IMG/VR virus record: IMGVR_UViG_3300025102_000078
Location: 1 to 41,494 of that record
DNA: 41,494 bases
Origin: a virus
Reading direction: 5' to 3' (one strand)
The notes beneath the pieces are model-generated. The model did no database searches. It was not told where the DNA came from and worked only from the letters and a program-made list of their open reading frames with translations. Position 1 is the stretch's first letter, and each line of letters begins with the position of its first letter. This document shows, in pieces, positions 1 through 41,494 of this stretch. The translations under genes and the position numbers were made by a program.

Positions 1-1
1 T

Positions 2-598
2 GGTAGTACATGTTCTTACAATACTTTTAGTGGCTCACACTGGTCAAGATTAATAGATAATTCAAAACCTACAATTCTTAAAGGTACAGTAATTGAAACC
101 ATTGATGAGATGTGTGATTGGTATAGAGTAAAATTTACTATAGCTGAAACGGAAGATGTACCAGAACGTATAGAAGAAGTTTCGGTAGCATTACCTAGTG
201 GTAAATCAGTTGGTGATACAATGTCATATACACATGAAGGCATAACATATGACAATGCAGTCATTGTAAAAGAAGAAGATGAAAAACATCCTAAATGTAA
301 AATATCAGATACAGCAGATAGCAAAAGAGTATATGGTGTTCACATGGCATGGGATAATGATGACGATACAGTAAATGATATGTATGTAACTGCTGTTGGT
401 ACTTATGTAGTAAGAATAAACAAAGATGTAACAGTTTCAGCAGGTGATCTGCTTTCATCTAATGGTGATGGCACAGCTAAAGTTCAAGATGATGACATTA
501 TAAGAAGCAAGACATTAGGTAAAGTATTAACAAACATTAAACAAGAAACATATAGTGATGGAAGCTATACTGTTCCTTGTGCATTATATTGTGGGTAA
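2..598 (+). CDS. Tail/fibre-type structural protein, C-terminal part (5' truncated)
   Basis: The reading frame is open from base 2 to the stop at 598, so the window cuts the start of this gene. An internal ATG at 110 is not a convincing start because the upstream codons read as normal protein (including SGSHWSRLIDNSKPT). The visible 198 residues are polar and beta-rich and end in CALYCG, as in C-terminal domains that cap phage fibres and may self-process. It is followed after 4 nt by another virion gene, which supports a late structural role. The exact function is unknown; the assignment rests on composition and context. Confidence 0.7.
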   Translation, partial: GSTCSYNTFSGSHWSRLIDNSKPTILKGTVIETIDEMCDWYRVKFTIAETEDVPERIEEVSVALPSGKSVGDTMSYTHEGITYDNAVIVKEEDEKHPKCKISDTADSKRVYGVHMAWDNDDDTVNDMYVTAVGTYVVRINKDVTVSAGDLLSSNGDGTAKVQDDDIIRSKTLGKVLTNIKQETYSDGSYTVPCALYCG

Positions 599-602
599 TT
601 AA

Positions 603-1088
603 ATGCTAGGTCACTCATCCATTGCCGAAGCTGCTTTTGCCGATAGTTTAGGAGGCATATTACAAGCTGGTGTAGCCGAGATGAGTGGTATTGCCTCTAA
701 GACTTCTGTAGGTGTTGGAATACTAACAGGTGGCGAGATTAACATTGATGGTAATTTTACACAAACATCTACTGGTACATTCATAAGTGCAGGTGCATCT
801 ACCGATGTAAGTATGAATTTTATACAGACTACAGCAGCAAATAGATTAGATGTTTCTGAAATAGATTTAACAACAGAGTTTACTCAAACGTCAAATGGTA
901 TTATGATACTAACAACTAGTGCGAGTAAAAGTTTTATTTTTACAAAGACAACTGTAGGTGATATTAAATTTATAGAAGTAAATGCAGGTGCAACAACAGA
1001 AACATTTACAACCATTACTCCAAGTGGTACAGAAACTTGGACAACAGTAACTCCGTCGGGTACAGAAACCTGGACAGAAATACAGTGA
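603..1088 (+). CDS. Small beta-rich virion protein, function unknown
   Basis: 161 residues. The N-terminus MLGHSSIAEAAFADS resembles the MLGH(S/N)SI(A/S)E start seen in short structural proteins of marine podovirus-like phages. The rest is a Thr/Ser/Gly-rich run of beta repeats, ending in two near-identical copies of TPSGTETWT. No transmembrane segment is visible. It lies between two fibre genes with gaps of 4 and 7 nt, so it is probably part of the tail or fibre. The detailed role is not known. Confidence 0.7.
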   Translation: MLGHSSIAEAAFADSLGGILQAGVAEMSGIASKTSVGVGILTGGEINIDGNFTQTSTGTFISAGASTDVSMNFIQTTAANRLDVSEIDLTTEFTQTSNGIMILTTSASKSFIFTKTTVGDIKFIEVNAGATTETFTTITPSGTETWTTVTPSGTETWTEIQ

Positions 1089-1095
1089 GGTAAAC

Positions 1096-2394
1096 ATGGC
1101 AAGTACATATACAGGAAACACAGGGTTAGAAAAAATAGGTTCAGGAGAACAAGCTGGAACATGGGGAACAACAACTAATACAAATTTTGATATTATAGAT
1201 GATGCGTTAAATGGTGTTCTTGAAATAACCGTTTCTGGTAATACTACTCTAACCACAAGTGATGGAGTATTATCAAATGGACACCATAAAGTTATATTAT
1301 TAATAGATAATGTATCGGGGGCTTTTAACCTTACTATAGCCCCTAATGATGTTCAAAAACTTTATTTTATTAAAAACTCTACTGATCAAATAGCTACTAT
1401 ATTACAAGGTGGGGGTTCAGGAACTACTGTTACTTTAGCTGCTGGAACATCTGGAATTATTTATGCTGATGGTACTGGATCAAATGCGAATGTCGGTACA
1501 ATATCTACTGATTTATTAGGTGACACTTCTCCACAATTAGGGGGTAATTTAGATACTAATGGGAAGAATATAAACTTTGGTGATGCAGGAACAGCAGGAA
1601 CAGATGATACGCTTCAGTTCGGAGCATCACAAGATTTAAAAATATTTCACGATGGAAGTAATAGTGTAATAAGAGATAGTGGTACTGGAAACTTACAACT
1701 TTCTGGTAGTCAAGTTGATATAAAAGGTGGAGCCGATGAAGGCGAAACTATGGCAACTTTTGTTGACAATGGTGCTGTATCCCTTTATCACGACAATAGT
1801 GTTAAGATAGCCACTTCAGCTACTGGTGTAACAGTTACGGGAAATATAGCCAATGCTTCTGGAGACATGACACTAGATGTTGCAGGTGATCTTACATTAG
1901 ACGCAGACGGTGGCGATATAATATTAAAAGATGGTGGCACTACTATTGGCAAACTAATCCTTAATTCTAATGGTGGTGATTTTATTATGTCAAGTCGTGT
2001 ATCAGACAAAGACATAGTTTTTAGTGGTAATGATGGTGGGTCTATCATTACAGTTCTTACACTTGATATGTCTGCGGCTGGAGCGGCGACTTTTAATAAT
2101 GATGTAACTGCCTTTTCTGATAAAAGACTTAAAACAGACATAGAACCTATAGCAAATGGTTTAGATAAAGTTATGCGTATGCAAGGGGTTTACTATAAAA
2201 GAAATGATGTAGAAGATGCAAGGCAACAAGTAGGTGTATTAGCACAAGATATGGAAACTATAGTACCAGAGGTTGTATTGACGGCTGATGATGAAATGCA
2301 AACTAAATCTGTTGATTACGGCAAACTATGTGCTGTACTTATAGAAAGTATAAAAGAATTAAAAGCAGAAATCGATGAATTAAAGAAGAAATAA
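1096..2394 (+). CDS. Tail fibre protein with C-terminal S74 intramolecular chaperone
   Basis: 432 residues. The N-terminus (MASTYTGNTGLEKIGSGEQ) and the repetitive Gly/Thr/Asp-rich middle with an LQFGASQDLKIFHDGSN block are typical of marine phage fibres. Residues about 341-432 match the peptidase S74 / endosialidase chaperone domain: SDKRLKTDI contains the Ser and Lys of the self-cleavage dyad, followed by GVLAQDME and a helical tail ending ELKAEIDELKKK. In this family the domain trimerises the fibre and then cuts itself off just before the Ser. It probably assembles a trimeric host-recognition fibre. Confidence 0.88.
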   Translation: MASTYTGNTGLEKIGSGEQAGTWGTTTNTNFDIIDDALNGVLEITVSGNTTLTTSDGVLSNGHHKVILLIDNVSGAFNLTIAPNDVQKLYFIKNSTDQIATILQGGGSGTTVTLAAGTSGIIYADGTGSNANVGTISTDLLGDTSPQLGGNLDTNGKNINFGDAGTAGTDDTLQFGASQDLKIFHDGSNSVIRDSGTGNLQLSGSQVDIKGGADEGETMATFVDNGAVSLYHDNSVKIATSATGVTVTGNIANASGDMTLDVAGDLTLDADGGDIILKDGGTTIGKLILNSNGGDFIMSSRVSDKDIVFSGNDGGSIITVLTLDMSAAGAATFNNDVTAFSDKRLKTDIEPIANGLDKVMRMQGVYYKRNDVEDARQQVGVLAQDMETIVPEVVLTADDEMQTKSVDYGKLCAVLIESIKELKAEIDELKKK

Positions 2395-2396
2395 TT

Positions 2397-3827
2397 ATGG
2401 CGTTAGCGGGATCAGGAGCAATAAGTTTTGCCAATATAAGGGATGAGTTTAGTCCTGGAAGTAATACTTCTGTTTCTCTCGGTGATTATTATCGTCAAGG
2501 CAGTAAGATAAAAGCCAAAGCTGGAGATAACAATGCAACTCATTTAGCTTCGGCTGTGCCTACAAGTGGTGCATTAGCACTTAGTGATTATTATGGAACA
2601 GGGTTAGGTTTCCAATTTACAATAAGTTCTGATGCTACAGACCAAAATTTATCAGCTATTTTTGGTGATGATTACGATCTCGATTATCTCAAACTTGTTG
2701 TTATTAACTCTGGTGTAACTGTTGGTGGTACAAGTACAAGCACTCCAGCTATCAATGTTCCCTCTGGTGGAGCAGGTACAATTACTATAACGAACAATGG
2801 GAATATATATGGTAAGGGTGGAGCAGCAGGTAGTGTGGGGGGTGATGCTATTGTAGCAGCGAGTGCCTGTAATGTAGTTAATAATGGCAACATTAAATCT
2901 GGTGGAGGTGGTGGAGGAAATGGTGGTGCAGGTGGTAATGGTGTTACTCCTGTACAGGCTTCTTTAAATAATTTCACAGATGAAGGTGGAACACCTTATG
3001 GTAGTGGTAATACACCTAATAATGATGCTCCTTCTTGGTTTAATGCAGGGTCAAAACCTGGATATGGTGGCAGTAATAATTTAAATGGTGCAGGTGTTGT
3101 TGCCGACAGAAAATGGGGTGGTATTGATGGAAATGCTCCTCAATCTGGAGCAGTCAATGTAAGTTGGGGTTTGTTTACAACATCAAGTTCTTTTAGAGGA
3201 TCTCTTGCAAACAGAGGTCCTTTCTACTGTTCGTTCCAATTAGGCACACAAGGCACATATACTTTAGCTAGTGCAACAATAACCTCTACTTATGGTTCTG
3301 GGTATGGAAGTCCACAAATAAATATAAGTACAAGTAATACTTCTGCCAGTCAAGGTCAAGGTGGAGGAACTTACACAGGTGGTCAAACTATGAATCTTTC
3401 TGCAGATACTACTTATTATTTAGTTGGTTATTTAAGTAATATAGGTGGTGGAACAAATTTATATTATAATAATTTTGATTTTAATTTTAATCTTACTGTT
3501 AACACTATTACTTCAGGTGGTGCTGCTGGAGCAGGTGGAGTAGGAGGAAGTTATAATGCTTCGGCTGGATCTGGAGGAGCAGGTGGTTCCGCTGGAGGAA
3601 CAAATGCTGGAGCAGGTGGTGCAGGTGGTAATGGTGGAGCATTAGGGGCTGCTGGATCTAATGGAACTGCTGGTGGTAATGGGGGTGGCTCGGAGATTAC
3701 TTATCCTTCTTCCGCTCCAACAAATGGTGGTTCTGCGGGAACAGGTGGAGCAGCAGGGAAGTATATTAATGGTCAAAGTAATGTTACACTAACAAATAAT
3801 GGAACAGTAGCAGGAAATATATCATAA
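2397..3827 (+). CDS. Glycine-rich tail adhesin / receptor-binding protein
   Basis: 476 residues. The N-terminal 70 residues contain two related segments ending LGDYYRQGS and LSDYYGTG, probably a virion-attachment module. The middle has parallel beta-type repeats (NNGNIYGKGG, NNGNIKSGGGG). Two long Gly/Ala/Asn runs (about residues 160-180 and 370-450) resemble the polyglycine loops of T-even gp38-like adhesins. It follows the S74 fibre gene by 2 nt and its stop overlaps the next start. A receptor-binding tip role is inferred from composition and position. Confidence 0.7.
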   Translation: MALAGSGAISFANIRDEFSPGSNTSVSLGDYYRQGSKIKAKAGDNNATHLASAVPTSGALALSDYYGTGLGFQFTISSDATDQNLSAIFGDDYDLDYLKLVVINSGVTVGGTSTSTPAINVPSGGAGTITITNNGNIYGKGGAAGSVGGDAIVAASACNVVNNGNIKSGGGGGGNGGAGGNGVTPVQASLNNFTDEGGTPYGSGNTPNNDAPSWFNAGSKPGYGGSNNLNGAGVVADRKWGGIDGNAPQSGAVNVSWGLFTTSSSFRGSLANRGPFYCSFQLGTQGTYTLASATITSTYGSGYGSPQINISTSNTSASQGQGGGTYTGGQTMNLSADTTYYLVGYLSNIGGGTNLYYNNFDFNFNLTVNTITSGGAAGAGGVGGSYNASAGSGGAGGSAGGTNAGAGGAGGNGGALGAAGSNGTAGGNGGGSEITYPSSAPTNGGSAGTGGAAGKYINGQSNVTLTNNGTVAGNIS

Positions 3828-5962
3828 TGCCTTTAACAAAGTTACAATTTAAACCTGGAATCGTATCTGATATTACTTCTTATAGTAATGAAGGAGGATT
3901 TATAGATGGAGATAAAGTAAGGTTTCGTTTAGGTTACCCAGAAAAAATAGGAGGGTGGGCTAAATACACTACTTCAACTTATGAGGGAACAGCAAGAAGA
4001 TTACATAATTGGGTTGCTCTTGATGGTTCTGACTTTTTAGGTGTTGGAACAAACCTTAAATATTATATTGAAGAGGGTCAGACTTTTAATGATATAACCC
4101 CTATACGAAACACAACAAGTGCAGGAGATGTTACTTTTTCTGCCTCAAGTGGTTCAGCGACTATAACTGTTACGGATCCTGCTCATGGTGCAAATGAAAA
4201 TGATTTTGTAACTTTTTCTGGAGCAGCTAGTCTTGGTGGTAATATCACAGCAACTATATTAAATATAGAATATCAAATCGTAGCGATTATAAGTTCTAAC
4301 TCATATACAGTTACAGCTAGTGTCGCAGCAAATGGATCAGATACTGGTAATGGTGGTTCTAGTGTTATTGGGGCATATCAATTAAACACTGGTCTTGATG
4401 TTACAGTTGGTGGAACTGGTTGGGGTGCGGGACAATGGAGTGGCACAACATCTAGTGCTTTATCAACACAACTTAATGAAGCATTGGATGCTAGTGAAAC
4501 TGCTATTGATGTGGATGATGAAACAGATATGAATACAGCAAACGATGTCATACTTGTAGACAACGAACTTATGCTTGTATCGGCAACGACTGATGATAAT
4601 ACAATGACTGTAACTCGTGGACATAGTGGCACGACAGCAGCAACTCATGCAGATAATACCTTAGTACGATTAGCTGTAGGAAATACCTTATCTACTTCCG
4701 ATTTTGTTGGTTGGGGTAGTGCAGCATCAATTACTGTTCCTGGAGCACAAATAAGGTTATGGTCACATGATAATTTTGGTGAAGACCTTATAATAAACCC
4801 AAGAGATGGAGCTATTTATTATTGGGATAGGACAAATGGCTTTGGAACACGAGCTGCTCTATTAAACACACGGACTGGAACTAAAACGAGTGTTCCACAA
4901 GTTGCTAAACAAGTACTTGTATCTGACCAAGATAGACATGTGGTTGCTTTTGGGTGTGATGGTTTTGGTGGTAACAGTACAGCCGAAGATGGTGATGGTA
5001 TTCAAGATCCTTTGTTAATACGTTTCTCATCACAAGAAAACCCTATTGATTGGTTTCCAACAGCTACAAATACAGCAGGTGATTTAAGACTTGGTGGTGG
5101 ATCAACTTTTGTACAAGCTGTGGAAACAAAACAACAAATACTTATTTTTACAAATAAATCATTACATAGTATGAAGTTTATAGGTCCTCCGTTTACTTTT
5201 GGGTTACAAGAATTATCTAAAAACATAACAATAATGAGTCCTTCTTCTGCTATTGCTATTGAAGATAGTGTTTTTTGGATGGGTGTAGATACATTTTATG
5301 TATATGGGAGTGGACAAACTATACAATTACCTTGTACTGTGAAAGATAAAGTGTTTTTAGATTTTAATTTTGAAGAACGAGATAAAGTTCATGTAGGTGT
5401 TAATTCTGAATTCAGTGAGTTATTATGGTTTTATCCAACAAAAGCAAGTACAGAAGTTGATGCTTATGTTGCTTACAATTATAGTGAAAAGATTTGGTAC
5501 TATGGAACAATGGCTCGTCAAGCATGGATGGATAGAGGTATTAGAACATTACCAATAGCTACAGGCGGTCAATATTTATATAACCATGAAGTAGGGTACG
5601 ATGATGATGGTTCAGCTATGACTTCTTTTATTGAATCTGCTCCTGTTGATGTAGGCGATGGCGATAAGTTTGTGTTTTTAAAAAGAGTAATCCCTGATAT
5701 AACTTTTGATGGTTCTACTGCAACAAACCCTGATGTAGCTTTTACTATGAAAACTAAAAATTTTCCAGGATCTAATTTTAGTGAGACTACACAAAACACA
5801 ACACAGAGATCTGCTACAAGCCCAGTAGAACAATTTACTGAAAAGTTAGATTATCGTTTACGAGGTAGATCTTTTAGTTTAAGAATAGATTCAACTTCTT
5901 TAGGTACAAAGTATAAATTAGGCTCACCTAGAGTTGATGTTAGAGCAGATGGTAGGCGATAA
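3827..5962 (+). CDS. Large tail/stabilisation structural protein (LQFKPGI family)
   Basis: 711 residues. The N-terminus carries the strongly conserved signature KLQFKPGIVSD, NEGGF, DGDKVRFRLGYPEKIGGW of a large virion protein common in marine and other podovirus-like phages, possibly related to P22 gp10-type stabilisation proteins. Residues about 100-290 hold inserted Thr/Ser-rich beta segments; the C-terminal half (SQENPIDWFPT, FTNKSLHSMKFIG) resembles the propeller-like part of the family. It overlaps its neighbours by 1 nt on both sides. A role at the portal-tail end is inferred from the family. Confidence 0.78.
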   Translation: MPLTKLQFKPGIVSDITSYSNEGGFIDGDKVRFRLGYPEKIGGWAKYTTSTYEGTARRLHNWVALDGSDFLGVGTNLKYYIEEGQTFNDITPIRNTTSAGDVTFSASSGSATITVTDPAHGANENDFVTFSGAASLGGNITATILNIEYQIVAIISSNSYTVTASVAANGSDTGNGGSSVIGAYQLNTGLDVTVGGTGWGAGQWSGTTSSALSTQLNEALDASETAIDVDDETDMNTANDVILVDNELMLVSATTDDNTMTVTRGHSGTTAATHADNTLVRLAVGNTLSTSDFVGWGSAASITVPGAQIRLWSHDNFGEDLIINPRDGAIYYWDRTNGFGTRAALLNTRTGTKTSVPQVAKQVLVSDQDRHVVAFGCDGFGGNSTAEDGDGIQDPLLIRFSSQENPIDWFPTATNTAGDLRLGGGSTFVQAVETKQQILIFTNKSLHSMKFIGPPFTFGLQELSKNITIMSPSSAIAIEDSVFWMGVDTFYVYGSGQTIQLPCTVKDKVFLDFNFEERDKVHVGVNSEFSELLWFYPTKASTEVDAYVAYNYSEKIWYYGTMARQAWMDRGIRTLPIATGGQYLYNHEVGYDDDGSAMTSFIESAPVDVGDGDKFVFLKRVIPDITFDGSTATNPDVAFTMKTKNFPGSNFSETTQNTTQRSATSPVEQFTEKLDYRLRGRSFSLRIDSTSLGTKYKLGSPRVDVRADGRR

Positions 5963-6354
5963 TGTTAGTAACTAGTATCCCACAATATATACAAGGTTTA
6001 ACAAATGCTAAAGTAGATTTAACTACTACGAATCTTACAACTCTGTATACAGCACCGAGTGGAGCAGATTTTAATGCTTCTGTTGTAAACTCTATATTAG
6101 TATCTGAAGATAGTGGTAATGCTGATACTTTAACTGTCTCCTTAGTTGATACAAGTAATGCTGTGTTTAGTTTGTTTAAAGTCAAAGCGGTAGGGGCTAA
6201 TACAACAATAGAATTGTTAACAAAAGATTTAATCTTACAAAGTGGTGAAATATTAAAAGTTCAAGCTGCGACTGCGAATAGATTACATGTTGTAGCTAAT
6301 ATCCAAGAATTATCTAAAACAAGAGTAACAACAAGTGCAATATCACAGATATAG
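5962..6354 (+). CDS. Small beta-rich virion protein, function unknown
   Basis: 130 residues, predominantly beta with Thr/Val/Leu alternation and no membrane segment. Its start overlaps the stop of the 711-aa structural gene by one base, implying translational coupling. The pattern TLYTAPSGADFNASVVNSILVSEDSGNA recalls small head-tail or decoration-like proteins found at this locus in other phages. The assignment is by context only. Confidence 0.65.
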   Translation: MLVTSIPQYIQGLTNAKVDLTTTNLTTLYTAPSGADFNASVVNSILVSEDSGNADTLTVSLVDTSNAVFSLFKVKAVGANTTIELLTKDLILQSGEILKVQAATANRLHVVANIQELSKTRVTTSAISQI

Positions 6355-6391
6355 GATTGTATAATTATTATGAAACTGTTAAGGTACTAAT

Positions 6392-7837
6392 ATGACAGCA
6401 GGAATAGCAACATTACCTTTTGAGGTACAATCGCAACCTCTTGTTCCAACAGGAGGTGTTTACGATTTTAAAAAAGCAGCCGATATGTTGGCTGACTTTG
6501 GTCGTGAGGGCGATACATATATAGTTCATGCTGCTGAGGGTGAAACAGTAATACCTATGGAAGTATTGCAAGCTAACCCTCGCGTGAAGACTATGTTATT
6601 TAAACAAATGGAAGATATGGGTTTAGAACCAGAGCGTTATGTTGTTGGTAATGAATTAAATTCTATAAATCCTATTACAGGTAAACCTGAGTTTTTTCTT
6701 AAAAAATTATTTAAGAGTTTAAAAAAGGTTGTTAAGAAAGTTGCTCCAATAGTACTTCCTATCGTTGCTCCTTACTTACTACCTACAATGCCTTTATTTT
6801 TGAGTGCTGGTATTGGTAGTTTTGCAGGAGGATTAGCTGCAGGACAAGATCCGATGGATGCTTTAAAGGGTGCTGTAATAGCAGGAGGATTAGCTGGGAT
6901 AGGTTCAGCGGCTTTTGGTAAAGGGTTTGGTGCGACAGGTGCTGAATCTGGTTTAACAACAGATTATAATATATTAGGTGGTTCTACAGGAACAGGATCA
7001 CCTACATTAGCTTCTAGTAATGCAAGTAATCCTTTTTTAACAGAAGGTGGTGTAAAAGGAATACAGGTTTCTAGTCCAGGAAAGTTAGGGGGTAAAACAG
7101 CAAACTTAGCTTCAGGTCAAGATTTTTATAAAGCTCCACCTTATGAAGGAGCAAAAACAGTAATGGGAGTAGATGGTGGAGCTACGACTGAGTTATTTCC
7201 AACACTTCCAAAAGAAGTAGGCATAGAACAAGTAGCTGATAAAAATTTATTTTCACGAGCTAAAGACTTAGCTAACCAATATGTAGTTGAGCCTTATCAA
7301 AAATATTTAAGTCCAAGTCGCCCAAGTATGTCTCCAGATATGACTGAAGTACTAAAACAGTATAATGAAAAAATTTCTAAACTTCCTGCTAATATAAACA
7401 CAAATGCAAATAGATCAGCTATATACAATGACCTTATTAAACAAAATACTCCTGGAGCAATAAGAAAGTATGCTCCATTAACTACAGCAGGAACAGCATT
7501 AGCGTATGGATTAGGAGCATTTGACGAGCCAGAAGAAGAACCCATGATAGATCCTATTACTGGTAAAATAATGTTAGATGAAGATATAGCCAGTGGTACA
7601 TATAAATATGCTTTTGACCCAAGCATTTTTTATGGGGATAATCCATACTACGCTGCTGGAGGTGGAGAGATAAGTGGTCCTGGAACACCAACCTCTGATT
7701 CTATACCTGCTATGTTAAGTGATGGTGAATTTGTAATGAATGCTAAAGCTGTTCGTGGAGCTGGAGGTGGCGATAGAAAAGCAGGAGCAAAGAAAATGTA
7801 TGCTATGATGCGTAATTTTGAAAAGGGAGCGGCATAA
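6392..7837 (+). CDS. Internal virion / ejection-type protein with hydrophobic segment
   Basis: 481 residues. Residues 103-116 form a Lys-rich amphipathic stretch, followed by hydrophobic segments at about 118-150 and 158-172 with Gly/Ala packing, suited to membrane insertion during DNA entry. The C-terminus carries GPGTPTSDSIPAMLSDGEFV plus MNAKAVRGAG, a motif common at the ends of phage internal or tape-measure-like proteins. The preceding 37-nt gap has only a weak Shine-Dalgarno. It starts a run of four large genes that look like an ejectosome. The function is inferred. Confidence 0.7.
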   Translation: MTAGIATLPFEVQSQPLVPTGGVYDFKKAADMLADFGREGDTYIVHAAEGETVIPMEVLQANPRVKTMLFKQMEDMGLEPERYVVGNELNSINPITGKPEFFLKKLFKSLKKVVKKVAPIVLPIVAPYLLPTMPLFLSAGIGSFAGGLAAGQDPMDALKGAVIAGGLAGIGSAAFGKGFGATGAESGLTTDYNILGGSTGTGSPTLASSNASNPFLTEGGVKGIQVSSPGKLGGKTANLASGQDFYKAPPYEGAKTVMGVDGGATTELFPTLPKEVGIEQVADKNLFSRAKDLANQYVVEPYQKYLSPSRPSMSPDMTEVLKQYNEKISKLPANINTNANRSAIYNDLIKQNTPGAIRKYAPLTTAGTALAYGLGAFDEPEEEPMIDPITGKIMLDEDIASGTYKYAFDPSIFYGDNPYYAAGGGEISGPGTPTSDSIPAMLSDGEFVMNAKAVRGAGGGDRKAGAKKMYAMMRNFEKGAA

Positions 7838-9018
7838 TGGCTCAAGAAACTCAAACCGTTATTCAACGTGAAGCCCCTGAAATAGAGGCTTATAAACTTG
7901 GGTTATTAGAACAAGCTAAGAATTTAACGGCAACTGCTCCAAAAGGGGGTCTTCCTGCTTACTCTGTAGCAGAATTAGATCAAGCACAAATAGATGCGTA
8001 CAATCAAGCAACTGCTGATGGAGGGATTGGTGCTTATCAAAATTATTTAGATACAGGAGAAGGAACATTAGGTACAGCAGCAACGACAACTACAGGAGGA
8101 GTTGCTGATATACAACAAGGTATGGATTATTTAGATCCAGCCACAGGACAAGCTATGGTGACGCAAGGTCAAGGAATGCTTGATCCAGCTAAAGGTTATT
8201 ATGATACAGGGGCAACACAAGCTATAGGCTCAGCAAGTGCTTATGATCCTACAGGTATAAGTGCTTTTATGAATCCTTACCAACAAGCAGTTACACAAAA
8301 TGCGTTAGCTGATTTAAATGAACAGTATGGTAGACAAGTAGCTGGAATGGACGCACAAGCCTTACAAGCAGGGGCTTTTGGTGGTTCTCGTGGAGGTATA
8401 ATGCAAGGATTGGCTCAAGGTGAGTTAGCTGATGTAGCAAGTAAAAGAATATTTGAAGATTATGCTAGGAATTTTGGACAAGCTCAAACAGCTTCTATGC
8501 AAAATTTTCAAAACCAAAAAGCAAGAGAACTCGCAGCAGCTCAAGCCCAAATGCAAGCTGGACAAGGATTACAAAATTTAGGATTAGCTTCAGGGCAGTT
8601 AGGTCAAACTTACGCAGGTATTGGAAATCAAGCTGCTCAAACAGCAGGAGCATTAGGATCTCAACAAGGTGCGTTAGGAGCTCAGTTAGGACAAATAGGC
8701 ACACAGCAAGCTGCTCTAGGTGAGTTTGCACAAAAAGCTGGGATAACCGATATTAACTTATTAGAAACATTAGGTGCAGCTAGACAACAACAAGATCAAA
8801 GAGAAATAGATGCCAAACGTCAAACTGATATGCAAAACCTATATGAACCTTACCAAAGATTAAGTTATTATAGTGATATATTAAGAGGAGCTCCAAGTAC
8901 GCAACAAACAACAAGCTTGCAATCTTCAACAAACCCTAGTTTATTTAATCAAGTGCTTGGTGGTGGTATCGCAGGGTTAGGTTTATATGGAGCAGCAAAT
9001 AAAGCAGGGATTGTATAA
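7837..9018 (+). CDS. Internal virion protein, Gln/Ala-rich
   Basis: 393 residues. It contains the recognisable block FMNPYQQAVTQNAL, then ALQAGAFGGSRGGI, a conserved pattern in phage proteins encoded with internal virion genes. The central part (about 210-330) is a long Ala/Gln/Gly helical repeat region (AAQAQMQAGQGLQNLGLASG), probably elongated coiled coil. The C-terminus is glycine-rich and hydrophobic (GGGIAGLGLYGAA). It overlaps the preceding stop by one base. A role as an ejected or core virion component is inferred. Confidence 0.7.
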   Translation: MAQETQTVIQREAPEIEAYKLGLLEQAKNLTATAPKGGLPAYSVAELDQAQIDAYNQATADGGIGAYQNYLDTGEGTLGTAATTTTGGVADIQQGMDYLDPATGQAMVTQGQGMLDPAKGYYDTGATQAIGSASAYDPTGISAFMNPYQQAVTQNALADLNEQYGRQVAGMDAQALQAGAFGGSRGGIMQGLAQGELADVASKRIFEDYARNFGQAQTASMQNFQNQKARELAAAQAQMQAGQGLQNLGLASGQLGQTYAGIGNQAAQTAGALGSQQGALGAQLGQIGTQQAALGEFAQKAGITDINLLETLGAARQQQDQREIDAKRQTDMQNLYEPYQRLSYYSDILRGAPSTQQTTSLQSSTNPSLFNQVLGGGIAGLGLYGAANKAGIV

Positions 9019-11505
9019 ATGGTTATGATGGATCCTACATTACAACGAAACATGTTTCAAGGGCAGATGCCAGTTGCCAATAGTGAAGGTGTTGGTATTA
9101 CAGATGGTTTAGTAGAAAACGAAAAACAAGTTTCTGCTGAGGCATTAGCAAATACAGCAGAGGGTATGCAAAATTTATTTAATGAAATAGATTCAGCTGA
9201 TAACCCAGAAGCGATTATGCAAGCCCTCCGTGGAGGCGATGTTACATTAGAAAGTTTAAGAAAAGAACTTGCTGATTTAGTAGGTAAAGCTGATGCAACT
9301 AAAACACCTGAATCTGTTTTAACTTTATTACAACCAACAATGTTGATGCTGGAAGCTTCTGAACAAGTACCAGAAGGTGGGATTAATGAAGCTATGCCTG
9401 TACAAGCCCCAGGAACAGATGAAGCTTCTGCACGAATAGCTATGGGCGAAGTTCCTGTAAATAGAAAAGTAGGATCAGGTCAATCAGGAGAAGTTATTCC
9501 AAAGTTTCCCAACTTAGGTCAACAGGTAGGTATGAATTTTACATTTGGAGCTCCTACTAGTAACAATATTTTTACGCAAGGTGTCCCTAATTATAAAACT
9601 CTTGACTTTGGTAATATAACAGGTAATACTCAACAGTTTATGGAAATGTATAAACCTTTTTTACAGAACCTTAAACCACGAACTACTGAAGAAATACTTG
9701 CAGCGAATCAAGCAACCCTCGCCCCTTTTTTAAAACAACCTAGATCAGCATCTGAGATAGAACAAGAACTTGTTGAAAGTTTAGGTAAAGGTGATGCTGA
9801 TGCAAGAGATATGCAATTATATTTACAATTAGCTAAAGCAGGAAGAGATATATTTAAATCTGGCGACAAACCTCTTACAGCAGTTATTGATGCTGCTGTA
9901 GATAGAGTTCCCGAGACAAGTCAGATACTAGCTGCTGATGCGAAAGCCCAACGAGATATTAAATTAGCAGCGAGAGCAGAAGCTAAAAAAGAATCAGAAC
10001 AACTTGAAGAACAAAATTTAAAAATTGCTTTAGATGCAATAGGTACACAAAATAAAGAAGAAGGTGATTTTGAGAAGTATGTATTTAATGCTGCTAAAGA
10101 TTCTATAACAACTGGGTTAAATAAGGCACAGATTAATAATAAAAATTACAATAGTATAATAACTGAAAATTTTGCTAGAGATTTACAGTTCCATGGAATG
10201 GATGCAACGACTTATGCTAAAGTAGTAAATGGCAAAATAGAAGGCGATCCAGTCATGGTGCGTAGGACAGATAAGTTATCTGATGGTTCTCAAGCACCTA
10301 ATGGGTTAGCTATGATAAAAGATGGTAAACTTGTAGCTTTACCTGATGGTTATATAAAAGTAGGTGATTCTGCTATAGCTAAAGGTCTTAAAAATGGAAC
10401 AATAGATAGAACTAAAGCTAAAGCTAAAAATTTATTAATTCCCGATAGTCAATCTATTAGTGGCTATAAACAAGTTGCTGGAGAGTATATCCCTGGAGCA
10501 GGATATTTTTACTTTCCTGGAGCTGGTGGAGATGCAATAAAAGCTCCTGTAGGATTTTTAGAGGGTAACGAAAAAGATATACTACAAGTAGCCGAGCCTG
10601 ATGGTGTTGGAAGAGTTTTTGTTACTATAAAAGGTGGCAAGCATAAAACTAAAAGTTTCTTATCGGGTATTGTAAGTTCAGAAACAGGTCAAGTTATTCC
10701 AATGACAGGTGGATTAGGTTACGCATTAGAAGCCCCTGTGTATGAAAATAATGTAATAAAATCAGGTAATCCATTAGTTAAAAATATTGGTAAGTCAGGG
10801 GTTACTTATGCTTCAACAGATGAAAACATTATCAGACATGCACAAAGCAGAATCCCTTATTTAGTCTCTGCTATTAGTGAAATTGAAACAATTACTAAAG
10901 AAGCATTGGGCGATGTATACGGTCCGACTAATACTGTTAAAGCCTTTTTAACAAATAACGTCGCTGCTTTATTACCAGAGGGTAGTAACGCATGGGCTAA
11001 ATACTATAATACTGATAGAGGAAGAAATCAAATACAGACTTTTGGTAGAAAACTTGTACAAGCGATTGCGTTAAGTGAAAGATATAATGTTTATGAACAA
11101 CAAATATTGAAAAACTTAGCAGGTGAAATAGAAGATGGAACATTCTTTAGAGAGCCAGGAAGCATGGCAGTTAAGATGCAAAACTTGAGTAGGGTATTAG
11201 TTAATGACCTTGCTTTAAGAAGAAACACGATTGATCCTAAGGATCCTTCTATTTTAGAATTACAAGCTGTTGCTACAGGAACAGAAAACGATCCATTTAA
11301 TTATGGAAGGCAAGGAGTTATACCTTATCTACAAAATATTGCTAAAAATGATCCTAGTAAAAAAGCTCTAAATGGTAAGTTTTTAAATATCCCAGCTTCT
11401 TTCTTAAGTAAATTCATACAAGCAAATCCAGCAGCACAGTCTTTAAAAACAAATGATGATGGTTCATTAACCATTAGAATAAATAACCAAATGATGATAC
11501 GATGA
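9019..11505 (+). CDS. Large internal virion protein (828 aa)
   Basis: 828 residues, soluble and mainly helical in the first 330 residues, including a charged coiled-coil-like segment (ARAEAKKESEQLEEQNLKIAL). The later half is more globular. It begins directly after the previous stop and is followed after 13 nt by another giant gene, matching the arrangement of successive internal core/ejection proteins in podoviruses. There is no catalytic motif that I can recognise. The start could also be one of the ATGs at 9025 or 9028. Confidence 0.65.
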   Translation: MVMMDPTLQRNMFQGQMPVANSEGVGITDGLVENEKQVSAEALANTAEGMQNLFNEIDSADNPEAIMQALRGGDVTLESLRKELADLVGKADATKTPESVLTLLQPTMLMLEASEQVPEGGINEAMPVQAPGTDEASARIAMGEVPVNRKVGSGQSGEVIPKFPNLGQQVGMNFTFGAPTSNNIFTQGVPNYKTLDFGNITGNTQQFMEMYKPFLQNLKPRTTEEILAANQATLAPFLKQPRSASEIEQELVESLGKGDADARDMQLYLQLAKAGRDIFKSGDKPLTAVIDAAVDRVPETSQILAADAKAQRDIKLAARAEAKKESEQLEEQNLKIALDAIGTQNKEEGDFEKYVFNAAKDSITTGLNKAQINNKNYNSIITENFARDLQFHGMDATTYAKVVNGKIEGDPVMVRRTDKLSDGSQAPNGLAMIKDGKLVALPDGYIKVGDSAIAKGLKNGTIDRTKAKAKNLLIPDSQSISGYKQVAGEYIPGAGYFYFPGAGGDAIKAPVGFLEGNEKDILQVAEPDGVGRVFVTIKGGKHKTKSFLSGIVSSETGQVIPMTGGLGYALEAPVYENNVIKSGNPLVKNIGKSGVTYASTDENIIRHAQSRIPYLVSAISEIETITKEALGDVYGPTNTVKAFLTNNVAALLPEGSNAWAKYYNTDRGRNQIQTFGRKLVQAIALSERYNVYEQQILKNLAGEIEDGTFFREPGSMAVKMQNLSRVLVNDLALRRNTIDPKDPSILELQAVATGTENDPFNYGRQGVIPYLQNIAKNDPSKKALNGKFLNIPASFLSKFIQANPAAQSLKTNDDGSLTIRINNQMMIR

Positions 11506-11518
11506 TAAGGAGAATTTA

Positions 11519-14500
11519 ATGGATTTTAAAATAACTGCTCCTAGTCAAGATGATGTAAATGCCTATGAAGCTGAAGATGGGTATGGAGGTCTTTTACCTT
11601 TTGATTCTCGATCAACGGAAGAAAAGAAAAGTCAAACTTTTGGTACAGACTCTTTAGTTGGTACAGTAGAAAAACAATCTATTGGGGAACGAGACCAAAA
11701 TTATTTCGGCAATATGGTTCAACAATTTTTTGGTGGCTTTAATGATATTGTATTAGCCTTACCAGATGCTGGGATTAATGCTATTGCGTCAGCTATGGAA
11801 TCAGCAGGAGTTGTAGACCCAGGAACTGTTGACCGTAATTTTTTAAGTCGAATATTTAATTCAACTGATTATGAAGGTGCAAAAACAGTAGCAGGATTTA
11901 TTAAATATGGCACAGGAGATTTTGTAGGTCCGACGACTACTACAGGTAAAATATCCAGAGCAAGTGGACAAGGTACTGCTTTAGCTGCTCCTTTTATTGG
12001 CTTATCAGGTAGAACAGCACAACTGGGTTCACCTGTTGTTCGTACAGGGACAACGGGATCGGTAGCAGGATCAGACAAAGTAGTTCCAATATTACAAGAT
12101 GCTGTTACAAAAGGATATGCTTCAGCTCCAGCAGCGACGGCTGGGATAGAATCAGGGTTTGGTGCATTATCAGGTGGTGGAGCAAGTGCAGAAAAAGAAA
12201 TGTTTGGTACAGAAACAGGGATAGGTGCTTTGGCTGCTCCTTTAGCTGGTCCAGCTATCGTTTCTGGAAGTAAGTATTTATTTACAAACAGTCCAGCAGC
12301 GAGATTAGTTAAGTGGACATTTGGTAAAGGTAAAGATGCTGTTGCCGATGTAAAAGCTCAAAACAAAATATTAGAAGGGCAAAGTGTTCTTGATGACACA
12401 ACGCCTGGAGGGCAAAGTGCTAAAGGTGAGTTTGGTAAACAACTCAAAGCAGCAGTAGATAATCCCGAGGGAGCAGCAAATTTAGATAGAGCAATACAAA
12501 TTGAAGAGAACATTGGTGGTGTTCCAGGATTAAAACTTAGTCCAGCCGAACAAACAATGGATCCTGCTTTAATAAAAGCACAAAGGGATGTAGAGGGCAG
12601 AGGTTCTCCTGAGTTTACTAGGAAAAACAATGAGAGAAAAAAAGCTAATTTAGAAGCTATTGAAAATTTTAAAACTAGTACTTTTAGTGGTGACCCCTTA
12701 ATTGATTCCCCTGCTTATGTTATAGACTTAGTTACTAAAAAATACACAAGTATGTTAGGTAAAATATCCGACCAAGATAATACTCTTGTAAATAGAATTG
12801 ACGAAGCAAGTAATGCTGAAGATGGGTTACTACCTAAAATAACAAATAGATCTATTGTTGGAAAAAATATAAGGACAACGATAGAAAAGAATTATAACAA
12901 TGCAAAAACGATAGCTGAAAAAGAAGCTAAAGATTTAGGTATAAACAATGATACAACTTTATCTACTATAGATTCTTTAAAAAAGAGCCAAGCTAAAATT
13001 AAAAACCTTATTCCACAATTAAAAGGCACTGCGACTATTAAAGAGATAAATGAAAAATCTCTTTCTGGCACAGGAGTAAACAGTTTAATAAAAAAGTTTG
13101 TTACATATTTTCCCGAGCAAGGTCAAGATGGTATTACTTTTTTTGATTGGAAAAACTTCCGTGAAATGGCAGGAGCAGAATTAGGTAAACAATCAGCCGT
13201 AGGCAATAAACCTCAAGTAAAACAGTTAGCTATGTTATTAGAAGAACTCGATAATATGGGTAAATCTTTTGGTAAAATAAATGAAAACTTTGAAGCATAC
13301 AGAAAAAGTTATTACAATAATGTAATACAACCTTATGAAAAGAGTGCTGTTTTACAGGTCATGCAAAAAGGAGCAGGATCAAGTAAAGAGAATCCTGTTT
13401 ATCAAACTTCTGATGAAAATGTAGCTGATGCTTTTTTTGCAAGCGATAATACATTAGGTCAGTTTACTGCTACTTTTAAACAGAATGAAAACATGATGAA
13501 TGCAATGAAAAGCACGATTTATGATAAAGCTTATGATGCAGCGATAACTAAAAATGGTTTAAGTGCTGATAAATTAAATAAGTTTATAAACACTAATAGA
13601 GAAAAACTAACTACTATTGGTATGATGGATGAGTTTGGTAATACTGCTCAATTGTTACAAAACATGGCTACTAGAAGATTAGACTTAACAAATAGAGCAA
13701 AAATAATTTCTAATAATAAAATGGTCAAAGGTTTATTACTAGCAACAGATAATTTAAATCCCGACAAAATGTTTGATGATGCGTTACGGAACGGTAAATT
13801 AATGTCTGTGTTGAAAAGGGAAGTTGGTAAGATAGATGATTTTAAAGCAACTGAAGCATTCAATGCTGCGATATTCCAAAGAATATTTGCTAAGAATCCC
13901 GACCTAGCCTCAAACCCTACTGCCTTTAAACAATACTTATCAACAAATGAAAAAGTATTAGATGTTGCTTTAGGTAAAGAACATTTTGAAAACCTTTATT
14001 TAATAGCTGATGCTATTGAAAGAGTGAACCTACTCCCACGAAACTTAGGAGAGGGAGTAACAAATAAAGGTATGGGCGACAAATTAGCAAATCTTATTGG
14101 TAGTACTCCATTAAACGTATCTAACAGGTTAGTTGCTGTAGGAGAAAAACGTCTTGGTCCGAGGGCTGCGATAGGTTATTTTGCAAGTAGAGCAATCTCT
14201 CAACAATCCAGTATAAGAGCTGATGCCTTAATGCAAGAAGCTATATTTAATCCACAAATAGCAAAACTATTAGTACAAGAATCTCCAGAGGGTTCTGCTT
14301 CTGTAGTTATTCCTGAAGTAAATAGAAGATTAAATCAATTTTTATTTAACTTAGGTATTCCTTTTGGTGAAGATGTGAGTCCACCTTCTGCACCACCTGT
14401 ACAAATAGAAATAGCACCAATAAGTTCAAATGAAGTTACTCCCCCTGTTGTACAAACAGCAGAGGCAAATATCAAATCCAATATAACAACAGCGAATAAT

Positions 14501-14623
14501 CTTCCTGCACCAAGCCCGACTAATGTAAAAAATAAAACCTCTGTTACTGATTTGTTTCCTTTTGATCCTACTAGTGCTGCGATTGAAAAAAGAAAAACAT
14601 CAGGTATTATGGGGCTAGTATAG
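11519..14623 (+). CDS. Giant internal virion / DNA-ejection protein (1034 aa)
   Basis: 1034 residues, the largest product in the window. The start is fixed by AAGGAGA at 11508-11514. Residues about 60-250 are Gly/Ala-rich with hydrophobic stretches (GTALAAPFIGLSG, GIGALAAPLAGPAIVSG). The segment VPGLKLSPAEQTMDPALIKA is a pattern I associate with large internal virion proteins of marine phages. Most of the rest is predicted helical, with a Pro-rich acidic tail near the end. No lytic transglycosylase motif was seen. It probably forms part of the ejectosome with the three preceding products. Confidence 0.65.
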   Translation: MDFKITAPSQDDVNAYEAEDGYGGLLPFDSRSTEEKKSQTFGTDSLVGTVEKQSIGERDQNYFGNMVQQFFGGFNDIVLALPDAGINAIASAMESAGVVDPGTVDRNFLSRIFNSTDYEGAKTVAGFIKYGTGDFVGPTTTTGKISRASGQGTALAAPFIGLSGRTAQLGSPVVRTGTTGSVAGSDKVVPILQDAVTKGYASAPAATAGIESGFGALSGGGASAEKEMFGTETGIGALAAPLAGPAIVSGSKYLFTNSPAARLVKWTFGKGKDAVADVKAQNKILEGQSVLDDTTPGGQSAKGEFGKQLKAAVDNPEGAANLDRAIQIEENIGGVPGLKLSPAEQTMDPALIKAQRDVEGRGSPEFTRKNNERKKANLEAIENFKTSTFSGDPLIDSPAYVIDLVTKKYTSMLGKISDQDNTLVNRIDEASNAEDGLLPKITNRSIVGKNIRTTIEKNYNNAKTIAEKEAKDLGINNDTTLSTIDSLKKSQAKIKNLIPQLKGTATIKEINEKSLSGTGVNSLIKKFVTYFPEQGQDGITFFDWKNFREMAGAELGKQSAVGNKPQVKQLAMLLEELDNMGKSFGKINENFEAYRKSYYNNVIQPYEKSAVLQVMQKGAGSSKENPVYQTSDENVADAFFASDNTLGQFTATFKQNENMMNAMKSTIYDKAYDAAITKNGLSADKLNKFINTNREKLTTIGMMDEFGNTAQLLQNMATRRLDLTNRAKIISNNKMVKGLLLATDNLNPDKMFDDALRNGKLMSVLKREVGKIDDFKATEAFNAAIFQRIFAKNPDLASNPTAFKQYLSTNEKVLDVALGKEHFENLYLIADAIERVNLLPRNLGEGVTNKGMGDKLANLIGSTPLNVSNRLVAVGEKRLGPRAAIGYFASRAISQQSSIRADALMQEAIFNPQIAKLLVQESPEGSASVVIPEVNRRLNQFLFNLGIPFGEDVSPPSAPPVQIEIAPISSNEVTPPVVQTAEANIKSNITTANNLPAPSPTNVKNKTSVTDLFPFDPTSAAIEKRKTSGIMGLV

Positions 14624-14631
14624 GATGAATA

Positions 14632-15357
14632 ATGGTTGTTGCAGAAATATTAACAGGAATTGCTTTAGTACAGAAGTCTGTAGAATTTATTAAAAGCAAT
14701 ATAGATACCGTAAATGACATATCAGGAATAGCTAAACAAATTGATGGGTTCTTTGAGGGCGAGTCTCAAATGAACAAGAAGAGTGGTAAGGTTGGCTTAA
14801 AAGAACAGTTTGGTATTGAGTCTACGGCTAATGATTTTATTGACAGAAAATTGTTAGAAGAAAAACGAAATGAATTAAAAAATATAATTAATCTTCGGTT
14901 TGGTCCAACTGCTTGGGATCAAATAATTGCTGAAAGAGCTAACAGAATAAATGAAGCTAAAGAGGCTGAACGATTACGCAAAATAGAATCAAGACAAAAA
15001 CAAAAGGAGGTAATAGATGCCTTACAAACTATGGGGATTGTATTTTGTGTTGTTGCTGTTCTCGGTATTATTGCAGCTCTATATTTCGAAGCATTCGCAA
15101 AAGAGTATACGAGACAACAAAAAATACAAAGAGGAGATATAGTTTTACCAACTATGACAACCTGTAGACTAAAGAAACAAAAAGTCTACAAAGATAAAAT
15201 GGCTTGTATTTATCAAGGAGCAAACAAAACTTATGAACTTGAGTTTACTGATATTCGTGTAGGGTGTCCTAAACAGTATAAATGTGTTTTAAATCCTAAT
15301 GGTAAAGAACCTAATATAGATCAAATCATGGAAAGTTTAAGAAGTATAGCTAAATAA
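14632..15357 (+). CDS. Single-pass membrane protein of the late block, unknown function
   Basis: 241 residues. The N-terminal half is helical (LVQKSVEFIKSNIDTVNDI), followed by a strongly charged helix at about 100-128. One clear transmembrane segment lies at about 135-153 (GIVFCVVAVLGIIAALYF). The C-terminal 85 residues contain four Cys (TTCRL, MACIY, VGCPKQYKCVL) that could form disulphides outside the membrane. It is the last gene of the structural block and converges, with an 8-nt overlap, on the minus-strand helicase. It could be a late membrane or lysis-related protein, but nothing proves this. Confidence 0.65.
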   Translation: MVVAEILTGIALVQKSVEFIKSNIDTVNDISGIAKQIDGFFEGESQMNKKSGKVGLKEQFGIESTANDFIDRKLLEEKRNELKNIINLRFGPTAWDQIIAERANRINEAKEAERLRKIESRQKQKEVIDALQTMGIVFCVVAVLGIIAALYFEAFAKEYTRQQKIQRGDIVLPTMTTCRLKKQKVYKDKMACIYQGANKTYELEFTDIRVGCPKQYKCVLNPNGKEPNIDQIMESLRSIAK

Positions 15358-16789
15358 TCCAGTTCATTGCATCTTCATTTAATACTTGATTCGCAATATT
15401 TATTTTAGCTCGTAATGCTTTTAATATTTTTTCATCTATAGTTTTTTCAGTAACTATATCTACATAAGTAACTTTATTAGTTTGACCAATACGGTGAGCT
15501 CTGTCTTCACTTTGTAACCTAACTTCTAAATCATATCCATTACTATAGTATATAACAGTTTTAGCTTCAGTAAGAGTTAAACCATATCCACCTGTGCGTG
15601 GTTGCCCTATAAAATATTTCAATGGGCTATTAGGGTTTTGAAACTGCTCAACAATATCTTGCCTATCATCAGCAGGTGTTTCCCCATAAAAAAGAGAAGC
15701 TGAATCTGCTCCATAAGCCTTTGTTATTGCTTGATAAATTATCTGTAGGTCATGTGTAAAATTCGCCCATATAATAACTTTACCTGTTGTTTCTTCTAGT
15801 ACAGACATTAGTTCATTAAGTTTGTTTGATGAAACTTCAACCATTCGCCCATCATCAAGTTTGCCAAAGCCTGAGCATACTTGTTGTAATCTAATTATTT
15901 GTGTGAGTACTGTTTGTGCTGTGATTTGCCCTTGCTCTTTTACAAAAGCCATAGCTGAACTTTTTAGCTGAACATATAATAGTTTTTGTTCATCAGTTAA
16001 TTCTACTGATCTTTTTATATACACTTTATCTGGCAGATCTAAACAATCTTCTTTGCGAACCCTAAAGCTATAAGGTTCTATTATACCATTTAGTTCTTCA
16101 AGGTTTTGGTAACCTGTTATCTGGTTAAAGCTATGTGAGCCAAGTGTTCGCCTAACCATTTTAGCATATCTGTTTTGAAAAGTCCAGAATGAAGACTGCC
16201 CTAAACTTTCTTCTTTTAAAAAAGTACATTGGGTATAAAGGTCAAGGGGCGAATGAGTTACAGGGGAGCCAGTTAATATTCTGCGATAACTGGCTAGTTT
16301 ACCTAGTTTCATAAGATTTTTTGTTCTTGAAGCTGTTCTAGATTTTATAGTAGTGCTTTCATCTACAGCAAGCATAGCCCTATGGGTTAACAAAAACTTA
16401 TCAGCTACAGCTACACCCCTTTTAGTAGATAAGGCTTCTACATTCATAACAAATATAACAAGGTTATCTGTAACTTGGTTTAACACAGCAAGTTCTTTTG
16501 CTTTCTTTTGTGTTTTCTCAGGAGACCATGTAACAATATCAACATGTATATGTTCAGGTAAGTGGGTGGGTAATTCTTTTCTTGTCCAGTTATGGTAAAC
16601 ACCTTTTGGTGCGATAATCAGAGCAGAATCTATTTCACCTTTATCATAAAGTATACCAATATTATCTATTAATACTTTTGATTTACCTGTACCCATATCC
16701 ATAAAGAAAGCAAAAAACTCTTTGTTCCATGCCTTAGTTAAAGCATCTAACTGATGTTTATATGGTTCAAACTTAAATTTATAACGCAT
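15350..16789 (-). CDS. SNF2-type superfamily 2 helicase / DNA translocase
   Basis: 479 residues. Walker A is MGTGKS (32-37), motif II is DEST (143-146), motif III is TGSP (173-176), and the C-terminal RecA lobe ends with QSEDRAHRIGQ (426-436), the hallmark SNF2 arginine-finger motif. Family members are ATP-driven double-strand DNA translocases or remodellers; in phages they may help replication, recombination or clearing proteins off DNA. It is a compact two-lobe protein with no fused domain. It is one of only two minus-strand genes, its 3' end overlaps the late block by 8 nt, and its start faces the early operon. A -10-like TATAAT (minus strand, 16823-16828) lies upstream. Confidence 0.92.
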   Translation of the reverse strand: MRYKFKFEPYKHQLDALTKAWNKEFFAFFMDMGTGKSKVLIDNIGILYDKGEIDSALIIAPKGVYHNWTRKELPTHLPEHIHVDIVTWSPEKTQKKAKELAVLNQVTDNLVIFVMNVEALSTKRGVAVADKFLLTHRAMLAVDESTTIKSRTASRTKNLMKLGKLASYRRILTGSPVTHSPLDLYTQCTFLKEESLGQSSFWTFQNRYAKMVRRTLGSHSFNQITGYQNLEELNGIIEPYSFRVRKEDCLDLPDKVYIKRSVELTDEQKLLYVQLKSSAMAFVKEQGQITAQTVLTQIIRLQQVCSGFGKLDDGRMVEVSSNKLNELMSVLEETTGKVIIWANFTHDLQIIYQAITKAYGADSASLFYGETPADDRQDIVEQFQNPNSPLKYFIGQPRTGGYGLTLTEAKTVIYYSNGYDLEVRLQSEDRAHRIGQTNKVTYVDIVTEKTIDEKILKALRAKINIANQVLNEDAMNWII

Positions 16790-16870
16790 ACGTTCCCTTT
16801 CTTCGGAATATGTAATTACTTTATTATATATAAATGTATAAGAGTTGCTATAACTATTTACTCACTTTGC

Positions 16871-16958
16871 TATATAGGAGTGAAATGAAAAAGTTTAATA
16901 ACTTGTATTCACAACTTTTCCGATATACAATATACAATATCTGGTCACAAGATAAAAA
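16871..16958 (+). repeat. Two-copy dispersed repeat, copy 1
   Basis: A 25-nt block (16871-16895, containing AGGAG and ATGAAAAAGTT) is identical to 38751-38775. It is followed by shared blocks TTCCGATATACAATAT (16918-16933), CTGGTCACA (16941-16949) and GATAAAAA (16951-16958), in the same order as in copy 2. Spacing differs between copies. Confidence 0.85.
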
Positions 16959-17001
16959 CGGATTTAAAAAAAGTAGCACAACTTTTTTATTTTGGTACTA
17001 A
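16885..17001 (+). CDS. Possible 38-aa peptide within repeat copy 1
   Basis: ATG at 16885 is preceded by AGGAG at 16876-16880. The frame encodes MKKFNNLYSQLFRYTIYNIW and 18 further residues to TAA at 17001. A related peptide (MKKLMN...FRYTISNI) is encoded in the other repeat copy. The good ribosome site favours translation. Against it, one conserved block is read in different frames in the two copies, so the DNA or RNA may be what is conserved. Treat as tentative. Confidence 0.35.
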   Translation: MKKFNNLYSQLFRYTIYNIWSQDKNGFKKSSTTFLFWY

Positions 17002-17105
17002 TAAGTAAAACTATTTATAGAAAAAAGTAGTTTAGATAAAACAAGAAACGTAAATCGCATTTTACTATGCTAGGTTTACTTATGTTAAAACATGTGGAGA
17101 AAGAC

Positions 17106-17441
17106 ATGACCGTTTACATTGTACAAGAAATGCGAGGTAGGGATCTTACAGATGCTCAAAACTTTGGGGATTTAGAGATACTATTACCTGATGGTGAACA
17201 AACAAGTTTTTCAACACAACCTACAATCCGTAGGCTACAACAGAGACTTAATAAGTTCACAGACGATGACTATTTGTTATTAGCAGGAGATCCAGCAGCG
17301 ATAGCTTTATCTGCTGTACTAGCGAGTCGTGCTAATAATGGAAGGTTTAAAATGCTGAAGTGGGATAGGCAAGAAAATAAGTATTTCCCTCTTACTGCCG
17401 ATTGTAATTATAAACCGAAAGGAGGTATTAATGGACTTTGA
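17106..17441 (+). CDS. Conserved early phage protein, unknown function
   Basis: 111 residues from ATG 17106, chosen because GGAGA (17097-17101) precedes it; an in-frame ATG at 17067 lacks a ribosome site. The N-terminus MTVYIVQEMRGRDLTDAQNF with DGEQTSFSTQPTIRRLQQRL is a pattern I associate with the first gene of early operons in pelagiphage-type genomes. LLLAGDPAAIALSAVLAS recalls a small alpha/beta protein. It has no catalytic motif. It is the first gene of the early operon and overlaps the next by 11 nt. Confidence 0.75.
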   Translation: MTVYIVQEMRGRDLTDAQNFGDLEILLPDGEQTSFSTQPTIRRLQQRLNKFTDDDYLLLAGDPAAIALSAVLASRANNGRFKMLKWDRQENKYFPLTADCNYKPKGGINGL

Positions 17442-17973
17442 ATCAGCAGCCGACAACCTTAAAGGTATTACTGAAACAGGTATGAGCCAGATTAGCAAAC
17501 TTGCTACAATGGCTTCTGCTATGGAAGAAGATATCGTAAGGTTAAAAGCCGAACTTAAAGAAAAAGAAAAGGCTTACCGAGAAGTAACGGAGGATCAGCT
17601 TCCAGCAGCGATGATGGAGCATAACCTCAAAAAGTTGGAACTACATGATGGTGCAGAAATCACTGTATCTGAGTATGTTTCAGCGAGCATACCAAAAGAC
17701 AAGCAGGATGAAGCTTTTGCTTGGCTTAATAATAATGGTCACGGCGACCTTATAAAGAATGTTGTTTCTACAAACTTTGTGCGTGGACAAGAACAAATAG
17801 CCGAAGATTTTGCTGACGAACTAAATAGCAGAGGTTTACCTGTAAATACAAGAAAGTGGGTTGAGCCAATGACATTGAAAGCTTTTGCAAAAGAACAAAT
17901 AAGCACAATCCCGATGGATACCTTTGGTGTTTATGTGGGTTATAAAACTAAAATTAAACGGAAGGAAAGATAA
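17431..17973 (+). CDS. Conserved early protein with N-terminal coiled coil
   Basis: 180 residues. Start at 17431 follows AAAGGAGG inside the end of the previous gene. Residues about 20-55 form a charged coiled coil (MEEDIVRLKAELKEKEKAYR). The C-terminal part contains VEPMTLKAFAKEQ and ends in a basic tail. It sits between a conserved early gene and the SSB-like gene, overlapping the latter by one base, so a role in replication or DNA binding is plausible but not shown by any motif. Confidence 0.7.
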   Translation: MDFESAADNLKGITETGMSQISKLATMASAMEEDIVRLKAELKEKEKAYREVTEDQLPAAMMEHNLKKLELHDGAEITVSEYVSASIPKDKQDEAFAWLNNNGHGDLIKNVVSTNFVRGQEQIAEDFADELNSRGLPVNTRKWVEPMTLKAFAKEQISTIPMDTFGVYVGYKTKIKRKER

Positions 17974-18767
17974 TGGCTAAAGAAATAGTTGAAAAGCAAA
18001 ACACTCAGCTTGCAATGAGTGGGTTTGAAGATGTTTCAGTAACAGGATTTGCTGAAGTAAGTGCAGAGGATATGTCTATACCATTTTTGCGTATTCTTGA
18101 TAAAGGTTCACCACAGGTAAACAAAAGAGATGGTGCATATGTCGATGGTGCTGAGCCAGGAATGATATACAATACAGTAGCTAATGAAGTTTACGATGGT
18201 GAATTAGGTGTTTCCGTGATGCCTTGTTATTTTAATCGTAGGTTTATTGAGTGGAAACCTCGTGAGTCTGGTGGTGGTTATATGGGTAGTTATTTACCTG
18301 ATGACCCAATAGTAAAAACAACTACAAAGAACGATAAAAATGCAGATGTATTACCTAATGGTAATCTACTTTCTAATACTGCTCAACACTTTGTATTATT
18401 AGCAACTGCTGATGGTAGTTTCAGTCGTGCTTTAATAACTATGTCTAGCACACAGTTAAAGAAGTCCAGACGTTGGATTACACAAATGAATGCTTTAACA
18501 GCGATGGGTAAGAACGGTCCGTACACTTTACCTATGATGTCCCATTTATATAAGCTTACTACAGTTCCCGAGCAGAATGATATGGGTTCTTGGTTTGGTT
18601 GGGTTATTAATAAAGGAAAACAAATAGACTTAGCTGATAACCATGAAAAGCACATGTTTGATGCTGCGATAGCTTTTGCTAAATCTGTACAAGCTGGAGA
18701 AGTAGAAGTAAAAGAACCCTCTGCTGAGCCAGCCTCACAAGAAGTAAAAGACGATATACCATTTTAG
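17973..18767 (+). CDS. Single-stranded DNA-binding-like protein with DDIPF tail
   Basis: 264 residues. The final residues are VKDDIPF after an acidic Glu/Pro/Ser linker, the same tip that bacterial SSB uses to recruit replication and repair partners (E. coli SSB ends DDDIPF). The body does not look like bacterial SSB but fits phage-type SSB-like proteins, with aromatic-rich beta segments (PCYFNRRFIEWKPRESGGGY, GSWFGWVINKGKQ). It ends the first early operon, just upstream of a strong terminator, and is followed by primase. DNA binding is inferred from the tail and position. Confidence 0.7.
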   Translation: MAKEIVEKQNTQLAMSGFEDVSVTGFAEVSAEDMSIPFLRILDKGSPQVNKRDGAYVDGAEPGMIYNTVANEVYDGELGVSVMPCYFNRRFIEWKPRESGGGYMGSYLPDDPIVKTTTKNDKNADVLPNGNLLSNTAQHFVLLATADGSFSRALITMSSTQLKKSRRWITQMNALTAMGKNGPYTLPMMSHLYKLTTVPEQNDMGSWFGWVINKGKQIDLADNHEKHMFDAAIAFAKSVQAGEVEVKEPSAEPASQEVKDDIPF

Positions 18768-18800
18768 TTCGGTTGGAAGGACTGATCACCTTACAACTGC

Positions 18801-18843
18801 GAGGGCTACATTTTTTACCTCATTTGTAGCCCTCACCTTTTTT
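18801..18843 (+). terminator. Rho-independent terminator after the SSB-like gene
   Basis: A perfect 10-bp stem GAGGGCTACA (18801-18810) / TGTAGCCCTC (18825-18834) is followed by ACC and six T. It lies 33 nt after the SSB-like stop, and its T-run abuts the ribosome site of the primase gene. Confidence 0.9.
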
Positions 18844-18853
18844 GGAGAAACTA

Positions 18854-20377
18854 ATGGATTTAGCACAAGAATTTTTTGACTTGTTTAAGGGCAGTGATAT
18901 TGCTCATGGAACATTTATAGTAAACACAAGCCGTCCTGGAGGTGGTAAAAAACAAGGTACTGCAAAGGTTATAAAAGAGCCTACTACTGTTGATATGTGG
19001 AAAGAACATTTAACAGGAGGAACAGGTATAGGTATTATCCCTATACGAAGCGATAACCAATGTCAATGGGGTGCAATAGATATTGATAAGTATGATATTG
19101 ACCATAAAGAATTATGCGATATTTTACATAACAATAATATCCCTGCTGTTGTAGGCAGGACTAAAAGTGGTGGAGCTCATGTATGGGTATTTTTAACAGA
19201 GTCTATTGAAGCTATTGATATGCAACGTAAAATGACAGAGTTGTCAGCAGCTTTAGGTCATTCTGGTTGTGAGATATTTCCTAAGCAATCTACTATATTA
19301 GTAGAGCGAGGAGATACAGGTAACTTTTTAAATATGCCTTATCACGCAGGAGATAAAACTACTCGTTATGCTTTTGATGAAAAAGGCATAACAATGTTAA
19401 CAACAGCTTTTATAGAGTATGCAAAGAGAAACAGGATTACCCCTAAAGAATTTATGAAGCTACAATTTAGTTTTGGGGTAAAAGAGGGTGTTCTTGAAGA
19501 AGGTCCACCATGCTTACAACATCTATGTAGTAAAGGTTTTGCTGAGGGTTCACGCAACAATGCTCTGTTTAACTTAGGTGTTTATGCTAGAAGGTTTGAT
19601 GAAAATAATTGGGAAACTTTAATACAAAAATATAACATAGATTATTTTTCCCCACCCTTGAGTCATAGTGAAGTAGGTACTGTTATCAAACAGCTTAACA
19701 AAAAAGAATATTTTTATAAATGTGAAGACCAACCAATAAAACCTTTTTGCGATAAAGAAGTTTGTAAGACACGGAAGTATGGTGTAGGTCCGAATACAGT
19801 TAGTAATGATTTGAGTAGCTTAACTAAAATAGATGGTGATCCTGCTATATGGATATTAAATGTAGATGATCAAAGGGTTGAATTATCTACAAGTGGGTTG
19901 ACAGCACAGACTCAGTTTCAAAGGGAGTGTGTTGCACAAATAAATAAATTCCCGATTACTATTAGTCAAAGGGCTTGGCAAACAAGAATACAGGCTTTAT
20001 TAGATAAAGTTACTATTGTAGAAGTACCACCTGATGCTACCCTTAAAGGTGAGTTTGAAGATTTGCTTCATGCCTTTTGTTGTGAAAGAGCCAAAGGTGA
20101 AGAGAAAGAGGAAATTATTCAAGGGGTTGCAGTATGGGTTGATGGTAGAGTTTATTTCCAGATAAAAGATGTTAAAAAACATTTGTCTGTAAACGATTTT
20201 AACCATTATACTTCTAATAAGATAACATTAAGGTTAAGAGATTTAGGGGCAGATAAAATGTTTTGGAGAATTAAAAACAAGGGCATACATGTATGGTCTT
20301 TACCACAGGATTATTTTGACACTGATGATGTTGAAATAAAAATTCCCGACCTACCCAAAGGTTCAGGCTTGATATAA
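18854..20377 (+). CDS. Archaeo-eukaryotic-type (AEP) primase
   Basis: 507 residues from ATG 18854, preceded by GGAGAA (18844-18849); an upstream TTG at 18842 is less likely. The catalytic core shows the AEP DxD motif in WGAIDIDKYD (D76, D78) and the SxH-like SGGAHVW (105-111), followed by GCEIFPKQS, typical of TOTE-type/phage AEP primases. Such enzymes make RNA or DNA primers at forks. The C-terminal 250 residues contain Cys/His residues around CKTRKYG and a winged-helix-like end, possibly DNA-binding. No fused helicase is present; separate SNF2- and UvrD-like helicases are encoded nearby. Confidence 0.85.
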   Translation: MDLAQEFFDLFKGSDIAHGTFIVNTSRPGGGKKQGTAKVIKEPTTVDMWKEHLTGGTGIGIIPIRSDNQCQWGAIDIDKYDIDHKELCDILHNNNIPAVVGRTKSGGAHVWVFLTESIEAIDMQRKMTELSAALGHSGCEIFPKQSTILVERGDTGNFLNMPYHAGDKTTRYAFDEKGITMLTTAFIEYAKRNRITPKEFMKLQFSFGVKEGVLEEGPPCLQHLCSKGFAEGSRNNALFNLGVYARRFDENNWETLIQKYNIDYFSPPLSHSEVGTVIKQLNKKEYFYKCEDQPIKPFCDKEVCKTRKYGVGPNTVSNDLSSLTKIDGDPAIWILNVDDQRVELSTSGLTAQTQFQRECVAQINKFPITISQRAWQTRIQALLDKVTIVEVPPDATLKGEFEDLLHAFCCERAKGEEKEEIIQGVAVWVDGRVYFQIKDVKKHLSVNDFNHYTSNKITLRLRDLGADKMFWRIKNKGIHVWSLPQDYFDTDDVEIKIPDLPKGSGLI

Positions 20378-20619
20378 TGATGTTAGCTGATGGATTTGAG
20401 AAAGCTTTTATTGGCACAGGTTGCAGATTTAATATCGTTGTCGCTGTTTATGATTACTCTAAATGTGTAAAAATTTTAATGAAACGAGACAAGATGAGTG
20501 AAGATGAAGCAGAAGAATGGATGTCTTACAATGTTATTGGTGCATGGGTTGGTGAAGATACCCCTGTATTTGTTCATCTTCATTCATTAAAAACAGCATT
20601 AGAGGAGTTTGTTGATTAA
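20377..20619 (+). CDS. Small conserved phage protein, unknown function
   Basis: 80 residues. The sequence DGFEKAFIGTGCRFNIVVAVYD followed by a YSKC, RDKMSEDEAEEWM and YNVIGAWVGEDTPVF pattern is one I recognise as a small family conserved in many phages without an assigned function. It overlaps the primase stop and the next start by one base each, so it is translated with the replication genes. Confidence 0.75.
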   Translation: MMLADGFEKAFIGTGCRFNIVVAVYDYSKCVKILMKRDKMSEDEAEEWMSYNVIGAWVGEDTPVFVHLHSLKTALEEFVD

Positions 20620-21263
20620 TGGCAGAGTTGATATGTAATCTTCCAGCACAAAAAGTATGGGTTAGAAAAGAATATTTAAGAGACCATGAAGATGGGTTTG
20701 GTGAATATGTCGCTGGGGTATGGGCTTCTTGTAAATCCATTCCTGGAAGAGCATTTTACTTTGAAACTTACTTACCTGATTATGGTGCTTTGTTTGATAA
20801 GTTACCAATCAGTGCTTTTGTTACTTCTAAAGAACCACCAAAACCCGATATGCCTCTTAACAATTTACAGTTTTGGAACTGTATGGATTATGGAGTTACG
20901 ATTATTCAAAAACAGTTTATTGGCTCAATGGATTTTGAGATACTAACCAGAGACTTTGGTATACAAAAAGGATATTACATTTGTACAATAGATAATTACC
21001 ATGCTGATCCCGACTCGATTGATTATAGTACAAGTGAGAACCCCGAGGAGCATAAATCTTTTAACTTATTAGAGTTAGAAAATGGACAGTTTTGCTTGTA
21101 CCCTAATAATAGAATGCGAGTATATGATAATAGTCTGACACCTGAAAAACCTATCAATCCCGACTTTAAAGTGAGTACAGTTTTTTATCAGGTAGAGAAT
21201 GGTAACAATACTAGATTGGGCGATACTGATGAGTATTTTTGGAAGACTAAGAGAGAAAAGTAA
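20619..21263 (+). CDS. Conserved replication-region protein, unknown function
   Basis: 214 residues, rich in aromatic and acidic residues, without membrane segments. The N-terminal third (CNLPAQKVWVRKEYLRDHED) is the best-defined part; the middle (LNNLQFWNCMDYGVTIIQKQ) is compact. The length and its invariant place between primase and helicase suggest a replisome or DNA-metabolism accessory. I cannot name a family. Confidence 0.7.
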   Translation: MAELICNLPAQKVWVRKEYLRDHEDGFGEYVAGVWASCKSIPGRAFYFETYLPDYGALFDKLPISAFVTSKEPPKPDMPLNNLQFWNCMDYGVTIIQKQFIGSMDFEILTRDFGIQKGYYICTIDNYHADPDSIDYSTSENPEEHKSFNLLELENGQFCLYPNNRMRVYDNSLTPEKPINPDFKVSTVFYQVENGNNTRLGDTDEYFWKTKREK

Positions 21264-22781
21264 ATGAAGATAGTACTCGGTCCTCCTGGAACAGGGAAGA
21301 CTACTAAGCTATTGAATTTAGTAGAACAATATTTAGGCTCAGGAGTAGCCCCTGATAGGATAGGGTATTTTGCTTTTACACGCAGAGCAGCGACTGAAGC
21401 TATTGATCGGGCTTGCCTTAAATTTAATTTCAATAAAAAACAATTACCTTTTTTTAGAACTCTACATAGTTTAGCTTTTTTACAAGCTGGACTAACTCAC
21501 AGCCAGATTATTACAGGTGAGAAGTACCAGGAGATAGCTGACTGGTTAAAGATAGGGGGCTTTTACAGCGATTCTACTGATCAAGGTCCATACAAGGATT
21601 TTGGTTATGGTGATAAATTTTTGGAAATTATAAACATATCAAGAATCTTACAGCAACCTTTGAGGAAAGTTTATAATGAAAGTATAGTCCCCTTGAAAAC
21701 AGATTGGTCTAGAGTAGATTATGTACATAGAGGATTAGCCCATTGGAAAAATTCATTTGGCTTATTTGATTATACAGATATGTTAGAAACTTTTGTAGAA
21801 AGAAATCTTGCCCCTAAACTAGAAGTTGTTTTTATAGATGAAGCACAGGATTTATCCCCCTTACAATGGAAAATGGTGAGTTTATTACAGGCTAACAGCA
21901 AGGTCTGCTATGTTGCAGGAGACGATGATCAAGCCATCTTCCGTTATGCAGGAGCAGATGTATCTCATTTTGTTAACTTGGTTGGTCATGTCACTTTTCT
22001 CAAACAAAGTTATAGAATCCCCTCCAAGCATCACGCATTGTGTAATGAAGTTATCAAGAGGGTTGTTGGTCGCAGGGAAAAATCCTTTCAACCAAAAGAT
22101 GAGTTGGGTTATTTGGATTGGCATAGGCACTCCGAAGAAGTTGATTTAGCACAAGGTGATTGGTTACTTCTTAGTAGAACAACTAAAGGAGCTCAACAAA
22201 TTGAGGAAGAAGTTCGCAGACGTGGACACCTTTATATTTATAATGGCTCTAAAAGTATAGATAGTAAAGTATTGGAAAGTGTTCGCATCTGGGAGTCCTT
22301 GCGTAAAGGGGATAAAAAATCGGCTGATGAAGTCCGAGTAGTGTTTAAACAGATGCTATTTAACACAGAGGTTGCTTACGGCTATAAGGCGATGCCTAAT
22401 GGCGAACAGGGAGTAATGTATAGTATAGAAGATTTATTAAAAGAGCATGGTCTTTTACATACTCGTCCATGGGATGAAAGTTTAGGTAAGATTCCACAAA
22501 AAGATAGGTCTTATATAAAAGCTTGTTTGAAAAAAGGTGAATCATTAACAGAGGATCCACGCATACGGATATCTACTATTCACTCAGCTAAAGGAGCTCA
22601 AGCTACAAATGTAATGCTTTTAACAGATACTATGCGTAGACCTTATTCTATGTGGAGGAAGATCAGTACTTTTGATGAAGATGAAGCCAGAGTTTGGTAT
22701 GTCGGTTTAACAAGAGCCAAGCAAAACCTACATTTGATTCATCCAATGTTTAGTCGTGGGTATTCAATACCAACTGGATAA
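21264..22781 (+). CDS. UvrD/PcrA-like superfamily 1 DNA helicase
   Basis: 505 residues. Motif I is GPPGTGKT (6-13), motif Ia follows in FAFTRRAA, motif II is DEAQD (192-196), motif III is GDDDQAIFRYAGA (219-231), motif V is STIHSAKGAQ and motif VI VGLTRAK. These are the full set for a 3'-5' SF1A helicase, shorter than bacterial UvrD (about 720 aa), with reduced 1B/2B insertions. It probably unwinds DNA for replication or recombination. It begins the base after the previous stop. Confidence 0.93.
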   Translation: MKIVLGPPGTGKTTKLLNLVEQYLGSGVAPDRIGYFAFTRRAATEAIDRACLKFNFNKKQLPFFRTLHSLAFLQAGLTHSQIITGEKYQEIADWLKIGGFYSDSTDQGPYKDFGYGDKFLEIINISRILQQPLRKVYNESIVPLKTDWSRVDYVHRGLAHWKNSFGLFDYTDMLETFVERNLAPKLEVVFIDEAQDLSPLQWKMVSLLQANSKVCYVAGDDDQAIFRYAGADVSHFVNLVGHVTFLKQSYRIPSKHHALCNEVIKRVVGRREKSFQPKDELGYLDWHRHSEEVDLAQGDWLLLSRTTKGAQQIEEEVRRRGHLYIYNGSKSIDSKVLESVRIWESLRKGDKKSADEVRVVFKQMLFNTEVAYGYKAMPNGEQGVMYSIEDLLKEHGLLHTRPWDESLGKIPQKDRSYIKACLKKGESLTEDPRIRISTIHSAKGAQATNVMLLTDTMRRPYSMWRKISTFDEDEARVWYVGLTRAKQNLHLIHPMFSRGYSIPTG

Positions 22782-22855
22782 CAAAAGAGTTATCAATCTA
22801 AACTAAATGTTTTAAAAATACTTAATAGCAACAAAACATTATGGAAAGGAATATA

Positions 22856-23152
22856 ATGCTTACATTACAAGACAGCTACAAATACTTTACTAAGCAAAGT
22901 CTTACTAGAGCAAATAATGTAGCCATCAAAACTAAACGCAATAGAGCACTTGACAAAAAAGCCCTTAGTACATTAATCTTTACTTATGGTGATGAAGTTA
23001 AGTTTCCTATTACATTTAGTATGCCCCACAATGACCATGAAATGCGTGTAGAAGTATTACTTGGTGCAGAGGGGCAAAGGGGGTTTTTAGATATACCTTT
23101 TAAAACCTTCAATTCACTACCAACTGTGCAACATCAACCAACTACTCATTAG
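22856..23152 (+). CDS. Small phage protein, unknown function
   Basis: 98 residues from ATG 22856, chosen because GAAAGGA (22844-22850) sits upstream; the earlier ATG 22841 overlaps that site. The N-terminus is basic (KTKRNRALDKKALS), the C-terminal half is beta-like (FPITFSMPHNDHEMRVEVLLG). A 74-nt AT-rich leader separates it from the helicase, so it may begin a new transcript. Confidence 0.65.
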   Translation: MLTLQDSYKYFTKQSLTRANNVAIKTKRNRALDKKALSTLIFTYGDEVKFPITFSMPHNDHEMRVEVLLGAEGQRGFLDIPFKTFNSLPTVQHQPTTH

Positions 23153-23168
23153 AAAGGAGTATATTATT

Positions 23169-24191
23169 ATGGCACACGAAATAGAAACAATGGCTTATGC
23201 AGGAAACGTTCCATGGCATGGTCTAGGCGAACAGGTTTCATCAGACATGACACCTGAACAAATGTTAGAAGCTGCGAAGTTGAACTGGACAGTTAGCAAG
23301 CGACCTTCCTACGTTCCAGACAAAGCAAATGTTTGGAATATACTTGACCCTTCAGGCGAAGCGAACTTTATTCGTTGCCCTGACAGTTACCATTTAGTGC
23401 GTGACAGTGACAACAAAGTACTAAGTTCCTGTGGTGATGGTTATGTGCCATTTCAAAATGCAGAAGTTATGGACTTTTTCAAAAAGTTTACTGATGCAGG
23501 ACAAATGCAAATGGAAACTGCAGGAAGCTTAAAAGAGGGCAAGGACATTTGGGGGTTAGCAAAACTAACTGACAAGTTTAAGCTTTCAGGTGACGACGAA
23601 GTTAAAGGTTACCTATTGATAAACAATAGTCACCAAGTTGGTAAAGCTATGACTATTATGTTTACACCGATACGAGTTGTTTGTAACAATACATTAACAA
23701 TGGCACTCGGTGCTGACGGTGAACGTTTCAGAGTTCTACATTTACAAATGTTCGACGAAGAAATTATAAAAGCTGCTGAGGAAGCATTAGGTCTTTCAGG
23801 GCAACAAATGAAAGCTTTCCAAGAGCAATCGGAGTTTTTATCTAGTAAACAGTACAAATCTGCTGACCTTGATAATTTTATTGCTGAGTTACTTCAACCT
23901 AAATTGCTTATAGAGCGAGGTAAGTCCGACAGCTTTGAAAGTTTACCACCCCTACGAGATGAGTTTTCTCGTACTGCTGAAAATGTTCTTGATGCTATAG
24001 AAACTTCCCCAGGATCCCAGCTAAAGTCTGCTAAAGGTACTTGGTGGGGAGCATTGAATGCAGTGACTTATGTAGTTGACCATGAGAAAAAGTCCAATGT
24101 AATAGGTAACTCTTTACACTCTGCATGGTTTGGGACAGGTGCTAATACTAAGAGAAAAGCATTAACTAAAGTGCTAGAGTACGCATCTTAA
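23169..24191 (+). CDS. DUF932 / TIGR03299 phage-plasmid protein
   Basis: 340 residues. The start (MAHEIETMAYAGNVPWHGLG) and the sequence PIRVVCNNTLTMAL match the DUF932 family found in phages and plasmids. The biochemical role of this family is not known. The C-terminal segment SAKGTWWGALNAVTYVVDHE is also typical. It is preceded by AAAGGAG and closed by a strong terminator. Its high coding quality and terminator suggest strong early expression. Confidence 0.88.
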   Translation: MAHEIETMAYAGNVPWHGLGEQVSSDMTPEQMLEAAKLNWTVSKRPSYVPDKANVWNILDPSGEANFIRCPDSYHLVRDSDNKVLSSCGDGYVPFQNAEVMDFFKKFTDAGQMQMETAGSLKEGKDIWGLAKLTDKFKLSGDDEVKGYLLINNSHQVGKAMTIMFTPIRVVCNNTLTMALGADGERFRVLHLQMFDEEIIKAAEEALGLSGQQMKAFQEQSEFLSSKQYKSADLDNFIAELLQPKLLIERGKSDSFESLPPLRDEFSRTAENVLDAIETSPGSQLKSAKGTWWGALNAVTYVVDHEKKSNVIGNSLHSAWFGTGANTKRKALTKVLEYAS

Positions 24192-24214
24192 TACCGACAA
24201 AATAAACCTTGTCA

Positions 24215-24256
24215 TGCCAATGTGCATATTGCAGAATATGAACATTGGCATTTTTT
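24215..24256 (+). terminator. Rho-independent terminator after the DUF932 gene
   Basis: A long hairpin: TGCCAATGT (24215-24223) pairs with ACATTGGCA (24242-24250), an inner CATATT/AATATG extends the stem after one mismatch, and six T follow. The next ribosome site (GAAAGGAAAG) starts only 4 nt after the T-run. Confidence 0.92.
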
Positions 24257-24274
24257 CATAGAAAGGAAAGATAC

Positions 24275-24886
24275 ATGGCAAGACAAGTGTATATCGTTTT
24301 AGAAAACGATAATAATAGTGGGAAAAATACAGCTTACAGCTTTTTTCATTTTCCTACATTAAGTGCAAGTAAAGAGTGCAAAGAAGTTAATGAGTATAGT
24401 ATTGTCTTCTCTGATATACAACAGTTACGAAGGGATTATTCTGCTGAAGATTTAAAGTGGATTCTTGTAGCCTGTAACCAATATCATTTCCACAAGTATA
24501 ACGAAGACCAACATTATATTAATTTTTTTGAATATGTGGAAACACACTCCAAAAAATATAAAACTATAGAAAAAACAGAAGGAAAGAAAATGACTGATTT
24601 AACACCAGAAGCCACCAAAGAATTCTTAAACATAGTTGCTGATGGAACATTGACATCTATGCCTATTCATAAGTTAGAACCTCATGTAAAGATAAAAAAG
24701 CTTATGGATTCACCCCCTATGCGTGAGGGTACAAATCGTTATAGAAATATGATGGTTATTTTAAACTCTGATACTTTAGGTGAAGCATTACAATCTTTGC
24801 GTAAGTTAGAGCCTTCTCCAGGAAGTGCTAGAGATATTACTATTGCTATTCAAAACAAAGTAATCCAGCTAGGTATGGGAGAGTAA
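24275..24886 (+). CDS. Unknown protein with a possible internal start
   Basis: 203 residues from ATG 24275, fixed by GAAAGGAAAG; the frame extends upstream to 24245 but that ATG lies inside the terminator. Residues 1-100 are aromatic-rich with several His (NQYHFHKYNEDQHYINFFEY). Residues 106-203 start with Met after GAAGGAAAG (24578-24586) and may also be made separately from ATG 24590. No family is recognised. It begins the operon that contains the hypermodification genes. Confidence 0.65.
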   Translation: MARQVYIVLENDNNSGKNTAYSFFHFPTLSASKECKEVNEYSIVFSDIQQLRRDYSAEDLKWILVACNQYHFHKYNEDQHYINFFEYVETHSKKYKTIEKTEGKKMTDLTPEATKEFLNIVADGTLTSMPIHKLEPHVKIKKLMDSPPMREGTNRYRNMMVILNSDTLGEALQSLRKLEPSPGSARDITIAIQNKVIQLGMGE

Positions 24887-24888
24887 TT

Positions 24889-25797
24889 GTGAATATAGAG
24901 AACTTAGAAAGGTTCTTTTATTGGATAAATGAGCGACATGCTATTTACCGAAAAAAAGTAATTGGTGATCCACCTCCCTTTACAAAAGATAAAATACTCC
25001 AGGAGTATAAATTTACAAACCCTTTCCGTGAAAACGATAAGGTTACTATATGGATGCGTCAGAACTGGACAAACCCAAACCATAATAAACCCGATGGCGA
25101 AATAATATTTAACTGTTGTTTGTTTAGAATGGTTGGTACGACTGAGTTTGCTGAGGCTCATGGTTGGGCTTCAAAGTGGGATCCTGAATATACTAAGCAA
25201 TTAATCGCCGAACGATTGGCTAAGAAGTTGCGAACTTTTACAGGGGCATATATTATAACTAATCAAGGGTTAAAGTTACCTAAAGGAGAAGTTGTAGTTG
25301 ACCATTTCCTCACCCCTATTTGGGAAAGCAAAGAAAAGCTTGCCAAGATTGCGACCAACACTCAGTCGTTACAAGCCTTACACCATGCGATGTCTGCCTA
25401 TCGTGGGTGGGGTGGAGGGGGCTTTATGTCTTACGAAGTGGTTACCGATCTCAACTACACACGCATACTGGACGAGGCGACAGACCGTTTTACTTGGGCG
25501 AACGCAGGTCCAGGAGCAAAACGAGGGTTAAACAGATTATACAATAGACCCCTTAACAAAGGACTAACTGCTGTTCAGTCTAATATAGAAATGAAAAAAG
25601 TATTAGATATTGCACAGGGTACTAGAAATGTAGTCTCCATTGAAAATGTAGACATGCGAACAATAGAGCATAGCTTATGTGAGTGGGATAAGTATGAAAG
25701 AGTTAGATTAGGGCAAGGTACACCTCGTAGTAAGTATGATGCCCATCTTAATTCACTTTTAAATTACAACAAAACATTGGAAGGACCTGTAGCATGA
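24889..25797 (+). CDS. 5-hmdU DNA kinase helical-domain / aGPT-pyrophosphorylase-like protein
   Basis: 302 residues with a GTG start (24889) two bases after the previous stop. Residues 11-52 fit the helical domain described with 5-hydroxymethyluracil DNA kinases and alpha-glutamyl/putrescinyl-thymine pyrophosphorylases: INERHAIYRKKVIGDPPPFT, then DKILQEYKFTNPFREND. In those systems the proteins act on 5-hmdU in phage DNA after synthesis. No P-loop is present, so it is the stand-alone helical version and not a complete kinase. It is joined by an ATGA overlap to a glycosyltransferase, and a thymidylate-synthase homologue follows. The family is recognised by pattern; the exact reaction is unknown. 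Confidence 0.65.
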   Translation: MNIENLERFFYWINERHAIYRKKVIGDPPPFTKDKILQEYKFTNPFRENDKVTIWMRQNWTNPNHNKPDGEIIFNCCLFRMVGTTEFAEAHGWASKWDPEYTKQLIAERLAKKLRTFTGAYIITNQGLKLPKGEVVVDHFLTPIWESKEKLAKIATNTQSLQALHHAMSAYRGWGGGGFMSYEVVTDLNYTRILDEATDRFTWANAGPGAKRGLNRLYNRPLNKGLTAVQSNIEMKKVLDIAQGTRNVVSIENVDMRTIEHSLCEWDKYERVRLGQGTPRSKYDAHLNSLLNYNKTLEGPVA

Positions 25798-26789
25798 CAC
25801 ATGTAGATTTATTTTATTTAAGCCCTAATCCGTATGGAGGTTGGGTAACTTATACTAATCATTTGATGGAAGCCCTTAATGCCGTAGATATTAAGTGTAC
25901 TCTGTTTAAGATAAGACCAAAGAGTGAACGCAAAAGCCGTGAGTTTGGTTATGGTAAACATTATAGAAATATTTCTATGGCTGAGGCTAAGAATCGTAAA
26001 ACTATTGTAAACAACGAGTACAAAGAAACGATTAAGTTAGTTGTCGCTGGGGCAAAGCAGTTTAAAGAAGAAACACAAATGCTATACGATATAGGTGCAA
26101 GTATAGTTGTTCATGACCCAACTGAATTAAAAAACTTACCTGTTGATTTAGACCCTAAAAGGTGTGTTGTTATTAGACAAATAGGTGCAAGAACTTTTAA
26201 GGGAGCAACCTTTATCCGTCACCCTTATACACCTTTTCCTAAACATACTAACCTTGATAGAAAGGGGGCTGTAAGTACTTCGCGTATTGATTTTGATAAG
26301 CATACTGAAATATTATTAGATACTAATAGGTTATTAGCTGAAGATAAGAAAATAAATATAAGAGGTTTTGAAAACAGAATTTTTACTCGGTTTAAAATTG
26401 TGCCAAAGTATCCAGAGTGGGTACAATCTAAAGCCCATTACCCTAGAGAAAATGATTTTGCGTTTAAGTTAATGCAAGATTATGTGTTTAATGTAGATAT
26501 GACGCAAATAGTGGGTGATGGTGGTGGAACACAATACACAGCTTTAGAATCTTGGAACGCAGGATGTGTTCCTATAATACATAATAAGTGGATACTTGAC
26601 GAACCTGATGATATGAAGCCTGATTATAATTGTTTTGCTGTTGGATCTGCAGAAGAGTTGGCTACTATACTCAATGGGGCTTACTCTGATTCTATACCAT
26701 CAATTAGAGAAAATGGGTATAATGCTCTTAAATTACACGACCCTATAATAATAGGTAACCAATACAGGCAGTTCTTAAACATTGAGTAG
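25794..26789 (+). CDS. GT-B fold glycosyltransferase, possibly DNA-modifying
   Basis: 331 residues. The N-terminal Rossmann lobe has the GT-B glycine loop PNPYGGWVTYTNHLMEAL (11-28). The C-terminal lobe has GDGGGTQYTALESWNAGCVP (241-260), matching the E-x7-type donor-binding motif of GT4-like enzymes with E252. The hinge STSRIDFDKHTEILLDTNRL also fits retaining GT-B enzymes. No signal peptide or membrane segment, so the substrate is cytoplasmic. Placement directly after the 5-hmdU-type gene (4-nt overlap) suggests transfer of sugar to hydroxymethylated thymine in DNA, but protein or nucleotide-sugar substrates cannot be excluded. Confidence 0.72.
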   Translation: MTHVDLFYLSPNPYGGWVTYTNHLMEALNAVDIKCTLFKIRPKSERKSREFGYGKHYRNISMAEAKNRKTIVNNEYKETIKLVVAGAKQFKEETQMLYDIGASIVVHDPTELKNLPVDLDPKRCVVIRQIGARTFKGATFIRHPYTPFPKHTNLDRKGAVSTSRIDFDKHTEILLDTNRLLAEDKKINIRGFENRIFTRFKIVPKYPEWVQSKAHYPRENDFAFKLMQDYVFNVDMTQIVGDGGGTQYTALESWNAGCVPIIHNKWILDEPDDMKPDYNCFAVGSAEELATILNGAYSDSIPSIRENGYNALKLHDPIIIGNQYRQFLNIE

Positions 26790-26822
26790 CCACTCGATTA
26801 GGCTCTGACTGTCACAATTAAC

Positions 26823-26848
26823 TTATAGGGTATGTTTGTACCCTATAA
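26823..26848 (+). promoter_or_regulatory. Perfect hairpin ahead of the thymidylate-synthase homologue
   Basis: TTATAGGGTA (26823-26832) pairs perfectly with TACCCTATAA (26839-26848) around a TGTTTG loop, in the 85-nt gap before the TTG-start gene. No T-run follows, so it is not a normal intrinsic terminator. It may protect or tune the downstream message. Confidence 0.6.
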
Positions 26849-26874
26849 TAACTCATTCGCCATAGGAGGGCATA

Positions 26875-27858
26875 TTGTACAATATATATAGTAGAGGTGT
26901 TAGTGAGGCTTTATATCACGGCATACAGGTTATCCAAAACACAGGGGTAGAGGTAGACACTAGAAATGGTAAAGCTTTAGAGTTTCCAATGCCTGTTTGC
27001 ACAGAATACACACACAGTTGGGAAAGAGTGTTGTTTTACCCTCAACGTGATGCTAACCCTTATTTTCATTTTATGGAAAGCTTATGGATGTTAGCAGGTC
27101 GTAATGATGTAGAGTGGATTAGCCAATTTAACGGAAGAATAAATAATTATAGCGATGATGGTGTTACTTTTCATGGTGCATACGGATATCGTTGGAGAAA
27201 ACATTTTGGTGTAGATCAATTAAACATAGCTAAAAATAGATTAGTAGAGTACCCCAATGACCGTAGAGTTGTAATAGGTATGTGGGATCCTTATGTTGAT
27301 TTAACTTCAACAAATACAGGTGTAGATTATCCTTGTAATACACAAGTCTTTTTCTGGGCTAGAAAAGGTTACCTTAATATGAGTGTAGTAAACAGAAGTA
27401 ATGATATGATCTGGGGTGCTTATGGAGCGAATGCCGTACATATGTCTTTTTTATTAGAATATATGGCTCTTATGACAGGTAATAAAATAGGTACTTATTA
27501 TCAAATAAGTAATAACCTCCATGTATATACAGATGTATTAGAAAAACTAAACTTGTATTCTCTTCAGCCTGATTATGAACCTTATCTTTTATTAGCTGAA
27601 GATGGGCTAAGTTATAATTCGCCACCATTAATAGATAATGCTCATAATTTTGATTCTGAGTTGTACAAATGGTTTGATGATTATACAATAGAAGGATTAA
27701 CTAATACTTATCTTACAAATACAGCTACCCCTATGATGGATTCATGGATAGGCTGGAAAGATAAAGATATGACCACTGCATTAAAGTTTGCACAACTAAT
27801 AGGGGATAGGGCTTGGAGGAGGGCTTGTATAGAATGGTTAGAGAGGAGAGTGAAGTGA
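26875..27858 (+). CDS. Thymidylate synthase / dUMP hydroxymethylase homologue
   Basis: 327 residues. The start is TTG at 26875 after AGGAGGG (26864-26870); no nearby ATG is in frame. The thymidylate-synthase core is visible: catalytic Cys154 in DYPCNTQ, the phosphate-binding VVNRSNDMIWG (171-181), Asn186 in GAYGANAVHMS at the place of the base-selecting Asn, and NLHVY (214-218) for GDAHIY. Keeping Asn suggests dUMP rather than dCMP as substrate. Family members either methylate dUMP or hydroxymethylate it to 5-hmdUMP; the neighbours favour the second. The two cannot be told apart from sequence alone. Confidence 0.85.
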   Translation: MYNIYSRGVSEALYHGIQVIQNTGVEVDTRNGKALEFPMPVCTEYTHSWERVLFYPQRDANPYFHFMESLWMLAGRNDVEWISQFNGRINNYSDDGVTFHGAYGYRWRKHFGVDQLNIAKNRLVEYPNDRRVVIGMWDPYVDLTSTNTGVDYPCNTQVFFWARKGYLNMSVVNRSNDMIWGAYGANAVHMSFLLEYMALMTGNKIGTYYQISNNLHVYTDVLEKLNLYSLQPDYEPYLLLAEDGLSYNSPPLIDNAHNFDSELYKWFDDYTIEGLTNTYLTNTATPMMDSWIGWKDKDMTTALKFAQLIGDRAWRRACIEWLERRVK

Positions 27859-28181
27859 GTACTAGAAGTAAAATAATACAAAAAGTAAATACATTAGCAA
27901 ACGAAGATGTAAAAGGGCTACATGAAGCTGAGCAATCTTACGGTGATAGTTGGAAAAAGCGAGGTGGTGTAGGTGCTTTTATGATGCTTGCTCGTAAATG
28001 GGATAGGCTTGAGAACCAAGTAACAAAAGTTAATTACGATGTTTTCCAAGCAATAAAGGAAGATACTCGCCCAGAGGGCATATTAGATGATATACAAGAT
28101 TTAAGGAGGTACTTGTTATTAGTAGAGGCAGAGGTAAGATTAAATGGAATCACTCGACCAGAAGATAAAAGCAGTTTGTGA
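27855..28181 (+). CDS. Nmad1/DUF1599-like nucleotide-modification-associated protein
   Basis: 108 residues from GTG 27855, which overlaps the previous stop as GTGA and follows GAGAGGAGAG; the ATG at 27813 lies inside the upstream gene without a ribosome site. The SYGDSWKKRG (28-37) and MLARKWDRLE (44-53) pattern fits the all-helical Nmad1 (formerly DUF1599) domain, named for its linkage to phage base-modification genes. It may act on modified nucleotides as MazG-like enzymes do. Translational coupling to the thymidylate-synthase homologue supports a shared pathway. Confidence 0.6.
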   Translation: MSTRSKIIQKVNTLANEDVKGLHEAEQSYGDSWKKRGGVGAFMMLARKWDRLENQVTKVNYDVFQAIKEDTRPEGILDDIQDLRRYLLLVEAEVRLNGITRPEDKSSL

Positions 28182-28314
28182 CACATGTGGAGATGAAAGA
28201 ACACTTACCTTTCGTACTCTTAAAAACAAATGGGCGATGTGTAAAAAGTGTCGCCCCCCTAAACCTATGAGGATAAAAAGTAATGCAGATACCTTTATTT
28301 CAGCCCCCGATTGA
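28144..28314 (+). CDS. Small zinc-ribbon protein (56 aa)
   Basis: ATG 28144, with AGAGG at 28130-28134, opens a 56-residue frame with two CxxC knuckles (C12/C15 and C33/C36) around a basic, aromatic stretch. This spacing is typical of a treble-clef or zinc-ribbon binding one zinc. It overlaps the preceding gene by 38 nt and the polymerase start by 32 nt, as in other tightly packed genes here. Confidence 0.6.
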   Translation: MESLDQKIKAVCDTCGDERTLTFRTLKNKWAMCKKCRPPKPMRIKSNADTFISAPD

Positions 28315-30199
28315 TTGGGTTATGCCAGATGGCTACCCAGACTTAGCTAAGTATAAAGAAGTAGCTATAGATTTAGAAACAAAAGATCCTAATCTAACAA
28401 CAATGGGGTCAGGGTGGGCTAGAAAAGATGGACATATAATTGGAGTAGCTGTAGCAGTTGAGGGTAGTCAATGGTACTTCCCCATTAGGCATGAAATAGG
28501 TTCAAACTTTGACCCTATGAGGACACTACATTGGTTAAAAGAAGTTGTTTCTATAGATAGGGATTATATTTTTCATAATGCTCCTTACGATGTAGGTTGG
28601 TTACTCGCAGAGGGAGTACAGATTAAAGGTAGAATATGTGATACAATGGTTGTTGCTCCCCTGTTGGATGAAAATAGATTCAGTTATGCCCTTAATGCGA
28701 TAGGCAGGGATTATTTGCAAGAACGCAAGTCAGAAGCTGACCTAAGAGAAGCTGCTGAGGCATTTGGAGTAAATGCTAAAAGCGAAATGTATAAACTCCC
28801 TGCTCATTATGTAGGTAAATATGCTGAGCAAGATGCTGGACTAACTTTAAGATTATGGCAGTATTTTAAAGGATTAATAATTAAAGAAGACATCTCAGAT
28901 ATAGTTGACCTTGAACTCAAGGTTCTTAAAACAATTATTCCTATGCGAGCAAAGGGTGTTCGGGTTGATTTACATAAAGCTGAAAGAATAAAAGTAGATT
29001 TATTAGCAAAAGAACATAAGTTAATGAAAGAAATAAAAAGAATCACAGGTGTGGAAGTTGAAATATGGGCTTCTGAGAGTGTTGCTAAAGCTTTTGATGC
29101 TGTTGGATTAGGTTACAGTAAAACAGAAAAGACAGGAGCTCCTAGCTTTACTAAAGGGTTTTTAACGACACACCCACATGAAGTCCCTAAAATGATTGTA
29201 CAAGCTAGAGAATTTAATAAAGCACGAACAACTTTTGTAGATACTATACTAAAACACCAAAAAGATGGTAGGATTCATGCTGAACTCCACCCTTTACGCA
29301 GTGATCAAGGTGGCACAGTAACAGGAAGATTCAGTTATAGTAACCCTAATCTACAACAAATTCCTGCTAGGCATGGTGAAATTGGTCCACTTATTCGTAG
29401 TTTGTTTATACCAGAACAAGATGCGTTATGGGGTGCGTTCGACTACTCAAGCCAAGAACCTCGATTGGTGGTACATTATGCAAAACTCATGGGCTTTAGA
29501 GGGGCAGAAGAGTTTGCAGACCAATATAATATAGATGCTAGAACAGATTTCCACCAGATGGCTGCTGATATTGTAGGAGTACCACGCAAACAGGCTAAAG
29601 ATATTAACTTAGGTTTGTTTTATGGTATGGGAAGTAAGAAGCTCGCAGCAAGTTTAGGCTTAGAGTTTGAAGACGCACAAGATTTATTTGCTACTTATCA
29701 TAAAAAAGTACCCTTTGTAAAAGAGTTATCTGAGTATGCTATTAATAGAGCTACACAAAAAGGAGTTATCCGTACTTTACTAGGTAGAAGATGTAGGTTT
29801 GATAAATGGGAACCAACTCAATATGGTAGCTGGAAACCTATGACTCAAAAAGATGCTTATGCTGAACATGGTCCAGCTATTAAAAGAGCATTCACTTATA
29901 AAGCTTTAAACAAACTAATTCAAGGGAGTGCTGCTGATCAGACAAAAGCTGCGATGGTTGCATTAGCTGAAGAGGGAATTATGCCTATGATACAAGTGCA
30001 TGATGAACTTGATGTAAGTGTAGAAAATGAAGCACAAGTAAAAAAGATAACAGAAATAATGGAAACTTGTGTCTCTCTTGAAGTACCAAGTATTGTAGAT
30101 GCCGAGCTCGGTCCAAATTGGGGTGAGGCAAAACAAACATTAAGCGATAAACCTTGGACAAGGGGTTTACGAGATAATCATTCAACCATGCAGACATAG
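28283..30199 (+). CDS. polA: Family A DNA polymerase (PolA-like) with 3'-5' exonuclease
   Basis: 638 residues. The exonuclease domain has DLET (D30, E32), HNAPYD (D103) and YAEQD (D184), so proofreading residues are intact; there is no 5'-nuclease domain. Polymerase motif A is DYSSQEPR (387-394), motif B RKQAKDINLGLFYG (435-448) and motif C VHDEL (572-576). At the position equal to E. coli Phe762 it has Leu443. It is the likely replicative polymerase, and would insert any modified dTTP made by the enzymes encoded just upstream. It is followed after 9 nt by the HD nucleotidase. Confidence 0.95.
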   Translation: MQIPLFQPPIDWVMPDGYPDLAKYKEVAIDLETKDPNLTTMGSGWARKDGHIIGVAVAVEGSQWYFPIRHEIGSNFDPMRTLHWLKEVVSIDRDYIFHNAPYDVGWLLAEGVQIKGRICDTMVVAPLLDENRFSYALNAIGRDYLQERKSEADLREAAEAFGVNAKSEMYKLPAHYVGKYAEQDAGLTLRLWQYFKGLIIKEDISDIVDLELKVLKTIIPMRAKGVRVDLHKAERIKVDLLAKEHKLMKEIKRITGVEVEIWASESVAKAFDAVGLGYSKTEKTGAPSFTKGFLTTHPHEVPKMIVQAREFNKARTTFVDTILKHQKDGRIHAELHPLRSDQGGTVTGRFSYSNPNLQQIPARHGEIGPLIRSLFIPEQDALWGAFDYSSQEPRLVVHYAKLMGFRGAEEFADQYNIDARTDFHQMAADIVGVPRKQAKDINLGLFYGMGSKKLAASLGLEFEDAQDLFATYHKKVPFVKELSEYAINRATQKGVIRTLLGRRCRFDKWEPTQYGSWKPMTQKDAYAEHGPAIKRAFTYKALNKLIQGSAADQTKAAMVALAEEGIMPMIQVHDELDVSVENEAQVKKITEIMETCVSLEVPSIVDAELGPNWGEAKQTLSDKPWTRGLRDNHSTMQT

Positions 30200-30208
30200 G
30201 AGAAAGTA

Positions 30209-30757
30209 ATGTCAGATAATATAAAATGGGGATCTTCACAAAAAGGGGATTACTTATTACTAAGAAAAGTACATAGAAGATTACAAGGGGGTCATGTTGT
30301 TAGATTCCATACAAGACCCGAAGTAGGTGAAGGACAGAATGTTGCCAGTCATACATGGAGGGCATTAATTGTACTGACTACCCTATGGGAAGATGTAAGT
30401 AAAGAGGCTATACTCTGGTTGTTGTTCCACGATGTAGCAGAAGCCGAGTTAGGTGATCTTCCAGCGACAACTAAATGGAAGTATACGGAGTTAGCACAAG
30501 AATTTTCAAAAGCAGAATTTAAATACGAAAAAGACCTGGAACTCCCTGTTATGCTACAAGATTTAACAGAGAAAGATAGGAACTTAGTCAAAATGGCTGA
30601 CATGCTTGAGTTAGTTTTACATTGTAAAAGACAAATACAAATGGGAAATACGTTAGCTGAGCCTATTTATACTCGTGGCAGAGAATATTTGTATAGAAAA
30701 TTTTCTAGCAATCCCGACTTTGCAGTAGTACATAGTATTTTATTAGAACTAAAATAA
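30209..30757 (+). CDS. HD-domain nucleotidase, YfbR/HDDC2-like
   Basis: 182 residues. Metal ligands are visible: H34 in VRFHTRP, H48 in VASHTW, H74-D75 in LLFHDVAE, and the Asp of VKMADMLEL. The HDVAEAELGDLPATTKW stretch is close to the YfbR-type HD(A/V)xE...GDLPxxxK signature of 5'-deoxynucleotidases. It probably hydrolyses deoxynucleoside mono- or triphosphates, shaping the pool for the adjacent polymerase. In 2-aminoadenine phages a related HD enzyme (DatZ) removes dATP, but no PurZ is seen here, so that role is unlikely. Confidence 0.8.
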   Translation: MSDNIKWGSSQKGDYLLLRKVHRRLQGGHVVRFHTRPEVGEGQNVASHTWRALIVLTTLWEDVSKEAILWLLFHDVAEAELGDLPATTKWKYTELAQEFSKAEFKYEKDLELPVMLQDLTEKDRNLVKMADMLELVLHCKRQIQMGNTLAEPIYTRGREYLYRKFSSNPDFAVVHSILLELK

Positions 30758-30770
30758 GGAGGAAAAACAA

Positions 30771-31055
30771 ATGAGAGATTTTTCTAATTGCTCTGAGTGT
30801 GGAGAAAAATTAAAACGAGTAAATAATAGAAGAACAAGACCAAAGTTATGTGCTTCTTGTCGTGGAGATAAAGTGAGTGGTCATAGTGAACTGCGACAAA
30901 TGTTTTTAGAAATGCAAAAAAACCCTCCACCACCCTCAGCGTATGAAGAACGATTTGAAGATGACCCCAGAGCAGCAAAAGAAATAGAATATGGTAGAGT
31001 AGTTAGAAAACCCACAGTTCAATTAGCGAGTAAACATTCAACATTAGGAGATTAA
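30771..31055 (+). CDS. Small zinc-ribbon protein
   Basis: 94 residues after AAGGAGG. C7/C10 and C27/C30 form two CxxC knuckles separated by a very basic loop (RVNNRRTRPK), a typical single-zinc nucleic-acid-binding ribbon. The C-terminal 60 residues are acidic then basic and probably disordered. It ends 1 nt before the lysozyme start. Confidence 0.7.
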   Translation: MRDFSNCSECGEKLKRVNNRRTRPKLCASCRGDKVSGHSELRQMFLEMQKNPPPPSAYEERFEDDPRAAKEIEYGRVVRKPTVQLASKHSTLGD

Positions 31056-31056
31056 C

Positions 31057-31515
31057 ATGGATAAAAATCAATTAAGAAAAGAGATAGAGGAAGATGAAGG
31101 GTGTAAGTATGAGATCTATTTAGATCATCTTGGCTTACCTACTTTTGGAATTGGACATTTGATTACAGAATGGGATGAAGAATATGGGAAACCCGAAGGA
31201 ACTGTTGTCTCTGGGGACAGGGTCTCCTCTTGTTTCCAAGCAGATATTCATACTACGATAAACGAGTGCAAAAAACTCTATACTAATTTTGACGAACTTC
31301 CCGATGAAGTTCAGTTGATTTTATGCAATATGATGTTCAATATGGGTAGACCACGATTGAGTAAGTTTAAAAAGATGAATCAAGCGATTTCTGATAATGA
31401 TTGGATTGAGGCTTCCATTCAAATGGAAGATTCTCGTTGGTTTAATCAAGTTCCAAACAGAGCAAAACGTCTCGTAGACAGAATGGAAAAGATGCAAACT
31501 TTTCCTCACGGATAA
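31057..31515 (+). CDS. T4-type lysozyme endolysin (GH24)
   Basis: 152 residues. The catalytic triad spacing of T4 lysozyme is preserved: E14 in DEG, D23 in YLD and T29 in PTFGIGHL (T4: E11, D20, T26). The C-terminal lobe has NMMFNMG and SRWFNQVPNRAKRL, also diagnostic. It cleaves the N-acetylmuramic acid-N-acetylglucosamine bond in peptidoglycan. No signal or SAR peptide is present, so it needs a holin or another release route. Unusually, it lies in the replication/early block, not with late genes. Confidence 0.93.
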   Translation: MDKNQLRKEIEEDEGCKYEIYLDHLGLPTFGIGHLITEWDEEYGKPEGTVVSGDRVSSCFQADIHTTINECKKLYTNFDELPDEVQLILCNMMFNMGRPRLSKFKKMNQAISDNDWIEASIQMEDSRWFNQVPNRAKRLVDRMEKMQTFPHG

Positions 31516-31557
31516 CAAAGGAACGGTCTTTCTTATTTTTATAGGGTAGGTTATGTT

Positions 31558-32082
31558 ATGAACATTTTCGTACTGGACTACAACCATAAGAAATGTGCTG
31601 AATATCATTGCGATAAGCATATTGTCAAAATGCCTTTAGAAACAACACAAATGCTCAGTACAGTATTCTATAGGTATAATGAAGAAGGACCATACAAAAT
31701 TGTTCATCAAAAACACCCTTGTACTTTGTGGGCTGGACAGACATTAGAAAATTATCGGTGGTTATGGAAGTTAGGCATCGCTTTATGTAAAGAATATACT
31801 TACAGATATGAACGTATTCATGCCTGTGAGCAAGTGCTTTGCCTAATTAAATCCCCACCTACAGGACTGACAGCAAGGGGGTTTACTAAGTTTGCTCAAG
31901 CTATGCCTGAAGAGTACAAAACTTCAGATCCCATACTTGCGTATCAAGATTATTACTATTATGATAAACAATTAGCAAGGGACATTTGTAAATGGAAAAA
32001 AAGAAAAATTCCCCCATTCATGGAGGATCTAACATCATACCATTCCCGACTAAACCAAAACCCCTCCCAGGATTACAAGTAG
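31558..32082 (+). CDS. Conserved phage protein with CxxxxHCDKHxVKM motif
   Basis: 174 residues. The N-terminus MNIFVLDYNHKKCAEYHCDK followed by HIVKMPLETTQML is a pattern I recognise as a widespread phage family without a confident function. The fixed Cys, His and Asp residues suggest a metal site or catalysis. The C-terminal part is basic (ARDICKWKKRKIPPFM). Its 3' end overlaps the next gene by 91 nt, in a different frame. Confidence 0.75.
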   Translation: MNIFVLDYNHKKCAEYHCDKHIVKMPLETTQMLSTVFYRYNEEGPYKIVHQKHPCTLWAGQTLENYRWLWKLGIALCKEYTYRYERIHACEQVLCLIKSPPTGLTARGFTKFAQAMPEEYKTSDPILAYQDYYYYDKQLARDICKWKKRKIPPFMEDLTSYHSRLNQNPSQDYK

Positions 32083-32219
32083 TAGCTAAAGAGGTTGAGG
32101 TTGTTGTCTGCGGATTATGTGGCTCACAATCGTTTTTGATGTTGTCTGATGAAACTCACCAGATTGCTTGTTATGAGTGTGGGAGTCTCACTGGAAGCCA
32201 ATGGCGACCCGAAAACTAA
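31992..32219 (+). CDS. Small zinc-ribbon protein
   Basis: 75 residues. C40/C43 and C60/C63 (VCGLCGSQSF ... CYECGS) form a zinc ribbon at the C-terminus; the first 38 residues are a Pro/Lys-rich flexible segment. The long overlap with the preceding frame leaves open whether translation starts at 31992 or further in, but the ribbon itself lies partly outside the overlap and is clearly coding. Confidence 0.65.
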   Translation: MEKKKNSPIHGGSNIIPFPTKPKPLPGLQVVAKEVEVVVCGLCGSQSFLMLSDETHQIACYECGSLTGSQWRPEN

Positions 32220-32223
32220 AGAT

Positions 32224-32254
32224 TTGCCTTTCAATAAATCTTTTGTAATACTAT
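32224..32254 (+). promoter_or_regulatory. Putative sigma70-like promoter for the DUF2958 gene
   Basis: TTGCCT at 32224-32229 precedes TACTAT at 32249-32254 (19-nt spacer) and the alternative TAATAC at 32246-32251 (16 nt). It is followed by the TCGTAGAAAGG leader shared with other genes. Confidence 0.45.
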
Positions 32255-32292
32255 ATTTAATGTTAACTTATTCTCGTAGAAAGGGGAAAAAT

Positions 32293-32619
32293 ATGAAGCT
32301 ATTAACTAAAGAGTTAGCGACTAAGTTAGTTGCAAATTTTCAAAGCGAAGAGGAAAACTTAAAGCCTGTCGTTAAGTTTTTCGGTGGTGGTGCTTGCACT
32401 TGGCTAATAAGTGAGTGGGACGGCAATGATTATATGTTTGGCTTATGTGACTTAGGTATGGGTACTCCAGAGTTAGGTATGGTAAGTTATTCAGAGTTGC
32501 AGAATTTACGTTTCCCTCCATTTGGTTTACCTGTTGAAAGGGATAAGTTTTTTAAAGCTGATAAAACTATTCTTGAGTATGCAGAAATAGCTAGTGATAA
32601 TCAACGTATAGTCGCTTAA
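32293..32619 (+). CDS. DUF2958 protein
   Basis: 108 residues from ATG 32293, set by GAAAGGGG; the longer frame upstream overlaps the zinc-ribbon gene and lacks a ribosome site. The sequence LLTKELATKLVAN, VVKFFGGGACTWLISEWDG, MFGLCDLGMGTPELGMVSYS and GLPVERDKFF matches DUF2958, a small family on plasmids, conjugative elements and phages with unknown function. It has its own promoter-like sequence and terminator, so it is an independent unit. Confidence 0.85.
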   Translation: MKLLTKELATKLVANFQSEEENLKPVVKFFGGGACTWLISEWDGNDYMFGLCDLGMGTPELGMVSYSELQNLRFPPFGLPVERDKFFKADKTILEYAEIASDNQRIVA

Positions 32620-32629
32620 TACCTTAGAG

Positions 32630-32663
32630 CGAAGGACAACATTTGAGTTGTCTTTCGTTTTTT
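32630..32663 (+). terminator. Rho-independent terminator overlapping a promoter
   Basis: CGAAGGACAAC (32630-32640) pairs with GTTGTCTTTCG (32647-32657), one G-T wobble, loop ATTTGA, followed by six T. The 3' arm contains the -35 box of the next promoter. Confidence 0.85.
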
Positions 32664-32676
32664 CTATTTGTACTAT
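32648..32676 (+). promoter_or_regulatory. Sigma70-like promoter (TTGTCT-17-TACTAT)
   Basis: TTGTCT at 32648-32653, a 17-nt spacer and TACTAT at 32671-32676. It is followed by the leader TCGTAGAAAGG at 32697-32707 and the gene at 32715. The same -35/spacer/-10 arrangement recurs at 33727 and 37616. Confidence 0.65.
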
Positions 32677-32714
32677 TAAATAATTACCAACAAACTTCGT
32701 AGAAAGGAAGTAAA

Positions 32715-32918
32715 ATGCGGAATAATCCAGATGATTTAGCTAATCAGCTAGTCAATAACATAAAAGTATGGTTACGAGGCGAACTATCCGAGGTTAGAAA
32801 AAACCCCTTGTATGAAGATGACGATACAAGGGAATCTGCCTTACTTGATGGTAGGTACGAGTGTGCTGAGGGCTTACAAGAAATGATCAAACAATGGGAG
32901 AAAGAGTTATATGAGTAG
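32715..32918 (+). CDS. Small acidic phage protein, unknown function
   Basis: 67 residues, helical and charged (WLRGELSEVRKNPLYEDDDT, EGLQEMIKQWEKELYE). A strong ribosome site (GAAAGGAAG) sits upstream and it overlaps the next gene by 8 nt. No family is recognised. Confidence 0.65.
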   Translation: MRNNPDDLANQLVNNIKVWLRGELSEVRKNPLYEDDDTRESALLDGRYECAEGLQEMIKQWEKELYE

Positions 32919-33120
32919 AGATTTCACTGACGACATTGATGATTGCTGCGAAGCAATACTCGGTCATACAAATTGGGGATTTGCAGATTCAAAGCTCCAT
33001 GCAAAAGTTGAAACTATAATGTCGAAAAGGAACGGCGACAGTCCTAAAAGTGATAGAATAGCACATGTCGTAATTTTTTATGCTAATCCACATGAAGGAG
33101 ACGAAGACTATGAAGAGTGA
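32911..33120 (+). CDS. Small phage protein, unknown function
   Basis: 69 residues, starting MSRDFTDDIDDCCEAILGHT, with adjacent Cys and several His, and an acidic tail. GGGAG (32897-32901) upstream supports the start. It overlaps both neighbours by 8-11 nt, so the three genes are coupled. Confidence 0.6.
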   Translation: MSRDFTDDIDDCCEAILGHTNWGFADSKLHAKVETIMSKRNGDSPKSDRIAHVVIFYANPHEGDEDYEE

Positions 33121-33478
33121 AACACAGCAGTTCTACAATGCGATAAAAAATGTAGAAAAAAATAAGTACTGGGAAGTCATGAGTGATGCTCATACTATAT
33201 TCAAGCCGAGTGCTTTTACCGATCTTGGTTTGCCAGAAGAGTTTGTGCTAAAATATGCTCATACTTATAAGTCTGATACGAGTTCACCAAAAAGTACTAT
33301 CTATGGTGATGATGGTGAAATTATTCATTCATTACAAGGAGTTATGTCTAGTACGATAGCTAATGCTTTAACAAATCTTTTTGGTTTACAAGATGCTCAG
33401 AGAGAAGCAGGTCAAAAAATGGGTAGAGGTTCAGCCTTGAGAGTATTATCACAAGCAGTATGGGAACATACTCATTGA
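33110..33478 (+). CDS. Phage protein, unknown function
   Basis: 122 residues from ATG 33110, chosen because GAAGGAGA (33094-33101) precedes it; an in-frame ATG at 33080 lacks a site. The sequence is mixed alpha/beta with a Ser/Gly-rich middle (SDTSSPKSTIYGDDGE) and a C-terminal amphipathic helix. No family is recognised. Confidence 0.65.
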   Translation: MKSETQQFYNAIKNVEKNKYWEVMSDAHTIFKPSAFTDLGLPEEFVLKYAHTYKSDTSSPKSTIYGDDGEIIHSLQGVMSSTIANALTNLFGLQDAQREAGQKMGRGSALRVLSQAVWEHTH

Positions 33479-33549
33479 CCGTCAACCTCACATGGTTAAA
33501 ACGCAAAACTCGTCTACGAATAAGACGAACTCAAAGGGAGAGAGAAGCT

Positions 33550-33723
33550 ATGGACATACTAGCTAAGAAAAGATCAACCTATCTAAGTATGTATGAAGAG
33601 GGCATTGTTGATGCCCTCTTTGATGGAGAAATGAATCAGAACAGTACTTCATCAGCTTATTATAAAAGAGGGTTTGACTTTGGTTTAAAACTCCGTGCTA
33701 AGTTAGATGCACAGAAACAATAA
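33550..33723 (+). CDS. Small basic protein, unknown function
   Basis: 57 residues from ATG 33550, preceded by AGGGAGAG; the frame extends back to 33460 but the extra Arg-rich residues overlap the previous gene and have no ribosome site. The coding sequence holds a GAGGGCAT/ATGCCCTC hairpin (33598-33618), which may slow or protect the message. The fold looks like a helical hairpin (STYLSMYEEGIVDALFDGEM). Confidence 0.5.
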   Translation: MDILAKKRSTYLSMYEEGIVDALFDGEMNQNSTSSAYYKRGFDFGLKLRAKLDAQKQ

Positions 33724-33726
33724 GAT

Positions 33727-33755
33727 TTGTCTTTCTAAATATCCATTGTTACTAT
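33727..33755 (+). promoter_or_regulatory. Sigma70-like promoter (TTGTCT-17-TACTAT)
   Basis: TTGTCT at 33727-33732 and TACTAT at 33750-33755 with a 17-nt spacer, identical boxes to those at 32648. It sits 28 nt upstream of the 33783 start. Confidence 0.65.
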
Positions 33756-33782
33756 TAATTAATAACTACAAAGGAGTGTATG

Positions 33783-34025
33783 ATGGATACTTGGCAAGGC
33801 TATGAAGAGGAAATGTTCAAACATGTCACAGGTTACATGGTTACTGAGTTTCTTGGTCGTGGCAAATATGAGAAAGTTGCTTTTGAATCATTGCAAGAAG
33901 CTCGTGATTATGAGTTCAATGTAAAAGCTAACCGACCAACTGCCCGAGTATTGATTTACGCAGTCTGTAAACCACAGGGTAGAGTTGACCCTATCAATAT
34001 GCCATTAGCCAAAGGAGAACAGTAA
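33783..34025 (+). CDS. Small phage protein, unknown function
   Basis: 80 residues (81 if the adjacent ATG at 33780 is used); spacing from AAGGAG favours the second ATG. Begins MDTWQGYEEEMFKHVTGYMV, then a conserved-looking FESLQEARDYEFNVKANRP. It overlaps the next gene by one base. No family is recognised. Confidence 0.65.
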   Translation: MDTWQGYEEEMFKHVTGYMVTEFLGRGKYEKVAFESLQEARDYEFNVKANRPTARVLIYAVCKPQGRVDPINMPLAKGEQ

Positions 34026-34264
34026 TGGATGATTTAATAGATGCTTTAGATACACCTTTAACCGATAAACAAAAAGTGTGTCATATGATTGATACCTTAG
34101 AGGGTAGAGATCTAGTTTACTTTATGTTAATGCTTTTTGAGAAAAGCGAAATAAGTGGTGATGCCCTCACACAATTTATTGTTGATGAGTTAGGGGGCGA
34201 ACCTGATTGCGACAAAAAGCTCAGAACTTTTATTAAGGAAAATGGAGAGGCTTTAAAGGACTGA
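34025..34264 (+). CDS. Small acidic helical protein, unknown function
   Basis: 79 residues, strongly acidic and helical (MDDLIDALDTPLTDKQKVCH), in the size and charge range of phage proteins that bind host proteins. Coupled to the preceding gene by a TAATG overlap and preceded by AAAGGAG. No family is recognised. Confidence 0.6.
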   Translation: MDDLIDALDTPLTDKQKVCHMIDTLEGRDLVYFMLMLFEKSEISGDALTQFIVDELGGEPDCDKKLRTFIKENGEALKD

Positions 34265-34336
34265 TAACTTTTAAATAGTCTATCCTTATAATGTTTTTTA
34301 TTATTAATAAAGTAACCATTAACAAAGGAGGACCTT

Positions 34337-34528
34337 ATGGTCAAAACTAAAAGCAAACTTAATTATAATCAAAAACAAGCCGATCGTAATTTCGTTATGA
34401 TTAATCAAGAAGAAACCATCAAAGATCTTAAAAGTATCCAAGACATACTGTACAGTAATACTGGTGTCAGTATCAGTTTACAACAGGTCGTTAACCACTT
34501 AATCCATGAATACTTGAGGGAGAGATAA
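34337..34528 (+). CDS. Small basic protein, possible ribbon-helix-helix
   Basis: 63 residues after AAAGGAGG. The N-terminal half is basic; the C-terminal half VSISLQQVVNHLIHEYL looks like a strand plus helices of a ribbon-helix-helix DNA-binding unit. A TATAAT (34287-34292) lies upstream but I see no convincing -35. The fold is a guess from pattern. Confidence 0.5.
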   Translation: MVKTKSKLNYNQKQADRNFVMINQEETIKDLKSIQDILYSNTGVSISLQQVVNHLIHEYLRER

Positions 34529-34530
34529 TA

Positions 34531-34710
34531 ATGGTTTATTTAGTAGAACATCATTATCCTGATGGTTCTCTTCGTGATAGTGTTGAGTTCAAAACTATAA
34601 AGGCAACTCAACAATGGGTCGGTGAAATGTTATTGTATATACGTCAAAATGAAACAGACCTGTCTGTGCGTATTAGCATGAAGGAGGATAAAAATGCCAA
34701 AAATGACTGA
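34531..34710 (+). CDS. Small phage protein (59 aa), unknown function
   Basis: ATG 34531 comes 2 nt after the previous stop, with GAGGGAGAG as ribosome site. The 59-residue product (MVYLVEHHYPDGSLRDSVEF...) looks like a small beta-alpha domain and overlaps the next gene by 17 nt. Confidence 0.55.
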   Translation: MVYLVEHHYPDGSLRDSVEFKTIKATQQWVGEMLLYIRQNETDLSVRISMKEDKNAKND

Positions 34711-34930
34711 AAAGGTTACTATTGAGGTAGACACATACGAGCTACCTCCTTTTGATGAGTTCGTTTCAAGAGTGACTGAAATGTATGCTCATAATATAGT
34801 ACATCACCCAGATGCAAACCCTACATTAAACGAGGCTTTTCATGAGGTGTTGACCGATATGATTGACGAAGTAATTGATATACAAGAAAGGGAGGCAAAA
34901 GATGGATTACCTAGTAGCCCTAGCAATTGA
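34694..34930 (+). CDS. Small acidic phage protein, unknown function
   Basis: 78 residues after AAGGAGG. The sequence is Glu/Asp-rich and helical with several His (MYAHNIVHHPDANPTLNEAF). No family is recognised. A hydrophobic micro-ORF starts inside its 3' end. Confidence 0.6.
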   Translation: MPKMTEKVTIEVDTYELPPFDEFVSRVTEMYAHNIVHHPDANPTLNEAFHEVLTDMIDEVIDIQEREAKDGLPSSPSN

Positions 34931-34973
34931 CCTTTTTGCTCATATATTGGTAAATTTTACAATATTGACGTAA
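34902..34973 (+). CDS. Possible 23-aa hydrophobic micropeptide
   Basis: ATG 34902 is preceded by AGGGAGG (34889-34895). It encodes 23 residues starting MDYLVALAIDLFAHILVNFT, almost all of which could cross a membrane, and ends just before the terminator region. Too short to prove as coding; the ribosome site and composition are the only support. Confidence 0.3.
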   Translation: MDYLVALAIDLFAHILVNFTILT

Positions 34974-35010
34974 AAAAGGAGGGTTTTAAGCCCTTTCTGA
35001 CAGTCAGTTT

Positions 35011-35046
35011 AATAGTGGGTGGTAGGTAACTAACCCACTATTTTTT
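35011..35046 (+). terminator. Rho-independent terminator, plus strand
   Basis: AATAGTGGGT (35011-35020) pairs perfectly with ACCCACTATT (35033-35042), followed by further T residues. It ends the 33783-34973 gene run. Confidence 0.88.
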
Positions 35047-35090
35047 GACTATTGTACGGTTCGATGAAGAAAGATGACGTAAAGTAGCAC

Positions 35091-35118
35091 AAAAAAGAGG
35101 AAGCCATAGCTTCCTCTT
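35091..35118 (-). terminator. Rho-independent terminator, minus strand
   Basis: AAGAGGAAGC (35095-35104) pairs with GCTTCCTCTT (35109-35118), with six A at 35091-35096. Read on the minus strand, this is a hairpin followed by a T-run, 15 nt after the stop of the minus-strand gene. Confidence 0.88.
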
Positions 35119-35132
35119 CCTCGTTTACTCGT

Positions 35133-35423
35133 TTATTGTACTTTAGTATATATTTTGTAGTCAATAACTACATCGTCAGTTTTAAGCCACTTACTTTTTG
35201 TATCGTCATGCTTAAACCACTTTGTATCGTCGTGCTTTATAAATACTTGGCAGTCTTGGTTTAATACAGGGGCGTCGGGCTCGTGCATTACTGTATAGGT
35301 AGCCTCGTAAAAATTGCTCGCTTTTAATATGTTTGAGACAATCTCTACAGCTACACCACTTATGTCAACAGTCTTCACTGTATAATGGTGGTGGTCAATA
35401 AAGTATAGTGTTTGTACGCTCAT
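35133..35423 (-). CDS. Lone minus-strand protein with short internal repeats
   Basis: 96 residues. The minus-strand ribosome site AAAGGAGAA lies just before ATG 35423. The C-terminal third repeats a short unit: KHDDTKWF, KHDDTKSKWL, KTDD, seen also in the DNA. The N-terminal part is beta-like with a His cluster (FIDHHHYTVKTVDISG). With its own promoter and terminator it is a self-contained insertion (moron-like) against the direction of its neighbours. No family is recognised. Confidence 0.72.
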   Translation of the reverse strand: MSVQTLYFIDHHHYTVKTVDISGVAVEIVSNILKASNFYEATYTVMHEPDAPVLNQDCQVFIKHDDTKWFKHDDTKSKWLKTDDVVIDYKIYTKVQ

Positions 35424-35455
35424 TTTTATTCTCCTTTTAAGTTGTTTATTTTGCG

Positions 35456-35484
35456 TATTTATAAGGTAGCCCCTGTGAAGTCAA
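35456..35484 (-). promoter_or_regulatory. Minus-strand sigma70-like promoter
   Basis: On the minus strand, TTGACT (35484-35479) and TAAATA (35461-35456) are 17 nt apart, 33 nt upstream of the start of the minus-strand gene. Confidence 0.6.
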
Positions 35485-35599
35485 AAGACTTTTCTTTTTG
35501 TATCTTTTGTTATCTAAGTTCACAGACACAAAAGGACTTGCTCCTCCCTTTATGGTGGGCTAAATTTAAATATAGCAATAAACATAGAAAGGAATTGTT

Positions 35600-35785
35600 A
35601 TGACGCCAAGTAGTATAGAAGAAGTGCAAGCTTTATTTATTGAGGGTTGTATATCAGCTAAGACAGCTATCTCCCAACTTAAAGCATGGGGCATGAACGA
35701 AAATGATATTGAAACCTTTATTGATACATATACACGAGACCATGCAATCGCAGTCTCTGACAATGTTTTAAGGTTTCCAACTTGA
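35600..35785 (+). CDS. Small helical protein, unknown function
   Basis: 61 residues after GAAAGGAA. Sequence MTPSSIEEVQALFIEGCISA then KTAISQLKAWGMNENDIETF resembles a small UBA/SHOCT-like three-helix unit. It carries the AGAAAGGA leader found upstream of several genes here. Confidence 0.6.
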   Translation: MTPSSIEEVQALFIEGCISAKTAISQLKAWGMNENDIETFIDTYTRDHAIAVSDNVLRFPT

Positions 35786-35786
35786 T

Positions 35787-35849
35787 ATGCTTTATATAAT
35801 ATTAGCATTGATGGTATTGTTAATCTTTTTGTTTGGGGAACGTAAATGA
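35787..35849 (+). CDS. Possible 20-aa transmembrane micropeptide
   Basis: ATG 35787 to TGA 35849, whose ATGA overlaps the next start at 35846. The product MLYIILALMVLLIFLFGERK is a textbook single transmembrane helix with a positive tail. The coupling overlap argues that it is real; the ribosome site (AAGG, 35771) is weak and distant. Confidence 0.4.
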   Translation: MLYIILALMVLLIFLFGERK

Positions 35850-36217
35850 AACCGTTTTATCCATTTACTAATTTCACTATCACTTCACAAGGTAGGTTGT
35901 ACCTAGATATTATAAGTGATGAAATGATAGAAACTATTGAATATGTAAAATGTATGACAGATAAAAGTATGTCTTTTCATCTTTGTTATGCTGAGGAAAT
36001 TATGGCAGAAGAAAACGAAAACGAACAATTTATGCCGACAGGTTATTTACCTCCCTCTCAAACAAGTAAACATGAATCTAATTTATTTAATTTAACAAAT
36101 AGAAGTAAAGTTGTTCAAAACGAAAAGATAAAAAAGTATGGACGTAAACAAGACCAGAAGCCTAAATATGGCAAACCTGGAAGACCTAAAAAGGAGAACC
36201 CTAAAAATGTACAATAG
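35846..36217 (+). CDS. Protein with C-terminal AT-hook-like motif
   Basis: 123 residues. The N-terminal 70 residues are mixed and acidic. The C-terminal 50 are very basic and contain KYGKPGRPKKENPK, a good match to an AT-hook (GRP core with flanking Lys) that binds the minor groove of AT-rich DNA. GGGGA (35835-35839) precedes the start. It overlaps the next gene by 11 nt. Confidence 0.6.
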   Translation: MKPFYPFTNFTITSQGRLYLDIISDEMIETIEYVKCMTDKSMSFHLCYAEEIMAEENENEQFMPTGYLPPSQTSKHESNLFNLTNRSKVVQNEKIKKYGRKQDQKPKYGKPGRPKKENPKNVQ

Positions 36218-36383
36218 AGATCATCTTACAGAAGAAGATATATTGCAAAAAATCAATAATGTAGAAGTATTGCTAGAATTATTACCTGATGATAATCGTT
36301 GGGCTATTAAATTTTGGCAAACTGTTAACTCTGATTTGACGAGGCTAAAAGAACACATTAGAGTTTTAAATCTGCCTAATTAA
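36207..36383 (+). CDS. Small helical protein, unknown function
   Basis: 58 residues from ATG 36207, chosen because AAGGAG (36191-36196) precedes it; the longer frame from 36138 lies inside the previous gene. Sequence MYNRDHLTEEDILQKINNVE is acidic and helical. No family is recognised. Confidence 0.55.
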   Translation: MYNRDHLTEEDILQKINNVEVLLELLPDDNRWAIKFWQTVNSDLTRLKEHIRVLNLPN

Positions 36384-36399
36384 TGTAATTATAATAGCA

Positions 36400-36482
36400 T
36401 AGTTCGCGTGAACTACGGAGCCAGAACCCAGCCGATATATGGGTGTAATTGACCTATTAGAAGGATAGATTGTTCTGGCTCC
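36400..36482 (+). ncRNA. Candidate structured leader RNA with 11-bp closing stem
   Basis: TAGTTC/GAACTA (36400-36415) forms a small hairpin with loop GCGT. One base later GGAGCCAGAAC (36417-36427) pairs perfectly with GTTCTGGCTCC (36472-36482). Between them are two possible short stems, CCA/TGG (36428-36430 with 36440-36442) and CTAT/ATAG (36454-36457 with 36465-36468), giving a multi-branch junction. It lies directly before the gene at 36506. No T-run follows. It is not a tRNA. Confidence 0.55.
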
Positions 36483-36505
36483 ACTTAACTTTAAGGGAGA
36501 AACAA

Positions 36506-36739
36506 ATGAATATACCAGAGTATATAAAATTATCCAATGTACTTGCTGACTTTCATAGCGATAACTTTAAGTTGACTATGGAACAGATAAATCAAAAGAA
36601 CGAACTTGATAATACATTAGATAACTTAAAAAAGATTCTTATAGCCTATGGTTATGAGTTAGTAGATATGATGATCCATAAAGATTATGCTACTGTATTG
36701 AATATCAAAACAAACAGATTTTACAAAGTGAGGTGGTAA
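36506..36739 (+). CDS. Small phage protein, unknown function
   Basis: 77 residues from ATG 36506, chosen because AAGGGAGAAA precedes it; the frame upstream runs into the structured leader. Sequence MNIPEYIKLSNVLADFHSDN with a coiled C-terminal half ending FYKVRW. It ends right before the MazG-like gene, so both share a message. Confidence 0.6.
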   Translation: MNIPEYIKLSNVLADFHSDNFKLTMEQINQKNELDNTLDNLKKILIAYGYELVDMMIHKDYATVLNIKTNRFYKVRW

Positions 36740-37099
36740 ATGAGTGATTTTAGTAAGCCAAATGCTAGAAGGTGGACTAGGTCAAAGTACGATTCAATGG
36801 GGTTTGACGAACTCCTTGATGAAGTAAAAAAGTGGCATGAAGATAGAGGATTAATAGAAGGTAGTTCCGACAAAGACCAATGTTTAAAGTTGATGCAGGA
36901 ATTAGGTGAATTATCTGATGATATTTGTTCCGATATTTATAATGATTTGACCGATTCCCTTGGTGATATGTTAGTTGTAATGATAAATATTATGATTAGG
37001 AATGAAATTAGTGTAAAAGATTGTTTACGCAAAGCATTAGTTGAGATCCAAGATAGAAAGGGTTATAATTTAGATGGAGTATTTGTAAAGACAGAATAG
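36740..37099 (+). CDS. MazG-like nucleotide pyrophosphohydrolase
   Basis: 119 residues. The all-alpha NTP-PPase motif is visible: LKLMQELGELSDDI (ExxE) and, about 20 residues on, DSLGDMLVVMINIMI (ExxD-equivalent), with the C-terminal RKALVEIQDRKGY. Family members hydrolyse nucleoside triphosphates to monophosphates, often non-standard ones. It may clean the dNTP pool or alter host nucleotide signalling. It is a single-domain protein, shorter than bacterial MazG (about 260 aa), as in marine phages. Confidence 0.82.
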   Translation: MSDFSKPNARRWTRSKYDSMGFDELLDEVKKWHEDRGLIEGSSDKDQCLKLMQELGELSDDICSDIYNDLTDSLGDMLVVMINIMIRNEISVKDCLRKALVEIQDRKGYNLDGVFVKTE

Positions 37100-37110
37100 A
37101 GTAGTGGTTA

Positions 37111-37256
37111 AGTCAAGTGTTTTTTTAGTATTGTCTCTTGACTGAAGGGGTACATCTCCTTTCTAGTAACCCCTTCCTACTCTAGCTTACATAATCAGTC
37201 TTAATTTGCGTGGCGACGCAAAAGTTTATTGGGAAACTCTGATTGATTATGTAAGC
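37111..37256 (+). ncRNA. Candidate multi-branched leader RNA before the cupin gene
   Basis: Three consecutive elements: AGTCAAG/CTTGACT (37111-37117, 37137-37143), GAAGGGGT/ACCCCTTC (37144-37151, 37169-37176), and a three-way junction closed by GCTTACATAATCA/TGATTATGTAAGC (37185-37197, 37244-37256). The junction contains TTGCGT/ACGCAA (37206-37221) and AGTTT/AAACT (37223-37238). Almost every base from 37111 to 37256 can be placed in a stem. No long frame is present. The cupin gene starts 25 nt later. Confidence 0.6.
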
Positions 37257-37281
37257 ACAAAATTTTTTTCAGGAGGAAACG

Positions 37282-37608
37282 ATGGACATAGTTAATAGAA
37301 TATGGGGCAAATATGAAGTCCTACAACTCGATCACGATTGTAAAGTAAAAAAGTTAACGATTAATCCATATAAACAAATCTCTAAACAATATCATATGCA
37401 CAGGAGCGAACATTGGCTCGTTACAAAAGGAGAAGCAACTGTTTATCTTGATGGTGTATTCTACTCCCTTGTAAAAGGCGAAAGTATAGATATCCCACAA
37501 ACAAGTATTCATTATATAGCAAACGAGACTGATGGACCTCTAACCATTATTGAAACACAACTCGGTACATATTTTGGGGAAGACGATATTGTGAGGCTAA
37601 AAGACTAA
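37282..37608 (+). CDS. ManC-type cupin (mannose-6-phosphate isomerase II domain)
   Basis: 108 residues. The sequence fits the C-terminal isomerase domain of bifunctional ManC proteins: WGKYEVLQLD, KVKKLTINPYKQISKQYHMH with metal ligands H38, H40 and E43/H44, GESIDIPQTSIHYI and ETQLGTYFGEDDIVRLKD. The complete enzyme interconverts fructose-6-phosphate and mannose-6-phosphate. Here the pyrophosphorylase part is missing, as in stand-alone phage cupins, so it could be an auxiliary metabolic or capsule-related gene. It follows a structured leader and AGGAGG. Confidence 0.85.
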   Translation: MDIVNRIWGKYEVLQLDHDCKVKKLTINPYKQISKQYHMHRSEHWLVTKGEATVYLDGVFYSLVKGESIDIPQTSIHYIANETDGPLTIIETQLGTYFGEDDIVRLKD

Positions 37609-37615
37609 ACAAGAA

Positions 37616-37644
37616 TTGCTTATCGGGTTATCCGTTGTTACTAT
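37616..37644 (+). promoter_or_regulatory. Sigma70-like promoter (TTGCTT-17-TACTAT)
   Basis: TTGCTT at 37616-37621 and TACTAT at 37639-37644, 17-nt spacer, 37 nt upstream of the start at 37682. The GTTGTTACTAT context is shared with the promoter at 33727. Confidence 0.65.
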
Positions 37645-37681
37645 TTATTTAACGTAAACAACAACTTAAGAGGAGAAGTTA

Positions 37682-37939
37682 ATGTTAAAACTATACAAAG
37701 ATGTTCCTTTGACAGCAAGTCAACAGCATGAACTTAATCTTAGAATAGCAAGTGCCGAGTATTGTAATTCCGACCCCCATACTACTTCAGCCGATATTCG
37801 TTACTTTGAACGTAAGGATTTAGTTGATTCTATTAGGCTAGGTACTTATGAAGAGTTTAAAGTAATGCGACAAGTGTTTAATGCGAAAGGGTTACTTGAT
37901 TGGCATAGAGATTATAGAATGCGAAAGGGAGATTTGTAA
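37682..37939 (+). CDS. Small phage protein, unknown function
   Basis: 85 residues after AGAGGAG. Sequence MLKLYKDVPLTASQQHELNL is charged and helical, with a DWHRDYRMRKGDL end. It is coupled to the next gene by one-base overlap. No family is recognised. Confidence 0.6.
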   Translation: MLKLYKDVPLTASQQHELNLRIASAEYCNSDPHTTSADIRYFERKDLVDSIRLGTYEEFKVMRQVFNAKGLLDWHRDYRMRKGDL

Positions 37940-38136
37940 TGGAAAAAGACTGGGTTGTCCTAAGGTGGGCTAAAGATAATTTTGCGACTGGTAATAAAAA
38001 GGGCGATATTACCCTTTACCCCGACTATGATGAGTGTTGGGGTTCGCCGATGTATGAGGTTGTTGATTATTTTACAGGTACTTATCATAATGCTAAACAA
38101 TTCGCTAATACTTTCAGGGAGAAACCGAATGGCTAA
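37939..38136 (+). CDS. Small phage protein, unknown function
   Basis: 65 residues after GAAAGGGAG. Rich in aromatic residues (WVVLRWAKDNF, YPDYDECWGSPMYEVVDYF). It overlaps the next gene by 8 nt. No family is recognised. Confidence 0.6.
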   Translation: MEKDWVVLRWAKDNFATGNKKGDITLYPDYDECWGSPMYEVVDYFTGTYHNAKQFANTFREKPNG

Positions 38137-38431
38137 AGAATTATATTGTCCCCAATGCAATACAGAGTTTTGGGGCGATTTATCCGTAAATTCTCTGTGT
38201 GGTGGCTGTGGACACGACTTCGCTAAAGGGTTCCAAAATGGAACTCTTGATGTTGTATCGCCGACAGGCAAAAAATATTTATGGAGAACTACTTACCCCG
38301 ATGGCGAAGTAGAATATAATATCACAAATGATAGAGTATCACAAATGGCAGAAACTGAACGATTAAACAAAGTTCATCACCCAGAAAAAATTAAAGTAGA
38401 ACTCATTGACTACGCAACCATAGAAATATAG
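38129..38431 (+). CDS. Zinc-ribbon protein
   Basis: 100 residues from ATG 38129, set by AGGGAGA; the frame upstream overlaps the preceding gene. C7/C10 and C24/C27 (YCPQCNTEFW, LCGGCGHDF) form a rubredoxin-like zinc ribbon at the N-terminus. The C-terminal two thirds are beta then helical. It may be a nucleic-acid- or protein-binding adaptor. Confidence 0.65.
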   Translation: MAKELYCPQCNTEFWGDLSVNSLCGGCGHDFAKGFQNGTLDVVSPTGKKYLWRTTYPDGEVEYNITNDRVSQMAETERLNKVHHPEKIKVELIDYATIEI

Positions 38432-38441
38432 GAGGAAAACT

Positions 38442-38681
38442 ATGGAAAATAAAGAAGGTATGACTACTCATACTAAATTACCACGTCACCCATACGATCG
38501 TGACGATAAATATTGGGCTGAGCAAGAAAGTAAAGCCTATTGGGATGAAAAACTAAAAGATATGTCATGGCAATCTGCCGTGTCCATTATCTCCACGTAT
38601 CTTAAACTAAATAAAAAAAGTATGGATACCGATCACTACTTGCTTTTAGAAACTGCTTGGAATAGAATTCTCAAAGGGTAA
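38442..38681 (+). CDS. Small phage protein, unknown function
   Basis: 79 residues after AGGAGG. N-terminal part is charged (RHPYDRDDKYWAEQESKAYW), the C-terminal half helical (WQSAVSIISTYLKLN). Its stop lies within a GGGTAAA/TTTACCC hairpin (38676-38699). No family is recognised. Confidence 0.6.
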   Translation: MENKEGMTTHTKLPRHPYDRDDKYWAEQESKAYWDEKLKDMSWQSAVSIISTYLKLNKKSMDTDHYLLLETAWNRILKG

Positions 38682-38712
38682 ATCTCTCTACGTTTACCCA
38701 TATGCCCCTAAG

Positions 38713-38747
38713 ACTCCGTGGACCGATAACAATGGTTCACGGAGTTT
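38713..38747 (+). terminator. Terminator-like hairpin before repeat copy 2
   Basis: ACTCCGTGGACC (38713-38724) pairs with GGTTCACGGAGT (38734-38745), one G-T wobble, followed by only a weak T-run. The loop side CCGATAACA (38723-38731) can instead pair with TGTTATCGG (38843-38851), giving an alternative fold. Confidence 0.55.
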
Positions 38748-38750
38748 GCT

Positions 38751-38860
38751 TATATAGGAGTGAAATGAAAAAGTTAATGAATTATTTTTTTGAAATATTC
38801 CGATATACAATATCTAATATCTTACTTCATCTGGTCACACACTGTTATCGGAGATAAAAA
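38751..38860 (+). repeat. Two-copy dispersed repeat, copy 2
   Basis: 38751-38775 is identical to 16871-16895. TTCCGATATACAATAT (38798-38813), CTGGTCACA (38831-38839) and GATAAAAA (38853-38860) follow in the same order as in copy 1. It lies directly upstream of the small terminase gene. Confidence 0.85.
38765..38857 (+). CDS. Possible 30-aa peptide within repeat copy 2
   Basis: ATG 38765 after AGGAG encodes MKKLMNYFFEIFRYTISNIL and 10 more residues to TAA 38857. The start and FRYTIxNI block are shared with the peptide at 16885. The C-termini are unrelated because the conserved CTGGTCACA block is read in another frame. Tentative. Confidence 0.35.
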   Translation: MKKLMNYFFEIFRYTISNILLHLVTHCYRR

Positions 38861-38914
38861 AATTCTTTGCAAATTCTCTGTCTGCTCCTATTATGTAAAG
38901 TACAGGAGATAATT

Positions 38915-39463
38915 ATGGCATTAGCAAAAAAGACGCATAAGCCCACATTAGATATTGTAGGCAATCCCCGATCGGAGAAGGGGATCACTCCCAAACAGGA
39001 AGAGTTCGCTAAGATTTATGTAACTGAAGATATAAGCCAGACTGAGGCAGCGATAAAAGCAGGATATTCTGTCGCATCAGCTCATGCAATAGCATCGCAA
39101 CTCCTCAACGGAACCCGATATCCAGCAGTAGTCGCCCGAATCAAAGAGCTAAAAGGCGAGCTATCTAAAAAATACGAAGTCTCATTTGAAGGACACGTTA
39201 AAAAATTAGCCGAGATCAGAGATCAAGCTATGACAGGAGGAAATTTCGCAGCAGCCGTCGCGGCAGAGAAATCCCGAGGTCAAGCTGCCGGACTCTATAT
39301 TGATCGCAAAGAGATTCTGCATGGAAAGATTGACTCGATGAATCGCGACGAAGTCATGAAAGAAATTAAGAGAATCCAAGAAGAGTTTCCTGCACTCAAA
39401 TCTTTTACTGAAGACAACCTCGTTATTGAGGGAGAAAGTAAGATAATAAAAGACACCACTTGA
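38915..39463 (+). CDS. terS: Terminase small subunit
   Basis: 182 residues from ATG 38915, set by CAGGAG. Residues about 25-75 match the Terminase_2 family: TPKQEEFAKIYVTEDISQTE followed by AAIKAGYSVASA, a helix-turn-helix, then IASQLLNGTRYPAVVARI. The C-terminal helices probably form the oligomer ring and the acidic end contacts the large subunit. It recognises viral DNA and starts packaging. The large subunit is not in the window. This gene is visibly richer in G+C than its neighbours. Confidence 0.88.
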   Translation: MALAKKTHKPTLDIVGNPRSEKGITPKQEEFAKIYVTEDISQTEAAIKAGYSVASAHAIASQLLNGTRYPAVVARIKELKGELSKKYEVSFEGHVKKLAEIRDQAMTGGNFAAAVAAEKSRGQAAGLYIDRKEILHGKIDSMNRDEVMKEIKRIQEEFPALKSFTEDNLVIEGESKIIKDTT

Positions 39464-39487
39464 CATATTTTATGCTATTATTAAATA
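39460..39487 (+). promoter_or_regulatory. Putative promoter with consensus -35 (TTGACA)
   Basis: TTGACA at 39460-39465 overlaps the end of the terminase gene. TAAATA at 39482-39487 is 16 nt away; TATTAT at 39476 is too close to pair with it. The leader TCGTAGAAAGG follows at 39500-39510. Confidence 0.45.
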
Positions 39488-39517
39488 TAACTTAATTAAT
39501 CGTAGAAAGGATTAAAA

Positions 39518-39706
39518 ATGTCAAACCAATGTATTATATGTGAAGAGAGGACAGACACTAACCACCTTGTATTAGGTAGTCAATGGCTAGAGTTCTGCAC
39601 TCCCTGTGGTCATAAGGAAAAACTGACTAACCAACAAACAGGCGAGACAAAAACCATTATAGAGGTTTTTAATGAAAATCGTAAGCCAGAAGAGAGGATA
39701 GGTTAA
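39518..39706 (+). CDS. Small zinc-ribbon protein
   Basis: 62 residues. C5/C8 and C27/C30 (QCIICEERTD, EFCTPCGHKE) form a zinc ribbon; the tail is charged. The ribosome site is within the repeated leader TCGTAGAAAGG. It overlaps the next gene by one base. Confidence 0.65.
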   Translation: MSNQCIICEERTDTNHLVLGSQWLEFCTPCGHKEKLTNQQTGETKTIIEVFNENRKPEERIG

Positions 39707-39951
39707 TGCCATATAATGTAACGACCGAGCGAGGTCACCATATTGATTACGTCCACAACAAACCAAACGGAGGGACAATCTATTGCTATGGTACTATAGA
39801 AGAGGATAGTAACTTTTTTGTAGAGTGTGATGACGAGTACAACAGTGGTCATGTAGAAGACGTTGACCCTAGTGTGCAAAATACTTGGAAACGAGTATGT
39901 GAGTATCTGCTAGAGTGGCGACCCGACGTAGAACAGGTAGAGTGTGATTAA
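39706..39951 (+). CDS. Small acidic protein, unknown function
   Basis: 81 residues, Glu/Asp-rich and aromatic (GGTIYCYGTIEEDSNFFVEC, WKRVCEYLLEWRPDVEQVEC). The acidity suggests a DNA-mimic or a protein partner role, but nothing decides this. One-base overlaps on both sides place it in one operon with the nuclease. Confidence 0.6.
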   Translation: MPYNVTTERGHHIDYVHNKPNGGTIYCYGTIEEDSNFFVECDDEYNSGHVEDVDPSVQNTWKRVCEYLLEWRPDVEQVECD

Positions 39952-40382
39952 TGAAAAAGCCTGAGTCTAAACTGTGGCATAATCTACGCGACAACACAAA
40001 GGCTCAAGGGGTGTTTTGGACACGTCTTGAGTCATGGGCTATTCCTGGAGTTCCAGATCTGCATGGCATAGTTGATGGTCATGCTTTTTGGTTAGAATTG
40101 AAAGTCCACAGGTTAAAGTCATTAAAGTCTATCAATTTGTCTCCTCACCAAATTCTCTGGCAAACTCAATATTCTTCGCAATCAGGACACGTCTGGAACT
40201 TGGTTCATCATCTCTCTTCCTCGTCGCTCAAATTATTTGGGGGCTGGCGAGCTCGGCATTGGGTAGATTCCCCGATGATGGAGGATGACATGACTCCTGA
40301 TTTTGAGACAAGAATCCCGTACGACTGGACGGGTATCATCAATCATATTCTACTCTCCTCGCGTCGTCCTGACAACGATTAG
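39951..40382 (+). CDS. PD-(D/E)XK endonuclease
   Basis: 143 residues. The nuclease core is visible: ESWAIPGVPDLHGIVDG with D36, then AFWLELKV with E49 and K51 (the D-(D/E)xK pair) and LSPHQILWQ with Q67. This resembles VRR-NUC/Holliday-junction-resolvase-like nucleases in phages. A role in resolving branched DNA before packaging fits its place beside the terminase small subunit. The C-terminal 60 residues after WNLVHH have no clear match. Confidence 0.78.
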   Translation: MKKPESKLWHNLRDNTKAQGVFWTRLESWAIPGVPDLHGIVDGHAFWLELKVHRLKSLKSINLSPHQILWQTQYSSQSGHVWNLVHHLSSSSLKLFGGWRARHWVDSPMMEDDMTPDFETRIPYDWTGIINHILLSSRRPDND

Positions 40383-40388
40383 TTTCTC

Positions 40389-40495
40389 ATCAATCTTCCT
40401 CTATCGTCTTTCATCCTCGCGTCATCGTTTCTCTTCACCGAGGAAAGAGGATGATTGAGGACAAAGAAGAAGAAAGATGATGACGCCAGATTGAT
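40389..40495. repeat. Nested inverted repeats after the nuclease gene
   Basis: Outer arms ATCAATCT (40389-40396) / AGATTGAT (40488-40495). Inner arms GCGTCATC (40419-40426) / GATGACGC (40479-40486), or alternatively TCATCCTC (40411-40418) / GAGGATGA (40447-40454); the two inner pairings exclude each other. The left half is pyrimidine-rich and the right half purine-rich. No frame of note runs through the 241-nt gap 40383-40623. Confidence 0.6.
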
Positions 40496-40623
40496 TGTCT
40501 AAACTGAGGACAAAAAACGAATAAATAGGACAATAATAGACTTGTAACTAGAGAAATTAATTGCTATTCTTTAATCATAGCAAACAGCTATTAACTTAAC
40601 AATCTCGTAGAAAGGGGATTACA

Positions 40624-41067
40624 ATGACTAAAACTACTAAAAAGATGACTAAGGCATCATTAACCTTAGACGCTCCAATTAAAACTGTAAAATCAGTTGA
40701 GTTAAAAGTGACTGACAAGGAGCTATCCTACAATGACATCTGGAAGTTCGTCCAGGAGCATGCAGGAGGTCAAGAATCCAATGTAGTGGTTGTCCCACTT
40801 GATAACTGTGACTTGGCAAGTGACAAGCCTGTCCCATTCGGCTATGGAGGTCAGCCTGGAGGCGTCCGACAAATGATTCAGGATTGGTTATTATTCGGTG
40901 TCGGCAAGGACAAAGATATGTCCCTTAAGACCATACTCAATAAAGCTGCTCCTCTTGGACACAGTCGCAAAAAGCCTACTTGTCTACATGCTCTCATGCA
41001 CGGAGGATACTCACCGTCCAGCAAATACTGGATGACTCCGTACATCAAGCTCGTAGTCAAAGCTTAA
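40624..41067 (+). CDS. Unknown protein, first of a paralogous pair
   Basis: 147 residues after the TCGTAGAAAGG leader (40605-40615). The Lys/Thr-rich N-terminus precedes SYNDIWKFVQEHAGG and VVVVPLDNCDL, which recur in the next gene. The C-terminal half (HSRKKPTCLHALMHGGYSPS) has conserved-looking Cys/His. No family is recognised. Codon use is G+C-richer than in most of the window. Confidence 0.7.
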   Translation: MTKTTKKMTKASLTLDAPIKTVKSVELKVTDKELSYNDIWKFVQEHAGGQESNVVVVPLDNCDLASDKPVPFGYGGQPGGVRQMIQDWLLFGVGKDKDMSLKTILNKAAPLGHSRKKPTCLHALMHGGYSPSSKYWMTPYIKLVVKA

Positions 41068-41077
41068 CATCTAACAC

Positions 41078-41109
41078 GAGGGCGACAGGCGACTGTCCCC
41101 TCTTTTTTT
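41078..41109 (+). terminator. Rho-independent terminator
   Basis: GAGGG-c-GACAG (41078-41088, one bulged C) pairs with CTGTCCCCTC (41093-41102) around GCGA, followed by seven T, 11 nt after the stop at 41067. Confidence 0.9.
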
Positions 41110-41138
41110 GATTTTAACCACTGATGATTCGCGAGGAC

Positions 41139-41190
41139 TTTCCCCGACCAGAGGATGAGGATTCCCGAAGATTTCCCCGATGAGAGGATG
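41139..41190 (+). repeat. Tandem direct repeat, TTTCCCCGA + AGAGGATG
   Basis: TTTCCCCGA at 41139-41147 and 41172-41180, each followed after two bases by AGAGGATG (41150-41157 and 41183-41190). The period is 33 nt. A related AGAGGATGA is at 40446-40454. The rest of the gap 41110-41323 holds no gene that I can see. Confidence 0.6.
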
Positions 41191-41256
41191 GATTTAGAGA
41201 GGTCTAATCATAAGCATTAATATAGGGGTTATATATAGAGAACTACTATTTTGGTT

Positions 41257-41288
41257 TTGCAAAAATTATAAATAAATGTTTATATAAT
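41257..41288 (+). promoter_or_regulatory. Putative promoter for the last gene
   Basis: TTGCAA at 41257-41262, with TTATAT 17 nt later (41280-41285) overlapping a perfect TATAAT at 41283-41288 (spacer 20). An AAAGGGG ribosome site follows before ATG 41324. Confidence 0.4.
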
Positions 41289-41323
41289 AGCAACTTTAAC
41301 GCATTAACCAAAAGGGGTATAAA

Positions 41324-41494
41324 ATGCAAAACAAAACTAAAGGTAAGGTAGCACCTAACGCACCAACAACAACTTACGCAACTTTAACACATACAGGCAA
41401 CGAGGTAACCTATGCTAGTTTATGGGCTTTTATTAATAATAATTGTGGTGGTAGTATGGCTAACGCACAAATAGTACCATTACCTAATTGCAAA
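41324..41494 (+). CDS. Unknown protein, second paralogue (3' truncated by window)
   Basis: 57 residues visible, open to the window end. After a Lys/Thr-rich start, TYASLWAFINNNCGG and IVPLPNCK align with SYNDIWKFVQEHAGG and VVPLDNCDL of the preceding gene, keeping the Y-x3-W-x-F, GG and VPL-x-NC positions. It is thus a tandem paralogue, with more AT-rich codons. The ribosome site is AAAGGGG. Confidence 0.65.
   Translation, partial: MQNKTKGKVAPNAPTTTYATLTHTGNEVTYASLWAFINNNCGGSMANAQIVPLPNCK

Follow-up and report, generated by a model that had tools for sequence, protein, structure and literature searches.

In the messengers of T7-type phages RNase III processing sites are found between genes, and in phage HK022 the put RNA is an antitermination signal acting on RNA polymerase. 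Among marine phages, two structured RNAs, manA (RF01745) and wcaG (RF01761), occur as riboswitch candidates, and manA RNAs precede mannose genes (PMC2864571). Structured phage leaders as such are already known. The RNA described here, named leader 2, is a real structured element which is conserved in close relatives, matches no described RNA family and lies outside the catalogued ones.

The DNA analysed, a virus record of 41,494 bases from IMG/VR, is referred to as the window, and a second contig of 55.8 kb (L002/L118) is practically identical to it over the compared part. The DNA polymerase is 50-56% identical to that of phage 023Pt_psg01, phage DSL-LC04 and the pelagiphages HTVC023P and HTVC027P. 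No tRNA or tmRNA gene was found in the window with ARAGORN. Leader 2 is located in a + strand gene cluster, flanked upstream by a gene for a MazG-like pyrophosphatase (36740..37099; Pfam PF03819 weak with 20.1 bits at a cut-off of 22, PHROG MazG-like 2.7e-27) and downstream, on the same strand, by a cupin gene (37282..37608; Pfam PF01050 2.7e-32) of the MannoseP_isomer/Cupin_2 type. The cupin of 108 amino acids is a stand-alone protein of the PF01050/Cupin_2 type, and its putative link to sugar metabolism has domain similarity as its sole basis. The two genes are separated by 182 nt. A candidate promoter (TTGAGA-17-TATAAT, 11/12) at 37041..37069 on the + strand ends 27 nt before the element; no other site on the same strand of the window reaches 11/12, with 0-2 expected by chance (mean about 1.2), and its hexamers are identical in the relatives. 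Elsewhere in the window, gene 40624 (40624-41067) has a second copy of about 50% identity just downstream, two copies being present also in several relatives (e.g. L197, 7718-8068). Near-duplicate segments (TATATAGGAGTGAAATGAAAAAGTT...TTCCGATATACAATAT) at about 16880-16960 and 38750-38830 encode similar small ORFs.

A complex structured RNA in front of the cupin gene had been proposed in a sequence-only reading, and this was borne out: the region 37111-37256 folds with -49.2 kcal/mol compared to a mean of -28.7 for 200 dinucleotide shuffles, none of which was as low (z -5.5). The true 5' edge is situated 14 nt further upstream, and the element spans 37097-37256. The helices of the two stacked hairpins and the three-way junction originally described are present; however, the hairpins are enclosed by a further stem, resulting in two consecutive three-way junctions. 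Module I (37097..37184, + strand; z -3.4), which is defined by folding and by pairs kept in four sequences, is closed by stem P1 of 8 bp (TAGAGTAG/CTACTCTA, 37097-37104/37177-37184) and contains the hairpins H1 (37111-37117/37137-37143) and H2 (37144-37153/37166-37176). Module II (37185..37256, + strand; z -6.5) consists of a closing stem and the hairpins TTTGCGT-GGCG-ACGCAAA and AGTTT-ATTGGG-AAACT, including the arms TTGCGT/ACGCAA and AGTTT/AAACT exactly as first read. Its closing stem, reported as a perfect one of 13 bp, does comprise 13 perfect pairs and in addition one G.U and two more, which makes 16. The term "nearly all pairable" proved too strong, since 106 of the 160 nucleotides are paired. 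Likewise, the element fills most but not all of the gap before the cupin gene, the last 25 nt up to the start codon being ACAAAATTTTTTTCAGGAGGAAACG, a U run plus Shine-Dalgarno (SD) sequence. The module II stem is followed by the 6-nt spacer ACAAAA and then, at 37263..37278 on the + strand, by a run of 7 U (7-9 in relatives) and the SD sequence CAGGAGG (CAGGAGA in relatives), both recognised by sequence and by comparison with the relatives; the U run is present in all five genomes carrying the element. At the other end, stem P1 begins with the three bases of the mazG stop codon. When a ribosome reaches the end of mazG, the 5' strand of P1 would lie under it, so that whether module I folds may hinge on translation of mazG.

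The element is present in the window and in its near-identical counterpart L002, and four other contigs carry it at 89-92% identity. Loss of base pairing in homologous leaders had been named as an outcome that would refute the proposal. Instead, in a hand-made structural alignment of four distinct sequences standard pairing is kept at 53 of 53 pairs (25 in module I, 28 in module II). Two double compensatory changes, both in module I, distinguish the most distant relative (G-C to A-U in H1 and U-A to G-C in H2). Five further stem positions show single changes, every one of them either an A facing U that becomes G or a C facing G that becomes U. These give G.U pairs on the + strand and A.C mismatches on the other, indicating that the + strand RNA is the selected form. 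Covariation is missing in module II because this part is nearly invariant; its support is thermodynamic, and it has not diverged clearly less than neutral change would give. In the loop of H1, on the other hand, 9 of 19 sites differ between genomes with 99% identity in the adjoining genes, so that loops vary while stems stay. The same loop divergence, together with the exchange of the neighbouring leader 1 as a block between relatives, might also be explained by a structure acting at the DNA level or arising by accident, for example inverted repeats spread through recombination, with no role of the RNA. Single changes which keep pairs only in the + strand RNA argue against this, and it is considered very unlikely.

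Beyond one clade of five IMG/VR contigs no copy was found by protein neighbours, DNA patterns or covariance models. The covariance models R1 and R2, run over 1.2 Mb of relatives, matched the clade itself alone. A search for distant copies by DNA pattern gave 24 matches in viral contigs, which were discarded, being either known relatives or matches by chance; contigs of bacterial and archaeal genomes did not match the pattern, and annotated phages contained no DNA match to the element.

None of the Rfam 15 families, manA (RF01745) included, matched the 41,494-base window at the gathering score, nor did any match related loci at E up to 1. Lowering the stringency to E up to 5 within 35400-38500 did not yield a match to the manA or wcaG (RF01761) model either, and in 20 related cupin loci scanned with Rfam a tRNA cluster was the only hit, without manA. 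In 73 other phage loci with a 45-58% identical cupin there is usually no space between this gene and the one upstream, the two overlapping or adjoining (median gap -1 nt), and just 3 of them have a gap of at least 100 nt. Related cupins are therefore mostly without a leader, which ties leader 2 to this locus in this clade and not to the cupin family, and this in turn argues against an aptamer for a cupin-related metabolite. A manA-type sugar riboswitch was rejected on these grounds, and the idea of a sensor for sugars or GDP-mannose found no support. More generally, leader 2 could be a riboswitch sensing a ligand such as a sugar phosphate or nucleotide sugar: two elaborate junctions stand directly 5' of a metabolic-type gene, and marine phages do have such candidates in manA and wcaG (PMC2864571). 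Furthermore, the loop of H2 (ATCTCCTTTCTA, 37154..37165, + strand) is complementary to SD sequences and the same in relatives, except for one without the final A. In all relatives it can form 5-6 bp with the cupin SD sequence (-7.4 to -8.6 kcal/mol), the sole SD change leaving the pairing intact as G.U. However, 7% of all 12-mers of the window pair with this SD sequence equally well, and so do a third of shuffled loops; an anti-SD switch via H2 was abandoned although the pairing is conserved. An aptamer conserved across genomes together with its controlled gene was not found, the element being confined to one clade, and a ligand-sensing leader is regarded as distinctly unlikely. A mimic of the alphaproteobacterial 16S tail in the H2 loop was dismissed as well: the tail that it matches, CCTCCTTTCTAAGG, is found across many bacterial phyla, which makes the loop uninformative on the host.

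Leader 2 is not the only structured joint of this phage. A 90-nt segment whose end lies 16 nt upstream of the cupin start reaches z -7.5, and no other of the 52 scored gene starts of the window is as strongly structured. Five starts stand apart with z of -4.7 or lower (the cupin, 36506, about 32714, about 18854 and about 24271), followed by the next one at -2.6, and at all five the strong helices end 16-34 nt upstream. Leader RNA 1, which had been noticed upstream of leader 2, is real (36399-36490; z -4.6) and modular, with structured blocks of type A or B that stand single or in tandem, as if exchanged by recombination: the window and L001 have type A, L005 has type B and L004 has both, and in the distant contigs L173 (14305-14357) and L174 (5658-5710) B comes first and A second. 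The joint before the primase gene (18764-18850) carries a two-hairpin RNA without Rfam match, and the corresponding model R3 matches about 30 of 67 sources, once each (homologues in L118-L191). In alignments drawn from the sequence directly upstream of the primase gene, covariation in the first hairpin amounts to 0.559 as compared to 0.265 for shuffled and 0.09-0.22 for slid partners, and in relatives both sides change in 7 of 11 pairs. The conserved core of this hairpin lies around TTGATC, most copies having a palindromic GATC, while the second hairpin is variable in sequence, retains a long stem in most, ends about 16-24 nt before the start and has often lost the U run. At 24208-24271 a strong hairpin is directly followed by T6 and the SD sequence of the next gene, and several relatives keep a hairpin of different sequence at this position. 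Leader 2 fits the layout of this phage group, namely structured RNA, a short U-rich or unpaired spacer, SD sequence and start. Small hairpins of the window also present a recurrent ribosome-binding site, (G/A)TAGAAAGG, in their loops (about 24259, 32700, 35585, 39503 and 40608), as in AACTTC-GTAGAAAG-GAAGT. A separate 15-bp hairpin at 38706-38756 (z -6.1) has a loop region, CCGATAACA, whose exact reverse complement, TGTTATCGG, follows about 110 nt further on (about 38835-38855), a possible pseudoknot.

The strong stem of module II and the subsequent T7-9 could be taken for a partial terminator which attenuates transcription and lowers cupin expression, and a stem followed by a T run is seen at two other joints of the window (24251 and 32658). 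The U run, however, begins only 6 nt past the stem, whereas in a canonical intrinsic terminator or attenuator a GC-rich stem is directly followed by the U tract. Moreover, the module II stem was not called by a terminator scan, and at the primase joint of relatives the stem stays where the U run is often lost. Attenuation is accordingly judged unlikely. That the primase-joint helices persist without U run speaks against a shared function in termination and in favour of processing or insulation. The compact and independent fold would also suit a stand-alone small RNA which starts at the candidate promoter at 37041-37069, ends at the U run and acts in trans through the SD complement of the H2 loop. 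But a promoter match of 11/12 can be expected by chance in a window this long, a clean terminator is lacking and the SD sequence follows at once, so that the region reads as a leader; a small RNA appears quite unlikely. Adjacent hairpins soon after a possible promoter recall, in addition, an antitermination signal like the put RNA of HK022. Against such a signal speak the position in the middle of a cluster before a minor gene and the lack of sister copies at the other promoters of the window, and antitermination is a most improbable reading.

The explanation that is tentatively favoured is a cis-acting intergenic element in the mazG-cupin mRNA, which would either set a processed 5' end or insulate the ribosome-binding site of the cupin gene. 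From the anatomy of the element we infer this mechanism, including co-transcription, cleavage and the effect on expression. Thus mazG and the cupin gene would be co-transcribed on one messenger, with two rigid three-way junctions just 5' of the site where ribosomes bind for the cupin gene, bordering on the initiating ribosome. A double-strand ribonuclease of the RNase III type may cut at the element, or a 5' end may be protected there, and this would separate translation and stability of the cupin message from the message upstream and give a clean U-rich leader with its own SD sequence. By stacking on the 7-bp first hairpin, the 16-bp stem of module II could reach about two helical turns, which is in the size range of RNase III substrates. 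As in an RNase III site, an intergenic helix of about two turns is predicted, and it ends 25 nt before the start.

A broader reading would be that a fixed handful of genes in this phage group is controlled by exchangeable structured leader RNAs, each ending where the ribosome footprint begins. Leader 2 would be one module of an undescribed system in which RNA sets gene dosage or timing in response to a common factor, i.e. an RNA-binding protein or nuclease of phage or host; this is speculative and considered rather unlikely. In a limited word search of PMC9599517, PMC2864571 and PMC12753301 no passage on leader 2 or the primase-joint RNA was found. RNA-level gene control in such phages appears little studied, the one genome paper checked by words (PMC9599517) giving no mention of intergenic, noncoding or promoter elements. 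Uncatalogued structured leaders, one of them strongly covarying, offer a concrete route to testing post-transcriptional gene regulation in these phages.

Leader 1 and the primase-joint RNA of the same phage resemble leader 2 in being structured RNAs that end about 16-25 nt before a start codon, but differ from it in that no homology in sequence or structure was detected. The manA and wcaG motifs are, like leader 2, structured leaders situated 5' of metabolic genes of marine phages, whereas leader 2 is restricted to its clade and matches neither model at E up to 5. Compared to the RNase III sites of T7-type phages, which are formed by one irregular hairpin, leader 2, as a putative site of this kind, comprises two three-way junctions and belongs to an unrelated phage; the layout is nevertheless the same, with a structured intergenic RNA just 5' of the next ribosome-binding site in a gene cluster running in one direction.
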